64,000 nt of DNA from Gammaproteobacteria bacterium (GTDB lineage: Bacteria; Pseudomonadota; Gammaproteobacteria; Steroidobacterales; Steroidobacteraceae), in assembly GCA_947469285.1 (NCBI GenBank), contig CANIOW010000003.1, positions 62,001 through 126,000 on the forward strand. Direction: 5' to 3'. Shown one piece after another: positions 1-64,000 of this stretch. The position numbers and the translations under genes are program-made. The notes under the pieces are model-generated. The model did not search any database, had not been told where the DNA came from, and was given only the letters and a program-made list of their open reading frames with translations. The stretch's first letter is position 1; each line of letters begins with the position of its first letter.

Positions 1-734
1 GCTTGGTAGCTGCCGATAGGTTTACCGAACTGCTGACGCGTACTGGCATAGTCCACGGCAATGCGCACCATGCGCTCGGCCAGCCCCAACGCTTGCGCAG
101 CATTCACCACGGCGCCGCGCGCGAAAGCCAGTTCACGCAGCGCCGCGCCTTCCGCACCGCCGGCAAGCAAAGTAGCCGCGGCGGGTGTCCACGTCACCGT
201 GGCCAGCGAACGCAAACGGTCTACGGAAGCTTGACGCTGCAGCGTTGCTGCGGCGCGCTCCACCAAATGCACTTCATCGCCCTGGAACAACAGCAGCGCA
301 TCGCTTGCGGCCGCGCCCAGCACAGTAGCATTCAGTGGGTGCCCCACCGCCAAGCGCACTTCGCCAGCGGCCGCACGCGTCAGCCATGCCTGCGCGCGCG
401 GTGCACTGCAAGCCGCCAGCAAGGGCACGGCGATGCCAGCGTGCTCCACCAGATTTTCCGGCAAGGCGGCGCGGCCCACTTCTTCGGCCACCAACACGAA
501 GTCGATGTCCTGAAGGCCCAGACCACCGACCACTTCCGGCGCCAACATGCCGGGCAGGCCCAGCTCCACCAGGCGCGCCCAACGCTGCGGGTCATCGCCA
601 CCGGCTGCTGGGCCTTCGTTCAGTTCTGGGGCCCCCGCAGCGGCACGCAGCACCGCAGGCGCAGCCACATCGTCCAGCAGCTCACGCACGGCAGTGGCCA
701 TCATCCGCTGCTCTTCGGTGAAGGTGAAATCCAC
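1..734 (-). CDS. Acyl-CoA dehydrogenase, second subunit (3' end outside window)
   Basis: Starts at GTG 734, five bases after the stop of the upstream acyl-CoA dehydrogenase, and runs off the left edge, so about 244 N-terminal residues are visible. The N-terminus reads as the ACAD helical domain (VDFTFTEEQRMM). The last visible part matches the C-terminal helical domain (GLAERMVRIAVDYASTRQQF, then GKPIGSYQ), which normally lies near residue 240. FAD-dependent alpha,beta-dehydrogenation of an acyl-CoA is expected. Family knowledge: steroid-degrading bacteria often make alpha2beta2 ACADs from two adjacent genes with one FAD site per pair. The tandem arrangement and the weak middle-domain FAD motif here fit that. 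The exact substrate is inferred to be a ring C/D intermediate. The catalytic base region lies outside the window. Confidence 0.8.
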   Translation of the reverse strand, partial: MDFTFTEEQRMMATAVRELLDDVAAPAVLRAAAGAPELNEGPAAGGDDPQRWARLVELGLPGMLAPEVVGGLGLQDIDFVLVAEEVGRAALPENLVEHAGIAVPLLAACSAPRAQAWLTRAAAGEVRLAVGHPLNATVLGAAASDALLLFQGDEVHLVERAAATLQRQASVDRLRSLATVTWTPAAATLLAGGAEGAALRELAFARGAVVNAAQALGLAERMVRIAVDYASTRQQFGKPIGSYQ

Positions 735-739
735 GGCGC

Positions 740-1903
740 TTACCTCGGCATGCCGAGCACGCGCTCGGCGATGATGTTGCGCTGAATCTCGTTGGTGCCC
801 GCATAGATGGGTCCGCTCTGCGCGAAGATCCAGCCTTCCAGCCAATCGCCCACGCCCGCGGCCGCCGGCGCGTGCGGCAATAGCTCCGCGCGCGCGCCCA
901 GCAAGCTCATGGCCGCTGCATGCATGGCCAGGTCCAACTCGGACCAAAAGATTTTGTTCAAGCTGGCCTCGGCACCAATATGCCCACCCGCCATTAGGCG
1001 CGTGGCCGTGGCGTAGGTGTTCAGCGCATACGCCTCAGCCTGCAGCCAGGCTTTCGCCACGGCAGCGCGCACGGTGCCATCGGCCCGGTCCGCGTTCTGC
1101 CGGTACAGTTCCCCCAGCCGCCGCGCCGTGGCTTGGAAGCGCGCGGGGCTGCGCAGCATCAACCCGCGCTCAAAACCCGCGGTGGCCATGGCGATGTTCC
1201 AGCCTTGGCCTTCACCCCCCAGCCGGTTCGCCACCGGCACGCGGGCTTCTTCGAAGAAGATTTCGGCGAAACCTGTTTGCCCATGTAGCTGCGGAATACC
1301 GCGCACGCGTACACCGGGATGGCGCAGCGGCACCAGAATGAAACTGAGCCCTTTATGTTTGTCGCTGGCCGGGTCCGTGCGAAAGATGCCAAAGGCCCAG
1401 TCGGCATAGGTGCCGCGCGACGACCAGATCTTGTGGCCGCGCAGCACGTAGTCGTCGCCTTCGCGCGTGGCCGTGGCGCGGATGGCGGCCATGTCGGAAC
1501 CGGCCTGCGGTTCACTCCAGGCCTGCGCCCACATCTCTTCGCCGGCGGCCATGGGCGGCAGGTAGCGCGCCTTCTGCTCGGGCGTACCGAACTCCATCAG
1601 CGTGGGACCGAGCAGAAAGATGCCGTTTTGGTTGGCGCGCAGCGGCGCGCCGGCACGGTAGTATTCCTCTTCAAAGATCAGCCACTCGACGAGCGTGCAG
1701 CCCCGTCCACCGTATTCTTCCGGCCAAGTGACCATGCCCCAGCGGCCACCGGCGAGCTGGCGCTCCCATGCCACATGCTGCGCGAAGCCCGCCGCCCCTT
1801 CGAGCGTGTCCAGCTTTTCGCGCGGCACATTCGCTTCCATCCAAGCGCGTACTTCAGCGCGGAACGCCTGCTGCGCGGGCGTGTAGTGCAGCTGCACCGT
1901 CAT
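740..1903 (-). CDS. Acyl-CoA dehydrogenase (steroid ring C/D degradation type)
   Basis: 387 residues. I chose ATG 1903, one base after the echA20 stop, because homology starts at MTVQLHYTPAQQAFRAEV; an upstream in-frame ATG would add 43 residues that read through echA20. The FAD/substrate middle-domain motif is WAQAWSEPQAGSDMAAI and the C-terminal motif is PIYAGTNEIQRNIIAERVLG. At the MCAD catalytic-Glu position (IYEGT) this protein has Ala. A Glu is present in AGFERG, the helix-G position that supplies the base in isovaleryl- and long-chain ACADs. It probably pairs with the next gene as a heteromeric enzyme. Desaturation of a steroid-derived acyl-CoA is inferred from the operon (hsaD, hsaE, echA20). 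Confidence 0.88.
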   Translation of the reverse strand: MTVQLHYTPAQQAFRAEVRAWMEANVPREKLDTLEGAAGFAQHVAWERQLAGGRWGMVTWPEEYGGRGCTLVEWLIFEEEYYRAGAPLRANQNGIFLLGPTLMEFGTPEQKARYLPPMAAGEEMWAQAWSEPQAGSDMAAIRATATREGDDYVLRGHKIWSSRGTYADWAFGIFRTDPASDKHKGLSFILVPLRHPGVRVRGIPQLHGQTGFAEIFFEEARVPVANRLGGEGQGWNIAMATAGFERGLMLRSPARFQATARRLGELYRQNADRADGTVRAAVAKAWLQAEAYALNTYATATRLMAGGHIGAEASLNKIFWSELDLAMHAAAMSLLGARAELLPHAPAAAGVGDWLEGWIFAQSGPIYAGTNEIQRNIIAERVLGMPR

Positions 1904-1904
1904 C

Positions 1905-2654
1905 TTAAAAGTCCGCCTTGCCCTTGGTTTCCACGAAGGCATCGCGCGATTTCTGCGAGTCTTCGTGCATATACATTTCCAGCGTGAAGCCTTGCTCAAA
2001 GCGATAGAAGCGGTCCACGTCCCCCACTTCAATGCCGTTCAAAGCTTCCTTCGCCAAACGCAGCGCTTCGCGGCTCTTGCTGCCAATGATGGCGGCGAAG
2101 GCCCGCGCTGCTTCCAGCAACTGGTCCTTCGGCACCAGTTTTTCCACCGCGCCAAGGCGATAAGCCTCTGCCGCGGGCAGCGTGCCGCCGGTGAAGAACA
2201 GCGCCCGCACCTTATGCAGCGGCAGCATGCGCGAAAGATGCGCCGCCCCTCCCATCGCGCCGCGGTCAATTTCCGGCAGCGAAAAGAACGCGTCGTCTGC
2301 CGCAATGACGACATCGCTGGCACCACACATGCCAATACCACCACCAATCACAAAACCATGCACCGCAGTGACCACGGGGACCTCGCAGGCACGAATCGCC
2401 TTAAAGGTGAGGAAATTGCCGCGGTTCAAGGCCACGATGCGTTCTGGATGCGCCTGCATTTCCTTGATGTCGACCCCGGCACAGAAGCCACGGCCTTCGG
2501 CACGGATCAGCACGCAGCGCGTGTCCGGGTTCTTGCCAGCGGCGGTAATCAACCCCGGCAGTTCATTCCACTGCGCGCTGTTGAAGGCATTCACCGGCGG
2601 GTGAGCCAGCACAATTTCCGCTACCGCGCCGTGTTGTTCAATCCGAAAGGCCAT
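1905..2654 (-). CDS. echA20: EchA20-type crotonase, steroid D-ring hydrolase
   Basis: 249 residues, with an AAGGAA ribosome site nine bases before ATG 2654. It is a crotonase-fold protein with the pattern I recall for mycobacterial EchA20: RAEGRGFCAGVDIKEMQ, GGGIGMCGASDV, LPEIDRGAMGGAAHLSRM and the tail YRFEQGFTLEM. The first catalytic Glu of enoyl-CoA hydratases is absent (Gly-rich GGGIGM) while the second (LPEID) is kept, as in EchA20. Known role: hydrolytic opening of ring D of the CoA thioester made from HIP-CoA, ahead of IpdAB. It is comparable to ScdY of Comamonas. It sits between the hsaE-like gene and two acyl-CoA dehydrogenases. Identity rests on remembered sequence, not a search. 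Confidence 0.82.
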   Translation of the reverse strand: MAFRIEQHGAVAEIVLAHPPVNAFNSAQWNELPGLITAAGKNPDTRCVLIRAEGRGFCAGVDIKEMQAHPERIVALNRGNFLTFKAIRACEVPVVTAVHGFVIGGGIGMCGASDVVIAADDAFFSLPEIDRGAMGGAAHLSRMLPLHKVRALFFTGGTLPAAEAYRLGAVEKLVPKDQLLEAARAFAAIIGSKSREALRLAKEALNGIEVGDVDRFYRFEQGFTLEMYMHEDSQKSRDAFVETKGKADF

Positions 2655-2681
2655 GAAGCGTTCCTTCTAAAACCGTGCTTG

Positions 2682-3509
2682 TCAGGTGAACCGTACGCTG
2701 GCAGTGCCCACCTGGTCGAGTTCCAGCGCGAACACATCGCCAGCGCGGGCGGGCTCCAGCGGCACCAGCGAACCCGACAGGATAATTTCGCCGGCCTCCA
2801 GCGCCACGCCGCGTGCCCCCAAGGTATTGGCCAGCCAAGCCACCGCCACCAGCGGCGAACCTTGCACTGCGCTGCCGAAACCGCGCGACAGCGGCTGGCC
2901 GTTCTTCGTCACGCGCACTTCCAGCGCGGCCAGGTCCAGCCCGCGCGGGTCCACGCGCGCCGTACCCAGCACGTACACGCCGCAAGAGGCGTTGTCCGCC
3001 ACCGTGTCGACGATGCGGATGTTCCACTGGTCGATACGCGAATCGACGATCTCGAAGCAAGGCACCACGCATTCGGTGGCGGCCAGCACTTGCTCCGGCG
3101 TAATGCCCGGGCCCAGCAAGCGCTCTTTCAGGATGAAGCCAATCTCTGCTTCTGCGCGCGGCTGGATGAGGTGGCCGGCAATCTTCACTGCGGCGCCATC
3201 AGCCACGGTCATGCGGTCGGTCAGGAAGCCGAAGTCCGGCTGGTGCACGCCGAGCATGTCCTGCACGGCCTTGCTCGTCACCCCGATCTTCTTGCCGATG
3301 ACACGTTCACCATCCTTCACCCGCAGGCGCAGAAACTCCAGCGAAACCGCATAGGCATCATCGAGCGTCATCGACGGATGACGCTCGCGCAACGGGGCCA
3401 CGGTGCGCTGCTGACGCAGACAGGCATATAACTCGTCGCCCAGCTCGCCCACCTGTGCAGCGCTCAGCGCTGCGGTCCCCAACTCCACCGGCTCACTGGT
3501 CATGCTCAT
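2682..3509 (-). CDS. hsaE: 2-hydroxypentadienoate/2-hydroxyhexadienoate hydratase
   Basis: 275 residues of the 2-keto-4-pentenoate hydratase/oxalocrotonate decarboxylase family (MhpD, TesE, HsaE). Visible family signatures are VIGKKIGVTSKAVQ, the metal-binding region PRAEAEIGFIL with its acidic residues, and ENASCG-like DNASCGVYVLG. The start ATG 3509 follows the hydrolase stop directly (TGAATG), with GGAAGG just upstream, so translation is coupled. It would hydrate the dienoate released by the preceding HsaD-type hydrolase, giving the 4-hydroxy-2-oxo acid used by HsaF (17461). Decarboxylase function cannot be fully excluded by sequence alone, but the steroid gene context favours hydratase. 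Confidence 0.85.
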   Translation of the reverse strand: MSMTSEPVELGTAALSAAQVGELGDELYACLRQQRTVAPLRERHPSMTLDDAYAVSLEFLRLRVKDGERVIGKKIGVTSKAVQDMLGVHQPDFGFLTDRMTVADGAAVKIAGHLIQPRAEAEIGFILKERLLGPGITPEQVLAATECVVPCFEIVDSRIDQWNIRIVDTVADNASCGVYVLGTARVDPRGLDLAALEVRVTKNGQPLSRGFGSAVQGSPLVAVAWLANTLGARGVALEAGEIILSGSLVPLEPARAGDVFALELDQVGTASVRFT

Positions 3510-4364
3510 TCAACCTTCCAGAAACTGCAGCACGTGACGGTTGAACTCCGCCGCGCGTTCAATCATGACCCAATGCCCGACGCCGCCGTAGAGAATAAAG
3601 CTGGCCTGCGGACAGGCGGTTAGCACCTTGTGGGCACCGGAGATGGGGCAGAACACATCTTCTTGGCCCCAAAAGCCGAGAATAGGGCAGGTCAGTTCGC
3701 CAAGGCGCGGCGTGAGATCGGGAATTCTTAAGCGGGCCAGGACATCCGTAGGCTGTGTCACCAGCACATTCCAGCGCTCGTCGACGAGGGCGTCATCGAC
3801 ATGCCGCGGATCGTGGGCGAGCATCTCCAGAATCTGGCGCAGCCAGTCCTTGTTGCGGTCCTGTTTCACAAAGCCCGTCACCATCTTCTGAATGCCTGGC
3901 ATCTGAAAATAGGTCTCGGAACTTTCGATGCCGCCGGTGGCCATCATCACCAGCTTTTGCACGCGGTGCGGCGCCTGCAGCGCAATGTCGATCGCCACGG
4001 CGCCACCCAATGAATTACCCACCAGCACCGCAGGACCCACGTCCAGCAAGTCGAGGAGTTCCATGATGGTGGACGACAACAGGCTCAGCGTGTAGTCGAT
4101 GCCGGACGGTTTGGACGACCAGCCAAAGCCCAGCAAATCCGGCACGATGACCCGATGGCCCGCCGCCGCCAACGGCTTCAGGTTGTGCTTGAAATTGCTC
4201 CAACCGTTGGCGCCGGGGCCGCTGCCCTGGATGAGCACCACGGTCTTGCCCGAGGGACGGACGGTGGCGTCCAGTACTTCGTGATAGTGCAATGAATAGC
4301 CGGACGGCAGCGGCAGCGAACGGTGAAACGGCGGCGAAGCCGGCAAGGCAGCAGCATCAGACAT
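3510..4364 (-). CDS. hsaD: Meta-cleavage product C-C hydrolase (4,9-DSHA hydrolase-like)
   Basis: 284-residue alpha/beta hydrolase. I chose ATG 4364 because GGGGGAT lies about seven bases upstream; in-frame ATGs at 4379 and 4412 are alternatives. The nucleophile is Ser118 in VGNSLGG, with the acid in WGQEDVF and the His in GVGHWVMIE. This is the arrangement of BphD/HsaD hydrolases that split meta-ring-fission products. The usual HGSGPG oxyanion segment reads IQGSGPGA, so His is replaced by Gln. In steroid degradation HsaD cleaves 4,9-DSHA into HIP (rings C/D) and 2-hydroxyhexa-2,4-dienoate. It is the first gene of the operon with hsaE, echA20 and two acyl-CoA dehydrogenases, divergent from katG. 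Confidence 0.85.
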   Translation of the reverse strand: MSDAAALPASPPFHRSLPLPSGYSLHYHEVLDATVRPSGKTVVLIQGSGPGANGWSNFKHNLKPLAAAGHRVIVPDLLGFGWSSKPSGIDYTLSLLSSTIMELLDLLDVGPAVLVGNSLGGAVAIDIALQAPHRVQKLVMMATGGIESSETYFQMPGIQKMVTGFVKQDRNKDWLRQILEMLAHDPRHVDDALVDERWNVLVTQPTDVLARLRIPDLTPRLGELTCPILGFWGQEDVFCPISGAHKVLTACPQASFILYGGVGHWVMIERAAEFNRHVLQFLEG

Positions 4365-4458
4365 CTTGTTATCCCCCATTTTCCGCAGTGAATCATCCCG
4401 CGCAGTACGCATCCATGCTGGAGCCGGCCCGCAACGAGGCTACACTTTTACACCAGTC

Positions 4459-6928
<2,470 letters not shown>

Positions 6929-6946
6929 GGTAGCCGGGTGCAGCTT

Positions 6947-6970
6947 GCGGCCGGCCGGGAGGTCGGCCGC
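6947..6970. terminator. Hairpin between convergent katG and thiolase
   Basis: GCGGCCG, a 10-base loop, and CGGCCGC form a 7-bp GC stem between the katG stop and the end of the convergent thiolase gene. There is no U-tract, so it is only a possible bidirectional termination or pausing structure. Confidence 0.3.
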
Positions 6971-6985
6971 CATTGGCTGCCGGCT

Positions 6986-8188
6986 TCAGGCAATCTCAAA
7001 CAGGCCGGCGGCGCCCATGCCGGCGCCAACGCACATCGTCACCACTACATAGCGCACCCCACGACGCTTGCCTTCGATGAGCGCATGGCCAGCCAAACGC
7101 GCACCGCTCATACCGAACGGGTGGCCGACGGCCACCGCGCCACCATCCACGTTCAGGCGCTCGTCGGGAATGCCCAGACGGTCGCGGCAGTAGATGGCCT
7201 GGCAGGCGAATGCTTCGTTCAGCTCCCACAGGCCGATGTCATCCACCTTCAGCCCGTGCTGCTTCAGCAACTTCGGGACCGCAAACACCGGGCCAATGCC
7301 CATCTCGTCCGGTTCGCAGCCCGCCACGGCCATGCCGCGGAACACGCCGAGCGGCGCTAGGCCACGGCGCGTCGCTTCGCCGGCTTCCATCAGCACCAGC
7401 GCGGCGGCACCGTCCGACAGCTGGGACGCGTTGCCGGCAGTGATGTGCTTGCCCACCTTAATGACCGAGCCGTCCTTGTACACCGGCTCCAGCTTCGCCA
7501 GACCCTCGAGCGTGGTGTCCGCGCGCACGCCTTCGTCAGCGAGCAAGCGTACTTCCTGATAAGTGGTTTCCTTCGTCACCTTGTCCACCACGGCCTTGCG
7601 GGTGGTCAGCGGCGCCAGCTCCATGTCGAAGCGGCCTGCAGCCTGCGCGGCGGCCGTCTTGTGGTGGCTGGCCATGGAGAACGCGTCCTGCGCCTCGCGG
7701 CTGATGCCATAGCGTGCGGCCACGATCTCGGCGGTTTCGATCATGGGCATGTAGGCGTGCGGCCAGACGGCGGTCACGGCGTCGCAGCGAATGCGGTAGG
7801 TATTACGGTGCGGCGTCTGGATAAGGCTGACGGAATCCACACCAGCGCCGACTACCACCTGCATCCCGTCGTGCACGATCTGGCGCGCCGCAATGCTCAC
7901 GGCCATGAGGCCCGAAGAGCAGAGGCGGTCGACGGACATGCCGGAGGTGGTGACGGGCAGACCGGCGGTAGCCACCGCGAGACGACCAACGTTGTAGCTC
8001 TGCGTGCCCTGCTGCGACGTCACGCCAAGCACCAGGTCCTCGACCGAAGCGGGATCGATACCAGCACGGCGGACGGCCTCGCGCACCGCGTGGCCCGCGA
8101 GAACGGGCGTTTCGGTGTCGTTGAAGGCGCCGCGAAAGGCTTTGCCGATGGGGGTACGGGCGACGGAGACAATGACGGCTTCACGCAT
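6986..8188 (-). CDS. Thiolase (acetyl-CoA acyltransferase)
   Basis: 400-residue thiolase. The nucleophilic Cys90 is in [13 protein letters not shown]. The other active-site segments are [15 protein letters not shown] and CVGAGMG with the second Cys. The start at 8188 has GGAAG about eight bases upstream. It would cleave a 3-oxoacyl-CoA with CoA. It is the last gene of the ipd operon, 75 bases after the MaoC hydratase gene. It differs clearly from the FadA6-like thiolase in the same operon, so it probably acts on a different intermediate, such as a side-chain or late C/D-ring acyl-CoA. Which one cannot be read from the sequence. Confidence 0.85.
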
Positions 8189-8263
8189 GGCAATACTTCC
8201 TGTTTCAAAGTCGGCCAGCCTGAACCCATCGGGCAGACTGGCAAGGCAGAATTTTTATCGGAT

Positions 8264-8725
8264 TCAGGCCGGGATGAACCGGCTAATGGTATCTGCAACA
8301 CAAACGGGGCGCTCGGCGCCTTCGCGCTCCACCGTGACGCGCACCGTCACCTGCACGCCCTTACCCGCCTCTTCGGCGGCGACGACTTCACCGCGACCAC
8401 GCAAGCGGCTGCCGGCAGGAACGATCCCCATGAAGCGAACGCGTTCGAGACCATAGTTGATGCCCATGGACACCTGCTCCACCTGCATGAGCTGCGGCAA
8501 GAACCGGTTCACCAGCGACAGCGTCAGATAACCGTGGGCAATGCAGCCACCGAAAGGGCCAGCCGCTGCCCGCACGGGGTCAACGTGGATCCACTGGTGG
8601 TCGCCGGTGGCATCCGCAAACTGCTGAATGCGCTCTTGCGACACGGTCTCCCAGTCCGTGGGCCCGAACTGCGCGCCCACGGTCCCCAGCAAGGCCGCAG
8701 GCGAGGCGTAGACCTGCGCCGTCAT
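8264..8725 (-). CDS. MaoC-family (R)-enoyl-CoA hydratase
   Basis: 153-residue hot-dog fold protein. The catalytic Asp42 and His47 of the D-x4-H R-hydratase motif are visible in FADATGDHQWIHVDP, followed by the overhang-like GGCIAHGYLTLSL. The start ATG overlaps the ipdF stop by four bases (ATGA), so the two are translationally coupled. It would hydrate a 2-enoyl-CoA to the (R)-3-hydroxyacyl-CoA. Coupling to IpdF (a 3-hydroxyacyl dehydrogenase type SDR) and a downstream thiolase gives a complete beta-oxidation turn for a steroid fragment. The substrate is inferred only from the operon. Confidence 0.85.
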   Translation of the reverse strand: MTAQVYASPAALLGTVGAQFGPTDWETVSQERIQQFADATGDHQWIHVDPVRAAAGPFGGCIAHGYLTLSLVNRFLPQLMQVEQVSMGINYGLERVRFMGIVPAGSRLRGRGEVVAAEEAGKGVQVTVRVTVEREGAERPVCVADTISRFIPA

Positions 8726-9510
8726 GGGTGCTGGCTCGACACCGAAACCACTTCACCGGTCATGTAGGTGGCCAAGTCTGACGCCAGGAAGGTTATGACG
8801 TTAGCCACCTCCCAAGGTTCTGCCGCACGACCGAAAGCCTCGCGGCGCGTCAGGTCTGCCAGCAACTCATCGGTGGTCACCTTGGCGAGAAACGCATGCA
8901 TGGCAATACTGGGGGCTACCGCATTGATGCGCACACCATAGGCTGCTGCTTCCAGTGCCGAGCAGCGCGTGAAGGCCATGACGCCGGCTTTCGCCGCGGC
9001 GTAGTGGCTCTGCAATTCCTGCGCGCGCCAGCCGAGCACCGAAGCGTTGTTGACGATGATGCCGGCTTTGCGTGCATAGAAATGCGGCAACACCGCGCGG
9101 GTCATGCGCATCACGGAGGTTAGCGTGACATCGATGACCTTGTGCCACTGTTCATCGGGCATGTCCACCACCGTGGAGGAACCACCGAGCCCGGCGTTGT
9201 TTACCAACACATCAAGATGGCCAAACTCGGCGATGGCCGCCGCCAGCAGGGCCTGCACCTGACTCTCCTGCGTGACATCGCACACCATGGACGGCGGACG
9301 CACACCGCCTTGCAGTGCAGCGAGACGATCCGCGGCTTCGTCGAGCCGACGCGCATGCGCATCGCTTAGAAAAACCTGCGCCCCTTCCTCGGCCATGCGC
9401 TCAGCCGTGGCCCAGCCAATGCCGGTGCCCGCCGCGGCGGTGATCAGCACCTTCTTTCCCTGCAGTAGACCGCGCGGCACGGGCCGTGGCGGTATCGGTA
9501 GCTTGCTCAT
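8722..9510 (-). CDS. ipdF: IpdF-type short-chain dehydrogenase
   Basis: 262 residues from ATG 9510, which overlaps the preceding SDR stop as ATGA; a GTG at 9519 is an alternative. The Rossmann motif is an unusual TAAAGTGIG and the catalytic set is Ser in NNASVLGW, then Tyr and Lys in SHYAAAKAG with correct spacing. The AAAGTGIG and NNASVLGWRAQ segments are those I remember from mycobacterial Rv3559c (IpdF). IpdF oxidises the 5-hydroxy group of the HIP-CoA-derived intermediate before IpdC/IpdAB act; Comamonas ScdG is the proteobacterial counterpart. Position in an operon with ipdA, ipdB, ipdC and fadA6 supports this. Confidence 0.85.
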   Translation of the reverse strand: MSKLPIPPRPVPRGLLQGKKVLITAAAGTGIGWATAERMAEEGAQVFLSDAHARRLDEAADRLAALQGGVRPPSMVCDVTQESQVQALLAAAIAEFGHLDVLVNNAGLGGSSTVVDMPDEQWHKVIDVTLTSVMRMTRAVLPHFYARKAGIIVNNASVLGWRAQELQSHYAAAKAGVMAFTRCSALEAAAYGVRINAVAPSIAMHAFLAKVTTDELLADLTRREAFGRAAEPWEVANVITFLASDLATYMTGEVVSVSSQHP

Positions 9511-10409
9511 GAACCCCACACCTTTTTTTGTACTGGGCGCGCGGCCAGCAGCTGCGCCATCACCGGGCCCAGTTCGTTGGGTGCCCAGCGCGCGCCTTTA
9601 TCCATGGTTGGGCCGTCGTTCCAGCCGTTGGCGAGGCGAATCATGCCGCCTTGCAGCTCGAAGACGCAGCCACTGACGGCGCGGCTTGCACTGCTGCCGA
9701 GCCACACCACCGCAGGAGCCACATTGTCCGGGTCTTGCGCATCAAAGCCGCTCTCGGGTTTTTTCATGGCGGTGGCAAACGCCTCTTCCGTCATGCGCGT
9801 CCGTGCTGCTGGCGCGAGCGCATTGGCGGTAATGCCATAACGCGCCAGTTCCGCTGCCTGCACCAGGGTTAGTGAGGCGATGCCGCCCTTGGCCGCCGAG
9901 TACGCACTCTGGGCAATGCTGCCTTGCAACCCAGCACCACTGGTGGTGTTGATAATGCGCGCATCCACCGGCTGCCCGGCCTTGGCGCGTGACCGCCAGA
10001 AGTCCACCGCATGGCGAGCCACGCAGAAGTGTCCGCGCAGATGTACGCGCATCGTGGCGTCCCATTCGTCGACCGTGGCACTGACAAACATGCGGTCGCG
10101 CACCATGCCGGCGTTATTGACCACCACATCGAGTGTGCCGAACGTGTCCACCGCCGTGCGGATAATATTCGCTGCACCGTCCCAGTCGGCAACATCGTCG
10201 CCATTCGCGACCGCGGCGCCACCGGCCGCGAGAATCTCATCGACCACGGCCTGCGCCGTCGACAGGTCGCGACCCACGCCGGCCAGACTGGCGCCTAGAT
10301 CGTTCACCACCACCTGCGCACCTTCCGCTGCGAAGGCGAGCGCATAAGCACGGCCCAGCCCGCGTCCGGCGCCCGTAATGATGACCACGCGTCCGTCACA
10401 AATACCCAT
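9507..10409 (-). CDS. Short-chain dehydrogenase, 17-beta-HSD4/MFE-2 type
   Basis: 300 residues from ATG 10409, with GGGGGAA upstream. The cofactor site is TGAGRGLGRAYA followed by VVVNDLG, the layout of the multifunctional-enzyme type 2 dehydrogenase domain and of mycobacterial Rv3548c/HSD4-like proteins. The catalytic Ser, Tyr and Lys sit in NTTSGAGLQGSIAQSAYSAA and then K. It would oxidise a 3-hydroxyacyl-CoA or a steroid hydroxyl with NAD+. It is coupled to ipdF by a 4-base overlap, so the two dehydrogenases are probably made together. Substrate unknown; beta-oxidation of a ring C/D or side-chain CoA ester is likely. Confidence 0.82.
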   Translation of the reverse strand: MGICDGRVVIITGAGRGLGRAYALAFAAEGAQVVVNDLGASLAGVGRDLSTAQAVVDEILAAGGAAVANGDDVADWDGAANIIRTAVDTFGTLDVVVNNAGMVRDRMFVSATVDEWDATMRVHLRGHFCVARHAVDFWRSRAKAGQPVDARIINTTSGAGLQGSIAQSAYSAAKGGIASLTLVQAAELARYGITANALAPAARTRMTEEAFATAMKKPESGFDAQDPDNVAPAVVWLGSSASRAVSGCVFELQGGMIRLANGWNDGPTMDKGARWAPNELGPVMAQLLAARPVQKKVWGS

Positions 10410-10446
10410 CGTCGGTTTCCCCCGCAAGGCGCCTACGCGCCCGTTC

Positions 10447-11598
10447 TTAAAGTCGTTCGATGATGGTGACGTTCGCCTGGCCACCACCCTCACACATGGT
10501 CTGCAAGCCATAGCGCACTTGCCGCCGTTCCATTTCGTGCAGCAGCGTGGTCATGAGCCGCACCCCGGTGGCACCGAGGGGATGGCCCAGCGCGATGGCG
10601 CCGCCATTGACGTTGACCCGCGCGAGGTCTGCGCCCAGTTCGCGCTGCCAGGCCAGCACCACGCTGGCAAACGCTTCGTTAATTTCAATCAGGCCGATGT
10701 CGGCCAACGACAAACCCGCTTTCTGTAGCGCGCGTCGGGTGGCCGCGATGGGCGCCGTGAGCATCCACACCGGGTCATCCGCGAGCACCGACAGATGATG
10801 AATACGCGCACGCGGCTGCAGGCCGTGGGTCTTCAGCCCCGCGGCCGAGGCGATTAGCATCGCGGCTGAGCAATCGGACACCTGACTGGCCACGCCGGCC
10901 GTCACTCGCCCGCCGGGCTCAATCGTCGGCAAGGTCGCCATTTTCTCGAGCGATGTGCCGCGGCGCGGCGTCTCGTCCCGCAGCAGACCCGCGATGGGTG
11001 CCAGCTCGGCGTCAAAGCGACCGCTGTCGATAGCGCGAATGGCGCGCTCGTTGCTCTCCAGCGCAAACTCTTCCATCTGGCGACGCGTGATGTTCCAGCG
11101 CTCCGCAATGCGTTCAGCACTGCGAAACTGCGACAGCGGCACCGGGCCATAGCGCTGCACCCAACCAGGCGAGGTGCTGAACGGGTCGGGGAACCCTAGC
11201 GGCTCGCCGGCTAACATTGCCTGACTCATGGGAATGAGGTTCATGCACTGCACGCCACCGGCCACCACCAAGTCTTGGGTGCCACTCATGACCGCCTGAG
11301 CAGCGAAGTGAACGGCTTGCTGTGACGAGCCGCATTGACGGTCCACCGTGGTCCCCGGCACATGGTCCGGCAGACCAGCCACGAGCCAGGCCGTGCGCGC
11401 AATGTCGCCGGCCAACGGGCCTACGGTGTCGACACAACCGTAGATCACATCGTCCACGGCCCCCGGGTCGATGCCCGTGCGCTCGACGAGCGCACGCAAG
11501 GTGTGCGCCCCGAGGTCGGCCGGGTGAATGGCCGCAAGGCTGCCTTTTTTCTTGCCGATGGGCGTACGCACCGCATCGACGATATAGGCTTCACTCAT
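10447..11598 (-). CDS. fadA6: FadA6-type thiolase
   Basis: 383 residues from ATG 11598, overlapping the ipdC stop by eight bases; an ATG at 11610 is also possible. Nucleophile Cys89 lies in TTVDRQCGSSQQA. NEAFA, ALGHPLGATG and the end TMCEGGGQANVTIIERL are family-typical and agree with what I recall of mycobacterial FadA6 (Rv3556c, KstR2 regulon). FadA6 performs the thiolytic step after IpdAB has opened ring C. The operon order ipdA-ipdB-crotonase-ipdC-fadA6 is what that pathway predicts. The Comamonas equivalent is ScdF. Confidence 0.88.
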   Translation of the reverse strand: MSEAYIVDAVRTPIGKKKGSLAAIHPADLGAHTLRALVERTGIDPGAVDDVIYGCVDTVGPLAGDIARTAWLVAGLPDHVPGTTVDRQCGSSQQAVHFAAQAVMSGTQDLVVAGGVQCMNLIPMSQAMLAGEPLGFPDPFSTSPGWVQRYGPVPLSQFRSAERIAERWNITRRQMEEFALESNERAIRAIDSGRFDAELAPIAGLLRDETPRRGTSLEKMATLPTIEPGGRVTAGVASQVSDCSAAMLIASAAGLKTHGLQPRARIHHLSVLADDPVWMLTAPIAATRRALQKAGLSLADIGLIEINEAFASVVLAWQRELGADLARVNVNGGAIALGHPLGATGVRLMTTLLHEMERRQVRYGLQTMCEGGGQANVTIIERL

Positions 11599-12703
11599 AG
11601 TGTGTTCCATAGTGGCCCGCTGCCAACGCCGCGAGCCGTTGTTCTGCTTCCAGCACAATGCGCTCTACCAGTTCCGCGCAGCTGGGCAGATCGCCGAGCA
11701 CGCCCGCCACCAGACCAGTGGACAGCACCCCTTCTGCGGGATGCCCCTCGATCATGGAGCGATTGAGAAACACCGGGGAATTTGCCGCCATCAGCGCTTG
11801 GCCGAAAGTCAGCCCGCCCTCACGCTGCATGGCGCGTGCCGCCTGCAGCAGCTCACCAAAGCCAGCGCCCGTGCGGCGTTTTAACTGCCAGGCATTGTGC
11901 AGCGCCGACCAGAGCAACCGTGCCGGTCCGGCCTGTTCAAATTTGCCGAGAATTTCGTTGCGAATGAGCCGATGCTGCAAACCATCCAGACGCGTGGTGA
12001 GGACGATGTCCTCGAGGCCCGCCTGCACATAGCGAGCTTTGGTGATCTCGGGCACGGGGCAGTCGCGCGTCATCAGAAACCGCGTCCCCATGGCCATGCC
12101 CACAGCGCCATAGGCCAGCGCCGCGGCCAAGCCGCGACCATCACTGAAACCACCGGCGGCCACGACGGGCACTTTCACCGCGTCGAGCACCTGCGGCAAT
12201 AAGATGCTGGTGGCAACGCTGCCGGTATGCCCGCCGCCTTCGCCGCCCTGGATAGTCAGTGCGTCAACGCCGATCGCCACCATCTTCTGTGCATGCTTCA
12301 CCGCGCCCACGGTGGGGATGCAGACAATGCCGGCATCGCGAAAGCGCTTCACAGTGGCCTTGTCCGGGCCACGGCCAAAACTCACGGCCTGCACTTTCTC
12401 CGCCAGAATTGTCTCAACAATCTGGGCGGCACCGGGCTGGAACATGTGGAAGTTCACCCCGAACGGGCGGTCCGTCAGTTCGCGCACACGCTGAATGGCC
12501 GGGCCTACTTCCGCCGCACGCAGCGTGGCGGCAGCCAAAAAACCGAAAGCGCCGGCGTTACACGCTGCAGCCACCAGCTCCGGGCGTGCCACCCAACCCA
12601 TGGCGGTCTGCACAATGGGGTAGCGGGAGCCCAGCAAATCGCATAGCGGAGTGCGCAATCGTCCACTGGCCGTCGCTAGCGCCGAGTCGTGCGCTGCGCT
12701 CAC
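11591..12703 (-). CDS. ipdC: IpdC, nitronate monooxygenase-family flavoprotein
   Basis: 370 residues from GTG 12703, which overlaps the preceding crotonase stop (GTGA); the open frame extends further upstream but only across that gene. NMO/2-nitropropane dioxygenase-like TIM barrel: RYPIVQTAMGWVARPELVAA at the N-terminus, then GGEGGGHTG, VVAAGGFSDGRGLAAAL and GAVGMAMGTRFL for FMN binding. IpdC is the flavoprotein of the KstR2 regulon needed between IpdF and IpdAB in HIP degradation (ScdK in Comamonas). Although annotated by homology as nitronate monooxygenase, its neighbours make dehydrogenation of a CoA-ester ring intermediate far more likely. Confidence 0.88.
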   Translation of the reverse strand: MSAAHDSALATASGRLRTPLCDLLGSRYPIVQTAMGWVARPELVAAACNAGAFGFLAAATLRAAEVGPAIQRVRELTDRPFGVNFHMFQPGAAQIVETILAEKVQAVSFGRGPDKATVKRFRDAGIVCIPTVGAVKHAQKMVAIGVDALTIQGGEGGGHTGSVATSILLPQVLDAVKVPVVAAGGFSDGRGLAAALAYGAVGMAMGTRFLMTRDCPVPEITKARYVQAGLEDIVLTTRLDGLQHRLIRNEILGKFEQAGPARLLWSALHNAWQLKRRTGAGFGELLQAARAMQREGGLTFGQALMAANSPVFLNRSMIEGHPAEGVLSTGLVAGVLGDLPSCAELVERIVLEAEQRLAALAAGHYGTHYE

Positions 12704-13653
12704 TGGCCGTCCTTGTCGCGATTGCCGGCAGCCATCGACTTGCTGTCCTGCCCTCCCAGATGGTTGGCCGAGCTGAGAGAATTTTGTGCGTGCGCGAAAT
12801 GGTGCATGTGGAACACCGCATCCATGGCGGTGCGCTTGCCTTGCAAGTCTTCCACATGATTGATGGCTTGCTTCGCCAGCGCCAGACCCAGACGCGGCTG
12901 TTTCGCCAGCTTGTGCGCCACAGCCAGTGTTTGCGCCTCCAGTTCTTCCGTCGGCACAATCCGGTTCACCATGCCCATCTGGTAAGCGCGTGCGGCGGGC
13001 ATCTTCTCGCCGAGGAACAGGAACTCCTTGGCCACGCGCGGGTGCAGCTCGAACGGATGTGCGAAATACTCCACGCCGGGAATATTCATCGCCAGCACTG
13101 GGTCGGCGAAGTAGGCATTCTCTGCCGCGATGATCAGGTCGCACACCCAGGCGAGCATCAGCCCACCGGCAATGCACGCACCTTGCACCATGGCGATGGT
13201 TGGTTTCGGCAGTTCACGCCAGCGGCGGCACATGCCGAGATAGACCTCTTGTTCACGCGCATACCAGAACTCGCCGTGCGGCTTGTTCACGTGGTCGTAC
13301 CACAGCGTCACGCGTTCGGGGGTCGACACATTCACGTCGCGGCCCGGGGTGCCGATATCGTGCCCGGCCGAGAAATGCTTGCCAGCCCCTTGCAGCACAA
13401 TGACCTTCACCGCATCGTCCATGGCCGCGCGCCTGAACGCCGCATCCAGCGCGTAGGTCATTTGCGTATTCTGCGAATTGGCGTACTGCGGACGGTTCAT
13501 GGTGATGACGGCCACGGCTCCGTCCATGGCATACAGCACCGGCTCGTCCGTTTCGTAGACGTGCCGGTTTTCGGGTGGTTCAGCGAGATCCGCCGGACCG
13601 GCGGCAGTGCTGTGCGGCGGCTTAGATTGGCCCGGATCCTGGTTCTGGCTCAT
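12700..13653 (-). CDS. Divergent crotonase lacking both hydratase glutamates
   Basis: 317 residues with a hydrophilic N-terminal extension of about 35. GAGG lies eight bases before ATG 13653. The crotonase fold is clear (NRPQYANSQN, GAGKHFSAGHDIG, GACIAGGLMLAWVCDL). The two catalytic Glu of enoyl-CoA hydratase are replaced: GG-C-E becomes GGLM and QPE becomes DPV (FADPVLAMNIPGVEYF). The C-terminal 30 residues are polar (KSMAAGNRDKDGQ). It lies between ipdB and ipdC with a GTGA overlap to ipdC. It may be a hydrolase, isomerase or retro-aldolase-like crotonase rather than a hydratase; Comamonas ScdN is a possible counterpart, but I cannot confirm this. Confidence 0.75.
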   Translation of the reverse strand: MSQNQDPGQSKPPHSTAAGPADLAEPPENRHVYETDEPVLYAMDGAVAVITMNRPQYANSQNTQMTYALDAAFRRAAMDDAVKVIVLQGAGKHFSAGHDIGTPGRDVNVSTPERVTLWYDHVNKPHGEFWYAREQEVYLGMCRRWRELPKPTIAMVQGACIAGGLMLAWVCDLIIAAENAYFADPVLAMNIPGVEYFAHPFELHPRVAKEFLFLGEKMPAARAYQMGMVNRIVPTEELEAQTLAVAHKLAKQPRLGLALAKQAINHVEDLQGKRTAMDAVFHMHHFAHAQNSLSSANHLGGQDSKSMAAGNRDKDGQ

Positions 13654-13677
13654 GCGAGATGCCTCATTGAACGCGCT

Positions 13678-14490
13678 TCAGCTCGCCGGACGGAGACCGG
13701 GCGGGTTGCCTTTAAAGACGGTGGCACGCAGATCATGCGGGTCGAGACGCTCGCGGATCAACTGCAACTGCTCCATGGTGGGCGCCGGGGTGACGGGCAG
13801 GATACCGTCCACCTGCAGCGGGAAGCCAGTGGCCACCTGCACCTGCTCCAGCGTCACGCCCGGATGCAGCGACACCACGCGCAGCGCATGCTGGGCGCCA
13901 GCGAAATCGAGCACCGCTAGGTCTGTCACGCACAAACGCAGATCTAAACCCGCCGGCTTCACGCCGCCCGGCCAGCGCGCCGGGTTGTAGCCCACGCTGC
14001 ACACCACATCCACCTCGCCAGCCACAAACGCGCGCGTGCTGTGGTTCGGAATGAACAAGCTGTTGGGATGGTTCAGCGTGTTGCCGGGGAAACCACGCAC
14101 GCCCAGCAGCGAAGACTTCGGCTTGGCGTGGTCGCCGACCGCACTGATGTTCATCTGCCCGTAACGGTCAACCTGCACCGGACCGACCAGCGCATGGCGC
14201 CGGCCGTGCCAGAGCAGGTCAAAGGTGCGCAGGTACGGCATCCAGCCCTCGACCTTCACCTGGTAGTCGCCACGCGGACCCACGGGCACGGGCTCGGCCA
14301 CCAGCACGCTTTCCGCGTCGGTCATCATGAGGTCGGGGTTGAAGGTGAGCTTGGCCAGTCCGGCGGCCAGACGCGGCACCAAACCAATACCCGTGGCCAG
14401 CACTTCACCGTCATGGCGCCAGGCCTCAGCGCAGGCCACGATGCACAGTTCAGCCAGCGTGTAGCTTGGGTTGGTAAGAGGGGAAGTCAT
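13678..14490 (-). CDS. ipdB: IpdB, beta subunit of steroid ring C hydrolase
   Basis: 270 residues from ATG 14490, chosen for the strong GAGGAG six bases upstream. Class I CoA-transferase fold: LAELCIVACAEAWRHDGEVLATGIG at the N-terminus (split motif of the family), VVCSVGYNPARWPGG and the end PPGLRPAS. With IpdA it forms a heteromeric enzyme that, although related to CoA-transferases, hydrolytically opens the last steroid ring (ring C of COCHEA-CoA). It follows ipdA by 40 bases. The next gene, a divergent crotonase, starts 24 bases downstream. The pair corresponds to ScdL1/ScdL2 of Comamonas. Confidence 0.9.
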   Translation of the reverse strand: MTSPLTNPSYTLAELCIVACAEAWRHDGEVLATGIGLVPRLAAGLAKLTFNPDLMMTDAESVLVAEPVPVGPRGDYQVKVEGWMPYLRTFDLLWHGRRHALVGPVQVDRYGQMNISAVGDHAKPKSSLLGVRGFPGNTLNHPNSLFIPNHSTRAFVAGEVDVVCSVGYNPARWPGGVKPAGLDLRLCVTDLAVLDFAGAQHALRVVSLHPGVTLEQVQVATGFPLQVDGILPVTPAPTMEQLQLIRERLDPHDLRATVFKGNPPGLRPAS

Positions 14491-14530
14491 AGCGCTCCTC
14501 AGGGCACCGCTGATGGGTGCCGCAGAATCT

Positions 14531-15412
14531 TCAGAATACCGGCAAAGGCAACCCGGCAAGGGCGCCGTAGCCACCACAAGCGCGGACATAGGCGTCATGG
14601 TCGGGCAGGTCGACGAACTGTGCGCGGTACGCCGCCCAGCCCTCCGGCGTGGCCGCCGCGTTGTAAGCCGCCAGATGTGGCACGTCGATGCCATGGAACG
14701 GCGCACTGGCCGTGGGGTGAGCACCGAAAGGCACTTCTACGACGCCGGTCACCAGTGAACGCTCAAACGGCTGCAGGCGCGCGGTCTGCGCGTTGATGAG
14801 CTGTGCGGTTGGCACCACGCGCTCGCAGGACAGGTACACCTCGTTCGCAGCGCGAGCAAACAAGTCGTCGAAGAACGGGTCGGGGCTTTGGATGGTGCAG
14901 TTGCCCTTCTCGTCGCTCTCGCTGACATGCAGCAGCGCGGCGTCGAGCCGCAGCGCCGGCACGGCCACCAGTTCCTCGCCATCGGCAAACGGCGAGCGCA
15001 CTTTGCCCAGCCAAGGGTTGAGCTTTAAGACATCGGTCCCCAGACCCACCCGCGTCGGCAGAAACGGCAACCGCATGCCAGCGGCACGCAGGCCCCACTG
15101 CACCATGCCTTCGTCCACTTCCGAAGCCTCCAGCTGGCCGGCCTGCCGTGCATTGCGAAAATGGTTGTCGAACGGCTGCACATCCAGCGACACAAAGCCG
15201 AAGATGACGCGCTTCACTTTGCCAGCCGCACACAGCATGCCGATCTCCGGCCCGCCATAAGCGATGAGTGTCAGGTCTTTAAGCGGCGAGCGGAGAATTT
15301 CCCGCACCAGCGCCATCGGTTTACGTCGCGTGGCCCAGCCACCGATCCCCAGGGTCATGCCGTCGCGCAACCGCGCGACGACCTGCGCCGTCGTCATTCG
15401 CTTATCAGCCAT
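14531..15412 (-). CDS. ipdA: IpdA, alpha subunit of steroid ring C hydrolase
   Basis: 293 residues, with AAGGAG six bases before ATG 15412. Motifs agree with mycobacterial IpdA: GMTLGIGGWATRRKPMALVR, YGGPEIGMLCAAGKVKRV, GFVSLD and EVDEGM. The Glu of EVDEGM (about residue 101) aligns with the catalytic Glu105 reported for M. tuberculosis IpdA, which activates water rather than forming a CoA ester. The length (293 versus 292) also agrees. Together with ipdB this is the diagnostic gene pair for aerobic degradation of steroid rings C and D. Confidence 0.92.
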   Translation of the reverse strand: MADKRMTTAQVVARLRDGMTLGIGGWATRRKPMALVREILRSPLKDLTLIAYGGPEIGMLCAAGKVKRVIFGFVSLDVQPFDNHFRNARQAGQLEASEVDEGMVQWGLRAAGMRLPFLPTRVGLGTDVLKLNPWLGKVRSPFADGEELVAVPALRLDAALLHVSESDEKGNCTIQSPDPFFDDLFARAANEVYLSCERVVPTAQLINAQTARLQPFERSLVTGVVEVPFGAHPTASAPFHGIDVPHLAAYNAAATPEGWAAYRAQFVDLPDHDAYVRACGGYGALAGLPLPVF

Positions 15413-15435
15413 GGGCCGCTCCTTAAATCAAAATC

Positions 15436-16332
15436 TCAGGCGGTCGGCGGCGGCGCCCACTGGTGGCCCCAAATATCGCTCACCAGGCTGCGTGTTGGCA
15501 CCCAAGTCGACCAGTCGGGTTGCAGGCCCATGCAGCCAAACTCCAGATCGAAACCCGCCGGCGTAGTGACATAGAACGACACCATCTGGTCATTCGAATG
15601 GCAGCCCAACGCGGAAGCAATGCGGCTGCCCGCCGCCACGCAGCGGTCCAGCGCACAACCTACATCTTGCAGGCTGCGCGCTTCCACCATCGCGTGCACC
15701 GCACCAGCGGTCACCGGCATCGCCGCCAGCGCCAGGCTGTGGTGGCGGGGGTTGTCGCAGTGCATGAACTTGATCACCAGCCGCGGGTCTGCGGGGTTCG
15801 GGCTCACCTGCAGATGCATTTCGTCGCTGTTACCAAAGCCGAGAAACTGCTTATAGAAAGCCTCGGTCTCGTCAAGGTTCAGTGCCGACAACACCACATG
15901 GCCCAGACCCATGTCGCCGGTGACAAAGCCACTCACGCCCTGCGGCGAGACAAACGGCTGATAGTCGCGGAAGCGGCCATGGAACAGCTCTACCTGGTTG
16001 CCGGCCGGGTCGCGCAGCGTAGCCACGCCATTCGCGCAGCGGCTGGCGGCCGTGGCCGCAGGCGCGCGCGTCACGGCGTGGCCGTGGGCTTCAAGCGCCG
16101 CAATGCAGGTTTCAAAGGCCGCTTCGTCGACCAGTTCCCAGCCCGAGCTCAGCAAGCCATTGCTGGCGCTAGGCACGATGAGGAAACGGAACGGGCGGTC
16201 GTCGATACGCAACCACAAGGCGCCGTCCGGCCCGTCCTTGACCATAAAACCCACCTGATCCGCACCAAACTGGCGCCAGCGCTGAATATCGGTGGACCCG
16301 ACAACGAGGTATCCTAGTGAAACGACCGACAT
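15436..16332 (-). CDS. hsaC: 3,4-DHSA extradiol dioxygenase (HsaC/TesB type)
   Basis: 298 residues from ATG 16332 with GGGGGAA five bases upstream. Two-domain VOC extradiol dioxygenase. Fe(II) ligands are His145 (GLGHVVLS), His213 (AVHAMVEA) and Glu264 (GFDLEFGC), and the catalytic His198 is in NPRHHSLA. This spacing is that of HsaC (145/215/266). It would cleave ring A of the aromatised secosteroid 3,4-DHSA to 4,9-DSHA, the substrate of the hydrolase at 3510. It is the first gene of the ipd operon, a mixed arrangement that places the ring-A dioxygenase with ring C/D genes while its hydrolase is in another operon. Confidence 0.9.
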   Translation of the reverse strand: MSVVSLGYLVVGSTDIQRWRQFGADQVGFMVKDGPDGALWLRIDDRPFRFLIVPSASNGLLSSGWELVDEAAFETCIAALEAHGHAVTRAPAATAASRCANGVATLRDPAGNQVELFHGRFRDYQPFVSPQGVSGFVTGDMGLGHVVLSALNLDETEAFYKQFLGFGNSDEMHLQVSPNPADPRLVIKFMHCDNPRHHSLALAAMPVTAGAVHAMVEARSLQDVGCALDRCVAAGSRIASALGCHSNDQMVSFYVTTPAGFDLEFGCMGLQPDWSTWVPTRSLVSDIWGHQWAPPPTA

Positions 16333-16388
16333 ACGATTCCCCCGGTAGCCTGGCTGAACGTCTGGACCAAAGCGCGGTCCGCTGCGCA

Positions 16389-16416
16389 ATTATGCCACCT
16401 ACTGGCGGTTCCGCAA
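16389..16416 (-). promoter_or_regulatory. Candidate sigma-70 promoter of the hsaC-ipd operon
   Basis: Read on the minus strand, TTGCGG and CATAAT are separated by 16 bases, with the -10 about 57 bases upstream of the hsaC start. It lies in the 189-base divergent region shared with hsaG. I could not find an equally good rightward promoter or a clear repressor palindrome here. Confidence 0.4.
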
Positions 16417-16521
16417 CAATTTGCGTTTAATACGCCGCTAGATTCTTACGCATTATGACTATCCAGACCAACCCGACCACAGCATGGTCCGCGTTGGCTT
16501 GGCTCCACGAGGATTTCATCC

Positions 16522-17448
16522 ATGGCCCCAACACCCCAGCCCCGCTCCCGCCTCAAAGCCGCCTTGATCGGCTCGGGCAATATCGGCACCGACTTACTCT
16601 ACAAAGCCCTGCGCAGCGAATGGATCGAGCCGGTGTGGATGGTGGGCATCGACGCCGCCTCTGAAGGCCTGGCACGGGCCCGTGAGCTGGGACTCAAGAC
16701 CACCGCCGAGGGCGTCGCTGGCCTGCTGCCACACGTGCTGGCCGATGGCGTGCAGATTGCCTTTGACGCAACCAGCGCCTATGTCCACCGCGAAAACGCA
16801 CGCCAGCTGCAGGCCTTGGGCGTGGTGATGATCGACCTGACGCCAGCGGCCGTGGGGCCATTCTGCGTGCCACCCGTGAACCTCGCCGAACTGGTGGGCC
16901 AACACGCCATGAACGTCAACATGGTCACCTGCGGCGGGCAGGCCACCATCCCCATGGTGGCCGCCGTGTCACGTGTGCAGCCAGTGGCTTATGGTGAGAT
17001 TGTGGCCACCGTGTCGTCGCGCTCAGCCGGCCCGGGCACGCGCAAGAACATCGACGAATTCACCCGCACCACCTCACGCGGCATTGAAGTGGTCGGCGGC
17101 GCCAAGCTGGGCAAGGCGATCATCATCCTCAACCCGGCCGAGCCACCTTTGATCATGCGCGACACCGTGTATTGCCTCACCGAATCCACGCCGGATCAGG
17201 CGGCTATCACCGCCTCGGTGCACGCCATGGTGGCCGAGGTGCAAAAATATGTGCCGGGCTATCAGCTAAAAAACGGCCCCGTGTTCGACGGCAACCGCGT
17301 CTCCATCTATCTGGAGGTCGAAGGTCTCGGCGACTACCTGCCGAAATACGCCGGCAACCTCGACATCATGACCGCGGCAGGCCTGCGCACTGCTGAAATG
17401 ATCGCGACAGAAATTCACGCCGGGCGCTTTGTGCCCACGGCCGCCTGA
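16522..17448 (+). CDS. hsaG: Acylating acetaldehyde/propanal dehydrogenase
   Basis: 308 residues, ATG 16522 with GAGGA upstream. Rossmann motif [16 protein letters not shown] and catalytic Cys137 in [12 protein letters not shown], as in MhpF/DmpF/HsaG. It converts the aldehyde channelled from the aldolase to acyl-CoA using NAD+. In steroid degradation 4-hydroxy-2-oxohexanoate gives pyruvate and propanal, so propanoyl-CoA is the expected product. It is followed 12 bases later by the aldolase gene, with which it normally forms a complex. It is divergent from hsaC, sharing a 189-base control region. Confidence 0.9.
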
Positions 17449-17460
17449 GGAATCGATGCC

Positions 17461-18480
17461 ATGACCACTATCACCCTGCACGACATGAGCCTGCGCGATG
17501 GCATGCACCCCAAACGCCATCAAATCAGCCTCGAGCAGATGATCAACATCGCCGAAGGGCTCGATGCTGCCGGCGTACCCTTGATCGAAGTCACGCACGG
17601 CGACGGGCTCGGCGGGTCTTCGGTGAACTACGGCTTCCCGATGCACACCGACGAGGAATATCTGCGCGCCGTCATCCCGCGCATGCAGCGCGCACGCGTG
17701 TCGGCACTGCTACTGCCCGGTATCGGCACCGTCGAACACCTGCACATGGCCCACGACTGCGGCGTGAAGACGCTGCGCGTGGCTACGCATTGCACCGAGG
17801 CAGATGTATCCGAGCAGCACATTGCCCTGTCCGCGAAGCTTGGGCTCGATACCGTTGGCTTTTTGATGATGGCGCACATGGTGACGCCTGAGCAGCTGCT
17901 CACCCAGGCGAAGCTGATGGAGTCCTACGGCGCCAACTGCATCTACTGCACCGACTCCGCCGGCTACATGCTGCCGCCAGAAGTCACCGCCCATGTCAGC
18001 GCGCTGCGTGCCGGGCTGAACGCAGGCACCGAGATCGGCTTTCATGGCCACCACAACCTCGCCATGGGCGTCGCCAATTCGCTGGCCGCGGTGGCCGCAG
18101 GCGCCACGCGTATCGACGGCTCGGCCGCCGGTCTTGGCGCCGGCGCTGGCAACACGCCACTGGAGGTATTCAACGCGGTCTGCGACCGCATGGGCATCAC
18201 CACCGGCGTGGACGTCTTCAAGCTGATGGATGTGGCCGAAGAACGGGTAGTGCCGCTCATGGACCACCCCATCCGCATCGACCGCGACAGTCTGGTGCTG
18301 GGCTATGCCGGTGTTTATTCCAGCTTCCTGCTGTTCGCCAAGCGGGCCCAGGCGAAATACGGCATCCCCTCACACGAGCTACTGCTGGAGATGGGGCGGA
18401 TGAAGACCGTCGGCGGCCAGGAAGACATGATCGACGATCTCGCGCTGAACATGGCCCGCCAGCGCGGCCTCCAACGCTAA
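17461..18480 (+). CDS. hsaF: 4-hydroxy-2-oxovalerate/oxohexanoate aldolase
   Basis: 339-residue DmpG/MhpE/HsaF family protein. The N-terminal HMG-lyase-like barrel has the metal/substrate motif [14 protein letters not shown] and the Mn-binding [11 protein letters not shown]. The C-terminal communication domain follows ([17 protein letters not shown]). It splits the 4-hydroxy-2-oxo acid into pyruvate and an aldehyde passed through a tunnel to HsaG. It is co-transcribed with hsaG. These two genes finish processing of the C6 fragment released by the hsaD and hsaE products at 2682-4364. Confidence 0.9.
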
Positions 18481-18515
18481 CGGCCGCCAGCGAAACGCTC
18501 GGGATTTACCGGGCG

Positions 18516-19478
18516 CTAGTTGGCGTTTCGGCCCAGCCAGAATTCCAGTCCTTGGGCGTTAAGCTCCACGTCCACGCCGAGTATGGCTTGCCGTTCCGCT
18601 GCTGAATGGGTGTCGCCATGCGCCTCCAGCCGCGCTTCCAGATGCGCGAAGATGGCGGCGGTAATCGCCTGCACCGCGGCCTGCCCGGGCCCGTGCTTTG
18701 CCACCGCGGTACGCGCGACAGCAACGTAGGCATCGAGGTCGATGAGCAACTCGGCGTGATGCCGCGCCACGTCCGTCACCCGTCCATAGTGGGTCAGAAA
18801 CAGCGCCCGCGGCGCATACGCGACAATGCGCGCCAAACTCGCCCGCATCTGCTCGGGGTCGAATTGAGTGGGCGTGGTGGTCGCCAGAACGAAGGCGCGT
18901 CCATCCACATCGAATTCACGGTAGGACAGGCCGAAGGTGTCGCCGGTGAACACACCGCCATGGTCGAGATCGACGATGCAATGATGATGCAGCGCGTGTC
19001 CCGGCGTGAAGATGAACTCAAATGGGCGACCCGCCAACAATAGCCGCTGTCCGTCTTCGGTGATCAGCAGGCGCTCGCGCGGCACCGGCACTATCTCACC
19101 ATAGAGAGCGTTGTAACGCTCCTCGCCATACACCGCGCGCGTGCCGGCAATCAGCTTGGCCGGGTCCACCAGATGCGGCGCACCCCGCGGATGCACCACC
19201 ACCTTGGCGTTGGGCAACTGCGCCAACAGCGCACCGGCGCCACCGGCATGGTCCAGATGGACATGGGTGACAAACAAGTAGTCCACCTGGTCGCGCCCGA
19301 GGCCCTTCGCCTCTAGGGCCGCCAACAGTAATGGCACGGACGGGCTGACGCCCGAGTCAACGAAGGCGGCACGACCCTGCTCAACGATGAGATGGGCGGC
19401 GTCGAAGCGCGGACGCCCATAGGCGGTATCGACCGCGGTGATGCCGCCGGGATATTCTAGATGCGCTGGAATGTTCAT
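18516..19478 (-). CDS. MBL-fold metallo-hydrolase
   Basis: 320 residues. The metal motif HxHxDH is present (FVTHVHLDHAGGAGALL). Further ligands are in FTPGHALHHHC, the GDT Asp (VFTGDTFGL) and LTHYG, so a two-metal glyoxalase II/lactonase-like site is complete. The C-terminal alpha-helical tail of about 90 residues (ELLIDLDAYVAVAR onward) resembles that of MBL proteins related to thioesterase or lactone hydrolysis. It is convergent with hsaF and 36 bases from it. A role in hydrolysing a steroid-derived thioester or lactone is possible from its position but not shown. Confidence 0.8.
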   Translation of the reverse strand: MNIPAHLEYPGGITAVDTAYGRPRFDAAHLIVEQGRAAFVDSGVSPSVPLLLAALEAKGLGRDQVDYLFVTHVHLDHAGGAGALLAQLPNAKVVVHPRGAPHLVDPAKLIAGTRAVYGEERYNALYGEIVPVPRERLLITEDGQRLLLAGRPFEFIFTPGHALHHHCIVDLDHGGVFTGDTFGLSYREFDVDGRAFVLATTTPTQFDPEQMRASLARIVAYAPRALFLTHYGRVTDVARHHAELLIDLDAYVAVARTAVAKHGPGQAAVQAITAAIFAHLEARLEAHGDTHSAAERQAILGVDVELNAQGLEFWLGRNAN

Positions 19479-19522
19479 AGGTCGGCATTGTCGCCGAAGT
19501 GGTTATCGGAGAGGAGTAGAAA

Positions 19523-19831
19523 ATGATTGTGGAGATCGCCGACCTGTCCATCCAGCCGGGCCAGCAGGCCAGCTTCCTGACGGCCTTTGCCGCAGCTTCC
19601 AAGGTTATTGCCCGCGCCACCGGCTACCGGCAACACGTACTCCAGCACTGCTTGGAACGCGACACGCGCTTTGTGTTGCTGGTGGAGTGGGAGACGCTGG
19701 AAGACCACACGGAAGGCTTCCGGCAGTCGCCGCTATTCGCTGAATGGCGTGCGCTGATCGGCCCGTACTTCGCCGCTCCACCGACGGTGGAGCACTTTGC
19801 GCAGGTCTGGCCGACCGGCCAGACCTGCTAA
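19523..19831 (+). CDS. ABM-domain (dimeric ferredoxin-like) protein
   Basis: 102 residues with GGAGAG shortly before ATG 19523. It fits the antibiotic-biosynthesis-monooxygenase fold: MIVEIADLSIQPGQQASFL, then FRQSPLFAEWRALIGPYFAAPPTVEHF, the usual C-terminal pattern of small quinol monooxygenase-like proteins. Such proteins act as small oxygenases or stress-related hydrolases without cofactors. It is divergent from the MBL hydrolase by 44 bases. No specific substrate can be proposed. Confidence 0.75.
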   Translation: MIVEIADLSIQPGQQASFLTAFAAASKVIARATGYRQHVLQHCLERDTRFVLLVEWETLEDHTEGFRQSPLFAEWRALIGPYFAAPPTVEHFAQVWPTGQTC

Positions 19832-19850
19832 ACAGCGCCGCGGGCTGGGC

Positions 19851-20483
19851 TCAGAATTTCTGGCCGTTAGCCTTCTGGGTCCACACGCCCGGCGACTGCG
19901 CCGAGAACCACGCCGCCGCGGCTTTGATATCCGCCTCGGACAACTGCCCAGCAAAGCCCTGCATGATGGCGTTCTGACGAGTGCCCTTCTTGTAACCATG
20001 CAGCGCGCTTTCGAGGAAGTCGGCGTGTTGGCCGGCCAGATTGGGGTACATGCCCATGATGGCCACGCCCTCCGGGCCGTGGCAGGCGGCACACGTGGCC
20101 ACAATGGCCGGCGGCTGGCCGGTGGGACCGTTACCTTTCAGCGGGGTAGCGCCGGCAAAAAACGCGGCAATATCCACGATCGCGGCGTCAGACAGGCTCG
20201 TGGCCTGCCCGTTCATGGTGGGGTGTTTACGGGCGCCGGCCTTGTATTCGCCCAGCGCCACGACCAGATACTCGGCATTCTGGCCGAACAGCTTGGGCAC
20301 ATGGTAGGTGGGGTAAACATTGCGGTAGTCAGGAATGCCGTGACAACCCAAGCAGGTGTAAGCCAGCTTCGCGCCGCGCGCCGCATCCCCCTGTGCGTAA
20401 ACGGCCGCTGGGGCCGCCCATGCCAGAACCATCACTGCCATTAAGGGGGCCCAAAGGCCGTACCGAGCCGTCTTCAAAGACAT
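19851..20483 (-). CDS. Dihaem c4-type cytochrome c
   Basis: 210 residues from ATG 20483. Residues 1-31 are a Sec signal (YGLWAPLMAVMVLAWAAPAAVYA). Two haem-binding CxxCH motifs follow, CLGCH and CAACH, about 95 residues apart. Each has a downstream axial-Met region (HPTMNGQ and NAIMQGF). This is the two-domain cytochrome c4/c553 layout of a periplasmic electron carrier. It might serve a terminal oxidase or accept electrons from periplasmic or membrane dehydrogenases; nothing in the neighbours decides. The upstream frame extends another 22 codons but lacks a better start. Confidence 0.88.
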   Translation of the reverse strand: MSLKTARYGLWAPLMAVMVLAWAAPAAVYAQGDAARGAKLAYTCLGCHGIPDYRNVYPTYHVPKLFGQNAEYLVVALGEYKAGARKHPTMNGQATSLSDAAIVDIAAFFAGATPLKGNGPTGQPPAIVATCAACHGPEGVAIMGMYPNLAGQHADFLESALHGYKKGTRQNAIMQGFAGQLSEADIKAAAAWFSAQSPGVWTQKANGQKF

Positions 20484-20576
20484 TTTCAGGGGACTCCGCA
20501 ACGCAAAACCGAGCGCCGCATGGTACGGTCCCGGGGAGTTTTTTTCCACCCGTAAAAACCGTCAAAGGCCTAATCC

Positions 20577-21335
20577 ATGCACCGCTCCCGTTTAGCCGCC
20601 CTGCTGGGCCTGCTCATCCTGGCGCTGCCAGCCGCCCATGCGGATGAATCCCGCACCGAGGAACCACGCCTGGTTACCGTCAGCGGACACGGCGAAATCC
20701 GGGTCGAACCCGACCAGGCCCGGGTCACCCTCGGGGTGGAAGCCCGCGAACCCACGCTGGAGGCCGCGCGCGCCAAAGTGAATCGCGGTGTCGAGGGGGT
20801 CCTGAAGCTGGTCCGGGAACTGGGCGTTCCCGACCGGCAGGTGAACAGCACCCGCCTCAGCGTGCAGCCCGAATACGAATGGCTGGAGAAAACCCGCACC
20901 CGCCGACTGGTGGCCTATGCGGTATCCCGCTCGGTGAGCGTGGACCTGCGGGAACTGGAAAAGCTCGGCGCGCTGGTGGAACGCAGCCTCAGCCTGGGTG
21001 CCAACCAGACCGGCGACCCCGTGCTGGACCATAGCCGCCGCGTGGAGCTGGAACGTGAAGCGCTGGGGTTGGCTGCCAAGGACGCTGAGCGCAATGCCAT
21101 CGCCATGGCCGGCCCGCTCGGCGTCACGGTCGGCCCAGTCCGCAGCCTCAGTGCCACCCAAGACACCCCAGCCCCCGTGCCGATGTTTGCCATGGCGGTG
21201 CGCAGCATCGCCGCCGCGCCCGTCAGCGACGCACCGCAAACTTACCAGGCCGGGGAAATGGTGTTCCGCGCCGCCGTTAACGCCAGCTTCGACCTGCTGG
21301 TGGCACCGCGCGCTGCAGCGCCAACGTCGAAGTAG
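20577..21335 (+). CDS. SIMPL-domain (DUF541) periplasmic protein
   Basis: 252 residues. The signal peptide is residues 1-22 (LAALLGLLILALPAAHA). The SIMPL signature follows: VTVSGHGEIRVEPDQARVTLGVEA and VNRGVEGVLKLVRELGV, then YAVSRSVSVDLRELEKLGALV. Members such as E. coli YggE and Brucella BP26 are periplasmic or outer-membrane-associated proteins linked to oxidative stress; their biochemical role is unknown. The 3' end overlaps the convergent thioesterase gene by 59 bases. Confidence 0.85.
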   Translation: MHRSRLAALLGLLILALPAAHADESRTEEPRLVTVSGHGEIRVEPDQARVTLGVEAREPTLEAARAKVNRGVEGVLKLVRELGVPDRQVNSTRLSVQPEYEWLEKTRTRRLVAYAVSRSVSVDLRELEKLGALVERSLSLGANQTGDPVLDHSRRVELEREALGLAAKDAERNAIAMAGPLGVTVGPVRSLSATQDTPAPVPMFAMAVRSIAAAPVSDAPQTYQAGEMVFRAAVNASFDLLVAPRAAAPTSK

Positions 21336-21759
21336 CCGTCGCCGCCAGCACCCTCTCCGGACCCACCAACAGCCGGGCCGAGGCATGGGCCACTTGCTGA
21401 CCCATGCGTTCCGCCACGGCCTCCACGCGCACTGGGCCGGCGGGCACGGGGCGCAGGTAGTTCACCGTCAGCGACACGGTGGCGTGCGTATCCCCGGCTG
21501 GCAACCGCGCCAGCACACAAAAGGCCAGCGCATAGTCGAGCAAAGCCGCCACCACGCCACCTTGCACCACACCACGGCCCTGCAGATACGTTTCGTCCGG
21601 GCTGAACCCCAGCACCAAGCCCCCTGCGGCATCAAAGGCCAGCACTTCACCGCCTAGCGCCAACAGCAAGGGCCCAGAATCCAGGCGCAGCGGCAGCGGC
21701 GCCCCGGCGAGTGCCCGCAGCAGTAGCCCATGATCAGCGTTGTCCAGCATTTGCAGCAT
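21277..21759 (-). CDS. PaaI-type hot-dog thioesterase
   Basis: 160 residues from ATG 21759; ATG 21750 or 21804 are alternatives and none has a strong ribosome site. Hot-dog thioesterase features are QGRGVVQGGVVAALLDYALAF (the HGG-type loop reads QGG, with the Asp in LLD) and the central strand ATVSLTVNYLRPVPAGP. It would hydrolyse an acyl-CoA. The gene ends inside the 3' part of the SIMPL gene on the other strand (59-base overlap) and is divergent from the AKR gene. Confidence 0.75.
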   Translation of the reverse strand: MLQMLDNADHGLLLRALAGAPLPLRLDSGPLLLALGGEVLAFDAAGGLVLGFSPDETYLQGRGVVQGGVVAALLDYALAFCVLARLPAGDTHATVSLTVNYLRPVPAGPVRVEAVAERMGQQVAHASARLLVGPERVLAATATSTLALQRAVPPAGRSWR

Positions 21760-21816
21760 CCGTCTCAACGGTATAGTGAGGCATGCTACGCGACTGTAGC
21801 CCATCCTCGTGAGCCT

Positions 21817-22815
<999 letters not shown>

Positions 22816-22866
22816 GAGCAGCGACTGCGCTGTGACACCATCGACGACCACAGCAGGGGATGGCGA

Positions 22867-23907
22867 ATGCGCGCATGGCGAATTTATGGCGAAGGCGACA
22901 TGCGCCTCGATGTCGTGCCCGACCCGGTGCCGCCACCCGGCTGGGTGACAGTGCGCGTCTGCGTGGTGCAACCCAGCATCACCGAAACGCTGCTGTTTCA
23001 AGGGGTTAAGACCTACCTGCACGCCACCGTGGCGGCTGCCATTGCGCGCGGGCCCGCGCCACTGTTCGGCCATGAATTCTCCGGCGTGGTGTCTTGCCTT
23101 GGCGCCGGTGTCGACTGCCTCGCGGTAGGTGACCGGGTAGCCGCCCGCGGTTCGCACCCCGAAGGCATTGTGGGTTTCGACTATCCCGGCGCACTCGCCG
23201 AACAGATCGTCGTGCCCGCCAGTCTGCTGGCGCGCCTGCCCGCAACCGTCACCCACAGCGAAGGCGCCGTGGTGCAAGCACTCACCGATGCGGTGGCAGC
23301 CGTCGATGCCGCCGGGCCGCTGGCGGGGCGCAGCGTGGCGGTGATCGGCCAGGGCGCCATGGGCCTGTCTTGCCTGCAGGTGGCACGTGCAGCGGGCGCA
23401 CAAACGCTGATCGCCATCGCCAAGCGCGAGGCCTCGCTCGTGCTCGCCAGACGCTTTGGTGCCCACCTGACCGTGAATGCCACCACCGAAGACGTAGTCG
23501 CCGCCGTGCGCGCAGCCACCCACGGACGCGGTGTGGACGTGGTGTTTGAAACCGCCGGCGGCCCCGTCGAACAGGGACTGGCGGGAGATGCCACGCTCGC
23601 GCAAGCGGCAGCACTGGTGCGCGATGCCGGCACCGTCGTGGGCGTCGCCTTTCATGGCGATGGCACTTTTCTGCCCTACGGCTTGTTTCGCTTTCGCGGT
23701 ATTCGTTACCTCTTCCCCAGCCTGATGGATCGGGCCTTGTTCGAAAACACGGTCGCGCTGCTCGGTAGTGGTGCGGTCGACGTCAAACCCATGGTGACGC
23801 ATGTGCTGCAAGGCCTTGAACAAATACCGCAAGCGTTTGCACTGACCGCCGACAAGGCGCGACACGGACTGATCAACCCGGCCCAAGTGGTCGTGTCACA
23901 GGATTAA
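22867..23907 (+). CDS. MDR-superfamily zinc-type alcohol dehydrogenase-like protein
   Basis: 346-residue medium-chain dehydrogenase/reductase. The catalytic-domain GHEFSGVV motif is present, and the NAD(P) site is VAVIGQGAMGLSCLQVARAAGA. The first catalytic-zinc Cys is replaced (QPSITETL region) and the four-Cys structural zinc lobe is absent (ARGSHPEGIVGFDYPG). It may therefore be a zinc-independent or single-ligand variant. It ends nine bases before the NTF2-like gene and probably shares its transcript. Substrate unknown. Confidence 0.8.
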   Translation: MRAWRIYGEGDMRLDVVPDPVPPPGWVTVRVCVVQPSITETLLFQGVKTYLHATVAAAIARGPAPLFGHEFSGVVSCLGAGVDCLAVGDRVAARGSHPEGIVGFDYPGALAEQIVVPASLLARLPATVTHSEGAVVQALTDAVAAVDAAGPLAGRSVAVIGQGAMGLSCLQVARAAGAQTLIAIAKREASLVLARRFGAHLTVNATTEDVVAAVRAATHGRGVDVVFETAGGPVEQGLAGDATLAQAAALVRDAGTVVGVAFHGDGTFLPYGLFRFRGIRYLFPSLMDRALFENTVALLGSGAVDVKPMVTHVLQGLEQIPQAFALTADKARHGLINPAQVVVSQD

Positions 23908-23916
23908 GGATGCACA

Positions 23917-24300
23917 ATGACCGACCATGACCTGGCTTATGCACTGCTGCAGCTGACTTACTACGACTCGATTGACCGCGGCGACATGGCCAGTGCCGTG
24001 GCCGCCTTACACGAGGACATTGAGTGGTCGCATGTGCAGGTGTGGGAACACCATGACTACCGACGCCGCGACCAGCCGACGCGGCTGAATGGTCGCCAGG
24101 AAGTCGAAACCTTCCTCAGTGAACGCATCGGCAAACTGCGCGAAGCCGGCATCCGCCACCGCATTCGCCATCTGGTCTGTGAAGGCAGCAAAGGCGCTTT
24201 TCTGGCCGCTGTCGAAGGGCCTGGCGGCGAAGTCCCCTTCTTCGTCTGGTTTGAGCTGCGTGACGGTAAAGTCGCGCGCTATCTGTTACGGCCCTGCTAA
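23917..24300 (+). CDS. NTF2/SnoaL-like protein
   Basis: 127 residues with AAGGA before ATG 23917. The fold is suggested by LAYALLQLTYYDSIDRGDMASAVAALHEDIEW at the N-terminus and the closing strand VPFFVWFELRDGKVARYLLRPC. SnoaL-like cone proteins include isomerases (ketosteroid isomerase), cyclases and dehydratases. A His-rich stretch (HVQVWEHHDYRRRDQP) is unusual. It lies directly after the MDR gene. In this steroid-related context an isomerase-like role is imaginable but unsupported. Confidence 0.65.
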   Translation: MTDHDLAYALLQLTYYDSIDRGDMASAVAALHEDIEWSHVQVWEHHDYRRRDQPTRLNGRQEVETFLSERIGKLREAGIRHRIRHLVCEGSKGAFLAAVEGPGGEVPFFVWFELRDGKVARYLLRPC

Positions 24301-24346
24301 GCGCTCGTCACGGCAACCACCACTGCTTCACGCATAGGCGCCCCGC

Positions 24347-25084
24347 ATGACCACCGACTACGACCCCATTGCGGAACAATACCAGCGTTCGAAGCAACAG
24401 CCGTGGCGCACGCATATCGAAGCGTTCAGCTTGCTACAGCTGGCCGGCGACACGCGCGGACAACACGTGCTGGATGTGGCCTGTGGTGAAGGCTTTTATA
24501 CCCGGCAACTTAAACACCCCGGCACGGCTTCGGTCACCGGGCTGGATTTGTCAGCCAGCATGATCGAGCTGGCGCGTACACAGGAAGCCGCGCATCAGCT
24601 TGGGATCCACTATGTCGTGGGTGATGCTCGCCAGCTGCCCTACACCGAAACGTTCGACCTGGTGGTGGCCGCCTATCTGCTGAACTACGCGCACGACCGG
24701 CAGGAGCTACAGACCATGTGCGACAGCATCGCGCGCTGCCTAAAACCGGGTGGGCGCTTTGTCACCGTCAACTCCAGCCCGGCGCTCGATTTTTCCCGCG
24801 CGCCGTCCTATCGCTCTTATGGCTTCGAGATCAAAGTGGTAGGCGCCTTCGGTGAAGGTGCGCCGCTCACCTGGCGCTTCCACTTGGAGGACGGCACCTT
24901 CAGCCTCGAGAACTATTATCTGGACACCGCGATCCATGAAAGCGCGCTGCGTGCCGCGGGGTTTCGCGAAGTGCAGTGGCCGGCTCCACGCTTGTCGCCC
25001 GCCGCGCTTGCCGGACCGGCCGCAGAGCAATGGGAACTGTTTCTGGCCCATTCCCCGGTGGCGTTCCTGGAGTGCCGGAAGTAA
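24347..25084 (+). CDS. Class I SAM-dependent methyltransferase
   Basis: 245 residues. The SAM motif I is VLDVACGEGFYTRQL, motif II is VTGLDLSASMIELA, and the post-motif segment is GDARQLPYTETFDLVVAAYLLNYA, giving a UbiE/COQ5-like small-molecule methyltransferase. It follows the NTF2-like gene by 46 bases. The C-terminal substrate region (YRSYGFEIKVVGAFGEGAPLTW) is typical of small-molecule class members. A possible terminator follows at 25112. Confidence 0.85.
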   Translation: MTTDYDPIAEQYQRSKQQPWRTHIEAFSLLQLAGDTRGQHVLDVACGEGFYTRQLKHPGTASVTGLDLSASMIELARTQEAAHQLGIHYVVGDARQLPYTETFDLVVAAYLLNYAHDRQELQTMCDSIARCLKPGGRFVTVNSSPALDFSRAPSYRSYGFEIKVVGAFGEGAPLTWRFHLEDGTFSLENYYLDTAIHESALRAAGFREVQWPAPRLSPAALAGPAAEQWELFLAHSPVAFLECRK

Positions 25085-25107
25085 GCCGCACCGCCAAGAC
25101 GTAAGCG

Positions 25108-26961
25108 TTAGCGCGCGGCGGCCGCGCGGCTGCGTTTTTTCAGGTGCACCAGCAAGAGCGACAAGGTGGCTGGCGTAATGCCTGGTAGCCGCGCCGCCTG
25201 CCCAAAGGTCACCGGGCGGTGGCGCGTCAGCCGTTGACGCGCCTCGTTCGTGAGCCCATCCACCAAGGCATAGTCCAGCGACTCTGGCAGTGCCACCGCT
25301 TCCTGCCGCTGCTGGCGCGCTACTTCGGCTTCTTGTTTCAGCAAATAGCCGGCGTACTTGGCCTGCACCTCTACCTGCTCGCTTATCCGCGCCGCAAGTA
25401 ACGCATCGTCCGGTAACACGCCCGCGCCCACTTCCGCATGCGCGACCACCGTGGCGTAACTGTGATCCGGACGGCGCAGCCATTCCCAGGCCGCCAGCTT
25501 GCCGTCGGCCACCGTCACACGTGTCGTTTGCAAGCGCAGCACTTCACGCTCGATGGCCTCGCGTTTGTGTTCAAACCAGGTCCAGCGCTCATCCCCCACC
25601 AGCCCCAGCTGTCGGCCTACCGGTGTCAGGCGCAGATCGGCGTTGTCCTCGCGTAGCCGCAGGCGAAACTCCGCGCGACTGGTGAACATGCGATACGGCT
25701 CTGGGGCGCCCTGCGTCAGCAGGTCGTCCACCATCACGCCCAGATAACTCTCCGCGCGGGTGGGCCACCACGGTTCCCGCCCCAGCGCTGCCAGTGCGGC
25801 ATTGGTGCCACCCAGCAAACCCTGCGCCGCCGCTTCCTCATAACCGGTGGTGCCGTTAATTTGGCCAGCGAAATACAGGCCGCGCAGCGCACGCGTCTCT
25901 AGCGTGGGCGCCAGCTCGCGTGGGTCGTAGAAATCATATTCGATGGCATAGCCTGGGCGCGTCAGCACTGCCTGCTCGCAGCCACGGATAGAACGCACCA
26001 TGGCCTGCTGCACGTCTGCTGGCAAGCTGGTGGAGATACCGTTCGGATACACCTCGTGGGTATCGAGACCTTCTGGCTCCAGATACACCTGATGGCTGTC
26101 ACGCGCGGCGAAACGCGTCACCTTGTCTTCCACCGAAGGACAATACCGTGGACCCGTGCCTTCGATGACGCCGGTGAACATGGGGGATTGCGCCGCAGCG
26201 GCACGGATGATGTCGTGAGTCTGCGGATTGGTGTGCGTGATATGACACGGCACTTGTCGCGGGTGCTGCTCCGGCCGCCCCAGAAAACTGAACACCGGCC
26301 GCGGTTCGTCGCCGTGCTGCACTTCCATCACCGACCAGTCGAGCGTGCGGCCATCGAGACGCGGTGGCGTCCCGGTCTTCAGGCGCCCGACCGCCAGACC
26401 CAAGCCACGCAAGCATGCGGCCAGACGCAACGCAGCGGGGTCGCCGACGCGGCCACCCACGGCTTGCTGCAAACCCACATGCATCCGCCCACCCAGAAAG
26501 GTGCCCGTGGTTAACACCACGCTCGCCGCTTCAATGAAGGTGCCATCCGCCAACACCACGCCCATGCAGCGTCCCGCGGTAAAACGCAGCTCGGCCACTT
26601 CGGCCGCCAGCAGCGTCAAGCCCGGCTGCGTTTCCAGCTGCCGACGAATCGCCTGGCGGTACAGCGTGCGGTCCGCCTGCGCACGCGTGGCGCGCACCGC
26701 CGGCCCCTTGCTGGCATTAAGCGTCCGGAACTGGATGCCGGCCAGATCAGCCGCGCGCGCCATTGCGCCCCCCAAGGCATCGATTTCGCGCACCAGATGG
26801 CCCTTGCCAATACCGCCGATGGCCGGATTGCAGCTCATCTGCCCGAGCGTCTCCAGCGAGTGGCTCACCAACAAGGTACGCGCACCCATTCGGGCAGCCG
26901 CCAGCGCTGCCTCGGTACCGGCGTGGCCGCCGCCCACCACCATGACTTCCACTCTTTCCAT
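25108..26961 (-). CDS. mnmG: tRNA uridine-5-carboxymethylaminomethyl modification enzyme MnmG (GidA)
   Basis: 617 residues, near the usual 620-630. FAD-binding N-terminus [21 protein letters not shown], the GidA signatures [20 protein letters not shown] and NGISTSLP, and the C-terminal segment that binds MnmE. With MnmE it installs cmnm5 at U34 of certain tRNAs. In many proteobacteria mnmG lies with rsmG and parAB near the origin. Here it stands alone beside a methyltransferase of another type and a hydrolase. The C-terminus is basic ([10 protein letters not shown]). Confidence 0.97.
25112..25140 (+). terminator. Possible rho-independent terminator after the methyltransferase gene
   Basis: CGCGCGG and CCGCGCG pair around a 3-base loop (25112-25128), with TTTTTT at 25135-25140, six bases after the stem. 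It lies within the last codons of the convergent mnmG, so the poly-T is also coding (Lys-Lys). Confidence 0.4.
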
Positions 26962-26991
26962 GGCGGGATTATCTCAGGTACTGTTGCTCCC

Positions 26992-28443
26992 ATGCTAAGT
27001 ACTCTGCTGCCGGCGCTGGCATTGGCCGTCACCCTGCCCGGCCTGCCGCTCCACGACTGTCGGCTCGCCCCACCCACCGCGCCCACCACGGTGGCCGCGC
27101 GCTGCGGAACACTAGAGGTACCGGAAGACTACGCCCGGCCCACCGGCAAACGTCTGCGGCTCGCCGTGGCGGTCATTCCGGCGCTGGACCGCAACGCACA
27201 CGCCACGCCTTTATTCCTGATCAGCGGGGGGCCAGGCCAAGGCGCGCGCGACAGCTTCGCGCCGCTGCTGCCAACCTTCCAGCGCCTCAACCGCCAACGC
27301 GATCTGGTGCTGCTGGATCAGCGCGGGACAGGCGACTCCAATGCGCTGACCTGCAAAGAGGTAGCGACCGACGCCGCAGCGCTAGAGCACACGCCCTCGG
27401 CCACAGAAATGGCAGCGCTAACGCAATCTTGCCTAGCCGCGCTCAGTGGCGACCCCCGCTTTTACACCACCTCCGTGGCGGTGCGGGACCTCGACCTGGT
27501 GCGTGCCGCGCTCGGCTATTCCCGCGTGAACCTGTACGGCATTTCTTATGGCACACGCGTGGCGCAGCATTACGCACGCCGCTACCCGGCGCACACCCGC
27601 GCGGTCATTATCGACGGCGTGGTGCCACCAGGCCTGGCGCTCGGCCCGGACCTCGCCTTCGCGGCGCAGCGGGCCATCGACACGGTCTTCAGCCGCTGCG
27701 AGGCCGACCGGGCATGCGCTGCCACCTACCCGCAGTTGCGCCAGCAGTTCCGGGCCTTGGTGATCGCGTTGCGCGCCGGACCGCGCCCAGTGACACTGCT
27801 GCACCCGGTGAGCGGCAAGCTGGTGACACAAGCGCTCACCATTGACGGCTTAGGAAATGCCGTGCGCTTTCTCAGCTACAACCCGGTCTCCATCAGCCTG
27901 CTGCCGTTCTTGTTACAAGAAGCCGCGGCCGGCCGGCCGGCGCCCCTGCTCGCGCAAGCCTTATCGCTGACCGACACCATCGGTGGCAGCCTCGCCATTG
28001 GCATGCACAATGCGGTGGCTTGCACTGAAGACCTGCCGTTCATGGATGCCAGCGCCATCGACCATGCGGCACTCGCCAACACCTATCTGGGTGCGCAGCC
28101 ACTGGAAGCGCTAATCAACAGTTGCCGGGTTTGGCCACGCGGCATTCTCGATGCCGACCTGCGCCAACCGTTGCGCTCCAACATACCCTTCTTGCTGCTC
28201 TCGGGCGGTGCCGATCCGGTCACCCCGCCGGCTTATGCCGAGCGGGCCCTACGCGGTTTAAGCGATGCCCGACACGTGATCGTAGCCGGCAACGGCCATG
28301 GTCAATGGAACGTGCCCTGCGCGCCCCGGGTGATGGCGGCGTTCCTCGACGCGGGGACCACACGCGGACTAGACATCACCTGCTTACAGAACGCGCAACG
28401 TGCACAACCGTTTTTTCTAAACGCCAATGGGCCGGCGCCATGA
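26992..28443 (+). CDS. Secreted alpha/beta hydrolase, tripeptidyl aminopeptidase-like (S33)
   Basis: 483 residues from ATG 26992. The signal peptide is short (LSTLLPALALAVTLPGLP). The catalytic Ser is in YGISYGTRVAQHY, the Asp in SGGADPVTPP and the His in GNGHGQWN. The N-terminal GGPGQGARDSF oxyanion motif and LLDQRGTGDS are typical of proline iminopeptidase/TAP-like peptidases. Paired Cys (LTCKE, QSCLAA, RCEADRAC) suggest periplasmic disulfides. The stop overlaps the NatA start as ATGA, so hydrolase and ABC exporter are translationally coupled. Confidence 0.85.
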   Translation: MLSTLLPALALAVTLPGLPLHDCRLAPPTAPTTVAARCGTLEVPEDYARPTGKRLRLAVAVIPALDRNAHATPLFLISGGPGQGARDSFAPLLPTFQRLNRQRDLVLLDQRGTGDSNALTCKEVATDAAALEHTPSATEMAALTQSCLAALSGDPRFYTTSVAVRDLDLVRAALGYSRVNLYGISYGTRVAQHYARRYPAHTRAVIIDGVVPPGLALGPDLAFAAQRAIDTVFSRCEADRACAATYPQLRQQFRALVIALRAGPRPVTLLHPVSGKLVTQALTIDGLGNAVRFLSYNPVSISLLPFLLQEAAAGRPAPLLAQALSLTDTIGGSLAIGMHNAVACTEDLPFMDASAIDHAALANTYLGAQPLEALINSCRVWPRGILDADLRQPLRSNIPFLLLSGGADPVTPPAYAERALRGLSDARHVIVAGNGHGQWNVPCAPRVMAAFLDAGTTRGLDITCLQNAQRAQPFFLNANGPAP

Positions 28444-29183
28444 TCGAAGCAGAGCATCTCGCCAAGCGTTTTGGCACGGTACAGGCCGTCAGGGACGTGA
28501 GCTTTACGGCACCGGATGGACGCATCACCGGCCTGCTGGGGCCGAATGGCGCCGGCAAGAGCACCACGCTGCGTCTGCTTTATGCCGCACTGCAGCCCGA
28601 CAGTGGTGAGGCGCGTATTGATGGCGCGCGCGTCAGTCTCGCCGACGCGGCCGTGCGCCAGTCCCTTGGCGTGCTGCCGCATGGCGCGGGGCTGTACCTG
28701 CACCTGAGTGCGCGCGAAAACATTCGTTATTACGGGCGGCTACACGGTCTCCGTGGCGCCCCCCTCGAGTCTCGCATCAGCGAATTACTCGAGATCCTGG
28801 AACTGGGTGAGGTGGGAAACCGCAAGAGCCAGGGCTTTTCGCAAGGGCAGAAAGTGAAAGTCGGTATTGCGCGTGCACTGGTCCACCAACCGCGCAATCT
28901 AGTACTCGATGAGCCGACCAACGGCCTGGATGTCATGGCCATTCGCTCACTACGCACCACGCTGCGCCGACTGCGCGATGCGGGCCATTGCATTTTGTTC
29001 AGCAGCCATGTGATGCAGGAAGTAGCCGCGCTGTGCGATGAGGTGGTGATTATTGCGCGCGGTGAAGTGGTGGCGCGGGGCACGCCCACCGCCCTGCTGC
29101 AGGCCGCCGGCACCGCCACCCTGGAAGATGCCTTCGTCAAAGCCATCGAAAACGCGGCCGGCAGCGTGGAGGGCTTGCTATGA
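28440..29183 (+). CDS. ABC transporter ATP-binding protein, NatA-like
   Basis: 247 residues from ATG 28440, overlapping the hydrolase stop. Walker A is GLLGPNGAGKSTTLRLL, the signature is FSQGQKVKVGIARAL (a variant of LSGGQ), Walker B is NLVLDEPTNGLDV, and the H-loop is LFSSHVMQE. It is a cytoplasmic ATPase of the NatA/CcmA exporter group. It pairs with the permease gene through another 4-base overlap. Sodium export is the named function of NatAB, but the coupling to a secreted hydrolase leaves the substrate open. Confidence 0.9.
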   Translation: MIEAEHLAKRFGTVQAVRDVSFTAPDGRITGLLGPNGAGKSTTLRLLYAALQPDSGEARIDGARVSLADAAVRQSLGVLPHGAGLYLHLSARENIRYYGRLHGLRGAPLESRISELLEILELGEVGNRKSQGFSQGQKVKVGIARALVHQPRNLVLDEPTNGLDVMAIRSLRTTLRRLRDAGHCILFSSHVMQEVAALCDEVVIIARGEVVARGTPTALLQAAGTATLEDAFVKAIENAAGSVEGLL

Positions 29184-30358
29184 AGCCGTGGCTAGTGGTG
29201 GCTTGGAAAGAAATCTTCGAAAGTCTGCGCGATCGACGCACGCTGCTGACTTCACTGATTATTGCGCCCCTCCTTGGGCCGGTGTTATTCAGCGGCATGA
29301 TGCAGTTTACTTTGGCGAAGGAAAATAAAGACCACGAGCAACGGGTCGAAGCCGGCGTACTGGGCGCCGACCATGCACCCCAGCTGCTGCTCTGGCTGCA
29401 AGCTCAGGGGCTTAAACGCGTGCCGGCGCCCGCCACAGAGTCACTCGTTACTGCAGCCGTGCGCAACAGTCAGCCGAAGATCGTCCTCGTCATTCCCGCC
29501 GACTATGGCGAGCAGCTCAGCGCCGGAAAACCTGCTAGCGTCAAACTCTATGTCGACACCTCCGACAGTGATGCGCGCCGCGCTGGTGAGCGGCTACAAC
29601 GCCTGCTGGCCGGCTACGCCGCACAGACCGCCGCGCTGCGGCTCATGGCACGCGGGATCGACCCGAGCATCATCCAGCCCGTGGTCACCGACGAAATCGA
29701 TGTTTCCACCCCCGCTTCACGCGCCCAGGCCTTGCTCGGCGTGTTGAGTTATTTCCTGCTGTTATCCACCCTTGTCGGGGGGATGTATCTGGCCATTGAT
29801 GCCACCGCCGGTGAGCGTGAACGCGGCTCGTTAGAGCCCTTGCTGGCCCTGCCCGTGTCGCGCGACGCGCTGGTGGCGGGCAAGCTGCTGGCCACCATGG
29901 TGTTCGCGGCCGCCTCGCTACTGCTGACGCTGGTGACCTTCATCGTGGCACTGCGTTTTGTACCACTCGAATCGATCGGCATGAGCGCCAATCTGGGGCC
30001 GCTGGTGGCACTGCAGTTGTGGCTGTCACTGCTGCCCTTCGTGCCGCTGGCCGCGGCACTGCTGACACTGATCGCCTCATTCGCGCGCAGTTTTCGTGAA
30101 GCGCAAAGTTGGATGACAGGCGTGCTGCTGATCCCCACGTTGCCGATCATGTTGGCCGTGGTGGCTGGACTGAAACCCACCAGTGCCTTGATGGCCATCC
30201 CCAGCCTCAGTCAACATTTTTTGGTCTCCCGCCTGCTCCGCGACGAAGCCATTCCGCTGCCGGAGATGCTGCTGTCGGTCGGCGGTACGCTCACGCTCGC
30301 CGCACTGCTCAGCGCTTTAGTGGTCGCGCTTTGGCGCCACGAGAAACTACTGGGATAG
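29180..30358 (+). CDS. ABC-2 type permease, NatB-like
   Basis: 392 residues, ATG overlapping the ATPase stop. One N-terminal membrane segment (LLTSLIIAPLLGPVLFSGMM) is followed by a large extracytoplasmic domain of about 150 residues, then five further segments between residues 185 and 390. The ABC-2 signature ERERGSLEPLLALPVSRDALVAGK lies after the second segment. This is the NatB/YhaP layout. It is the last gene of the three-gene unit. Its final 50 bases overlap the convergent bufC gene. Confidence 0.88.
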   Translation: MKPWLVVAWKEIFESLRDRRTLLTSLIIAPLLGPVLFSGMMQFTLAKENKDHEQRVEAGVLGADHAPQLLLWLQAQGLKRVPAPATESLVTAAVRNSQPKIVLVIPADYGEQLSAGKPASVKLYVDTSDSDARRAGERLQRLLAGYAAQTAALRLMARGIDPSIIQPVVTDEIDVSTPASRAQALLGVLSYFLLLSTLVGGMYLAIDATAGERERGSLEPLLALPVSRDALVAGKLLATMVFAAASLLLTLVTFIVALRFVPLESIGMSANLGPLVALQLWLSLLPFVPLAAALLTLIASFARSFREAQSWMTGVLLIPTLPIMLAVVAGLKPTSALMAIPSLSQHFLVSRLLRDEAIPLPEMLLSVGGTLTLAALLSALVVALWRHEKLLG

Positions 30359-31169
30359 ACGGCGGCGCAGCCGCCGTGAAGTGCACAGCGCGCAACGTCT
30401 GCAGTTCGCGCAGTAAATCGGCGAACACTGCGGGCGCAGCCGCAGGCATTTCGCCCGGCGCCGCAGCAGCGAGGGCCGCAGCGAGCGCCTGTTCGACCTC
30501 GGCGCTGGCCATGAGGCCAGTCAGAAAGGCTGCGGCCACCGCGCTAACCGGTTGGCACTGTACGGTGGCGTCGATGCTGCACCATAAAGCGTAATCACGG
30601 GGAGCCACCAACAGCTCGACGCGCGCTAACGCGCCGTCGTCACCGGCATGCTCGGCACTGACCGCCTCACGCAGCAGGTCTACGGGATACTGGGCTTGCA
30701 GGCACTGCAGACTGTCGGTCCATTGCAGCTGCAGTTCGCCGGTGAGGGTAACGGGTGATGACCAACGCCCCGGCACTGCCATCGCCACCGCGTCGAGGGC
30801 GAGGTCGAATGCGGCCACCTCGGGCAGATAGGCCAGGCGCGCATAGTCCGGATAGGCCGCGATGAAGGCTGGCAAAGCGGCGCCCCACTGGGCCAGCTGG
30901 GGTTCGCTAGGGGGATGCTGCTGGGCAAACACGCGCGCCATGCCGCGGAAACTTTCTGCTCCCACTAACGCCACCAGCGTTGGCACGCGTTGCGCCAAGG
31001 CCGCGTGCAGCGCGTGGTGCACCGTCACAGCATGCAGTTCAAGCACCTCCAGCAGTGGTAAAGGGCCGTTTTCCAGCTGCGCCAGCAGGCGTTCACGTGC
31101 GGGCCCATCGCCCTGCAGTGCCGCCAACGCCATGTCCGCCTGCCAGCGGACCAAAGCCGCGTGTGTCAT
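30309..31169 (-). CDS. bufC: BufC/HvfC-type DUF2063 protein
   Basis: 286 residues from ATG 31169, overlapping the bufB stop (ATGA). The N-terminus (LVRWQADMALAALQG, then LELHAVTVHHALHAAL) and the AYPDYARLAYLPEVAAFDLAL segment are of the DUF2063 family that always accompanies DUF692. Such proteins are proposed partner or recognition subunits of the DUF692 enzyme in RiPP maturation, as in oxazolin HvfC and bufferin BufC. The 3' end overlaps the convergent permease gene by 50 bases. Confidence 0.85.
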   Translation of the reverse strand: MTHAALVRWQADMALAALQGDGPARERLLAQLENGPLPLLEVLELHAVTVHHALHAALAQRVPTLVALVGAESFRGMARVFAQQHPPSEPQLAQWGAALPAFIAAYPDYARLAYLPEVAAFDLALDAVAMAVPGRWSSPVTLTGELQLQWTDSLQCLQAQYPVDLLREAVSAEHAGDDGALARVELLVAPRDYALWCSIDATVQCQPVSAVAAAFLTGLMASAEVEQALAAALAAAAPGEMPAAAPAVFADLLRELQTLRAVHFTAAAPPSIPVVSRGAKARPLKR

Positions 31170-32029
31170 TTCCCGCCCACCGCCGTCAACTGCGCCTGCG
31201 CTAACACGGCTTCGCCGCTCAGCACCTCCCAAGCGGGCAGCGCGGTATCCCATTCGATGAGCGTGGGCACCGGCCCTAACACCGCCAGAACGCGGGCATA
31301 GAGCGACCACACCGCAGCGCTCACGCCGCTGCCATGGTCATCGATTAATGCGACCTGCCCGCCAGACATGGCCACACGGGTATGGCCCGCGAGGTGGATT
31401 TCCCCGATGGCGGCCGCCGGCAAGTGCCGCAAGAAAGCGGCCAGCAGCGCCGCGGCATCCCGTCCGGTGTTATGCGCACTGACGAACAGATTGTTGACAT
31501 CGAGCAGCACCCCACACCCCGTGCGCTGCACCAGCGTGGCCAGAAATTCCGGCTCGGTCATCTCGTTACCGCGAGTGGCCAAATACACGGCCGGGTTTTC
31601 CACCAGCAGCTGCCGCCCCAGCGCGGCTTGTGCCGCATGTACATTGGCCACCACCACCTGCAAGGCAGCTGCGGTATACGGCAACGGGAATAAATCTGGG
31701 AGGTAAGTGCCGCCCGTGGTGCTGAAACTCAAGTGGTCCGACACCAGACCCGGCGCGGTTAAGTCCACCAGCGCCCGCAAGCGCTGCAAGGCACGTGGAC
31801 ACACACCGTCGACGCTACCCAATGACAAACCCACGGCATGCAGGGACAACGGATAGCGTTCGCGAGCCCGCAACAGGTGCGTGCAGGCGCCGGCATCGGC
31901 GAGATAGTTTTCGGGATGCACTTCCAGCCAAGACACGCCGGGGGTTGGATTAAGCGCCTGCCCATGGTGGGGAAAGCGCAATCCAACCCCGGCAGCCGCC
32001 GGCACCATCGGCGACACCGGCGACACCAT
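31166..32029 (-). CDS. bufB: BufB/HvfB-type DUF692 multinuclear iron enzyme
   Basis: 287 residues if ATG 32029 is used. Starts at GTG 32038, GTG 32020 and ATG 32008 are also possible because a 21-base repeat lies at the 5' end; homology begins at GVGLRFPHH. The metal-ligand pattern of DUF692 (MbnB, HvfB) is complete: RFPHH, LEVHPENYL, SLHAVGLSLGS, SDHLSFS, VENPA, LDVNNLFVSAHN, EIHLAGHT, IDDHG and IEWDT. These enzymes use a di- or tri-iron centre and O2 to turn Cys of a precursor peptide into oxazolone/thioamide or thiooxazole groups. It lies between the precursor bufA and bufC. Confidence 0.92.
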   Translation of the reverse strand: MVSPVSPMVPAAAGVGLRFPHHGQALNPTPGVSWLEVHPENYLADAGACTHLLRARERYPLSLHAVGLSLGSVDGVCPRALQRLRALVDLTAPGLVSDHLSFSTTGGTYLPDLFPLPYTAAALQVVVANVHAAQAALGRQLLVENPAVYLATRGNEMTEPEFLATLVQRTGCGVLLDVNNLFVSAHNTGRDAAALLAAFLRHLPAAAIGEIHLAGHTRVAMSGGQVALIDDHGSGVSAAVWSLYARVLAVLGPVPTLIEWDTALPAWEVLSGEAVLAQAQLTAVGGK

Positions 32030-32041
32030 CGGCGACACCGG
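32003..32041. repeat. Direct repeat at the bufB 5' end
   Basis: An exact 18-base sequence (CACCATCGGCGACACCGG) occurs at 32003-32020 and 32024-32041, separated by CGA, giving a 21-base period. On the minus strand it encodes VSPMVSPVSPMV and duplicates potential ATG and GTG starts. Gain or loss of one unit would keep the reading frame. Confidence 0.9.
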
Positions 32042-32055
32042 CCGAGCCGCGCCGA

Positions 32056-32349
32056 TTACTTGGCGGCGGTGGTAGAGCCGCCAGCAAGCTTGGCGCACAG
32101 GCCAGCGGGCACTTTCACCCACTCGTTGCCCGCGCTGTCTTTGGTGCTTTGCGTCGCACAGCTGTGCGCCCCATTGCCGCAGTCGTTCTTGCCGGCCTTG
32201 GCCACCCCAAAGCATTTCTCGGTCTTAGGGGCCTCGGCTTTCGGCGCGGCAGCCGCCATGGGGTCATCCGCCGCGTGCACCGGCACGGCGACAAAGGCGG
32301 ACAGCGCGACAGCGCTCATCAGGGAAGTCAGCAGGGTCTGGTGGCGCAT
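32056..32349 (-). CDS. bufA: BufA/HvfA-type secreted RiPP precursor (DUF2282 bufferin)
   Basis: 97 residues from ATG 32349, with AGGA six bases upstream; in-frame codons to 32418 lack a ribosome site. Sec signal residues 1-26 (LTSLMSAVALSAFVAVPVHA), a short Ala/Pro linker, then the core KCFGVAKAGKNDCGNGAHSC and a C-terminal VPAGLCAKLAGG. The four Cys (46, 57, 64, 85) are in the bufferin-1 arrangement. Known for the family: Cys are modified by DUF692/DUF2063 partners and the exported product binds copper. No bufD/DoxX gene or sigma gene is adjacent. Copper protection is inferred from the family. Confidence 0.9.
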   Translation of the reverse strand: MRHQTLLTSLMSAVALSAFVAVPVHAADDPMAAAAPKAEAPKTEKCFGVAKAGKNDCGNGAHSCATQSTKDSAGNEWVKVPAGLCAKLAGGSTTAAK

Positions 32350-32369
32350 GGGGAATCCTTTGGCAGAGG

Positions 32370-32387
32370 CCGGGAAACCGCTCCCGG
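32370..32387 (-). promoter_or_regulatory. Hairpin in the bufA leader
   Basis: CCGGGA-N6-TCCCGG forms a 6-bp GC-rich stem about 20 bases upstream of the bufA start and just before its ribosome site. It might affect translation or mRNA stability. I see no known riboswitch around it. Confidence 0.25.
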
Positions 32388-32527
32388 AAGCACGATGAAA
32401 GAGCGGTAATTTTATCATTGCCGGTGCTCTAATCCCGTGGCCTGACGCACAGTTTGGCGGCGGTCACTAGGCCATCACCCGTGGCAGGACTACCATAGCC
32501 CCCCTCAGTCGTTGTCCGGGTAATGTC

Positions 32528-33250
32528 ATGGGTCGCATCTTCGAAGTCCGCAAGCACACCATGTTTGCGCGCTGGAACCGCATGGCGAAGCAGTTTGCGC
32601 GGGTGGCCAAGGACATCAGCATTGCGGTGCGTGCCGGGGGCGACGACCCCAACAGCAACCCCACCCTGCGCCGCTGCATGCAAAATGCGCGCGCCGTCAA
32701 CATGCCCAAGGACAAGGTTGAAGCGGCTATCCGGCGCGCATCTGGCAAGGAAGCGGTCGACTACCACGAGGCCGTCTACGAAGGTTATGCCCCCCACGGG
32801 ATTCCGCTGCTGGTGGACACCGCCACCGACAACCCCACCCGCACCGTCGGCAGCCTGCGCAACATTTTCAGCAAGAACGACGGCAACCTGGCCAACAGTG
32901 GCAGCGTAGCCTTCCTGTTTCGCAAGATGGGGGTGTTCCGGTTGGCGCCAGAGGGCATCGACCAGGACGATCTGGAACTCTACCTCATGGACCATGGGCT
33001 CGACGAAATGGGCGAGAGCACGGGCGAGAAAGGCGAGCCACAACTGGTCATTCGCTGCGCCTTTGCCGACTTCGGGCACTTGCAGCTGGCCCTGGAGCAG
33101 CGCGGCATCACGCCCATTTCCGCGGAACATGAATACATTCCGACCACGCCCATGGAACTGGGCGAGGACGAGGCCAAGGAAGTGCTCGAGCTAATCGACA
33201 AGCTCGAGCAAGATGACGACGTGCAGAAGGTCTACCACCCGCTCGCGTAA
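32528..33250 (+). CDS. YebC-family protein, YeeN/YebC2-like
   Basis: 240 residues. YebC/PmpR three-domain protein: N-terminal [22 protein letters not shown] (the YeeN-like variant of MAGHSKW...), then [16 protein letters not shown] and the C-terminal [20 protein letters not shown]. Long described as transcriptional regulators; recent work on the family indicates a role in relieving ribosome stalling at proline tracts. It is divergent from bufA with 178 bases between. The acidic end ([20 protein letters not shown]) is typical. Confidence 0.9.
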
Positions 33251-33278
33251 GCCTCGCGCGCCCACTGGCCAGCGGCCA

Positions 33279-36200
33279 TTACGCAGCCCGGGCGCTCCGT
33301 GAAAAGCGCTTGCGCAGACTGCGCAGGTGAATAGCGAAGTCATCCACGTAGGTGAACACCGCCGGCACCACCACGAGGCTGAGCACCGTGGAGGTAATGA
33401 GGCCACCGATCACTGCCACGCCCATCGGCGCACGGAAACTGCTGTCGACGCCCATTCCCAGTGCGATCGGCAACATACCCGCGCCCATGGCCAGCGAGGT
33501 CATGACAATGGGCCGCGCCCGCTTGTGGCAGGCATCAATCAGCGCTTCACTACGGCTGAGTCCATGGTCCCGTCGCGCCACAATGGCGTACTCAACGAGC
33601 AAGATGGAGTTCTTGGTCGCAATGCCCATGAGCATGAGCAGGCCGATGAGCGCCGGCATCGACAGCGAGGTACCGGTGAGCACCAGCGCACCGAAGGCAC
33701 CACCGATGGAGAGCGGCAGGGCCGCCAAAATCGTGATGGGCTGTAGGAAGTCGTGGAATAGCAGTACCAAAATGGCGTACACAAAAAACACGCCGGCAAA
33801 CATCGCCAAAATAAAGCTGGCAAACAGCTCCCCGAGTATTTCAGCGTCGCCCGACGGCACTTCGCGAACGCCGGCCGGCAGGTTGCGCACCGAAGGCAAC
33901 TGTTTCACCTGTTTGAGTACCGGACCGATGGGTTCGCCGCCCAGTTCACCGGAGATAATGATGTCGCGGCTGCGATCCACGCGGGAAATCTGTGCCGGGC
34001 CACTGCCTTCGGTGACAGTAGCCAGAGTCCCCAGTGGCACCGGGCCGGATGCCGTAGGCACCCGCAGCTGTCGCACCATCTCCAGACTGTCACGCGCCGC
34101 TTCTGGCAAGGCCACGCGAATGGGAATTTGCCGGTCCGGCAGATCGAACTTCGCCAAGGCCACCTGAAAATCGCCCGCCGTGGCCACGCGAGTCACATCA
34201 CCCAAAGCCACGGTGTCCACACCAAGGCGCGCCGTGAGTTCGGCATCCGTGCGCACCTGAATTTCTGGACGCACCAGACTGGCACTGGAACGCAGGTTGC
34301 CCATCGAGCCCAGTGAGCGCATCTCGCGCTCTACCGCCGCGGCTGCTTTGGTCAGCATCTCCGGGTCGTCGCCGGCCAACATCAAGTCGAGCTTCTCACC
34401 AGGCTCGCCGGTGCTGATCGCAAAGCGCGCACCCGGCACACTCTGCAGCACCTCGCGCATGTTGTTTTCAAGTGCCTGCTGCGAGCGGTGGCGTTCATTC
34501 TCGGGGCCAAAATCCACCGTCAGCGTGGCCCGCCGAATATCCGCCGGCAGACTGTTGTCGAAGTTACCGGTCATAGCGGCACCGACCGCCGCGTACACGG
34601 AGCGCACTTCCGGGATGCGCTGCACCGCCAGCCGTGCGGCCTCAGCGGCCTGCCGCGTGTCTTCTATCGTGCTGCCAGGCGGCAGCTCAACGCTTAACGA
34701 AGTGCGGCCTTTGTCGGCCGCCGGCAGAAACGACGAGGGCAGCAAGGTCATCAGCCCCAGCGACGCCACAAAGAACAGCGTCGCGCCCACGACGGTGATG
34801 CGGCGGTGCGCCATGGCCTGGCGCACCAGCGCGAGATACCAGATTTCCAGTCGTGTGTCCTGCCGCACCTCGACGGTGGGCGTCAGCAGATAGGCCGCCA
34901 TCATCGGCGTCAGCAGACGTGCCACCAGCAACGACACCAACACCGCCACGCCGGCCGTCCAGCCGAATTCACGGAAGAAGCGACCCGGAATGCCCGCCAT
35001 AAATGCCGTGGGCACGAACACTGCCACCAAGGTAAGTGACGTGGCAATGACCGCCAAGCCAATTTCATCAGCGGCTTCCAACGCAGCCTTGAGCGGCGAC
35101 TTGCCCATGCGCAGATGGCGTTCGATATTTTCCACTTCGACGATCGCGTCGTCGACCAATATGCCCACCACCAACGCCAACGCCAACAAGGACGACGAAT
35201 TGAGCGTAAACCCAGCCAGCCACATGGCGCCAAAGGTAGGGATAATGGACAGCGGTAGCGCGAGCGCGGACACCAGTGTGGCGCGGTAGTCACGCAGGAA
35301 CCACCACACCACTAGCACCGCTAACAGCGCACCTTCCCACAAGGCATTCATCGAGGCCCGATACGAGCCACTGACCTGGTCCGTGGTATTGGAGACTTCA
35401 GCGAACTGCACCTCGGGATGTTTGGCGGCCAACTCGGCAATACGCGCCCGTGTCGCTTCGCCAACGCGCACCTCACCTGCGCCACGCGAGCGGAAGACTT
35501 CGATACCTACGATGGGTTGGCCATCGAGCAGCGCTAGCTGACGGCGCTCGGCATAAGCATCGCGGACGACCGCCACTTCATCCAGACGCACCGTCCCGCC
35601 ACGGGGCAGAGTGATGCGCAGCGCGCCTAAGGCCTCAACGCTGGTGGCCGCACCGAGTGTCCGCACGGATTGTTCCGCAGCACCGAGATTGCCACGGCCA
35701 CCCGGGACTTCACGCTGTGTGCGCTGCAGGGCCCGCGAGATATCGGCGGCACTCACACCAAAGGCCGCGAGCTTCAACGGATCGAGATCGACGCGTATCT
35801 CGCGTTCCACCCCACCAATGCGCCCGACCCGCGCCACTCCTGGCACACCGAGCAGCTGTTTGGCGATCGTGCCGTCAATAAACCACGACAACTCACGCTC
35901 GTCGAGTTGCGGCGCCTTGACCGCATACGTCAGGATGGCCGCGCCAGCGACGCTAATACGCGCCACCACGGGCTCTTCGATATCACGCGGCAACTGGTCG
36001 CGAACACGGGTGACCGCATCCCGCACATCATCCACAGCATCGGTGACGTCTTTTTCGATGACGAAACTGATCACCGAGGTCGACAGACCATCGGTGATGG
36101 TCGAGACAATATGTTTGACGCCCTCAGCACTGGCGATCGAATCTTCGATCTTGCGCGTGACCTCCGACTCCAGCTGTGCAGGTGAGGCACCTGGCAAAGC

Positions 36201-36404
36201 GACCGTGACCGTGACGGCTGGCAGGTCGATGTTCGGCATGTCCTGCACGTCAAGGCGCTGAAACCCCAACAGCCCAACCAAGCAAAGAAACACGAAGATG
36301 AGCACCGCCGGCACCGGGGCGCGAATGGCCCAGGCCGACAAGTTCCAGCCCATCTCCACCGAGTTCGGCAGGTCCGGTGCGGGGGGTCGCGTCGGCTCAG
36401 TCAC
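33279..36404 (-). CDS. RND multidrug efflux pump (HAE1 family)
   Basis: 1041 residues from GTG 36404, overlapping the adaptor stop (GTGA). AcrB-type inner-membrane proton/drug antiporter with 12 membrane segments and two large periplasmic loops. The proton-relay Asp pair is in VVGILVDDAIVEVENIERH and the relay Lys in MGIATKNSILLVEYA. The N-terminus (WAIRAPVPAVLIFVFLCLVGLLG) and DMPNIDLPAVTVTVALPG follow the family. It forms a tripartite pump with the adaptor (36401) and outer-membrane channel (37543), controlled by the TetR gene at 38967. Export of toxic steroid intermediates is a reasonable guess but not shown. Confidence 0.95.
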   Translation of the reverse strand: MTEPTRPPAPDLPNSVEMGWNLSAWAIRAPVPAVLIFVFLCLVGLLGFQRLDVQDMPNIDLPAVTVTVALPGASPAQLESEVTRKIEDSIASAEGVKHIVSTITDGLSTSVISFVIEKDVTDAVDDVRDAVTRVRDQLPRDIEEPVVARISVAGAAILTYAVKAPQLDERELSWFIDGTIAKQLLGVPGVARVGRIGGVEREIRVDLDPLKLAAFGVSAADISRALQRTQREVPGGRGNLGAAEQSVRTLGAATSVEALGALRITLPRGGTVRLDEVAVVRDAYAERRQLALLDGQPIVGIEVFRSRGAGEVRVGEATRARIAELAAKHPEVQFAEVSNTTDQVSGSYRASMNALWEGALLAVLVVWWFLRDYRATLVSALALPLSIIPTFGAMWLAGFTLNSSSLLALALVVGILVDDAIVEVENIERHLRMGKSPLKAALEAADEIGLAVIATSLTLVAVFVPTAFMAGIPGRFFREFGWTAGVAVLVSLLVARLLTPMMAAYLLTPTVEVRQDTRLEIWYLALVRQAMAHRRITVVGATLFFVASLGLMTLLPSSFLPAADKGRTSLSVELPPGSTIEDTRQAAEAARLAVQRIPEVRSVYAAVGAAMTGNFDNSLPADIRRATLTVDFGPENERHRSQQALENNMREVLQSVPGARFAISTGEPGEKLDLMLAGDDPEMLTKAAAAVEREMRSLGSMGNLRSSASLVRPEIQVRTDAELTARLGVDTVALGDVTRVATAGDFQVALAKFDLPDRQIPIRVALPEAARDSLEMVRQLRVPTASGPVPLGTLATVTEGSGPAQISRVDRSRDIIISGELGGEPIGPVLKQVKQLPSVRNLPAGVREVPSGDAEILGELFASFILAMFAGVFFVYAILVLLFHDFLQPITILAALPLSIGGAFGALVLTGTSLSMPALIGLLMLMGIATKNSILLVEYAIVARRDHGLSRSEALIDACHKRARPIVMTSLAMGAGMLPIALGMGVDSSFRAPMGVAVIGGLITSTVLSLVVVPAVFTYVDDFAIHLRSLRKRFSRSARAA

Positions 36405-37546
36405 AGGGCCGGCCCGCTCACGACGCGCACATAGTCCGCATCATTCAAAAAGCCAGCGCCGGCGGCTACTACGCGCACGCCGACCGCAAGGCCGTGCAGA
36501 ATCTCGATGCGGTTAGCCTGACGACGACCGGTGACCACGCGTAAGCGCTGGACCTGGTCCTCCTTGCCGAGCTTAAAGACATAGGCCAGACCGTCGCGCA
36601 GCACCACCGCCGACTGCGGCAGCGTGAGCGCTGGCGCGTCGCCGAGCAAAAACCGTCCGTTAGCAAAAGTACCCGCGGCGGCATAGCGGCTGGCACCAGG
36701 CAGGTCGACATAGGCCAGAACCGTGCGATTACGGGCGTCGACCTTAGGCGACAGCGCGCGCACTTTGCCGCTCATCGTCGTGCCCTGTGCGGTGGTCAGC
36801 TCTACCCGCACGCCGGGACGCACGGCCACGAGATTGCCTTCGGCAATCTCGGCGCGCCATTCCAGGCGTGACTGGCGAATGAGACGAAACAGTTCCGTAC
36901 CGGCAGGCACCACCGCACCAGTGGTCGCTGCACGCGCCGAGATCACTCCAGCATCCGGCGCCACCACGCGGGTCTTCTGCAGCAGCAAGGCCGCCAGGTC
37001 GCGGCGGGCCTTGGCGCTGTTCCACTGCGCTTTCGCGGCCCGTGCTGCCACCTCGAACTGGTCGAGATCCTGGGCCGACAAAGCCCCCGTATCAATGAGC
37101 GACCGTGAGCGCCCGGCATTTGACGCCGCCTCGGCCTCACGTGCCGCCGCTTCGTCCACCGCCGCCTCGGCTTGGGCCAGTTCCGCCACCGCGGTTTCGT
37201 CAGCGAACCGCGCCAGCAGTTGACCGCGGGTGACACGGTCCCCCACGTTGGCACGCACTTCGGCGAGGCGCAGCCCATTCACTTCCGCGCCCACGCTGGC
37301 CTCCTCCCAGGCCTCGATGCTACCGCTCGCGGCCAGCACCCGTGGCCAGGATTCTTGCCGCGACTGCGCCACGGTCACGCTCAACGAAACCGCAGCCGTG
37401 CGCTTTGCCGTGGCCAAAGTGGTAGCCGCCATCGTTGGCGCCGGCGCCTGTAGCCACAGACCGAGCAGCGCTGCCGCTGCTACGCCGATCAACACCCAAA
37501 CCTTGCGCCACTGACGCCAGTCTGCGAATCCAGCCATATCGTTCAT
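36401..37546 (-). CDS. RND periplasmic adaptor (membrane fusion protein)
   Basis: 381 residues from ATG 37546, overlapping the channel gene stop (ATGA) with GAAGG upstream. One N-terminal membrane segment (KVWVLIGVAAAALLGLWL), then the lipoyl half-motifs ASVGAEVNGLRLAEVRANVGDRVTRGQ and VVAPDAGVISARAATTGAVVPAGT flanking an alpha-helical hairpin rich in Ala/Glu (ELAQAEAAVDEAAAREAEAA). The C-terminal beta-barrel and membrane-proximal domains follow. It bridges the RND pump and outer-membrane channel. Confidence 0.93.
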   Translation of the reverse strand: MNDMAGFADWRQWRKVWVLIGVAAAALLGLWLQAPAPTMAATTLATAKRTAAVSLSVTVAQSRQESWPRVLAASGSIEAWEEASVGAEVNGLRLAEVRANVGDRVTRGQLLARFADETAVAELAQAEAAVDEAAAREAEAASNAGRSRSLIDTGALSAQDLDQFEVAARAAKAQWNSAKARRDLAALLLQKTRVVAPDAGVISARAATTGAVVPAGTELFRLIRQSRLEWRAEIAEGNLVAVRPGVRVELTTAQGTTMSGKVRALSPKVDARNRTVLAYVDLPGASRYAAAGTFANGRFLLGDAPALTLPQSAVVLRDGLAYVFKLGKEDQVQRLRVVTGRRQANRIEILHGLAVGVRVVAAGAGFLNDADYVRVVSGPAL

Positions 37547-38970
37547 CCTTCGTGGCGGGACCAGCCGCCACCCAAAGCCTTGTAAACCGCAATCCACGCC
37601 GTGGTGCGTTCGTGTTCCAGTGCGAGCAAGGTATCGTCGGCTTGCAAGCCGACGCGCCGCAGCTCTTCCAGTTCCAGCACGCTCGCCAGCCCCTGCCGCT
37701 GCCGCGCCTCGGTCGCGGCGAGCACGGTGGTATAGCGGTGGACAGCACGCGTGGCGTCATCCGCCCGCGAGTTCGCGGCGGCCAGCGTGACCAAAGCGTC
37801 TTCGACTTCGCGAATGGCTTGACGCACCACATCTTCATAATGGGCATGCGCGCCATCCACCCGGACGCGCAGCACTTGCAGCCCGGCAACGGCGCGTCCT
37901 GCGCTCAGCACCGGCAGACTGACGGACGGGCCGAATTTCCACGGCGAGACCTCGAAGGACTGGCCGAGCACGTCCGTGCGTTCTTTGCCGAGCGAGCCGG
38001 TGAGTGTGACCGCAGGCAGCAGCTGCGCCAGCCCCACTCCGACCTCGGCGTTCGCTGCCGCCCATTCAGCTTCTGCGGCGGCCACATCGGGGCGTTGACG
38101 AATCAGTGCCGCCGGCAAGGTGTCGATGCGCACCACCTTTGGGTGCACCGCGCCTTCGCTGCGTGGCAAGGCCAGCGTGGCCGCCACCTTGGCCGGTGCA
38201 AGTCCGCTCAGATACACCAGCGCATTGCGGGTGCGAGCGCACTGCGCCTGTGTCGCCGCTACCAGCGTCGCCGTGTCTGCGTCGGCGGCGTCCGCCAGCG
38301 CCGCCTCAACGCTGGAGGCCAGTCCGGCACGCGCCTTCAACGCGAGCAGGTCCCGTGTCTGCCGTCGCGACTGTAGCGCTGCCTGTTGCAACAACACGCG
38401 CGCCTCACAGCTCCGCAGCGCCGAGTAAGTGGAGGCTACTTCCGCTGCCAATGACACCTTTGCATCATTCCATTCAGCCTCCCGAGCACGCGCTCGCGCC
38501 CGGGAGGCTTCCAGCGCGCGGCGTTTACCGCCGAACAGGTCGAGTTCCCACCGCGCGTCGAGGCTCCGACTACGCACTTCCGTAAGGCCGGTCAGCGCGC
38601 CTTGATTGTCGAAGCCGAAGATACTGCGGCTGCGCTTGAACTCTGCATTGGCACTGCCATCCGGCAACAGTCCAGCCACATCGAGCCAGGCCGTGGCCCG
38701 CGCCTCACGCAGGCGCGCGAGGGCGGTGTCCAGCGAAGGATTCAGCGTCTCGGCGGCCTCGATGAACGTCGTCAGTGCCGGGTCGTTGAACTGCTGCCAC
38801 CAGGCCAGCAGCTGCGCCGGCTGCCCGTCGTGCGGCAGTGTCGCCTGCCACGCTGCCGGCACAACCGGCGTGGGCGCCTTGAAGTTCGGGCCGACCGCGC
38901 AAGCACCGAGCAGGCTGGCTAACGCCAGCGACATGAGCGTGAGTCGACCCGTCAACGGCCGGCAGCTCAT
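37543..38970 (-). CDS. Outer-membrane efflux lipoprotein (TolC/OprM family)
   Basis: 475 residues. A lipoprotein signal peptide ends in the lipobox LLGAC (Cys about residue 24), followed by AVGPNFKAPTPVVPAAW, the NodT/OprM start. Two outer-membrane efflux protein domains with long helices follow (RARAREAEWNDAKVSLAAEVASTY). The ATG overlaps the tetR stop (ATGA). It supplies the exit channel for the downstream adaptor and pump. Gene order tetR-channel-adaptor-pump is unusual only in that the channel comes first. Confidence 0.93.
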   Translation of the reverse strand: MSCRPLTGRLTLMSLALASLLGACAVGPNFKAPTPVVPAAWQATLPHDGQPAQLLAWWQQFNDPALTTFIEAAETLNPSLDTALARLREARATAWLDVAGLLPDGSANAEFKRSRSIFGFDNQGALTGLTEVRSRSLDARWELDLFGGKRRALEASRARARAREAEWNDAKVSLAAEVASTYSALRSCEARVLLQQAALQSRRQTRDLLALKARAGLASSVEAALADAADADTATLVAATQAQCARTRNALVYLSGLAPAKVAATLALPRSEGAVHPKVVRIDTLPAALIRQRPDVAAAEAEWAAANAEVGVGLAQLLPAVTLTGSLGKERTDVLGQSFEVSPWKFGPSVSLPVLSAGRAVAGLQVLRVRVDGAHAHYEDVVRQAIREVEDALVTLAAANSRADDATRAVHRYTTVLAATEARQRQGLASVLELEELRRVGLQADDTLLALEHERTTAWIAVYKALGGGWSRHEG

Positions 38971-39677
38971 AAAGCACCCCGGCGGCGCTGTTCGGCTTCG
39001 ATCAAGGCGGCGCCAAATAATGCACTCCGCTCTACGAGCACTTCGCGCGCTTCAGGCGTCGCCAGCAGCCCTGGCGCAAACGCCTCCACTTCCGGGCGCA
39101 CCAGAAAATAGATGGTCCCCAGTCCCACCATGGCAAACGCTAACGCGTGTAAGGCCTCGTCCGGGGCGGTGAGTTTGAATTCGCGGCACAGCAGCAAGGT
39201 GAGTCGGTCGTGGTAAGGACGAATGGCTTGCGTCTGCGTCGATCCGAGCACGCCGCTGGGTTCCACCTGTTCGCGCGCATGTAGGAGCATGAGCTGCCGC
39301 GACACTTCGTCACAGCCAAGGACCGACAGCATGCCGCGGTAAAAATGCCGCAGCCGATCCGTACGCGGTAATGCGGCGTCATCCATCCACCGCGAGACCT
39401 CGAGAATCTGCTGCATCGGCAATTGGAACAGCGCCTGGTAAAGCGCCGCTTTGTCGCCGAAGTGGTAGTGGATGGCGGCCGAGTTGGCGCCGGCCCGCTC
39501 GCAGATTTCACGGGTAGAGGCGCCGTGGTAACCCTGCTTGGCGAACACCCCGATGGCGGCCCGCACCAGTCGGTAGCGTGTGTCGTCCCGGGTTGCCCCG
39601 GCGCCGAGGCCGGCAAACGGTCCGCTGGCCGGAGCAACGCTGGCCGCTAGGTCGTGGAAGGGGACGGTGGCGTTCAT
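38967..39677 (-). CDS. TetR-family regulator with DUF1956 (CecR-like) domain
   Basis: 236 residues from ATG 39677; GTG 39710 would add 11. The N-terminal HTH is visible in YRLVRAAIGVFAKQGYHGAS, then TREICERAGANSAAIHYHFGDK. The C-terminal ligand domain resembles DUF1956 (MQQILEVSRWMDD, then RGMLSVLGCDEVSRQLMLLHARE). It is the first gene of the efflux operon, and a palindrome at 39713-39730 just upstream is its likely operator. It therefore probably represses its own operon and is relieved by a pump substrate. Confidence 0.9.
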   Translation of the reverse strand: MNATVPFHDLAASVAPASGPFAGLGAGATRDDTRYRLVRAAIGVFAKQGYHGASTREICERAGANSAAIHYHFGDKAALYQALFQLPMQQILEVSRWMDDAALPRTDRLRHFYRGMLSVLGCDEVSRQLMLLHAREQVEPSGVLGSTQTQAIRPYHDRLTLLLCREFKLTAPDEALHALAFAMVGLGTIYFLVRPEVEAFAPGLLATPEAREVLVERSALFGAALIEAEQRRRGAL

Positions 39678-39712
39678 GGTGGGCGGCAGTGTAGAGGCCG
39701 CACCGGGCACAT

Positions 39713-39730
39713 TTCAAGCGCTTGTTTGAA
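39713..39730. promoter_or_regulatory. TetR operator-like palindrome
   Basis: TTCAAGCGCTTGTTTGAA contains the perfect 10-bp palindrome CAAGCGCTTG inside an outer TTCAA/TTGAA pair. It lies 36 bases upstream of the tetR start, where an autoregulatory operator is expected. Length and composition match TetR-family sites in general. No second copy was seen in the window. Confidence 0.5.
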
Positions 39731-39745
39731 TTGTCGGGCCGGCGT

Positions 39746-40786
39746 TTAGCTGGTCGCCTTCGCCGTCCCACCCAGCAGGTTCAATTGCCACAGGTCCTTG
39801 CCGGTCACCGTCAAGATGGGGCGCAAGGTCATCAAGGCCGTCTTGCCCACCGCCCGCTCCAAGTGAGCCAATTCCGCCAGGCCGCTTTGAATCTCCGGAT
39901 CGGGGCCCTCTTCGCCAAGACCCACTTCGCGCATCAGAATCAAACCGTTGGCCCGCAACGCCAGCTCACCCTGCAGCCGCATATAGCACAGCATGTCTGC
40001 CAGCGTTTCGCCGTCGAAACGGTTACGCAGCGACTGCAGATAGCGGCCCGAAGGCGTGTCCAGAAACTGGCCAGACTTGATGCTGTTTAGCAAAGTCAGT
40101 TTGGCGTTGAGGTCCGACTCCATCCAGTCGCGCAGCCCGCTCTCGCTGCGCTTGAACACGAAATAGAACGCTACCGGCAACACCACCGCCATGACGGCCG
40201 TGGCAATAAAGGGCTGCACCAGCAGATGGTTGAAAGCCGAATGCAACACCACGCCGCAGACAAACCCCGGCAGGAAGTATTGCAGCCCGCCGTCGGGATG
40301 CCGGTCATACAGCGCTACTGAGATCATGGCGAAGATGCCCGTGGCGCCGCCATGCATGATGGCCGTACCGAAACCCCGGATGATCTGCACCAGCAGCACC
40401 GCGTTGGTGCGCTCCGCCAGATAGAACACATTTTCTACCAGCGCGAACCCCGCACCGAGTGCAAAACCGACGATGAGCGCGTCGACCAGCAGGCCCACGC
40501 GACGGGTATGCACAAACACCACCACCAGCAGGCCCTTGAGCAATTCTTCAACCCACGGTGCGACGTAACGCGAGTACGTCACAAACTCCATATCGAATTG
40601 ATTGTACACAGCACCATTGACGAAGTAGCTCGCCCCGGCGGTGGCCGCACCCACCACAATGATGCCCGTAATCAATTTCACGGACACCAGCTTGAAGCTG
40701 TCGAAGTAAATCAAGGCAGCCAGAAACACCACCACCGGCAGCAGCGCCACCGGCGTGTCCCAGGTCAGCAACCAATGCTCATACAT
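39746..40786 (-). CDS. PrsW-family intramembrane metalloprotease
   Basis: 346 residues from ATG 40786, whose first base is the last base of the preceding stop (TGATG); GTG 40789 is the alternative. About eight membrane segments occupy residues 12-205. The PrsW motifs are present: Glu80-Glu81-x2-Lys84 (PWVEELLKG), Glu118 (FALVENVFYLAE), His145 (MHGGATG) and His182 (HSAFNH). A soluble C-terminal part of about 140 residues follows. In Bacillus PrsW cuts anti-sigma RsiW at site 1. Here an ECF sigma/anti-sigma pair lies 4 kb upstream on the same strand. Coupling to the large outer-membrane protein gene suggests they act together. Confidence 0.88.
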   Translation of the reverse strand: MYEHWLLTWDTPVALLPVVVFLAALIYFDSFKLVSVKLITGIIVVGAATAGASYFVNGAVYNQFDMEFVTYSRYVAPWVEELLKGLLVVVFVHTRRVGLLVDALIVGFALGAGFALVENVFYLAERTNAVLLVQIIRGFGTAIMHGGATGIFAMISVALYDRHPDGGLQYFLPGFVCGVVLHSAFNHLLVQPFIATAVMAVVLPVAFYFVFKRSESGLRDWMESDLNAKLTLLNSIKSGQFLDTPSGRYLQSLRNRFDGETLADMLCYMRLQGELALRANGLILMREVGLGEEGPDPEIQSGLAELAHLERAVGKTALMTLRPILTVTGKDLWQLNLLGGTAKATS

Positions 40787-43700
40787 CACAACACCTGAAA
40801 CGAGATCATGAATTCATTCTTGCCCAGACCGCCGCCACCAAAGCCGCGCGCAAAGCCGACCGAGAACATCATCGGTAGGCGGTGCATGACCTGCAACTGG
40901 AAGTCGAGCTGCACGCCCACATTCGAGGCGTGCTGGCGCAGATTGGCATCCTGAACGTTGGTCACCATGGTGCTGGCGAAAATCTCCGGGCGCATCCAGC
41001 TCAAGTAAGCCCCGGGGCTGCCCAGCGCGTCAAAGCGCAGTGGCGGCAAGCTCCATTCGAGCATGGTCTTCACCAAGGTCTTGCCGCTGAGGGCATCGAT
41101 GTCGAAACCGGGCATGGAGAGCATGTCGCGGTAGCGCTGTGCACCGCCGTTGGCGGCGTTGTCCACATAGTTGTTACCAAAGCTGCCCACGTACGCATTG
41201 GACAGCGGCGAATCCACATGCCCGTCAGAGACACTGAACCCACTTCTCAGCCACAGAGAAGAGTGGTTGATGGGCAGCGAGAACCCCACGTCGTATTGGC
41301 CGCTGATGCTGGCGGTCAGATCGCCACGCGCGCCCAGCGTGTGCGCCATCAGCGACCAGCTGTGTCCGGCCTCATTGTCGACAGCGCCCTCAGAGGAACG
41401 TGTATCCACGGACACCAGGCCCACATCCAGCGCTGACAGATGGCTGGGAGAAGCAATCGTCTGCGACCCAGGCAGTGCGTCGAGGCCGCCGTAATAAGCG
41501 AGGTTGACCACGAAGTTGAGCGTCTCGGGCGGGTCGTACACCAGCGGGCGGTCGTAGTTGAGGTAAACGCTATAGCCCTCGCGTGCCAGCTTGGTCGGGC
41601 CGAACAGGTCGTAGAAGTCAGCGGCGTTCCACTTCACGCCGGTGGTCCAGTTGCCGTGGTGCAGATCGGCATTGAAATGCAGCCGCTCCTTCACCCGCAC
41701 TGCGGTACCGGGGCTATAGCTTAAGTCTGTCTTTAACCAGTCGAGCCCCATCGGGTCGCCGAAGGCCGCGTTAAAGCCCACGGCCTTGGCGTTTTTGTAA
41801 GCCGCAATACCGGGAATTAAATAGTTGAGACGCAGTTCATGCAAGGGCCGGTAGTCGCCCTTGCCAATGACACGAGCGTCGTACGCACTGCTCGGCGCGG
41901 TGCTACTGATGCCCCAGCTCTGTACCACCGGGTGCTGCGACGACACCTGTTCGCCCAGAAAGGTGATGGCGCTCATGTCTTCCGTGGGTTTGGCGTCAAT
42001 GACCGTCGGCACAAACCCTGTGCCGCTGTAGCGCAACACCAGCAACTGGTCGTTGGTCAACACCTGCGGGCGGAAGAAACCGATAGCGGTGTTGCTCACC
42101 GCCTCAAGCGCTTCATTGGCCAACTCGTAACGGTAGATATTGGACACACCCGTGTAGTAACTGCTGCCGAACAAATAACGTCCGTCAGGGGAAAACACAA
42201 AGCCTTCCGGGGTGGCGCCGTCGAGATGTAGGCGGTGCACAGGCGTGGCATCGCCTTTCTCCAGCGCCGCCACGCTCATGACGCGCACTTCACTCACCGG
42301 CCGTGTGGTGGGTGTTGACCCGGGACGGGACACGCTCACCGACACCAACGTGCCGTCGGCGGACACGTCGAGGTCGCTCGGTGCCTCGGGGTAGCGGAAC
42401 ACCGACACGGTCTTCCATTCCCGATACGGGTAGGGCAAGCGCACGAGCATGGCGAAGCCGCGGTTGTGACGCAGGCCCCACAAGGAGCGGTCAGCCGCGT
42501 TGAAAGCGAGATCGCCAATGCGGGCGCCTGCTGCCAGCAGGCTGACCTTGCCGGTACGCAGGTCGAGCGCCTCCAGGTTGCGGTAAGTGTTGTTGTTGCT
42601 GGTGAAGAACAAGGTTTCGTTGGCCGCATCATAGGCCAGCGAAGCCACCCGGAGACCACTGGGGCCTTTCACCTCCAGCAGGTTGGTGACCTTGCCGTTC
42701 TGGCGGGCAATGGCCACCAGCTGCGACACCTGGCCCGGGAATTTGATGGCGGCATAGACCTTCGTGCCGTCCGCCGACACAAAAGTGCGCGACACCGAAC
42801 CCAGCAACTGCTGCGTCACATCCTGGTAAGGCGTGATGGGGTGTTCCTTGGCCGCGGCCAGGTTCTTTTGCTGGAACTCGTGTTCAAACCGCACCCAGTT
42901 CTGCCACGACTGCTCCAGCGGCAAACCATAGACCTGCTGGAACTGGTCAGCGTAATAGCGCTGTGTGCCGTCTTTTCGCGTCAACCAGGCCAGCAGCTTT
43001 TCTGGGCCATAGGTCAGCGCCAGATAATTCATGAAGCGCGTGCCATACAGATAAGCATTGGCGCCGGAGCGGAAATCGACTTCCGTACCCTTGGACACCA
43101 GCCCCAGTGGGTCATAGAAGGGCACGCCTTCATTCACCATGCCGCGGAACACCATCTCATCGAAGCCGCCCCAGGCGCGGCCCGTGCCGCCCATCTGCCA
43201 GGTTTCCATGAACACCGCCGCGCCTTCTTGGTACCAGCGAGGCGCCGTTGAACGAGGCGAAGTCAGGTAGTAGTACAGCAGGCTTTCCGGATGCTGCGCG
43301 TCGGGGATGACCTTGCCGCGGAACAAGGAACGAAAACGCCGGTCTGCTGCCGAGGCGCCGTCGTTGAAAACCACATGGAGCGTCTCATGCGCCGCGGTGG
43401 ACGTGAAATTGTCCGCGGGCGTGAGTGACTCATAGGGTTCATCCGGCACCGATACCTCATAGAACACCTGGTTACGCGGTGCGGTGGTGGTGGTGGCATC
43501 GGAGCCATCACTGAAATCTGACAGCAGCACATTCACCTGGCCGTCGGGCTGGAAGCCAAACAGTGCCTTATCGGCGTCCAAGGCATCGAGGAAACTGCGC
43601 GCCGCACTCGGCGCCAAAAAGGCCGTCGCCGGGTCGTAATAGACAACCTTGAGTTCTTTGGTCTCGATATATTTCAGCTGCGCAGGTGCCGGCAAGGCGA

Positions 43701-43791
43701 CCGCGAGTAGGGCCAAGGCCGCCGCTGACGCCAACAGCCGCCGCGCCACGTGGTGAGGAAGCCGCTGCTGCAGCGCCTGGAGCGTGTTCAT
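40786..43791 (-). CDS. Outer-membrane protein with HExxH protease-like domain, beta-propeller and barrel
   Basis: 1001 residues from ATG 43791, with GGGGGAAGGG upstream. Residues 1-38 are a Sec signal (LLASAAALALLAVALPAPAQ). Residues 40-330 look like a gluzincin (peptidase MA-like) domain: HETLH at 135-139 and the third-ligand motif WYQEG (Glu189) with Glu196. Residues about 340-640 are TolB-like propeller repeats (FVSADGTKVYAAIKF, FSPDGRYLFGSSYYTG). From about 650 there are alternating amphipathic strands ending in KNEFMISFQVL, suggesting an outer-membrane beta-barrel. I know no characterised protein with this exact order. It overlaps the PrsW-like gene by one base. Catalytic activity is inferred from motif only. 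Confidence 0.75.
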   Translation of the reverse strand: MNTLQALQQRLPHHVARRLLASAAALALLAVALPAPAQLKYIETKELKVVYYDPATAFLAPSAARSFLDALDADKALFGFQPDGQVNVLLSDFSDGSDATTTTAPRNQVFYEVSVPDEPYESLTPADNFTSTAAHETLHVVFNDGASAADRRFRSLFRGKVIPDAQHPESLLYYYLTSPRSTAPRWYQEGAAVFMETWQMGGTGRAWGGFDEMVFRGMVNEGVPFYDPLGLVSKGTEVDFRSGANAYLYGTRFMNYLALTYGPEKLLAWLTRKDGTQRYYADQFQQVYGLPLEQSWQNWVRFEHEFQQKNLAAAKEHPITPYQDVTQQLLGSVSRTFVSADGTKVYAAIKFPGQVSQLVAIARQNGKVTNLLEVKGPSGLRVASLAYDAANETLFFTSNNNTYRNLEALDLRTGKVSLLAAGARIGDLAFNAADRSLWGLRHNRGFAMLVRLPYPYREWKTVSVFRYPEAPSDLDVSADGTLVSVSVSRPGSTPTTRPVSEVRVMSVAALEKGDATPVHRLHLDGATPEGFVFSPDGRYLFGSSYYTGVSNIYRYELANEALEAVSNTAIGFFRPQVLTNDQLLVLRYSGTGFVPTVIDAKPTEDMSAITFLGEQVSSQHPVVQSWGISSTAPSSAYDARVIGKGDYRPLHELRLNYLIPGIAAYKNAKAVGFNAAFGDPMGLDWLKTDLSYSPGTAVRVKERLHFNADLHHGNWTTGVKWNAADFYDLFGPTKLAREGYSVYLNYDRPLVYDPPETLNFVVNLAYYGGLDALPGSQTIASPSHLSALDVGLVSVDTRSSEGAVDNEAGHSWSLMAHTLGARGDLTASISGQYDVGFSLPINHSSLWLRSGFSVSDGHVDSPLSNAYVGSFGNNYVDNAANGGAQRYRDMLSMPGFDIDALSGKTLVKTMLEWSLPPLRFDALGSPGAYLSWMRPEIFASTMVTNVQDANLRQHASNVGVQLDFQLQVMHRLPMMFSVGFARGFGGGGLGKNEFMISFQVL

Positions 43792-43984
43792 GTAGCCCTT
43801 CCCCCGGGTTGGTTTTTGTTGGCTGGCCACCACGGTGGCACAGACCAGCCACTGGATTTCCACCAGCAGCTTAGCCTAAAGCATGGCTAAAAAACCACAG
43901 CGACCGGGGCGGCCTGAGACACGGGGCGCCGCCGGTGGTAGGCACTGGCGGCTTGAGCCGCCGCGCATCAAAGCGCCACCCCAA

Positions 43985-44008
43985 AGCGCCAGCCAGAAGG
44001 CTGACGCT
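43985..44008 (-). terminator. Hairpin downstream of the lipoprotein gene
   Basis: On the minus strand AGCGTCAGCC, loop TTCT, GGCTGGCGCT gives a 10-bp stem with one G-T pair, followed by TTTGGGG. It lies about 30 bases after the lipoprotein stop. A second perfect stem (GGCGGCT/AGCCGCC, 43947-43962) follows. Together they may terminate the lipoprotein transcript, though the U-tract is short. Confidence 0.4.
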
Positions 44009-44036
44009 GTGGGGGAGATCTAGACGACTAAATCGA

Positions 44037-44336
44037 TTATTTCCGGCCCTTCTTCCCGTTGCCGGCGGCGCCGCCAGCGGTTGCTACGGCAGCTGCACTG
44101 GAAGCGTCGACGTCAGCACCAGCCGTAGCAGCCTCGATGGCGGCGGCGTCCGTGGCCACGGCGGCATCGGCCGCTGCCGGCTCAGACGCATACGTGGTGG
44201 TGGTGTGGTCGGTAGCGCGCTTGGCGGCCATGATGGTGCCGGCGGCATCCTGGGAGGCAGAACCACCACCGCAGCCGGTGAGCAGAGCAAAAGTGCCACA
44301 GGCCACCAAAGACATTGCAAGACTGGTCAACTTCAT
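44037..44336 (-). CDS. Small Ala-rich lipoprotein
   Basis: 99 residues with GGGGAAGATC before ATG 44336. The signal peptide (SLAMSLVACGTFALLTGC) ends in lipobox LLTGC, followed by GGGSASQ. The rest is low complexity, mainly Ala with Thr/Asp/Gly (AAADAAVATDAAAIEAATAG), and ends in basic GNGKKGRK. No known domain. It has the same bipartite promoter as the ECF sigma gene upstream, so it is probably a target of that sigma factor. It could be an envelope-stress lipoprotein that reports to or protects the outer membrane; that is inference. Confidence 0.75.
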   Translation of the reverse strand: MKLTSLAMSLVACGTFALLTGCGGGSASQDAAGTIMAAKRATDHTTTTYASEPAAADAAVATDAAAIEAATAGADVDASSAAAVATAGGAAGNGKKGRK

Positions 44337-44405
44337 GATCTTCCCCTTAATTTAATGGGCATTTGCCCAGTTTAACGAAACACAGAATATATCAGCCATT
44401 TCAAC

Positions 44406-44435
44406 AAGTACGTCAGACACCACAAAAAGTTGGTG
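44406..44435 (-). promoter_or_regulatory. Candidate ECF promoter of the lipoprotein gene
   Basis: On the minus strand CACCAACTTTT-N14-TACTT, identical in both boxes and in spacing to the element before the ECF sigma gene (45742-45771). AACTT to TACTT spacing is 16 bases, as for ECF promoters. It predicts a leader of about 64 bases before the lipoprotein start. Confidence 0.6.
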
Positions 44436-44447
44436 GAATTTCGGTTT

Positions 44448-45194
44448 TTATTGGGCGCCTGCTGCCGGTGGCTGGGGCACCGGGCCTTTCAGGCTGGCCG
44501 TGCCGAGTTCCTGACCATTCACTAAAAACTGCAGGCGCACCGCACCCTCGCCCGCCGCAGACCCGGGTAAATGCACCGTAAAATGCTGGTAGCCCGTGGT
44601 TTTAGCCAGATGGTCCACCAGCAGCTCGCCGCCGGCGTGGTGCACCCTAATCTGCACCGCGGCACGGGCGGTCACGGCAAAATCGAGGCTCACACCAGCC
44701 GCCGTCTGGTAAGTAGCGACGCGGCCCTGGAGCCCAGCGAAGTCGAGGGCCACGCTGTCCAGCTGGCCTACCGACCGCTCAGCTTTCACCAAGGTGCCGG
44801 CCAGCTGGCTGCTGTCGGACAACGAGGCACTGTCCACCGGCAGCAACATTGACCCCGCGAACGCCAAGCCAGCCAGCGAGGCCGCCATGGCCCACACCGG
44901 CCAACCCCCCGGCACCGCACGGCGCAAGCCGGCGGGTGTAAGACGCACCACCGTGGTCTGCCCCTGACGGACGGACGGCGGGGGCAAAGCCGCCAGGATG
45001 TCCGCGGCCAAACTGGCCGGCGGCGCTACCCGTTCCAGTCCGTCCAGCGACGCCGTCAGCTGCTTTAGATCCTGGTGCCACTGCGCCATTTCGGTATTTT
45101 CTGACAGACACCGCGCCAGTTCGGCGCGCCCAGCCGCGTCGAGCTCACCGTCGAGCTCTGCGTGGAGGAGTTCAAAGTGCCGTGCGTCCATCAT
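44448..45194 (-). CDS. Single-pass membrane anti-sigma factor
   Basis: 248 residues. The N-terminal cytoplasmic part (FELLHAELDGELDAAGRAEL, then ARCLSENTEMAQWHQDL) resembles an anti-sigma domain without the HxxxCxxC zinc motif. One membrane segment spans about residues 98-120 (WPVWAMAASLAGLAFAGSMLLPV), then a periplasmic part of about 125 residues with beta-strand character. It starts six bases after the ECF sigma stop without its own good ribosome site, so translation is coupled, as usual for anti-sigma genes. The topology is that of RsiW/RseA, which are cleaved by regulated intramembrane proteolysis. A PrsW-like protease is encoded downstream. Confidence 0.8.
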   Translation of the reverse strand: MMDARHFELLHAELDGELDAAGRAELARCLSENTEMAQWHQDLKQLTASLDGLERVAPPASLAADILAALPPPSVRQGQTTVVRLTPAGLRRAVPGGWPVWAMAASLAGLAFAGSMLLPVDSASLSDSSQLAGTLVKAERSVGQLDSVALDFAGLQGRVATYQTAAGVSLDFAVTARAAVQIRVHHAGGELLVDHLAKTTGYQHFTVHLPGSAAGEGAVRLQFLVNGQELGTASLKGPVPQPPAAGAQ

Positions 45195-45200
45195 GTAGGG

Positions 45201-45737
45201 TCAGCGTGTCCGTTCGTGGATCAGAAGTTCGCGCAGTTTTTGCCGCGCACTGTGCAGTCTCGATTTCACCGTCTTGTCCGGCACCTGCAGTACCTCGGCC
45301 ATCTCCTCGTAACTCAGGTCCAGCACATGCCGCAAAATGACCACCTGCCGCTGTTCGCTCACCAGTCGCAACAAGGCGACGTTGATCGCCACTGCCGTCT
45401 GGCCGCCTGCCGTGGTCGCCTCGGGCCCTGGCGCGCCGTCGATCTCCGAGCCGGTGATCTCCGCATACTGCTTGCGCCTTCCCAGTGCCGTCAGCGCCTC
45501 ATTCAAAGCGATGCGGTAGAGCCAGCTGAAGAAGCGGTACTGCGGATCAAAATCCTCTAAATGCTCAAAGGCTTTCAAAAAAGCGTTCTGGGCCACGTCT
45601 TTGGCGTCTTCCCGGTTCCCCAGCATGCGCAGGGCCGCGTTGTAGACGGGCAACTGATAGCGCAGAACCAACACGTCAAACGCCGCTCGGTCTCCCGCGC
45701 GACAGCGTTGCACCAGTTCTACGTCATCCGCTGACAT
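45201..45737 (-). CDS. ECF-family RNA polymerase sigma factor
   Basis: 178 residues from ATG 45737. Region 2 is FDVLVLRYQLPVYNAALRML, then GNREDAKDVAQNAFLKAFEH and FFSWLYRIALNEA. Region 4.2 is LDLSYEEMAEVLQVPDKTVK, then SRLHSARQKLRELL. It is RpoE-like in length and layout. The next gene is its membrane anti-sigma factor. A promoter element shared with the lipoprotein gene lies so close that the predicted transcript begins at or within a base or two of the ATG. This points to autoregulation and possibly leaderless translation. An in-frame extension upstream to 45890 has no homology. Confidence 0.93.
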   Translation of the reverse strand: MSADDVELVQRCRAGDRAAFDVLVLRYQLPVYNAALRMLGNREDAKDVAQNAFLKAFEHLEDFDPQYRFFSWLYRIALNEALTALGRRKQYAEITGSEIDGAPGPEATTAGGQTAVAINVALLRLVSEQRQVVILRHVLDLSYEEMAEVLQVPDKTVKSRLHSARQKLRELLIHERTR

Positions 45738-45741
45738 TAGG

Positions 45742-45771
45742 AAGTATCTTCCAGAGAGAGAAAAGTTGGTG
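45742..45771 (-). promoter_or_regulatory. Candidate autoregulatory ECF promoter
   Basis: On the minus strand CACCAACTTTT-N14-TACTT, matching the element before the lipoprotein gene (44406-44435) in both boxes and spacing; the N14 spacers differ. The -10 ends five bases before the ATG of the sigma gene. Confidence 0.6.
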
Positions 45772-45904
45772 TCATCGGGAAATCTAATACGCGATGCCCT
45801 GACGCAACTCTTCCGGTGCCTTACCCCAAGGGACTCTTTGGCCGATAATACGCCAAAATGTCCAGCCGTCATCTCACCGGCAAAGGTCACCCGTTCCCTT
45901 GGGC

Positions 45905-45926
45905 GCTAACGCCAGCTGGCGTTAGC
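45905..45926. promoter_or_regulatory. Perfect 22-bp palindrome upstream of maiA
   Basis: GCTAACGCCAG followed by its exact complement CTGGCGTTAGC, with a further CTGGCGTCAG half-site after it. It lies 27 bases before the maiA start in the sigma/maiA divergent region. It may be a regulator operator, or fold as a hairpin in the maiA leader. No identical copy was found elsewhere in the window. Confidence 0.4.
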
Positions 45927-45952
45927 TGGCGTCAGACTTACCAGGAGTCCTC

Positions 45953-46600
45953 ATGATTTTCCACGGCTACTGGCGCAGCAGCGCTACCAATCGGGTGCGT
46001 ATTGCGCTGCATTTAAAGGGCTTGGCGCACACTTATCAGGCCGTGGATCTGGTCGCCGAGGGAGGCGGGCAGTATTCACCGGCATTCCTGCAGCTGAACC
46101 CAGAGGGCCGCGTGCCGGCAGTCGAAGTGGGCGGCGAAGTCCTCACCCAGTCCAGCGCCATCCTCGAATGGCTGGAAGACACCTACCCCACCCCAGCGCT
46201 GCTGCCGGCGGATGCCTTCGGGCGCGCGCGTGTTCGGGCCTTGGCGCAGCTGCTGGTGGCCGATGTACAGCCGCTACAGAACCTGAGCGTAACGAACTAC
46301 CTGCGCGATACGCTCCAGCTGGAGCCCGCGGCCATCAAAGCCTGGCTCGTGCACTGGATATCACGTGGCATGGCCGCCTTTGAGGCCCAGCTGGCGCGCG
46401 AAAGCGCCACCGGGCGCTTCTGTCATGGCGACACACCCACCCTGGCCGATGTCTGCTTGGTGCCGCAGTGCTATGCCTGCCGACGCTTTGGCGTGGACGT
46501 GGCCCAATACCCGACCATTGCCCGCATCGAGGCTGCCTGTCTGGCGCTGCCCGCCTTCCAACTGGCCGCCCCGGAACGGCAGAGCGACGCCCCCGGCTAG
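45953..46600 (+). CDS. maiA: Maleylacetoacetate isomerase (zeta-class GST)
   Basis: 215 residues with AGGAG before ATG 45953. The zeta-GST N-terminus [21 protein letters not shown] has the SSxxxRVRIAL motif, with Ala-Thr in place of the common Cys; [12 protein letters not shown] and [11 protein letters not shown] are glutathione-site segments. It isomerises maleylacetoacetate to fumarylacetoacetate with glutathione in tyrosine/homogentisate breakdown. The convergent CoA-transferase genes end inside its last four bases. They could activate the acetoacetate made later in that pathway. Confidence 0.85.
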
Positions 46601-47226
46601 CGGGCGATGGGCGCGCCGGTCTTGGCCTGCACTGCCTCGAAAGTGACGCCCGGCGCCAGCTCCACCAGCTTGAAGCCGGTCGGCGTCACCTCGAGCACGC
46701 ACAGGTCGGTGATGATGCAGCTCACCACGCCCACGCCCGTCAGCGGCAGCGTGCAGCTTGGCAGCAGCTTGTGAACATCGCCCTTGGCGACATGCTCCAT
46801 CAGCACCACCACTTTCTTCACTCCGGCCACCAGATCCATGGCACCGCCCATGCCCTTGACCATCTTGCCGGGAATCATCCAGTTGGCCAGATCGCCGGTG
46901 GCCGAGACCTGCATGGCGCCGAGAATCGACAGGTTGATGTGGCCACCGCGGATCATGGCAAACGAGGCGGCGCCATCGAAGAAGGCGCTACCGGGAATGG
47001 TGGTGATGGTTTGCTTGCCGGCATTGATGAGATCGGCGTCCACTTCATCCGCCGTGGGAAACGGGCCGATGCCGAGCAGGCCGTTTTCGCTCTGCAGCCA
47101 CACATCCATGCCTTCGGGAATATGGTTCGCCACCAGTGTCGGTAGACCAATGCCGAGGTTCACGTAGTAGCCGTCGCGCAGTTCCTGCGCCGCGCGAGCC
47201 GCCATCTCCTCGTGGTTCCAGGCCAT
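46597..47226 (-). CDS. 3-oxoacid CoA-transferase subunit B
   Basis: 209 residues. The catalytic Glu47 is in [12 protein letters not shown]. Other family segments are [18 protein letters not shown] and [22 protein letters not shown]. Its start lies one base after the subunit A stop, so the pair is translated together. SCOT-like enzymes transfer CoA from succinyl-CoA to acetoacetate or similar 3-oxo acids. Neighbouring maiA and the distal leucine genes both lead to acetoacetate, which fits, but 3-oxoadipate cannot be excluded. Confidence 0.9.
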
Positions 47227-47227
47227 G

Positions 47228-47929
47228 TCAGGCGCTCCTCAGCGTGCGTTGCTCGATGCGCTTTTCCGGCGTGGCATTCACCACCAGGCGCTTCACATAG
47301 ATACCCGGCGTGTGAATCTGGTCCGGGTCGAGCTCCCCCACCGGCACCAGCAGCTCCACCTCGGCGACACAGACCTTGCCGGCCGTGGCCATCATCGGAT
47401 TAAAGTTACGCGCCGTCTTGCGGTAGACAAGATTGCCCGCCGTGTCCGCCTTCCAGGCCTTCACCAGCGCCACGTCGGCGCGCAGGCCGCGCTCCATCAC
47501 GTACCACTCGCCATCGAACTGGCGTGTTTCCTTGCCTTCGGCCACCAGCGTGCCGTAACCGGTGCGCGTGAAGAACGCCGGAATGCCAGCGCCACCGGCG
47601 CGCAGTTTTTCGGCCAGTGTGCCCTGCGGCGTGAATTCCAGTTCGAGCTCTCCGCTCAGGTACTGCCGCTCAAACTCCTTGTTCTCCCCCACATAGCTGG
47701 AGATCATCTTGCGAATCTGCCGGGTCTGCAGCAGCTGCCCAAGGCCGAAGCCATCGACGCCCGCATTGTTGGAGATGGCCGTGAGCTGCTTCACACCACT
47801 GTCGCGCAGCGCAGCGATCAAGGCCTCAGGGATGCCGCACAGGCCAAAACCACCGACCGCCAGCGTGATGCCGTCCTGGAGCAAGCCTTCAAGGGCCGCT
47901 GCCGCGCTCGGGTAGAGCTTATTGATCAT
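47228..47929 (-). CDS. 3-oxoacid CoA-transferase subunit A
   Basis: 233 residues from ATG 47929 (AGGAG eleven bases upstream; a longer start at 47992 has no homology). The family motif is [22 protein letters not shown], then [16 protein letters not shown] and [30 protein letters not shown]. It forms the alpha subunit of the class I CoA-transferase with the following gene. The 143 bases upstream to the HipA-like gene hold no further gene that I can support. Confidence 0.9.
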
Positions 47930-48072
47930 AGAACCAGATCTCCTGCCGCAACATGGCGGATAGACGGGAAGGCGCAGTGCATGACCCGCCAAACGCCCAG
48001 CGGCCAGTCATCGCCAGTGTGGATTATCTGCTGAACACGGTCTGCGGCATAGCCAACGCAAGCAATTAAGAC

Positions 48073-49287
48073 TCAAGCGCTGGGGGAGCGAACCTCCAGA
48101 TGGCGGGCATTGGCCGCCGCCAGCAAACGGAAGGCGAAGGACACCCGGACATCCTTGGCCACGGTACGCCAGTAGCGTTCCGCCGCCGTGCGCGCCGCGC
48201 GTGGCACCGCGGCGCCGGGGGCTGGCAACGGCGCTGCCGGCAGCTCCCCGTCAGGCGTCGGCCAGTAGCCGCGCGGGAACACACCGCGCACCTGCACTAC
48301 CTTCGCCTGCGGTGGTGCACGCCAGGTGAGGGACTTTGGCGCCGGCAGACCAGGCCACGGGGGCACCGGCAAGTGCGCCGCAGCGGCGGCAGCCGGCGCC
48401 ACGGCGATCTGGTCCGTCTGCAGGTCCGCGCCGAGACAGGCGGCAAACGCCACCAGCCAGTGCAGCGACGCCGCCACGCCTGGGCCCAGCGCACTGTGGC
48501 GTGGCAGTTGTTGCAGCGCCTCGGCGAGGCCTGCCGGCAGCCCCGGATGGGCTGCCTGCAAGGTCCACCGGGCACGGCGCCCACACTCACCCACCCGGTC
48601 ATCGCGTGACCAGTGCATGGCCCAACGGGTGGCCGTTCCAGCCAATGGCGCAGCGAGGGGCCGCAGCTCACAGTCCCCCACCGGCACTTGCGCTGCGCGC
48701 AGCACACTCGCCGCGAGGTACTCCGCCACCGCCAGGTCACTCAGGCGCTCGGCGTGGAGCCCACTTGCCCTGTGGGGGGCAGCTTGCTGCCGATTGTCGG
48801 GGGTGGCCGGCGCGCGCTGTTGGCGATGCCCCAGGCCCAAACACCCAGGCAAATCGTGGGCGCCAGCCGCCAGCCAAGCGACGCAGTCCGTGGCCGCCGC
48901 TGGCACCGGCTGACCGCTTTGCACGGCGTAGTCGCGCGCCATGGCCGCCACCCAAACCGGCAGTCCGTCCGTGACCGTGGGGGTGCCAAGAGCGGCGGGC
49001 GCAAACGCCCACTGGGCTTTCACCAGCGCATGCAGCTCACCGAGCGCCTGCTCGGCCCCTTGCTCGTCGACACGCCATACCGGCACGGTGGCCGGCGCTG
49101 CCGCCAGCGCATACAGCGTCGACTTGCCATGGCCCAGCCGGCGCAAGTCCGGCAGCTCGAGCAGGGCGCGAGCCACCACGCGCGACAGGCTCGGCTGACT
49201 GATCCCCAGCTGCTGCTGCAACCACGGCGCGGCGCGGGCACCGTGGGCGTCTAGCAGCGCGTGCAGGTCGGTGGCAGAGGGCAGCAT
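48073..49287 (-). CDS. Decayed HipA/YjjJ-like protein with winged HTH
   Basis: 404 residues in one intact frame. The N-terminal HTH (WLQQQLGISQPSLSRVVARAL, then GHGKSTLYAL) is like YjjJ, the HipA-family protein with an N-terminal HTH. Later segments still align by eye with HipA kinases: DLAVAEYLAASVLRAAQVP, RDDRVGECGRR and the end TAAERYWRTVAKDVRVSFAF. The kinase motifs are lost: no SSAGGEQPKF-like segment, and the GNTDMHxGN catalytic loop reads CLGADLQTDQIAV. It is probably an inactive pseudokinase or a DNA-binding remnant. No antitoxin gene is adjacent. The assignment rests on weak similarity. Confidence 0.5.
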   Translation of the reverse strand: MLPSATDLHALLDAHGARAAPWLQQQLGISQPSLSRVVARALLELPDLRRLGHGKSTLYALAAAPATVPVWRVDEQGAEQALGELHALVKAQWAFAPAALGTPTVTDGLPVWVAAMARDYAVQSGQPVPAAATDCVAWLAAGAHDLPGCLGLGHRQQRAPATPDNRQQAAPHRASGLHAERLSDLAVAEYLAASVLRAAQVPVGDCELRPLAAPLAGTATRWAMHWSRDDRVGECGRRARWTLQAAHPGLPAGLAEALQQLPRHSALGPGVAASLHWLVAFAACLGADLQTDQIAVAPAAAAAAHLPVPPWPGLPAPKSLTWRAPPQAKVVQVRGVFPRGYWPTPDGELPAAPLPAPGAAVPRAARTAAERYWRTVAKDVRVSFAFRLLAAANARHLEVRSPSA

Positions 49288-49335
49288 CGGCCACAGTATG
49301 AATGGAAAAAGGAGTGCTAGTGGAATGAGATACGA

Positions 49336-50442
49336 TTAAACCAACGAGCTGCCTGCCAGTTCGTCGAGGCGCACCACACGACAACGCGGCAAGGGGTGAT
49401 GGTCCGCCCTCACCCAGCGCAGCAGCAAGGTGCCGCAGTGGTGGCCCGCGGTAGTCAGGAAGTTGCCAACCCCCACATCGCGCGCAGCGATCACCACCGT
49501 CACTGAACCATCGGTGTTGTAGCGCGCGCTGTGCTTGTTCACATGCGCCGGCTGGTAGCGATAGTCCAGCGACTCCATCCAGTAGTTGTCGAGCTGGAGA
49601 TTCCAATGGACGCAGTCGGGCACCACGGTGTCGATCACCAGCGCCTCGTCCGGCGCCAGTTCCCAGTAACCGTGGAGGTAATAAATAGCCGGGTCACCGC
49701 CAGCCCGCTGGTAGCGCTGCTGGTCCTGGGGCTCCAGCCGATTGGGTGCCGCGCGAAATAGCAGGCTCCAGTCGGCGAAGGTTTTGGCGGTGCCATTCAC
49801 AAAGGCAGCGACCGCCTGCAGGCGCCGGTCCAGCACCTCGGCCGACAGGGGTGCTGGCCACCCCGTGGCATCCAGACACTCGATCGACAACTCCGCCGGG
49901 CGCTCGGCCTTACGGTCCAGAAACGTCTGCCGGACGATGACAAAGTTGGTGTCTGGCGTCATCGGCAGCCAGTTGGCATGGCGGCGTTCACCACCGAGAT
50001 AGATTTCAAACGAACCGTCGGCGTTGTACACCAACTGCTCGGCGTCCAGCGCGCCCGTTTCCAGCATGGTGCCGTCGATGGCATAGCGGTTAACGCGGCT
50101 GGCGAAGGACAGATAGTGGACTGTGCCGCGCGTGCCGGTCAGGCGGTATTCGCGGGCCCCATCGACCGTGGCATTGAGGTACAAGTTGTCCGGATTGTCG
50201 GCGCCAATCTTCGCCGTGGCGTGCGAGGCGCTGTAAAAGGCCGGAAACTGCGGGTCGGCGCACTCCAGCAACATCTCAAGGCCAATCCGCGTCAGACGGC
50301 TGAGGTAGCGCCAGCCCTCCGCCCGGTCAATTTCAGTGGCCGGTGCCTCCGGCCGAAGGATGACCTCCCCCGCCGCTTTCAGGCGGTCGCAGAACTCGGC
50401 CCAACTGGCCCCCGACAGCACACGGTCCATGGAATCTGACAT
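49336..50442 (-). CDS. DUF1214-domain protein
   Basis: 368 residues from ATG 50442 with GGGGGAAG upstream. The C-terminal DUF1214 pattern is recognisable (YYLHGYWELAPDEALVIDTV, then VHWNLQLDNYWMESLDYRY, and HVNKHSARYNTDGSVTVVIA). No signal peptide. DUF1214 proteins are common in steroid- and terpene-degrading bacteria, but their biochemical role is unknown. It is followed on the same strand by no gene, and preceded by an SDR gene 14 bases away, so the two are probably co-transcribed. Confidence 0.75.
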   Translation of the reverse strand: MSDSMDRVLSGASWAEFCDRLKAAGEVILRPEAPATEIDRAEGWRYLSRLTRIGLEMLLECADPQFPAFYSASHATAKIGADNPDNLYLNATVDGAREYRLTGTRGTVHYLSFASRVNRYAIDGTMLETGALDAEQLVYNADGSFEIYLGGERRHANWLPMTPDTNFVIVRQTFLDRKAERPAELSIECLDATGWPAPLSAEVLDRRLQAVAAFVNGTAKTFADWSLLFRAAPNRLEPQDQQRYQRAGGDPAIYYLHGYWELAPDEALVIDTVVPDCVHWNLQLDNYWMESLDYRYQPAHVNKHSARYNTDGSVTVVIAARDVGVGNFLTTAGHHCGTLLLRWVRADHHPLPRCRVVRLDELAGSSLV

Positions 50443-50456
50443 TGTTCTTCCCCCAG

Positions 50457-51224
50457 TTAGAGACCGTAGCCACCACCCACACACAGCCGCTGACCGGTGA
50501 TGTAGGCCGCCTGATCGGAAGCGAGGAATACCGCCGCATGGCCAATTTCCTCGGGTTTTCCCCAGCGCTTGAGCGCCAGCGACTTCTGCACTTCTGCCAC
50601 CCAGGCCGCATCGAACACACCCTGACGCGTCAGCTCCAAGAACATGCCCGCCTCAATGACGCCCAACAGCACGCTGTTGGCGCGAATACCATGACGACCT
50701 TCTTCTTTGGCAATGCCCGTGATGAGCGCCTCGATGGCCGCCTTGGGAGCGACCGACATGCCATCACGTTCCGGCCAAGCCACATGGCCGGCCGAGCCCA
50801 GATGCACGTAAGAACCGCCGCCACCGGCTTTCAGTACCGGCAGCGTCGCTTGCATGACATTAAAGAACCCGTCGAGGTCCTGCCGCGTGATCGTCTGCCA
50901 CTGCTCACGGGTCATCTCCGACAGCAGCACCTGCGTGGCAAGCGTGCCGGCGCCGAGCACCACCGTGTGCAGCCGCTGGTGGGCCGCAACCGCAGCCTGC
51001 ACCACCTGATCGACCTGCGCGGCGTCACCGATCGTCAGTTCATGAATCGTCGCCTGACGACCCCAGTCGCGAATTTCTGCCGCCAATGACTCGGCGACGG
51101 CGCGCTTGCTGCGATAAGTGATGGCGACATCTGTTCCCGCACGCGCTAACTCGCGGCAGACCGACTGCCCCACGCCACCACTGCCACCGATGACCAAAGC
51201 CGCACCTTGCGGGAAACGTTGCAT
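50457..51224 (-). CDS. SDR-family protein lacking the catalytic tyrosine
   Basis: 255 residues. Cofactor motif GGSGGVGQSVCRELARAG and C-terminal GKPEEIGHAAVFLASDQAAYITGQ, as in FabG-like SDRs. The catalytic Ser (HLGSAGHVAW) and Lys (APKAAIEAL) are present at normal spacing (Ser+17). The position of the Tyr (Ser+13) holds Ser. The NAG motif reads LGAGTL. It may bind NAD(P) without ordinary reductase activity, or use another residue. It lies between the DUF1214 gene and the NTF2-like gene on the same strand. Confidence 0.8.
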   Translation of the reverse strand: MQRFPQGAALVIGGSGGVGQSVCRELARAGTDVAITYRSKRAVAESLAAEIRDWGRQATIHELTIGDAAQVDQVVQAAVAAHQRLHTVVLGAGTLATQVLLSEMTREQWQTITRQDLDGFFNVMQATLPVLKAGGGGSYVHLGSAGHVAWPERDGMSVAPKAAIEALITGIAKEEGRHGIRANSVLLGVIEAGMFLELTRQGVFDAAWVAEVQKSLALKRWGKPEEIGHAAVFLASDQAAYITGQRLCVGGGYGL

Positions 51225-51263
51225 GCGCTCACTCCCTTCCTGACGACCAGTGGTTGATAAGCT

Positions 51264-51770
51264 TCAGGCCACTGGCTCGGCCACCGACCGGCCGGTGAGC
51301 AACTTCTGCAACACCCCGTCCGCATAGCTGCAATGCAAGGCCGAGCGGAAATCCGAGCGGGAAGCGGTAATCTTCCAGCGACCCTCGATGCGGCGGTATT
51401 CGTCGTGATAAATCACGGCGAGAAAGGTCACTGTCCGCTCGCGGGTATTGATGTTGCGGTAATCCAGCGACCACAGCGCGCGGGCGTGGTCGTTATCGAT
51501 GAACGAGATCTCGGGATTGCCACCATGGTGCATGTCGAGCACATAGGGGTGGCAACCAGCGGCCGCGAACAGCGCGCCGAATTCGTCTCGATGACGCAGC
51601 ACACCCAAGTGCCCCATATCGATCACGATCTCGCCGTCGGCAAAGCAGTTCTTGGCGGCCTCCGGGTCTTGCTGGTCACAAGCGTTCAGGTAACGCGCCT
51701 TGAGTTGGCGAATAGCCTCATGGTCTTCGAGGCGCTGTAAGCGCTGCTCCAGCGTCGGGTAGTCACTCAT
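51264..51770 (-). CDS. NTF2/SnoaL-like protein
   Basis: 168 residues from ATG 51770 (a G-run lies nine bases upstream; ATG 51779 is too close to it). SnoaL_4-type cone fold: LEDHEAIRQLKARYLNACDQ at the N-terminus, CFADGEIVIDMG, VLDMHHGGNPEISFIDNDHA and the closing YRRIEGRWKITASR. Relatives include small isomerases and the beta-subunit-like proteins of aromatic degradation. It begins the three-gene group with the SDR and DUF1214 genes, divergent from a sulfotransferase. Confidence 0.75.
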   Translation of the reverse strand: MSDYPTLEQRLQRLEDHEAIRQLKARYLNACDQQDPEAAKNCFADGEIVIDMGHLGVLRHRDEFGALFAAAGCHPYVLDMHHGGNPEISFIDNDHARALWSLDYRNINTRERTVTFLAVIYHDEYRRIEGRWKITASRSDFRSALHCSYADGVLQKLLTGRSVAEPVA

Positions 51771-51863
51771 CAGCGTCATCCCCCCCGTAGTAGTTCTCTA
51801 AAGAATTCCGCTCGGACCGCCAGGCCACTGAAAAACCGGTGCTGCGAGAAGAACCAGCCGTTT

Positions 51864-51896
51864 TTTACCATACGGAGCCACCTGACATACGGTAAA
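51864..51896. promoter_or_regulatory. Symmetric element in NTF2-sulfotransferase divergent region
   Basis: TTTACC and GGTAAA flank 21 bases, and ATACGG is repeated directly inside (51870-51875 and 51887-51892). It lies between two divergent genes, 39 bases before the sulfotransferase start. It might be a regulator site, but the symmetry is short. Confidence 0.2.
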
Positions 51897-51934
51897 TTCG
51901 CTCCGCTTGGCCTTTGCCGTGAAAGGATGAACCC

Positions 51935-53104
51935 ATGTCTACCATTCCGTTGCTGGATCCTGATTTCATCTTGGCACGCGCCCATCGGGAAACCGGCCTA
52001 ACGGCACTGGATGGCCCGGACCTCGAGACCCCGCTACGCGTGCTGTGTGCTTCGCTGCAGAGCGAGGCGCGCCTAACCACCGCGGGCGTGGCGTTCTGGC
52101 ATGAGCGCCTCACCGGCATCCTCAAGACGCGGCTGCGCACCGCCCTGGCCTTCGCACAGCACCCGGAAATTCTCACGGGGAAGATCGTCGCGCCCATCAT
52201 CATCCTGGGCCTGACGCGCACCGGCACCACGCTCTTGCAGCGTTTGCTGGCCGCGGACACACGGCTGTTGTCCGTCGCCTGGTGGGAGTCGCGGTTCCCC
52301 GCGCCACTGCCGGGTGACACCGACGGCAGCCAGCGCATCACGGCGGCCCGGCTGGAGATTGCCGGCATGCTGGCAGCGCAGCCGGATCTGGCGGCGATGC
52401 ACCCGTGGGATGCCACCGGTGCCGATGAAGACATTATGTTGCTCGACCAAACGCTGCTGTCCGGCACCACCGAAGCGCTGGCTTGTGTGCCCACTTACCG
52501 CGCTTGGCTGGCGACGCAGGACCTGCGTGGCGCCTATACTTACTTGCGGCAACTGCTGCAATTTCTGCTCTGGCAGAAGCAGCAACGCGGCGTCACTGGG
52601 GAGCGTTGGCTGCTCAAGACGCCGATGCATCTGGGGTACGTTGACCTGCTCGCCGAGTTATTCCCGGACGCGCTGTTTGTGCAAACCCATCGCGACCCAA
52701 TCAGCAGCGTGCCGTCTTACGCGAGCATGGTGCATGGTCTGTGGCTCGGCACCAGCCCCGAAGCCAGCCCGAAAGTGGCCGGTGAACACGCCAGCGGCTA
52801 TCTAGAAACCTTGCTGAACCGGTGTCTGGCGGCACGCACGGCGCGCCCGGACTTGGCGTTCGTTGACGTAGATTTCCGCCAGACCGTCAGCCACCCACTC
52901 GGGGTAGTCGAGCGCATCTACGCCAAGGCTGGGCTGCCACTGACCGCCGCCGCACGCGCGGCCATCGTGGCCTATTCAGCCAGCCATCCGCGCGAAGCCC
53001 GTCCGCGCCACGACTACACGCTCGCGCAATTCGGGCTCGAAGAAGACGATCTCCTGGAGCGCTTTCGCGCCTATCGCGAGCGGCACATCCTGCCGTTTCC
53101 TTAA
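51935..53104 (+). CDS. Sulfotransferase-family protein
   Basis: 389 residues. The PAPS 5'-phosphosulfate loop is IIILGLTRTGTTLLQRLLAA. LLKTPMHLGYVDLLAELFPDA and VQTHRDPISSVPSYASM are the following sulfotransferase_3 motifs. The C-terminus (HDYTLAQFGLEEDDLLERF) is typical of the large family found in steroid- and hydrocarbon-degrading bacteria. It would transfer sulfate to a hydroxyl group, but many members have no known substrate. It is divergent from the NTF2-SDR-DUF1214 group. Confidence 0.85.
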   Translation: MSTIPLLDPDFILARAHRETGLTALDGPDLETPLRVLCASLQSEARLTTAGVAFWHERLTGILKTRLRTALAFAQHPEILTGKIVAPIIILGLTRTGTTLLQRLLAADTRLLSVAWWESRFPAPLPGDTDGSQRITAARLEIAGMLAAQPDLAAMHPWDATGADEDIMLLDQTLLSGTTEALACVPTYRAWLATQDLRGAYTYLRQLLQFLLWQKQQRGVTGERWLLKTPMHLGYVDLLAELFPDALFVQTHRDPISSVPSYASMVHGLWLGTSPEASPKVAGEHASGYLETLLNRCLAARTARPDLAFVDVDFRQTVSHPLGVVERIYAKAGLPLTAAARAAIVAYSASHPREARPRHDYTLAQFGLEEDDLLERFRAYRERHILPFP

Positions 53105-53119
53105 CCGCGGCCCCGGCCG

Positions 53120-54310
53120 TCAGATGACGGCGGCAAGGCTCTGGGCGACCGACTCGACATTGCGGCGGCTGATGCCGGCGACATTAATACGGCCGTCGCC
53201 CGGCATGTAGAGATGGTACTCATCACGCAGGCGCTGGATGCGTGGGCCATCCAGCGGCAGCAGCGAGAACATGCCCTTCTGGCGCTGCACGAAGCGGTAG
53301 TCCACCTCAGGCCGCAGCGCGTGCAAGCCGGTGACCAACAAACCACGCAACTCAGCGATGCGTAGGCGCATCGACTCAAGTTCCGCCATCCACTGTGCGC
53401 GCAAGGTGGCGTCTTCGTACACCAACGCCACCAGTTCGGCGCCGTGGTCCGGCGGCATGGAATAACTGCCACGCGCTATCTTGCGCAGATGGCTCATGGC
53501 GACGCCGGTGCGTTCTGCGGACGGCGAAACCACGAACACCGCGCCGGTACGCTCGCGGTACAAGCCGAAATTCTTCGAGCAAGACACCGCCATGATCACT
53601 TCCGGCAACTGCGCCGCCAGCAGCCGCGCCCCGTAAGCGTCAGCGTCCAGGCCATCACCCAAGCCTTGGTAAGCGATATCCACAAACGGCACCAACCCAC
53701 GGCGGGCCAGCACCTCAGCCACCGCATCCCAGTCGGCGTGCGCCAAGTCAGCGCCCGACGGGTTGTGACAGCAGCCATGCAGCAGCACCACATCGCCGGC
53801 TGGCAGGGTTTCCAGATAGGCCAACATCGCGGCCACCTTCACCCCGCCCGTTGCCCGGTCAAGATACGGGTAGGCGGCCATCTTCAGGCCGGCATTACCC
53901 AGCAGCGGCACATGGTTGACCCAGGTCGGGTCGCTTAAATGCACGCAGGCGTCGGGCCGGGCCATCCGCACCAGCTCCGCGCCCAAACGCAAAGCGCCGC
54001 AGCCGCCGGGCGCCTGCAGCGCAGCTGCCCGACCGTCCTTGACCACCGCATGGTCGGCACCCAGCGCCAGCTCAAGCATGGCTTGGTTAAAGCGCTCGTT
54101 ACCGCCCTGACCGATATAGACCTTGGTTTTTTGCGTCCCTGCCGAGCGCTGCATGGCGATCGCAATGGCGGCAGGAATGGGCGTATCGCCGGTCTCGGTT
54201 TTGTAGACGCCGACACCCAGATCCACTTTGCGCGGGTCCGTGTCGCGACGAAAAGCCGCCATCACGCCAAGCAAGGGGTCTTCGGGAAGCCGGTCGAGGG
54301 TATCGAGCAT
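53120..54310 (-). CDS. Aromatic/aspartate aminotransferase (TyrB/AspC family)
   Basis: 396 residues, a normal length for class I-gamma aminotransferases. The PLP Lys is in VSCSKNFGLYRERTGAV, with LHGCCHNPSGADL (Asn-Pro) and the N-terminal DPRKVDLGVGVYKTE of this subgroup. It transfers amino groups between aspartate or aromatic amino acids and 2-oxoglutarate. With maiA and the CoA-transferase nearby, tyrosine or phenylalanine use is plausible. The operon does not prove substrate preference. It is divergent from a VOC gene by 48 bases. Confidence 0.9.
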   Translation of the reverse strand: MLDTLDRLPEDPLLGVMAAFRRDTDPRKVDLGVGVYKTETGDTPIPAAIAIAMQRSAGTQKTKVYIGQGGNERFNQAMLELALGADHAVVKDGRAAALQAPGGCGALRLGAELVRMARPDACVHLSDPTWVNHVPLLGNAGLKMAAYPYLDRATGGVKVAAMLAYLETLPAGDVVLLHGCCHNPSGADLAHADWDAVAEVLARRGLVPFVDIAYQGLGDGLDADAYGARLLAAQLPEVIMAVSCSKNFGLYRERTGAVFVVSPSAERTGVAMSHLRKIARGSYSMPPDHGAELVALVYEDATLRAQWMAELESMRLRIAELRGLLVTGLHALRPEVDYRFVQRQKGMFSLLPLDGPRIQRLRDEYHLYMPGDGRINVAGISRRNVESVAQSLAAVI

Positions 54311-54358
54311 CGCAGTAGTCTCGCGGAAAGGGGGGCGAAGTGCCTATGATAGCGGGTA

Positions 54359-54778
54359 ATGCCAGCTCTCCACGTCGACCATTTTACTATCCTCACGGAC
54401 CAGCTTGCAGCGACGCAAGCCTTCTACGAGCGTTTTGGCTTCGTGGTCGGTGCGCGCCCAGAGATGCTGGCCGCCGGTCGGTGGCTGTACCTCGGCCCGC
54501 AGGCCGCCTTGCATCTGGTCGAAGTCCCAGAACTCCCGGTACAGCGCAAAGGCGTACTCGACCACATGGCATTCCGCGCACAGGGTCTGGCAGAGACTTG
54601 CGCCACGCTCAAAGCTTTGGGGCTGCGCTATTCGCTGCAGCGTTTTCCCGCACCGACCGGCGACTGGCAGCTGTTCTTTAAAGACCCGAACGGCGCCACC
54701 GTGGAGTTCGACTTCGAAGGCCACGAAACGGACCTGCCAGCGGCGCAGTCCGCGCCAGAGGCGCAAATCAACCGCTGA
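54359..54778 (+). CDS. VOC-family (glyoxalase-like) protein
   Basis: 139 residues. A single VOC module pair: HVDHFTILTDQLAATQAFYER, then LDHMAFRAQGLAETCATLK and the closing LFFKDPNGATVEFDFEG. Metal ligands can be proposed as His7, His75-region (LDHMAF) and the Glu of VEFDFE. Such proteins are lyases, isomerases or dioxygenase-like. It is followed after 51 bases by an amino-acid permease gene. Too small for 4-hydroxyphenylpyruvate dioxygenase. Confidence 0.75.
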   Translation: MPALHVDHFTILTDQLAATQAFYERFGFVVGARPEMLAAGRWLYLGPQAALHLVEVPELPVQRKGVLDHMAFRAQGLAETCATLKALGLRYSLQRFPAPTGDWQLFFKDPNGATVEFDFEGHETDLPAAQSAPEAQINR

Positions 54779-54829
54779 AGCATCTGGCAACTGTATGCTC
54801 ATGCCATCTCCGTCCCCAAGGCAGACACC

Positions 54830-56158
54830 ATGACCCAAGAACTGAAGCGCACGTTGGGCACCACCGACTTGACCTTGCTGGTCATCGGCAACGTCATTGG
54901 TTCAGGTATCTTCCTGGTGCCGGGAACGGTGCTGGCGCAGAGCGGCGGTTCGGTAAGCATTGCCATGGCCGTGTGGCTTGTCGGTGGTGTGCTCTCCTTG
55001 TTGGGCGCCTTGTCCTACGGCGAACTCGGTGCCATGGACCGCGGCCCAGGTGGGTTGTACGCTTATATCCGCGATGGCTTCGGGCCGTTTCCGGCCTTTC
55101 TGTATGGCTGGACGTTGTTCTTCGTCATTGGCGCCGGCACGGTAGCGGCGCTGGCCGTGGCCGCCACCGATTACCTGGAGCAGTTCGGCCCACTGACGGG
55201 CCTTGCCAAGAAAGGGATTGCGGTCGGGCTCATTGCCGGCATGATGGTGATCAACGTGCTCAACACACGGAGCAGCACCACCGTGCTGAACGTTGCCACG
55301 GCAATCAAAGTGGGTGCCATCCTCATCATGTCGGGGCTGCTGTTCACCTTGGGTACCGGCACTCCGCCCGCCGTGCCCGGCGCGGCTGTAGCCGCGGCAC
55401 TCCCGGCCGTGACTCTTTCTAGCATCGGCCTGTCGTTAATCGCGGTGCTGTGGACCTATGAAGGCTGGCAGTACGCCACCTTCATCGGCGGCGAAGCCAA
55501 GCAGCCGCAACGCTCTGTGCCACTGGCCATCGGCATCGGTACTGTCTGCCTCATTGTCCTCTATCTGCTGGCCAACTTGGCCTACCTGGCAGCGCTGGGC
55601 CCGGAGCGGCTGGCCACCTCGGACCGCGTGGCCGGCGAAGCCATGGCCGTCGTGATGGGCCCCACCGTCGGCTGGATCGTGGCGCTCGCCATCATCATTT
55701 CCATGGTCAGTGCCGCCCACGCGTCGGTCATCACCGCACCGCGTGTCTATTTCACCATGGCCCGCGACGGGCTGTTCTTTCGCAAACTGAGCGAGATCCA
55801 CCCGCGCTTTGGCACCCCGGCGCTGGCCATCGTCACCAACTGCGTGTGGGCCGCAATACTGGCGATCTCTGGCACCTTTGAGCAGCTACTCACTTATGTG
55901 GTGTTCATCGGCTGGATGTTCTACGCGCTCGGTGCGGCCGCGGTCATTGCGCTGCGTATCAAACACCCACACGCCGTGCGGCCCTTTCGCGTTCCCGGGT
56001 ACCCCTACACGCCGCTGCTGTTCATCCTGGCAGCCATCGCCATTGTGGCCAACACCATTTACACGCAGCCACTGCAATCCCTCATCGGCATTGGCGTGGT
56101 GCTTGCCGGTGCACCTGCCTATTTTCTGTGGCGCCGGCGGCCAGCGCCCAGCACCTAA
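54830..56158 (+). CDS. APC-superfamily amino acid permease
   Basis: 442 residues, 12 hydrophobic segments. The first segment carries the APC consensus VIGNVIGSGIFLVPGTVL and the family GALSYGELGAM. MLNTRSS-like VLNTRSSTTVLN and AVLWTYEGWQYATFIGGEAK are characteristic of LAT/SteT-type transporters. It imports or exchanges amino acids across the inner membrane. It precedes a secreted dipeptidase, which suggests salvage of amino acids from peptides. Confidence 0.9.
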   Translation: MTQELKRTLGTTDLTLLVIGNVIGSGIFLVPGTVLAQSGGSVSIAMAVWLVGGVLSLLGALSYGELGAMDRGPGGLYAYIRDGFGPFPAFLYGWTLFFVIGAGTVAALAVAATDYLEQFGPLTGLAKKGIAVGLIAGMMVINVLNTRSSTTVLNVATAIKVGAILIMSGLLFTLGTGTPPAVPGAAVAAALPAVTLSSIGLSLIAVLWTYEGWQYATFIGGEAKQPQRSVPLAIGIGTVCLIVLYLLANLAYLAALGPERLATSDRVAGEAMAVVMGPTVGWIVALAIIISMVSAAHASVITAPRVYFTMARDGLFFRKLSEIHPRFGTPALAIVTNCVWAAILAISGTFEQLLTYVVFIGWMFYALGAAAVIALRIKHPHAVRPFRVPGYPYTPLLFILAAIAIVANTIYTQPLQSLIGIGVVLAGAPAYFLWRRRPAPST

Positions 56159-56185
56159 AGCCCACTTTTTTCTGGAGTCCAGCGC

Positions 56186-57454
56186 ATGGTCTGTTCAAGG
56201 TTCTTCAATGCCCGCTTAATGGCAGCGCTGGCCGCACTGCCTTTGCTCGGCCTAGGCCTGCCGTCTCAGGCGGCAACGGCCGACCCGGCGCTCGTTCACG
56301 CCCGACAGGTCCTGGCCAAGGGCCTGCTCTTTGATGGCCACAACGATCTGCCGTGGGCCATTCGTGCCGACAAGACCGCACTGGGCGCTGTCGCTGCCTA
56401 CGACCTGCGCACCCACGCTCCCGGACAGACCGATATTCCTCGCCTGCGGGCCGGTGGCGTTAGTGCGCAGTTCTGGAGCGTGTACATTCCAGGCGAACAA
56501 GCCAATGGCAAATTCGCGCGCACCGAATTGGAACAGATCGCCATCGCACGCGAGATGATCCGCACCCATAGCGATGTTTTCACTTTGGCATCCACCGCCG
56601 CGGACGTTCGCAAGGCCCACCGTGCCGGCAAGATTCCCGGCATGCTCGGCATCGAGGGCGGACATGCCATCGAAAATTCTCTGCCCTTGCTGCGCGCCTA
56701 CTACGATCTGGGCGTGCGCTACATGACACTCACCCATAACGTGCATCTGGACTGGGCCGACTCCGCCGCGATGGTGCCGCCGCATGTGCATGGCCTCACG
56801 CCCTTCGGCGAAGACGTGGTGCGCGAGATGAACCGGCTCGGTATGGTGGTCGACTTGGCGCACACCGCGCCCGAGACCATGGCAGCGGCGCTGAAGGTCA
56901 CCCAGTCACCCGTCATCTTCTCGCATGCCGGTGCGCGCGGCGTGTGTAGCGTGCCGCGCAATGTGCCCGACGACATCCTCCAGCAGCTGCCGCAAAACGG
57001 CGGCGTGGTGATGGTGACCTTCGTGGCCGGGTTCGTCGACTGCGAGGTCGCCAAGGTGATGCAACCGGCGATGATGCGCCAGAACATCGCCATGCGCGCA
57101 GCGCAAACCGACGAGGAACGTGCTGCCGCCCGCGCCGAGTTCAACTCGGTGAAGATGCCAGTGACAACCATTGCCAAAGTCGCTGACCACATCGACTACA
57201 TCCGGCGCGTGGCGGGCGTGCACAACATCGGTATCGGCGGGGACTTCGACGGCAATGACGCCTGGCCCGAAGGCCTGTCTGACGTGTCGATGTACCCCAA
57301 CCTGTTTGCCGAACTGATCCGCCGTGGCTGGAGCGACGCCGACCTGCAGCTGCTGGCCGGCGGCAATGTGATGCGTGTGCTGGAAGAGAACGAGCGCACC
57401 GCCAAGCGGCTGGCGACATTGCCAGCGCCGGGGTTGTCTGAGACCAAGCCGTGA
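56186..57454 (+). CDS. Secreted membrane-dipeptidase family (M19) peptidase
   Basis: 422 residues. The signal peptide is about residues 1-30 (RLMAALAALPLLGLGLPSQA). Renal-dipeptidase metal site: HxD in LFDGHNDLPWAI, the bridging Glu in MLGIEGGHAIEN, His in THNVHLDWADS and FSHAGARGV, and Asp in GIGGDFDGND. It hydrolyses dipeptides, possibly including D-residues, in the periplasm. The stop overlaps the next gene's GTG (GTGA). Gene order permease-dipeptidase-MDR-peptide transporter-esterase suggests one transcription unit. Confidence 0.92.
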   Translation: MVCSRFFNARLMAALAALPLLGLGLPSQAATADPALVHARQVLAKGLLFDGHNDLPWAIRADKTALGAVAAYDLRTHAPGQTDIPRLRAGGVSAQFWSVYIPGEQANGKFARTELEQIAIAREMIRTHSDVFTLASTAADVRKAHRAGKIPGMLGIEGGHAIENSLPLLRAYYDLGVRYMTLTHNVHLDWADSAAMVPPHVHGLTPFGEDVVREMNRLGMVVDLAHTAPETMAAALKVTQSPVIFSHAGARGVCSVPRNVPDDILQQLPQNGGVVMVTFVAGFVDCEVAKVMQPAMMRQNIAMRAAQTDEERAAARAEFNSVKMPVTTIAKVADHIDYIRRVAGVHNIGIGGDFDGNDAWPEGLSDVSMYPNLFAELIRRGWSDADLQLLAGGNVMRVLEENERTAKRLATLPAPGLSETKP

Positions 57455-58437
57455 GCCGGGTCGTCCGTTTTCACCAAACCGGTGGACCGGAAGTACTGCA
57501 AATAGAAGAGCACGACGTGGGCTCACCCGGCAAAGCGGAGGTTCGCCTGCGCATTGAGGCCATCGGCCTGAACCGCTCGGAAGTGCTGTTCCGTCAAGGA
57601 ACCTATTCCACCCAACCCACATTTCCGGCGCGGCTGGGCTATGAAGCCGCTGGCGTGGTCGAGGCACTCGGGCCTGGCGTACAAGGCCTGGCGGTCGGTG
57701 AGCGCGTCTGCGTGCTGCCCAGCTTTCGACAAGGCGAATACGGCGTCTATGCCGACCAAGCCATCGTGCCGGCGCGCTGCGTCATTCCGGCGCCGCCGGG
57801 CTTGTCACCAGTAGAAGCGGCGTCCATCTGGATGCAGTACCTCACCGCGCTGGCCATTCTCGAAGTGGGGCATGCCACCGTCGGCGACTACGTCATCATC
57901 CGTGCGGCCTCCAGCAGTGTCGGTCTGGCCGCCATTCAGTGGGCCAACTGGGCCGGTGCTGTGCCTATCGCGGCTACCCGCCGCAGCGACAAGCGCGACG
58001 CCTTGCTGGCACTGGGCGCGAAGCATGTCATCGCTACGGAAGAACAGGATTTGGTGAGCGAAGTGCGGCGTATCACCGGTGGCAAGGGCGCACGACTGGT
58101 GTTCGACCCCGTCGGCGGCACCTATGTGACCACGCTGTCCGAAGCCATGGCGGAACAAGGCATCCTGTTGATCTACGGCGGGCTCAGTGGCGAGCCCACC
58201 CCCTTCCCGCACTGGACCGCAGCCTTCAAGAGCCTGAGCCTGCGCGGCTGGGTGGCCTCGTTTATCTGGAACCATACTGAACGTCTTGCCCGTGCCAAGC
58301 GTCAAGTGCTGCAAGGTCTGGCGGAAGGCCATCTTAAGCCGGTCATCGCGCGCACCTTTCGCCTCGCGGAGATTGCCGCCGCGCACCGCTATCTGGAATC
58401 CAACACCCAGATAGGTAAAGTGGTGGTCACTCCCTAA
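57451..58437 (+). CDS. MDR-family NADPH:quinone reductase-like oxidoreductase
   Basis: 328 residues from GTG 57451, overlapping the dipeptidase stop. Zinc-free quinone-reductase type MDR: VRFHQTGGPEVLQIEE at the N-terminus, GYEAAGVVEALGPGVQGLAVGERV, the cofactor region YVIIRAASSSVGLAAIQWAN (AxxxSVG in place of GxGxxG) and LVFDPVGGTY. It would reduce quinones or enones with NADPH. No zinc ligands are apparent, which is normal for this group. Confidence 0.87.
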   Translation: MSRVVRFHQTGGPEVLQIEEHDVGSPGKAEVRLRIEAIGLNRSEVLFRQGTYSTQPTFPARLGYEAAGVVEALGPGVQGLAVGERVCVLPSFRQGEYGVYADQAIVPARCVIPAPPGLSPVEAASIWMQYLTALAILEVGHATVGDYVIIRAASSSVGLAAIQWANWAGAVPIAATRRSDKRDALLALGAKHVIATEEQDLVSEVRRITGGKGARLVFDPVGGTYVTTLSEAMAEQGILLIYGGLSGEPTPFPHWTAAFKSLSLRGWVASFIWNHTERLARAKRQVLQGLAEGHLKPVIARTFRLAEIAAAHRYLESNTQIGKVVVTP

Positions 58438-58473
58438 AGCCTCGGGTTTTAGTCGCTCTCCAAGGAAACCTCC

Positions 58474-59997
58474 GTGCCGCACACCGACCGCCAGTTTTTC
58501 GGACACCCCATCGGCCTGTCCACGTTGTTTTTCACCGAGATGTGGGAACGCTTCTCGTATTACGGCATGCGCGGGTTCCTGATCCTGTTCATGGGTGCGC
58601 CGTTGGTAGCGGGAGGCATGGGGCTGGATGACACCACGGCAGCGGCCATCTACGGCACCTACACCGCCATGGTGTACCTGTTCTGCGTTCCAGGCGGCTG
58701 GCTGGCGGACCGAGTACTGGGGCCACGGCGCGCGGTGTTGATCGGCGGCATCCTCATTGCCGCCGGCCACTTCACTCTGGCCATTCCAGCGACCGCGGCA
58801 TTTTTCCTCGGGCTGACCCTCATTGTCCTCGGCACTGGCCTGCTCAAGCCGAATATCAGCGTCATGGTCGGTGAACTCTATGCGCCGGAAGACGCAAGGC
58901 GTGACGCCGCTTTTTCGGTGTTTTACATGGGCATCAATCTCGGCGGCTTTCTCGGCCCCTTGGTCACCGGCTATCTGGCGCAGCAAGAAAGCTTTCGGGT
59001 GCTGGTCACCGGCTGGGGCCTCGACCCGAATGCCACCTGGCACTTCGCCTTCGGCGCGGCCGGCGTAGGCATGACCCTCGGCCTGATTCAATACGTGCTG
59101 GGTGGGCGGAAACTCGGTCAGGCGGGTTTGGCGCCGAGCAGTGCCAGCACGCCGGCACTCGCCGCCCAGTACCGCGTTCAAGCGCTTCGCTGGGGCAGCC
59201 TCGGTGTTGGCCTGCTGCTGCTGGTGGGCATCGCCGCCTTCACCGGGGTGTTAGCGCTCAATGCCACCACCGTGCGTGACTGGGCTGGCTACTCGCTGCT
59301 CATCATCACCGTGGTGTTCTTCGGCTCGCTGTTCACGGACCAAAGCTGGAGCCCCGCGGAACGCGCGCGCTTACTGGTGATCTTTGTTTTCTTCGCCTGC
59401 GCGGCGGTGTTCTGGTCGGTGTTCGAACAAGCCGGCTCCACCTTGAACCTATTCGCCGACCGCAGTACCGCCAACCAGTTGTTCGGTATGCCCTTCCCGA
59501 GCAGTTGGTTTCAGTCGCTGAACTCGTTGTTCATCATCTTGCTGGCGCCTGTCGTCGCCTGGATCTGGATCAAGTGGGGTACCTCGCAGCCCTCCGCGCC
59601 CACCAAATTTGCCTGGGGCCTGGTCGGTGTGGGTCTGGGGTTCATGCTGCTGGTTATCCCGGCACGCGCTGCCGACATCCCCGGCACGCTGGTCAGCCCG
59701 CTGTGGCTCACCAGCGTGTACTTAGTGCACACCATTGCGGAACTCATGCTCAGTCCGGTGGGGCTAAGCTCCATGAGTACACTGGCGCCACGACGCATCG
59801 TGGGTGCCATGATGGGCGTGTGGTTCCTCGGCGCATCGGTCGGCAATTTCCTGGCCGGTACCATGGCGGGCATGTACGAATCCATGCCGCTGGATACCTT
59901 GTTCTGGCGCGTCAGCCTGCTGCCGATCGCTGCCGGCCTCGTCATGCTAGTGTTCTCTAAGAAATTCACCTCGATGATGGGAGCCGTCAAAGCATGA
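58474..59997 (+). CDS. POT/PTR2-family proton-dependent peptide transporter
   Basis: 507 residues from GTG 58474 with AAGGA seven bases upstream. MFS fold with 14 hydrophobic segments, as in DtpT. The ExxERFxYYG-type motif is present (FTEMWERFSYYGMRGFLILF), with PTR2 signature FSVFYMGINLGGFLGPLVTG. The GGWLADRVLGPRRAVLIGG loop follows. It imports di- and tripeptides with protons. It sits after a secreted dipeptidase and ends in an ATGA overlap with a secreted esterase gene. Confidence 0.93.
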   Translation: MPHTDRQFFGHPIGLSTLFFTEMWERFSYYGMRGFLILFMGAPLVAGGMGLDDTTAAAIYGTYTAMVYLFCVPGGWLADRVLGPRRAVLIGGILIAAGHFTLAIPATAAFFLGLTLIVLGTGLLKPNISVMVGELYAPEDARRDAAFSVFYMGINLGGFLGPLVTGYLAQQESFRVLVTGWGLDPNATWHFAFGAAGVGMTLGLIQYVLGGRKLGQAGLAPSSASTPALAAQYRVQALRWGSLGVGLLLLVGIAAFTGVLALNATTVRDWAGYSLLIITVVFFGSLFTDQSWSPAERARLLVIFVFFACAAVFWSVFEQAGSTLNLFADRSTANQLFGMPFPSSWFQSLNSLFIILLAPVVAWIWIKWGTSQPSAPTKFAWGLVGVGLGFMLLVIPARAADIPGTLVSPLWLTSVYLVHTIAELMLSPVGLSSMSTLAPRRIVGAMMGVWFLGASVGNFLAGTMAGMYESMPLDTLFWRVSLLPIAAGLVMLVFSKKFTSMMGAVKA

Positions 59998-61652
59998 GCA
60001 CCGTCCACCGCCTGTTCCCTGCGCTCAACCGCAGAACTTTTCTGCTAGCCACGGCCGCCGTCTGGGCCGGTGCGCGCGCCGGCACGGTGGTTGGCGCGCC
60101 AACGGCAGACGACCCGCTGGCGCCCATCGTCAAGACGCGTCAGGGCCGGCTGCAAGGCCGCACCCACGGCACTATTCACCGCTACAAGGGCATCCCCTAC
60201 GGCGCAAGCACCGCCGGTGAAAACCGCTTCCTGCCTCCGCAGCCACCGGCGGCGTGGCGTGGCGTACGCGATGCCAGCCAGTATGGCCACCCAGCGCCAC
60301 AGCTGTTTCGTTCACACGCCACCTATCCATTTCACGCCTGGGTGGATAACGAAACGCAAAGCGAAGACTGCCTCTGCCTGAATGTCTGGGCACCGGCTAC
60401 CGCCGTCAAGACGCCGCGTCCGGTGATGGTCTGGTTCCACGGCGGCGGCTATTCGCGTGGCTCGGGTGGCCTGCCCATCTACGACGGCCAACACCTCGCC
60501 GAGCAAGGCGATGTGGTGGTGGTGACGGTGAACCATCGGCTGAATATCTTCGGCTACCTGCACGTTGCGAAAGGCGCAGACGCGCGCTTCGCCAGTTCGG
60601 GCAACGCCGGTCAGCTCGACCTGATCGCAGCGCTGCAATGGGTGCGCGAGAACATCGCGAATTTTGGTGGCGATGCATCCAATGTCACTATCTTCGGTGA
60701 ATCGGGCGGCGGCGCCAAGGTAAGCACGCTGCTGGGCATGCCGGCAGCGCAAGGGCTGTTCCACAAGGCCATTGTGCAAAGCGGCGCATGGACGGAAGTG
60801 TTGCCAGCGGCCGATGCCGACGCCGTCGCTGCGCGCGTCTTCGCGCACTTTGCGCTGCAACCGGGCCAGGTGCAGGCCCTGCAGCAAATACCCACTGCCG
60901 ATCTCTACGCCTGTTTCAGCCAACTGCAAAACGCGCCGCTCGCGCCAGTGCTCGATGGTCTCGCCATTCCGCGGCAAACCTGGACCCCGGCCGCACCACC
61001 CTACGCCCACGACATCCCGCTGCTGGTCGGCAACACCACCGACGAAACCGCGGCGTTTATCGATGCGGCGCTGCTCGAGCCGATCGCAGACGATGCTGCC
61101 TTAATCGCCAAGATCACGAAAGCGGGCGGCAAACGGCTGGCCGATAGCGGCCAGGTGGCTGCCCTGTTGGCGCTCTACCGTGCACAGATGCCCGGTTTGT
61201 CGCGGACCCAACTGCTGGTGCGCATCACCACCGACAGTGGGATGTGGCGCAATGCCCTGACCCTGGCCGAGCGTCAGCATGCGGCCGGCGGTGCGCCGGC
61301 TTATCTCTACGAATTTGCTTGGACCACGCCGTGCTTCGCCGGTCAGTGGGCGCTGCACGCTCTCGACATTCCGTTCATGTTCGGCAACCACGACTACGGC
61401 GCGTCCTGGGACCCTGCGGATTCGCAGGCGGTTCGGGATGCTGCCGACCCACAGCACGACTATCTACTGCTGAGCGCACAGATGATCGCCATGTGGACCA
61501 ACTTTGCGCGGACCGGCAACCCATCCATTGCCGCCCTCGGCGCCTGGCCGGCCTATACCCCCGAGCATCGCTACACGATGGTGCTGGACCGCCACGCCCA
61601 CCTGATGTCCGGTCTGCGGGAAGCGGTGCGCCCGGCCATCATGGCACTGTAA
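59994..61652 (+). CDS. Type-B carboxylesterase with Tat signal
   Basis: 552 residues, ATG overlapping the transporter stop. The N-terminus has a twin-arginine signal (NRRTFLLATAAVWAGARAG). Type-B carboxylesterase motifs are EDCLCLNVWAPA, WFHGGGYSRGSGG (oxyanion), catalytic Ser in FGESGGGAKVSTLL, and His in FMFGNHDYGAS; the acid is probably the Glu/Asp of GNTTDETAAFIDA. It would hydrolyse esters in the periplasm. Tat export suggests that it folds before export. Substrate unknown. Confidence 0.9.
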   Translation: MSTVHRLFPALNRRTFLLATAAVWAGARAGTVVGAPTADDPLAPIVKTRQGRLQGRTHGTIHRYKGIPYGASTAGENRFLPPQPPAAWRGVRDASQYGHPAPQLFRSHATYPFHAWVDNETQSEDCLCLNVWAPATAVKTPRPVMVWFHGGGYSRGSGGLPIYDGQHLAEQGDVVVVTVNHRLNIFGYLHVAKGADARFASSGNAGQLDLIAALQWVRENIANFGGDASNVTIFGESGGGAKVSTLLGMPAAQGLFHKAIVQSGAWTEVLPAADADAVAARVFAHFALQPGQVQALQQIPTADLYACFSQLQNAPLAPVLDGLAIPRQTWTPAAPPYAHDIPLLVGNTTDETAAFIDAALLEPIADDAALIAKITKAGGKRLADSGQVAALLALYRAQMPGLSRTQLLVRITTDSGMWRNALTLAERQHAAGGAPAYLYEFAWTTPCFAGQWALHALDIPFMFGNHDYGASWDPADSQAVRDAADPQHDYLLLSAQMIAMWTNFARTGNPSIAALGAWPAYTPEHRYTMVLDRHAHLMSGLREAVRPAIMAL

Positions 61653-61659
61653 GGCCGGT

Positions 61660-63630
61660 TTATTTTCTGGTGGTGCTAACGCCGTCCGGTTGGTTTTCTG
61701 TGGCCGCAAAGTCCACCAGTTCAGCACCCTCCGGAACTTGCTCACCCACCGCATAGTGGAACCCTGCCACGTGGCCGTCTTTCGGCGCGGTCAGCGTGTG
61801 CTCCATTTTCATCGCTTCCATCACCAGGAGAGGCGTGCCAGCCACCACCAGCGTACCGGGTGGCACGAGCCAGGCAATCATCTTCCCCGGCATGGGCGCA
61901 CGCAATCCCAGGTGACCAGCAGGCGTGCTGTGCTCAGCAGCGCGCACGAGCGCTTCCACGCGGGGGTCGATGCACTGCAGCGTCGTCATGCCCTCGGCCT
62001 CAAACACCTGCCGCAAAGTACCCTCGCGGAGCACTTTCACGCCGCGGGGTAAGGCGTCGGGCGGATAGGGCAGCGTGACGCACTCGAGCGTGTCTGCATG
62101 GCGAAACTGAAACACCCGCGGTTGTCGCCCGCTGACTCGCCAGGCGTCAGCCGCCGCCCACGGCGAATGCGCATCACTGCCGGCATGCACGGGCAGCACA
62201 GGCGCGCCGTTTTGGGTCAGCCACTCGGCTTGCGCGGCGAAGCGCAGCGTTTCACGGCGCACCACTGGGGGCGCCAGCAAAGTCGCTTGTTCCCGTTCAA
62301 TCAGGCCGGTATCGAGCCGTGCCTCCACGAACGACGCGCAGTGCAGCAGCCGCTGCAAGAACGCGAGGTTGTTGTCAACGCCCGTCAGCTCGCAGGCCCC
62401 AAGCGCCTGCCGCATACGCTCGAGCGCTTGGGCTCGGTCGCTGCCATGGACGATCAGCTTGGCAATCATGGGGTCGTAGTACGGAGTGATCGCATCACCT
62501 TCGTCCACCCCGGTGTCCACCCGCACCGCCGGCGTTTGCCGTGGAAAACGCAAATGGCGCAACCGGCCCGTCGACGGCAAAAAACCATTGAACGGATTTT
62601 CAGCGTACAGCCGTACTTCAATGGCGTGGCCGAGCAGCGGCACCTCGGCCTGCGTCAAGGGCAGGCGCTCGCCGGCGGCCACCCGCAACTGCCACTCCAC
62701 CAAGTCCAGACCAGTAATCATTTCCGTGACCGGATGCTCCACCTGCAGGCGGGTGTTCATCTCCATGAAGTAGAACTGGCCATCGCGGTCTACGATGAAT
62801 TCCACGGTGCCGGCGCCCACATAGCCCACCGCACGCGCGGCGTTCACGGCAGCCTCGCCCATCGCGCGGCGTCGTTCGGGTGTCATGCCGGGGGCAGGTG
62901 CTTCCTCCACCACTTTCTGGTGCCGACGCTGCACTGAGCAGTCGCGTTCATGTAGCGCCAGACACGCTCCATGCGTGTCGGCAAATACTTGAATTTCAAT
63001 ATGCCGCGGTTGCTGCAGATATTTTTCGAGCAGCACCGTGTCGTCACCGAAACTGGCCAGCGATTCGCGTTGGCAACCGGTGAGCGCCGCAGCAAACTCC
63101 GCCGCCGCGCGAACCACGCGCATGCCCTTACCGCCACCACCGGCGCTGGCCTTGATGAGCACCGGGTAGCCTATGCCATCGGCTTCACGTTGCAGCAGTG
63201 CCAGCGACTGGTCCACGCCGTGGTAGCCCGGCACCACCGGCACACCTGCGGCCACCATCAAGGCCTTGGCAGCACTCTTACCGCCCATCGCCCGAATGGC
63301 GGCAGGCGGCGGCCCCACGAAGCGAATGCCCGCGTCCCGACAAGCTTCAGCGAATACCGCGTTTTCGGAGAGAAAGCCGTAGCCGGGGTGAATAGCCTCA
63401 GCGCCGGTGTGGCGCGCAGCCGCGAGCACTAGCTGCGAGTCGAGATAGGACTCACTGGCTGGCGCCGGACCCAGGCGCACGGCTTCGTCCGCCAAGCGCA
63501 CGTGTCGGGCGTCGGCGTCGGCGTCGGAGTAGACGGCGACGGTGGCGATTCCGAGACGTTGCGCCGTCAACAGCACACGGCAGGCAATCTCCCCGCGATT
63601 GGCGATGAGCAGTTTTCGAATCGGTTCCAC
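61660..63630 (-). CDS. liuD: Biotin-dependent acyl-CoA carboxylase alpha subunit (methylcrotonyl-CoA type)
   Basis: 656 residues. Biotin carboxylase domain with KLLIANRGEIACRVL, the ATP-grasp loop KASAGGGGKGMRVV and MEMNTRLQVEHPVTEMITG. A BT linker domain follows, then the C-terminal biotinyl domain with the biotin Lys608 in MEAMKMEHT. Length and the adjacent enoyl-CoA hydratase gene fit 3-methylcrotonyl-CoA carboxylase LiuD of the leucine/isovalerate operon (order liuC-liuD). Propionyl-CoA or geranyl-CoA carboxylase is possible, as the beta subunit gene is outside the window. Confidence 0.85.
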   Translation of the reverse strand: MEPIRKLLIANRGEIACRVLLTAQRLGIATVAVYSDADADARHVRLADEAVRLGPAPASESYLDSQLVLAAARHTGAEAIHPGYGFLSENAVFAEACRDAGIRFVGPPPAAIRAMGGKSAAKALMVAAGVPVVPGYHGVDQSLALLQREADGIGYPVLIKASAGGGGKGMRVVRAAAEFAAALTGCQRESLASFGDDTVLLEKYLQQPRHIEIQVFADTHGACLALHERDCSVQRRHQKVVEEAPAPGMTPERRRAMGEAAVNAARAVGYVGAGTVEFIVDRDGQFYFMEMNTRLQVEHPVTEMITGLDLVEWQLRVAAGERLPLTQAEVPLLGHAIEVRLYAENPFNGFLPSTGRLRHLRFPRQTPAVRVDTGVDEGDAITPYYDPMIAKLIVHGSDRAQALERMRQALGACELTGVDNNLAFLQRLLHCASFVEARLDTGLIEREQATLLAPPVVRRETLRFAAQAEWLTQNGAPVLPVHAGSDAHSPWAAADAWRVSGRQPRVFQFRHADTLECVTLPYPPDALPRGVKVLREGTLRQVFEAEGMTTLQCIDPRVEALVRAAEHSTPAGHLGLRAPMPGKMIAWLVPPGTLVVAGTPLLVMEAMKMEHTLTAPKDGHVAGFHYAVGEQVPEGAELVDFAATENQPDGVSTTRK

Positions 63631-63633
63631 TGG

Positions 63634-64000
63634 TTAAGCTCTCCAGTTGGGCAGGCGCTTGGCCAGAAAGGCCCCAATGCCTTCATGGCCTTCCGGAGTG
63701 CTGCGCACGCGCGCAATCCATTCGGCCGTCTCCGCCACTAAAGGGGCGTCGATAGCGCGCGCAGCCAGATGCTGTAGCAGTCCTTTAGATTCCTGTAGCG
63801 CGTGGGGGCCGCCAGCCAGCAAGGCGCGAACGATATTTTCCACGGCGGCGTCGAGCGCATTCGGTGCGCACAACACATGCACCAGTCCAAGACGGTGAGC
63901 TTCAGCGGCGTCAAAGCGCTCACCGGTTAGAAAGTAGCGCGAGGCGGCGCGAGCGCCGATGGCATTCACCACATACGGCCCGATGGTGCCTGGGACCAGC
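63634..64000 (-). CDS. liuC: Enoyl-CoA hydratase family, probable methylglutaconyl-CoA hydratase (5' end outside window)
   Basis: Only the C-terminal 121 residues are visible; the frame is open to the right edge (LVPGTIGPYVVNAIGARAASRY) and has no start inside. This is the crotonase C-terminal part: the segment after the second catalytic Glu, then EAHRLGLVHVL and the helical end TPEGHEGIGAFLAKRLPNWRA. It lies three bases before the carboxylase gene on the same strand, the order seen for liuC-liuD. The product would be HMG-CoA in leucine degradation. The active-site Glu residues are outside the window. Confidence 0.75.
   Translation of the reverse strand, partial: LVPGTIGPYVVNAIGARAASRYFLTGERFDAAEAHRLGLVHVLCAPNALDAAVENIVRALLAGGPHALQESKGLLQHLAARAIDAPLVAETAEWIARVRSTPEGHEGIGAFLAKRLPNWRA

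Follow-up and report, generated by a model that had tools for sequence, protein, structure and literature searches.

Five minus-strand genes in a row may encode a dedicated system for processing and exporting membrane-anchored proteins that carry a short 'GT' motif, run by its own sigma circuit, a reading to which we give about an even chance. The genes lie in a 64,000-nucleotide stretch of gammaproteobacterial DNA (the window), and all genes, domains, motifs and promoters located below are on its minus strand. All five open reading frames described in an earlier note on this DNA are present: an ECF sigma factor (P0001, 178 aa, 45201-45737), a single-pass anti-sigma factor (P0002, 248 aa, 44448-45194), a small lipoprotein (P0003, 99 aa, 44037-44336, lipobox LTGC by reading) that is the GT-motif cargo at this locus, a 1001-aa outer-membrane protein (OMP; P0004, 40786-43791) and a PrsW-family intramembrane protease (P0005). 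The protease gene spans 39746-40786 from an ATG or extends to 40789 from a GTG. The one-base overlap with the OMP gene claimed previously therefore holds for the ATG start (TGATG), while a GTG start makes the overlap four bases.

P0001 matches the Pfam families Sigma70_r2 (1.5e-15) and Sigma70_r4_2 (9e-15), and together with P0002 it fits an ECF sigma factor paired with a single-pass anti-sigma that has a helical sigma-binding domain. The AF2 model of P0002 (pTM 0.48) has a helical cytoplasmic domain (residues 4-69), one membrane helix (99-116), a low-confidence linker (118-139) and a beta domain (142-235). Its N-terminal domain matches RsiW (5wuq_C) with TMt 0.72 and probability 1.00, but with an E of only 0.03. 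The topology, a single helix with an RsiW-like domain, suits the earlier proposal that the anti-sigma is a candidate for regulated intramembrane proteolysis, and the window genome also holds an M50 protease (G000:C23:19769-21064, E 9.2e-66). No FecR or TonB-receptor family, as expected for FecIRA-type signalling, is found among the Pfam matches of 31 anti-sigmas and 50 OMPs. The GT motif of the anti-sigma is AGTL (residues 132-135, 44790-44801), with G133 present in 31/31 and T134 in 30/31 sequences; the anti-sigma of locus L132 has GA in place of GT. Across the 31 anti-sigmas the GT lies 9-19 residues past the hydrophobic helix window, and in P0002 it falls within a stretch of AF2 pLDDT <50. 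Shuffled linkers contained GT[ILMV] in a mean of 2.2 of 31 cases (maximum 8). GT is the most conserved extracytoplasmic point of these anti-sigmas, which have 16-34% identity to the window protein.

The lipoprotein P0003 carries GTIMAAKR (residues 33-40, 44217-44240), 11 residues past the lipobox cysteine. In relatives, its slot is taken by a membrane-anchored protein that combines a single N-terminal membrane helix with a long region of tandem repeats, mostly of nine residues, and the pattern GT[IVLM]xxAxR near the anchor is common to the lipoprotein and the repeat proteins. Split anti-sigmas mostly lack what follows in the cargo (PAxRYR), leaving a core of GT and one hydrophobic residue. In ten relatives, the anti-sigma and the GT protein form a single open frame, and at least three changes between the fused and split states are forced on the OMP tree; locus L171 of Rhizobacter sp. 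Root404, a root isolate, has the fused form. All eight fused frames examined have an ATG close to where the membrane helix begins, with a Shine-Dalgarno-like stretch; among internal ATGs of OMP frames, used as a control, 15-18% have one. Treated previously as an incidental piece, the small lipoprotein looks central to the system, being the best candidate for its regulated product and having a motif in common with the anti-sigma. Among the Pfam and NCBIfam models scanned against the repeat proteins, none at E <0.01 spans anchor and motif, and one does so at chance level (0.032). Matches to DUF826, HRP and other models vary by protein, lie mostly inside the repeats and look compositional; we set them aside.

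Two exact copies of the pattern CCAACTTT-N14-RTAYTT lie in the cluster, one before the sigma/anti-sigma operon (45742-45769) and one before the GT lipoprotein (44406-44433), both with 0 mismatches. Allowing up to 3 mismatches gives 4 matches in the window against 3.7 expected, and we therefore counted only exact copies. The whole window genome contains three exact sites, which precede the sigma gene, the P0003 lipoprotein and an unlinked second GT lipoprotein. Over 15 genomes, 21 of 24 exact sites precede sigma or GT genes, and the reversed pattern, used as a control, occurs twice. In relatives, with approximate gene starts and upstream regions of <100 bases left out, the motif is found upstream of sigma in 29/37 cases and of GT genes in 20/39, and upstream of the anti-sigma in 0/39. 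The same search gave 0/75 for the OMP and 0/68 for PrsW, and we rejected the idea that this promoter drives either gene. GT genes lacking a detected sigma/anti-sigma pair nearby have it in 0/9 cases, a count that leaves out L126 and L177, where too little upstream sequence is available. The motif and its linkage to sigma and GT genes are well supported at the level of sequence, and the sigma factor probably recognises it. A hairpin seen by eye between the lipoprotein and OMP genes (43986-44007) is absent from the output of a terminator scan, which placed another weak site in the same gap (43902-43914) and a total of 10 sites in the region against 6.0 expected; the idea of a terminator separating the two genes was dropped, and they may be co-transcribed.

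The neighbourhood is kept in relatives. By genome, OMP and PrsW occur together in 57, OMP alone in 2, PrsW alone in 3 and neither in 334; Fisher's p for this co-occurrence (1.4e-62) ignores relatedness and is not usable as a probability. Locus counts refer to the best 80 of 259 loci, with several per genome in some cases, and a further sample of 40 loci overlaps these 80. Among the best 80, PrsW is immediately downstream of the OMP in 65 of the 73 loci with 1.1 kb of downstream sequence and lies away from it in the other 8; in one genome (G001) the two are on separate contigs. Because the order recurs in relatives, the row of genes is beyond chance. Sigma and anti-sigma are present in 33 of the 41 of these loci with 4 kb upstream, and a GT protein precedes the OMP by pattern match in 49 of 59. 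Reading the ten misses, we found six with a variant motif, one with a normal motif masked by an over-long OMP frame, one cut at a contig end and two without the motif. The earlier note had argued from gene order that the two halves of the cluster are functionally linked, had proposed a search for conserved co-occurrence and had named a neighbourhood not conserved in related genomes as evidence against the link; order and co-occurrence are both conserved, so the relatives gave no such evidence and the link is strengthened.

P0004 appears to consist of three parts. A gluzincin-type metallopeptidase domain (~residues 38-315, 42847-43680) is assigned from motifs and the model, its Peptidase_MA_2 match of only 0.014 being below the cut-off for that family. 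HExxH lies at residues 135-139 (43375-43389). The family alignment has 126 rows, representing 95 distinct sequences, and H135, E136, H139 and E189 are intact in 116 of the 124 that are ungapped. A TolB-like beta-propeller follows (~residues 318-604, 41980-42840), with residues 341-604 matching TolB 3iax_A at Z 23.2 and rmsd 2.7 over 243 aligned residues. At the C-terminus, the model has an Omp85-like outer-membrane barrel (~residues 654-1000, 40792-41832) of 16 long strands by our count. Omp85_2 is matched by 21 of 50 family members (best 2.9e-05) and not by the window OMP itself; POTRA families are matched by none of the 50 at E up to 0.05, and in the model the POTRA position is occupied by peptidase and propeller. 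The propeller, the Omp85-like nature of the barrel and the two exact promoter copies did not feature in the earlier note. One of the 50 OMPs has a TonB_C match at 0.023. Zinc-site residues are lost in 8 of the 124 rows (6 distinct proteins), all beside such lipoproteins, including a second OMP copy in the window genome (C22). The paired lipoprotein has GT in L117, L119, L178 and L079, GS in L111 and AT in C22. If the OMP peptidase cut the motif, loss of zinc-site residues should go with loss of GT from the paired lipoprotein; GT is still present in 4 of 6 pairs, so co-loss does not support this idea, and peptidase activity is not always needed.

The PrsW-type assignment of P0005 is borne out by PF13367 (4.5e-20, 72.5 bits against a cut-off of 23.5). 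EExxK, ExN and two histidines form the motif of PrsW in the B. subtilis literature, and the putative active-site residues E81, E82, K85, E119, H146 and H183 are invariant in 18/18 aligned sequences, with N120 at ≥90%. The B. subtilis-type equivalog NF033739 is not reached (22.8 bits against a cut-off of 225), ~130 extra C-terminal residues are conserved in this PrsW family, and the PDB holds no sequence relative at E up to 1.

Our best reading is that the anti-sigma and the GT protein are substrates of one machine, PrsW and/or the OMP, and that sigma activity therefore tracks cargo processing. The GT motif would be a recognition or cleavage site of this machine, the cutter being most simply PrsW beside the membrane or, alternatively, the peptidase and propeller of the OMP. 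Cutting would free the GT protein of its membrane anchor; the Omp85-like barrel would carry the protein to the outer membrane or hold it there. Cleavage and export are both predictions from sequence, and export through the barrel draws on the fold resemblance of a model. Cutting of the anti-sigma at the same motif would be the site-1 cleavage, an RseP-type M50 protease would complete its degradation, and the freed sigma factor would direct synthesis of more anti-sigma and more GT protein. Cut at one motif with the cargo, the anti-sigma would thus be a built-in cargo look-alike, its cutting reporting either spare processing capacity or a protease that has been switched on. This suggests that the cell gauges cargo processing to set further cargo production. 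More tentatively, and at somewhat below even likelihood, the anti-sigma copies the exported cargo at the molecular level, with one processing tag on both; in lineages that have it, the fused frame yields a cargo-inhibitor fusion and, from its internal start, free cargo; and sigma output reads the throughput of an undescribed route by which PrsW and a peptidase-propeller-Omp85-like protein export hypervariable repeat proteins in several phyla.

Other arrangements of the same parts can be considered. The OMP could sense envelope damage and PrsW could pass the signal on through cleavage of the anti-sigma; the lipoprotein would then be an accessory or one stress gene among others. The part list and gene order, the retained PrsW active-site residues and the RsiW-like anti-sigma domain all agree with this proposal. 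However, exact-match searching of the genome places the promoter only at sigma and at two GT lipoproteins, which is not the pattern of a broad stress regulon, and the common GT motif and the fused anti-sigma/GT protein are left unexplained. Because the whole-genome promoter search gave only these sites (and 21 of 24 of the expected kind in 15 genomes), the earlier view of the OMP as a general envelope-damage sensor is demoted, and we now consider it unlikely. We are equally sceptical of a scheme in which PrsW and the OMP act on GT proteins only, control of the anti-sigma comes from upstream partner switching or from ligand binding to its beta domain, and the GT of the anti-sigma is left over from an ancestor in common with the cargo. 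A phosphatase/HATPase/STAS module does precede sigma in 31 of 33 loci (among the best 80 of 259) and may be the real input at most other loci, and the anti-sigma includes a folded beta domain of its own. Likewise, L140, L172, L174 and L181 combine GT protein, OMP and PrsW with >5 kb before the GT gene and no sigma or anti-sigma detected, and the sigma circuit is therefore not obligatory. Against this, GT is strongly conserved at an overall identity of 16-34%, which fits selection better than a relic, and the window has no such module beside sigma, the phosphatase-domain matches in its genome being distant (≤30% identity).

Less probable still is that GT acts as a docking tag, for instance for the OMP propeller, with anti-sigma and cargo competing for binding and proteolysis taking place elsewhere. 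TolB-like propellers do bind peptides, as in the TolB-colicin and TolB-Pal structure entries, and lipoproteins of this kind, 4 of 6 with GT, are still found beside OMPs that lack zinc-site residues. Yet two putative proteases, one of them intramembrane, are conserved alongside the motif, and its distance from the membrane suits juxtamembrane cleavage.

A literature search returned no paper on this system among its top-ranked matches, with subscription journals thinly covered. The closest regulatory parallel is the SigW-RsiW-PrsW-RasP pathway of Bacillus subtilis, presented in PMC10202637 and PMC4183432 as regulated intramembrane proteolysis with RsiW as the PrsW substrate. Common to both are an ECF sigma factor, a single-pass anti-sigma with an RsiW-like domain, a PrsW-family protease in which acidic and histidine residues are conserved, and an M50 protease, here elsewhere in the window genome. 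By contrast, the PrsW described here is below the equivalog cut-off, has an extra C-terminal stretch and is encoded beside an OMP; exact promoter sites in the window genome cover only sigma and GT-protein genes; and anti-sigma and regulated product have a common motif or are fused. If correct, our proposal would assign PrsW a function in Gram-negative bacteria. In the sigma-E response, according to PMC4183432, unfolded barrel proteins activate DegS. As in RpoE-RseA-DegS-RseP, envelope proteins would govern site-1 cutting of the anti-sigma; unlike there, the motif is common to anti-sigma and regulated cargo, and no DegS-type gene is seen in the window cluster. Giving the inhibitor of the cargo's own sigma factor the same processing tag as the cargo would be a simple way to match envelope or surface protein output to processing capacity.

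For the OMP, the nearest described group is the WD40-Omp85 cluster of the Omp85/TpsB superfamily (Heinz and Lithgow 2014, PMC4104836), in which a TolB-like propeller is N-terminal to an Omp85-type barrel, as the propeller and putative Omp85-like barrel are here. The protein described here differs in the metallopeptidase-like domain before its propeller; the main text of PMC4104836 lacks the word 'peptidase', and the paper defines a separate 'Metallo' group by PF00149. Its genomic setting differs too, with the gene of a membrane-anchored partner immediately 5′ and those for sigma, anti-sigma and PrsW adjoining, though the cluster may itself hold this OMP family. If our proposal is correct, the WD40-Omp85 type of protein would gain a partner and a testable task. 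In two-partner secretion (FhaC/TpsB with TpsA), a repeat-rich envelope protein is encoded directly before an Omp85-like barrel. The same arrangement of a repeat-rich envelope protein gene directly 5′ of an Omp85-like barrel gene is seen here, with the differences that no POTRA was found and that the cargo has a membrane anchor, or a lipobox, and the GT motif at its start. Anchor, GT motif and variable repeats would together define a protein family.

The five minus-strand genes described in the earlier note were found where it placed them, in a genome of 3.1 Mb rated 100% complete. An ECF sigma factor (45201-45737) and a PrsW-family protease (39746-40786), both clear by family match, open and close the row, with an anti-sigma factor (44448-45194), a small lipoprotein (44037-44336) and a 1001-residue outer-membrane protein (OMP, 40786-43791) between them. 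In a set of 59 genomes, the window's plus 58 from relatives, the OMP and PrsW turn up in the same 11, and a single-sequence search found the anti-sigma in 9 of these. Order-wide, in 396 genomes, both occur in 57, the OMP only in two (80-82% complete), PrsW only in three (partial matches) and neither in 334, a figure that takes in seven genomes whose PrsW matches were weak (E 1e-5 to 3e-4) and not counted. OMP relatives are encoded in 259 stretches of named genomes; in the best 80 of these, whose record titles name Gamma-, Beta- and Alphaproteobacteria, Acidobacteria and some others, PrsW immediately follows the OMP in 65 of the 73 loci reaching far enough, and sigma plus anti-sigma were detected in 33 of 41. 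Conserved gene order and OMP/PrsW co-occurrence thus bear out the proposed linkage of the two halves of the row. Two loci lie on contigs titled Candidatus Planktophila (L108) and Bifidobacterium breve (L153), which look like mislabelled bins.

In relatives, the counterpart of the small lipoprotein has one N-terminal membrane helix, the motif GT[IV]xPAxRYR and, beyond a short conserved stretch, tandem repeats. In 40 such proteins, chosen because the part beginning 40 residues past the motif has 90 residues or more, this part spans 96-516 residues; its best period is 9, 18 or 27 in 27 of them, the others having periods such as 3, 8, 10, 11 or 13, or none clear. Repeats in L149, L174, L115 and L135 include extreme low-complexity strings (NAS, GNAA, GAA, GTSGLS) whereas other repeats are nonapeptides, and such different repeats behind the same conserved N-terminus suggest rapid turnover of the repeat. 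Lipoproteins of the window type, multi-copy in close relatives, carry the motif shortly after the lipobox cysteine, at a distance of 11 residues in the window protein. By pattern search, one or the other kind of anchored protein with this motif (GT protein, the putative cargo) stands immediately upstream of the OMP in 49 of 59 loci. The ten misses comprise six variant motifs (L104, L105, L106, L109, L129, L182), a normal motif hidden by an over-long OMP frame (L135), a locus cut by a contig end (L155) and two loci in which no GT motif was seen upstream of the OMP on reading (L145, L153). No family model with E <0.01 covered anchor and motif in scans of ten proteins (six repeat, three fused to the anti-sigma, one anti-sigma). 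Two GT lipoproteins (L067:10368-10625 and L068:4771-5007) end in CxxCH (CASCHD, CTDCHD), a c-type haem-binding pattern.

The motif is shared with the anti-sigma. Across 31 anti-sigmas, 16-34% identical to that of the window, only P59 and G133 are invariant, and T134 is kept in 30; 30 of the 31 have GT[ILMV] at 9-19 residues past the hydrophobic window, against a mean of 2.2 and a maximum of 8 with shuffled linkers. In ten loci (L131, L135, L146-L149, L169, L171, L180, L182; L171 read twice) the anti-sigma frame is continuous with the membrane helix, GT motif and repeats. All eight fused frames caught by pattern have a Shine-Dalgarno-like stretch at an ATG 34-43 residues before GT. Among internal ATGs of OMP frames, such a stretch accompanies 15% of 158 in these loci and 18% of 1593 overall. 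A shorter product lacking the sigma-binding domain could thus be made as well; two of the eight have an additional ATG without such a stretch. On a quick OMP tree, with support by SH-aLRT only, split and fused states require at least four changes, three of them forced by well-supported branches.

A pattern common to sigma and GT genes, CCAACTTTT-N13-GTA, was spotted by eye and then counted. Upstream regions carry it in 29 of 37 cases for sigma and in 20 of 39 for GT genes, but none of 39 anti-sigma, 75 OMP or 68 PrsW upstream regions does, and shuffled upstream regions average at most 0.2. Where the locus also has sigma or anti-sigma (32 GT genes), the pattern is strict in 21, loose in 3 and missing in 8; where it has neither, the pattern was found for 0 of 9 GT genes. 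The window has two exact sites, ahead of sigma (45742-45769) and of the lipoprotein (44406-44433). The whole genome has three (reversed-pattern control, none), the third, on a separate contig, preceding another lipoprotein with AGTM past the lipobox. Fifteen genomes, the window's included, hold 24 sites against 2 with the reversed pattern: 6 ahead of sigma, 15 ahead of GT proteins (two on other contigs) and 3 ahead of other or unclear genes; an exact site was missing from two of the 15. The sigma start codon in relatives is mostly 3 bases past the GTA (e.g. L122:4065, L151:4326), a spacing that would imply either transcription without a leader or initiation within the gene; the gap in the window is 7 bases (45735-45769).

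Family matches of the anti-sigma are weak (NF052375, 2.9e-06, yet 27.4 of 100 bits). Its AlphaFold2 model, built on a 31-row alignment (mean pLDDT 80, pTM 0.48), predicts an N-terminal helical domain followed by a single membrane helix, a linker of low confidence and a beta domain; pLDDT under 50 across residues 118-139 fits a flexible linker. A Foldseek search with the model returned nothing below 0.001; RsiW (5wuq_C) was the third match (TMt 0.72, probability 1.00, E 0.03). In Bacillus subtilis, RsiW is cut by PrsW and SigW release is completed by RasP (PMC10202637, PMC4183432). Putative active-site residues are retained in the PrsW here, and the genome encodes an M50 protease. Residues 215-340 of the window PrsW form a conserved stretch beyond the PF13367 domain. 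A CecR-like TetR regulator lies 35 bases downstream of PrsW, followed by genes up to an AcrB-type transporter (33279-39710); the regulator gene was not found in a search of 40 loci from related genomes.

Built from 50 sequences, the OMP model is of good quality (pLDDT 88.5, pTM 0.88). It comprises an HExxH domain with an EGxAxFxE motif further on, a TolB-like propeller (Z 23 by structure comparison) and a predicted barrel of 16 long strands by our own count. Omp85_2 matches 21 of the 50 family members, the window protein not among them; the nearest of the described kinds found is the WD40-Omp85 cluster (PMC4104836). Zinc-site residues are intact in 116 of 124 ungapped alignment rows. The other eight represent six distinct proteins, extra copies except in one relative (G003, 75% complete), where the deficient OMP is the sole copy found. 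OMPs without the full site (L188:6587-9942, on contig C22 of the window's own genome, L111, L117, L119, L178, L079) read HExxS, combined in some with a change of E to Q or to A, and several of the adjoining lipoproteins have HNKW at the end; such OMPs may be pseudo-peptidases with a partner of their own.

The earlier note read the row as a possible sigma circuit under proteolytic control, in which the OMP could sense envelope damage and relay it by proteolysis. Its observation stands, as does the linkage, now much stronger than sequence alone could tell; the preferred reading moves from damage sensing to a sigma circuit coupled to its cargo. What the sequences show is a conserved gene set, the promoter motif, a GT motif common to anti-sigma and cargo, and the fusions. 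The sigma factor would recognise the promoter motif, and the GT motif would be the recognition place for PrsW (or the OMP peptidase) on both anti-sigma and cargo; if one protease recognises both, cutting of the two would be coupled. The barrel may export the cargo or hold it. The logic might be capacity sensing, with free protease cutting the anti-sigma and excess cargo protecting it, or triggered release, with a signal activating the protease, which would free stored cargo and turn sigma on. Against cargo coupling stand the shortness of the common core motif, the absence of sigma from some loci, the persistence of such lipoproteins beside OMPs without zinc ligands, and a PrsW that is not in every case next to the OMP. 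Such a system would be RIP-controlled ECF signalling in a new form, and its export side may be new; no description of it was found among top-ranked results in the open-licence literature.

The main input elsewhere may instead be a phosphatase/STAS module, which also weighs against cargo coupling. GAF-SpoIIE phosphatase and STAS genes lie upstream of sigma in 31 of 33 sigma-bearing loci, and the locus that was scanned has a HATPase gene between the two (families verified in two loci). Where most loci have this module, the window's sigma adjoins a glutathione-transferase-like gene on the opposite strand, and the phosphatase-domain matches in its genome are all distant, none above 30% identity. 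In one example locus (L123:1691-3880), GAF-SpoIIE phosphatase, HATPase_c_2 and STAS precede sigma, a combination of partner-switching module and ECF sigma; the gene ahead of it (L123:1019-1675), without a Pfam match, reads like a nucleotide cyclase.
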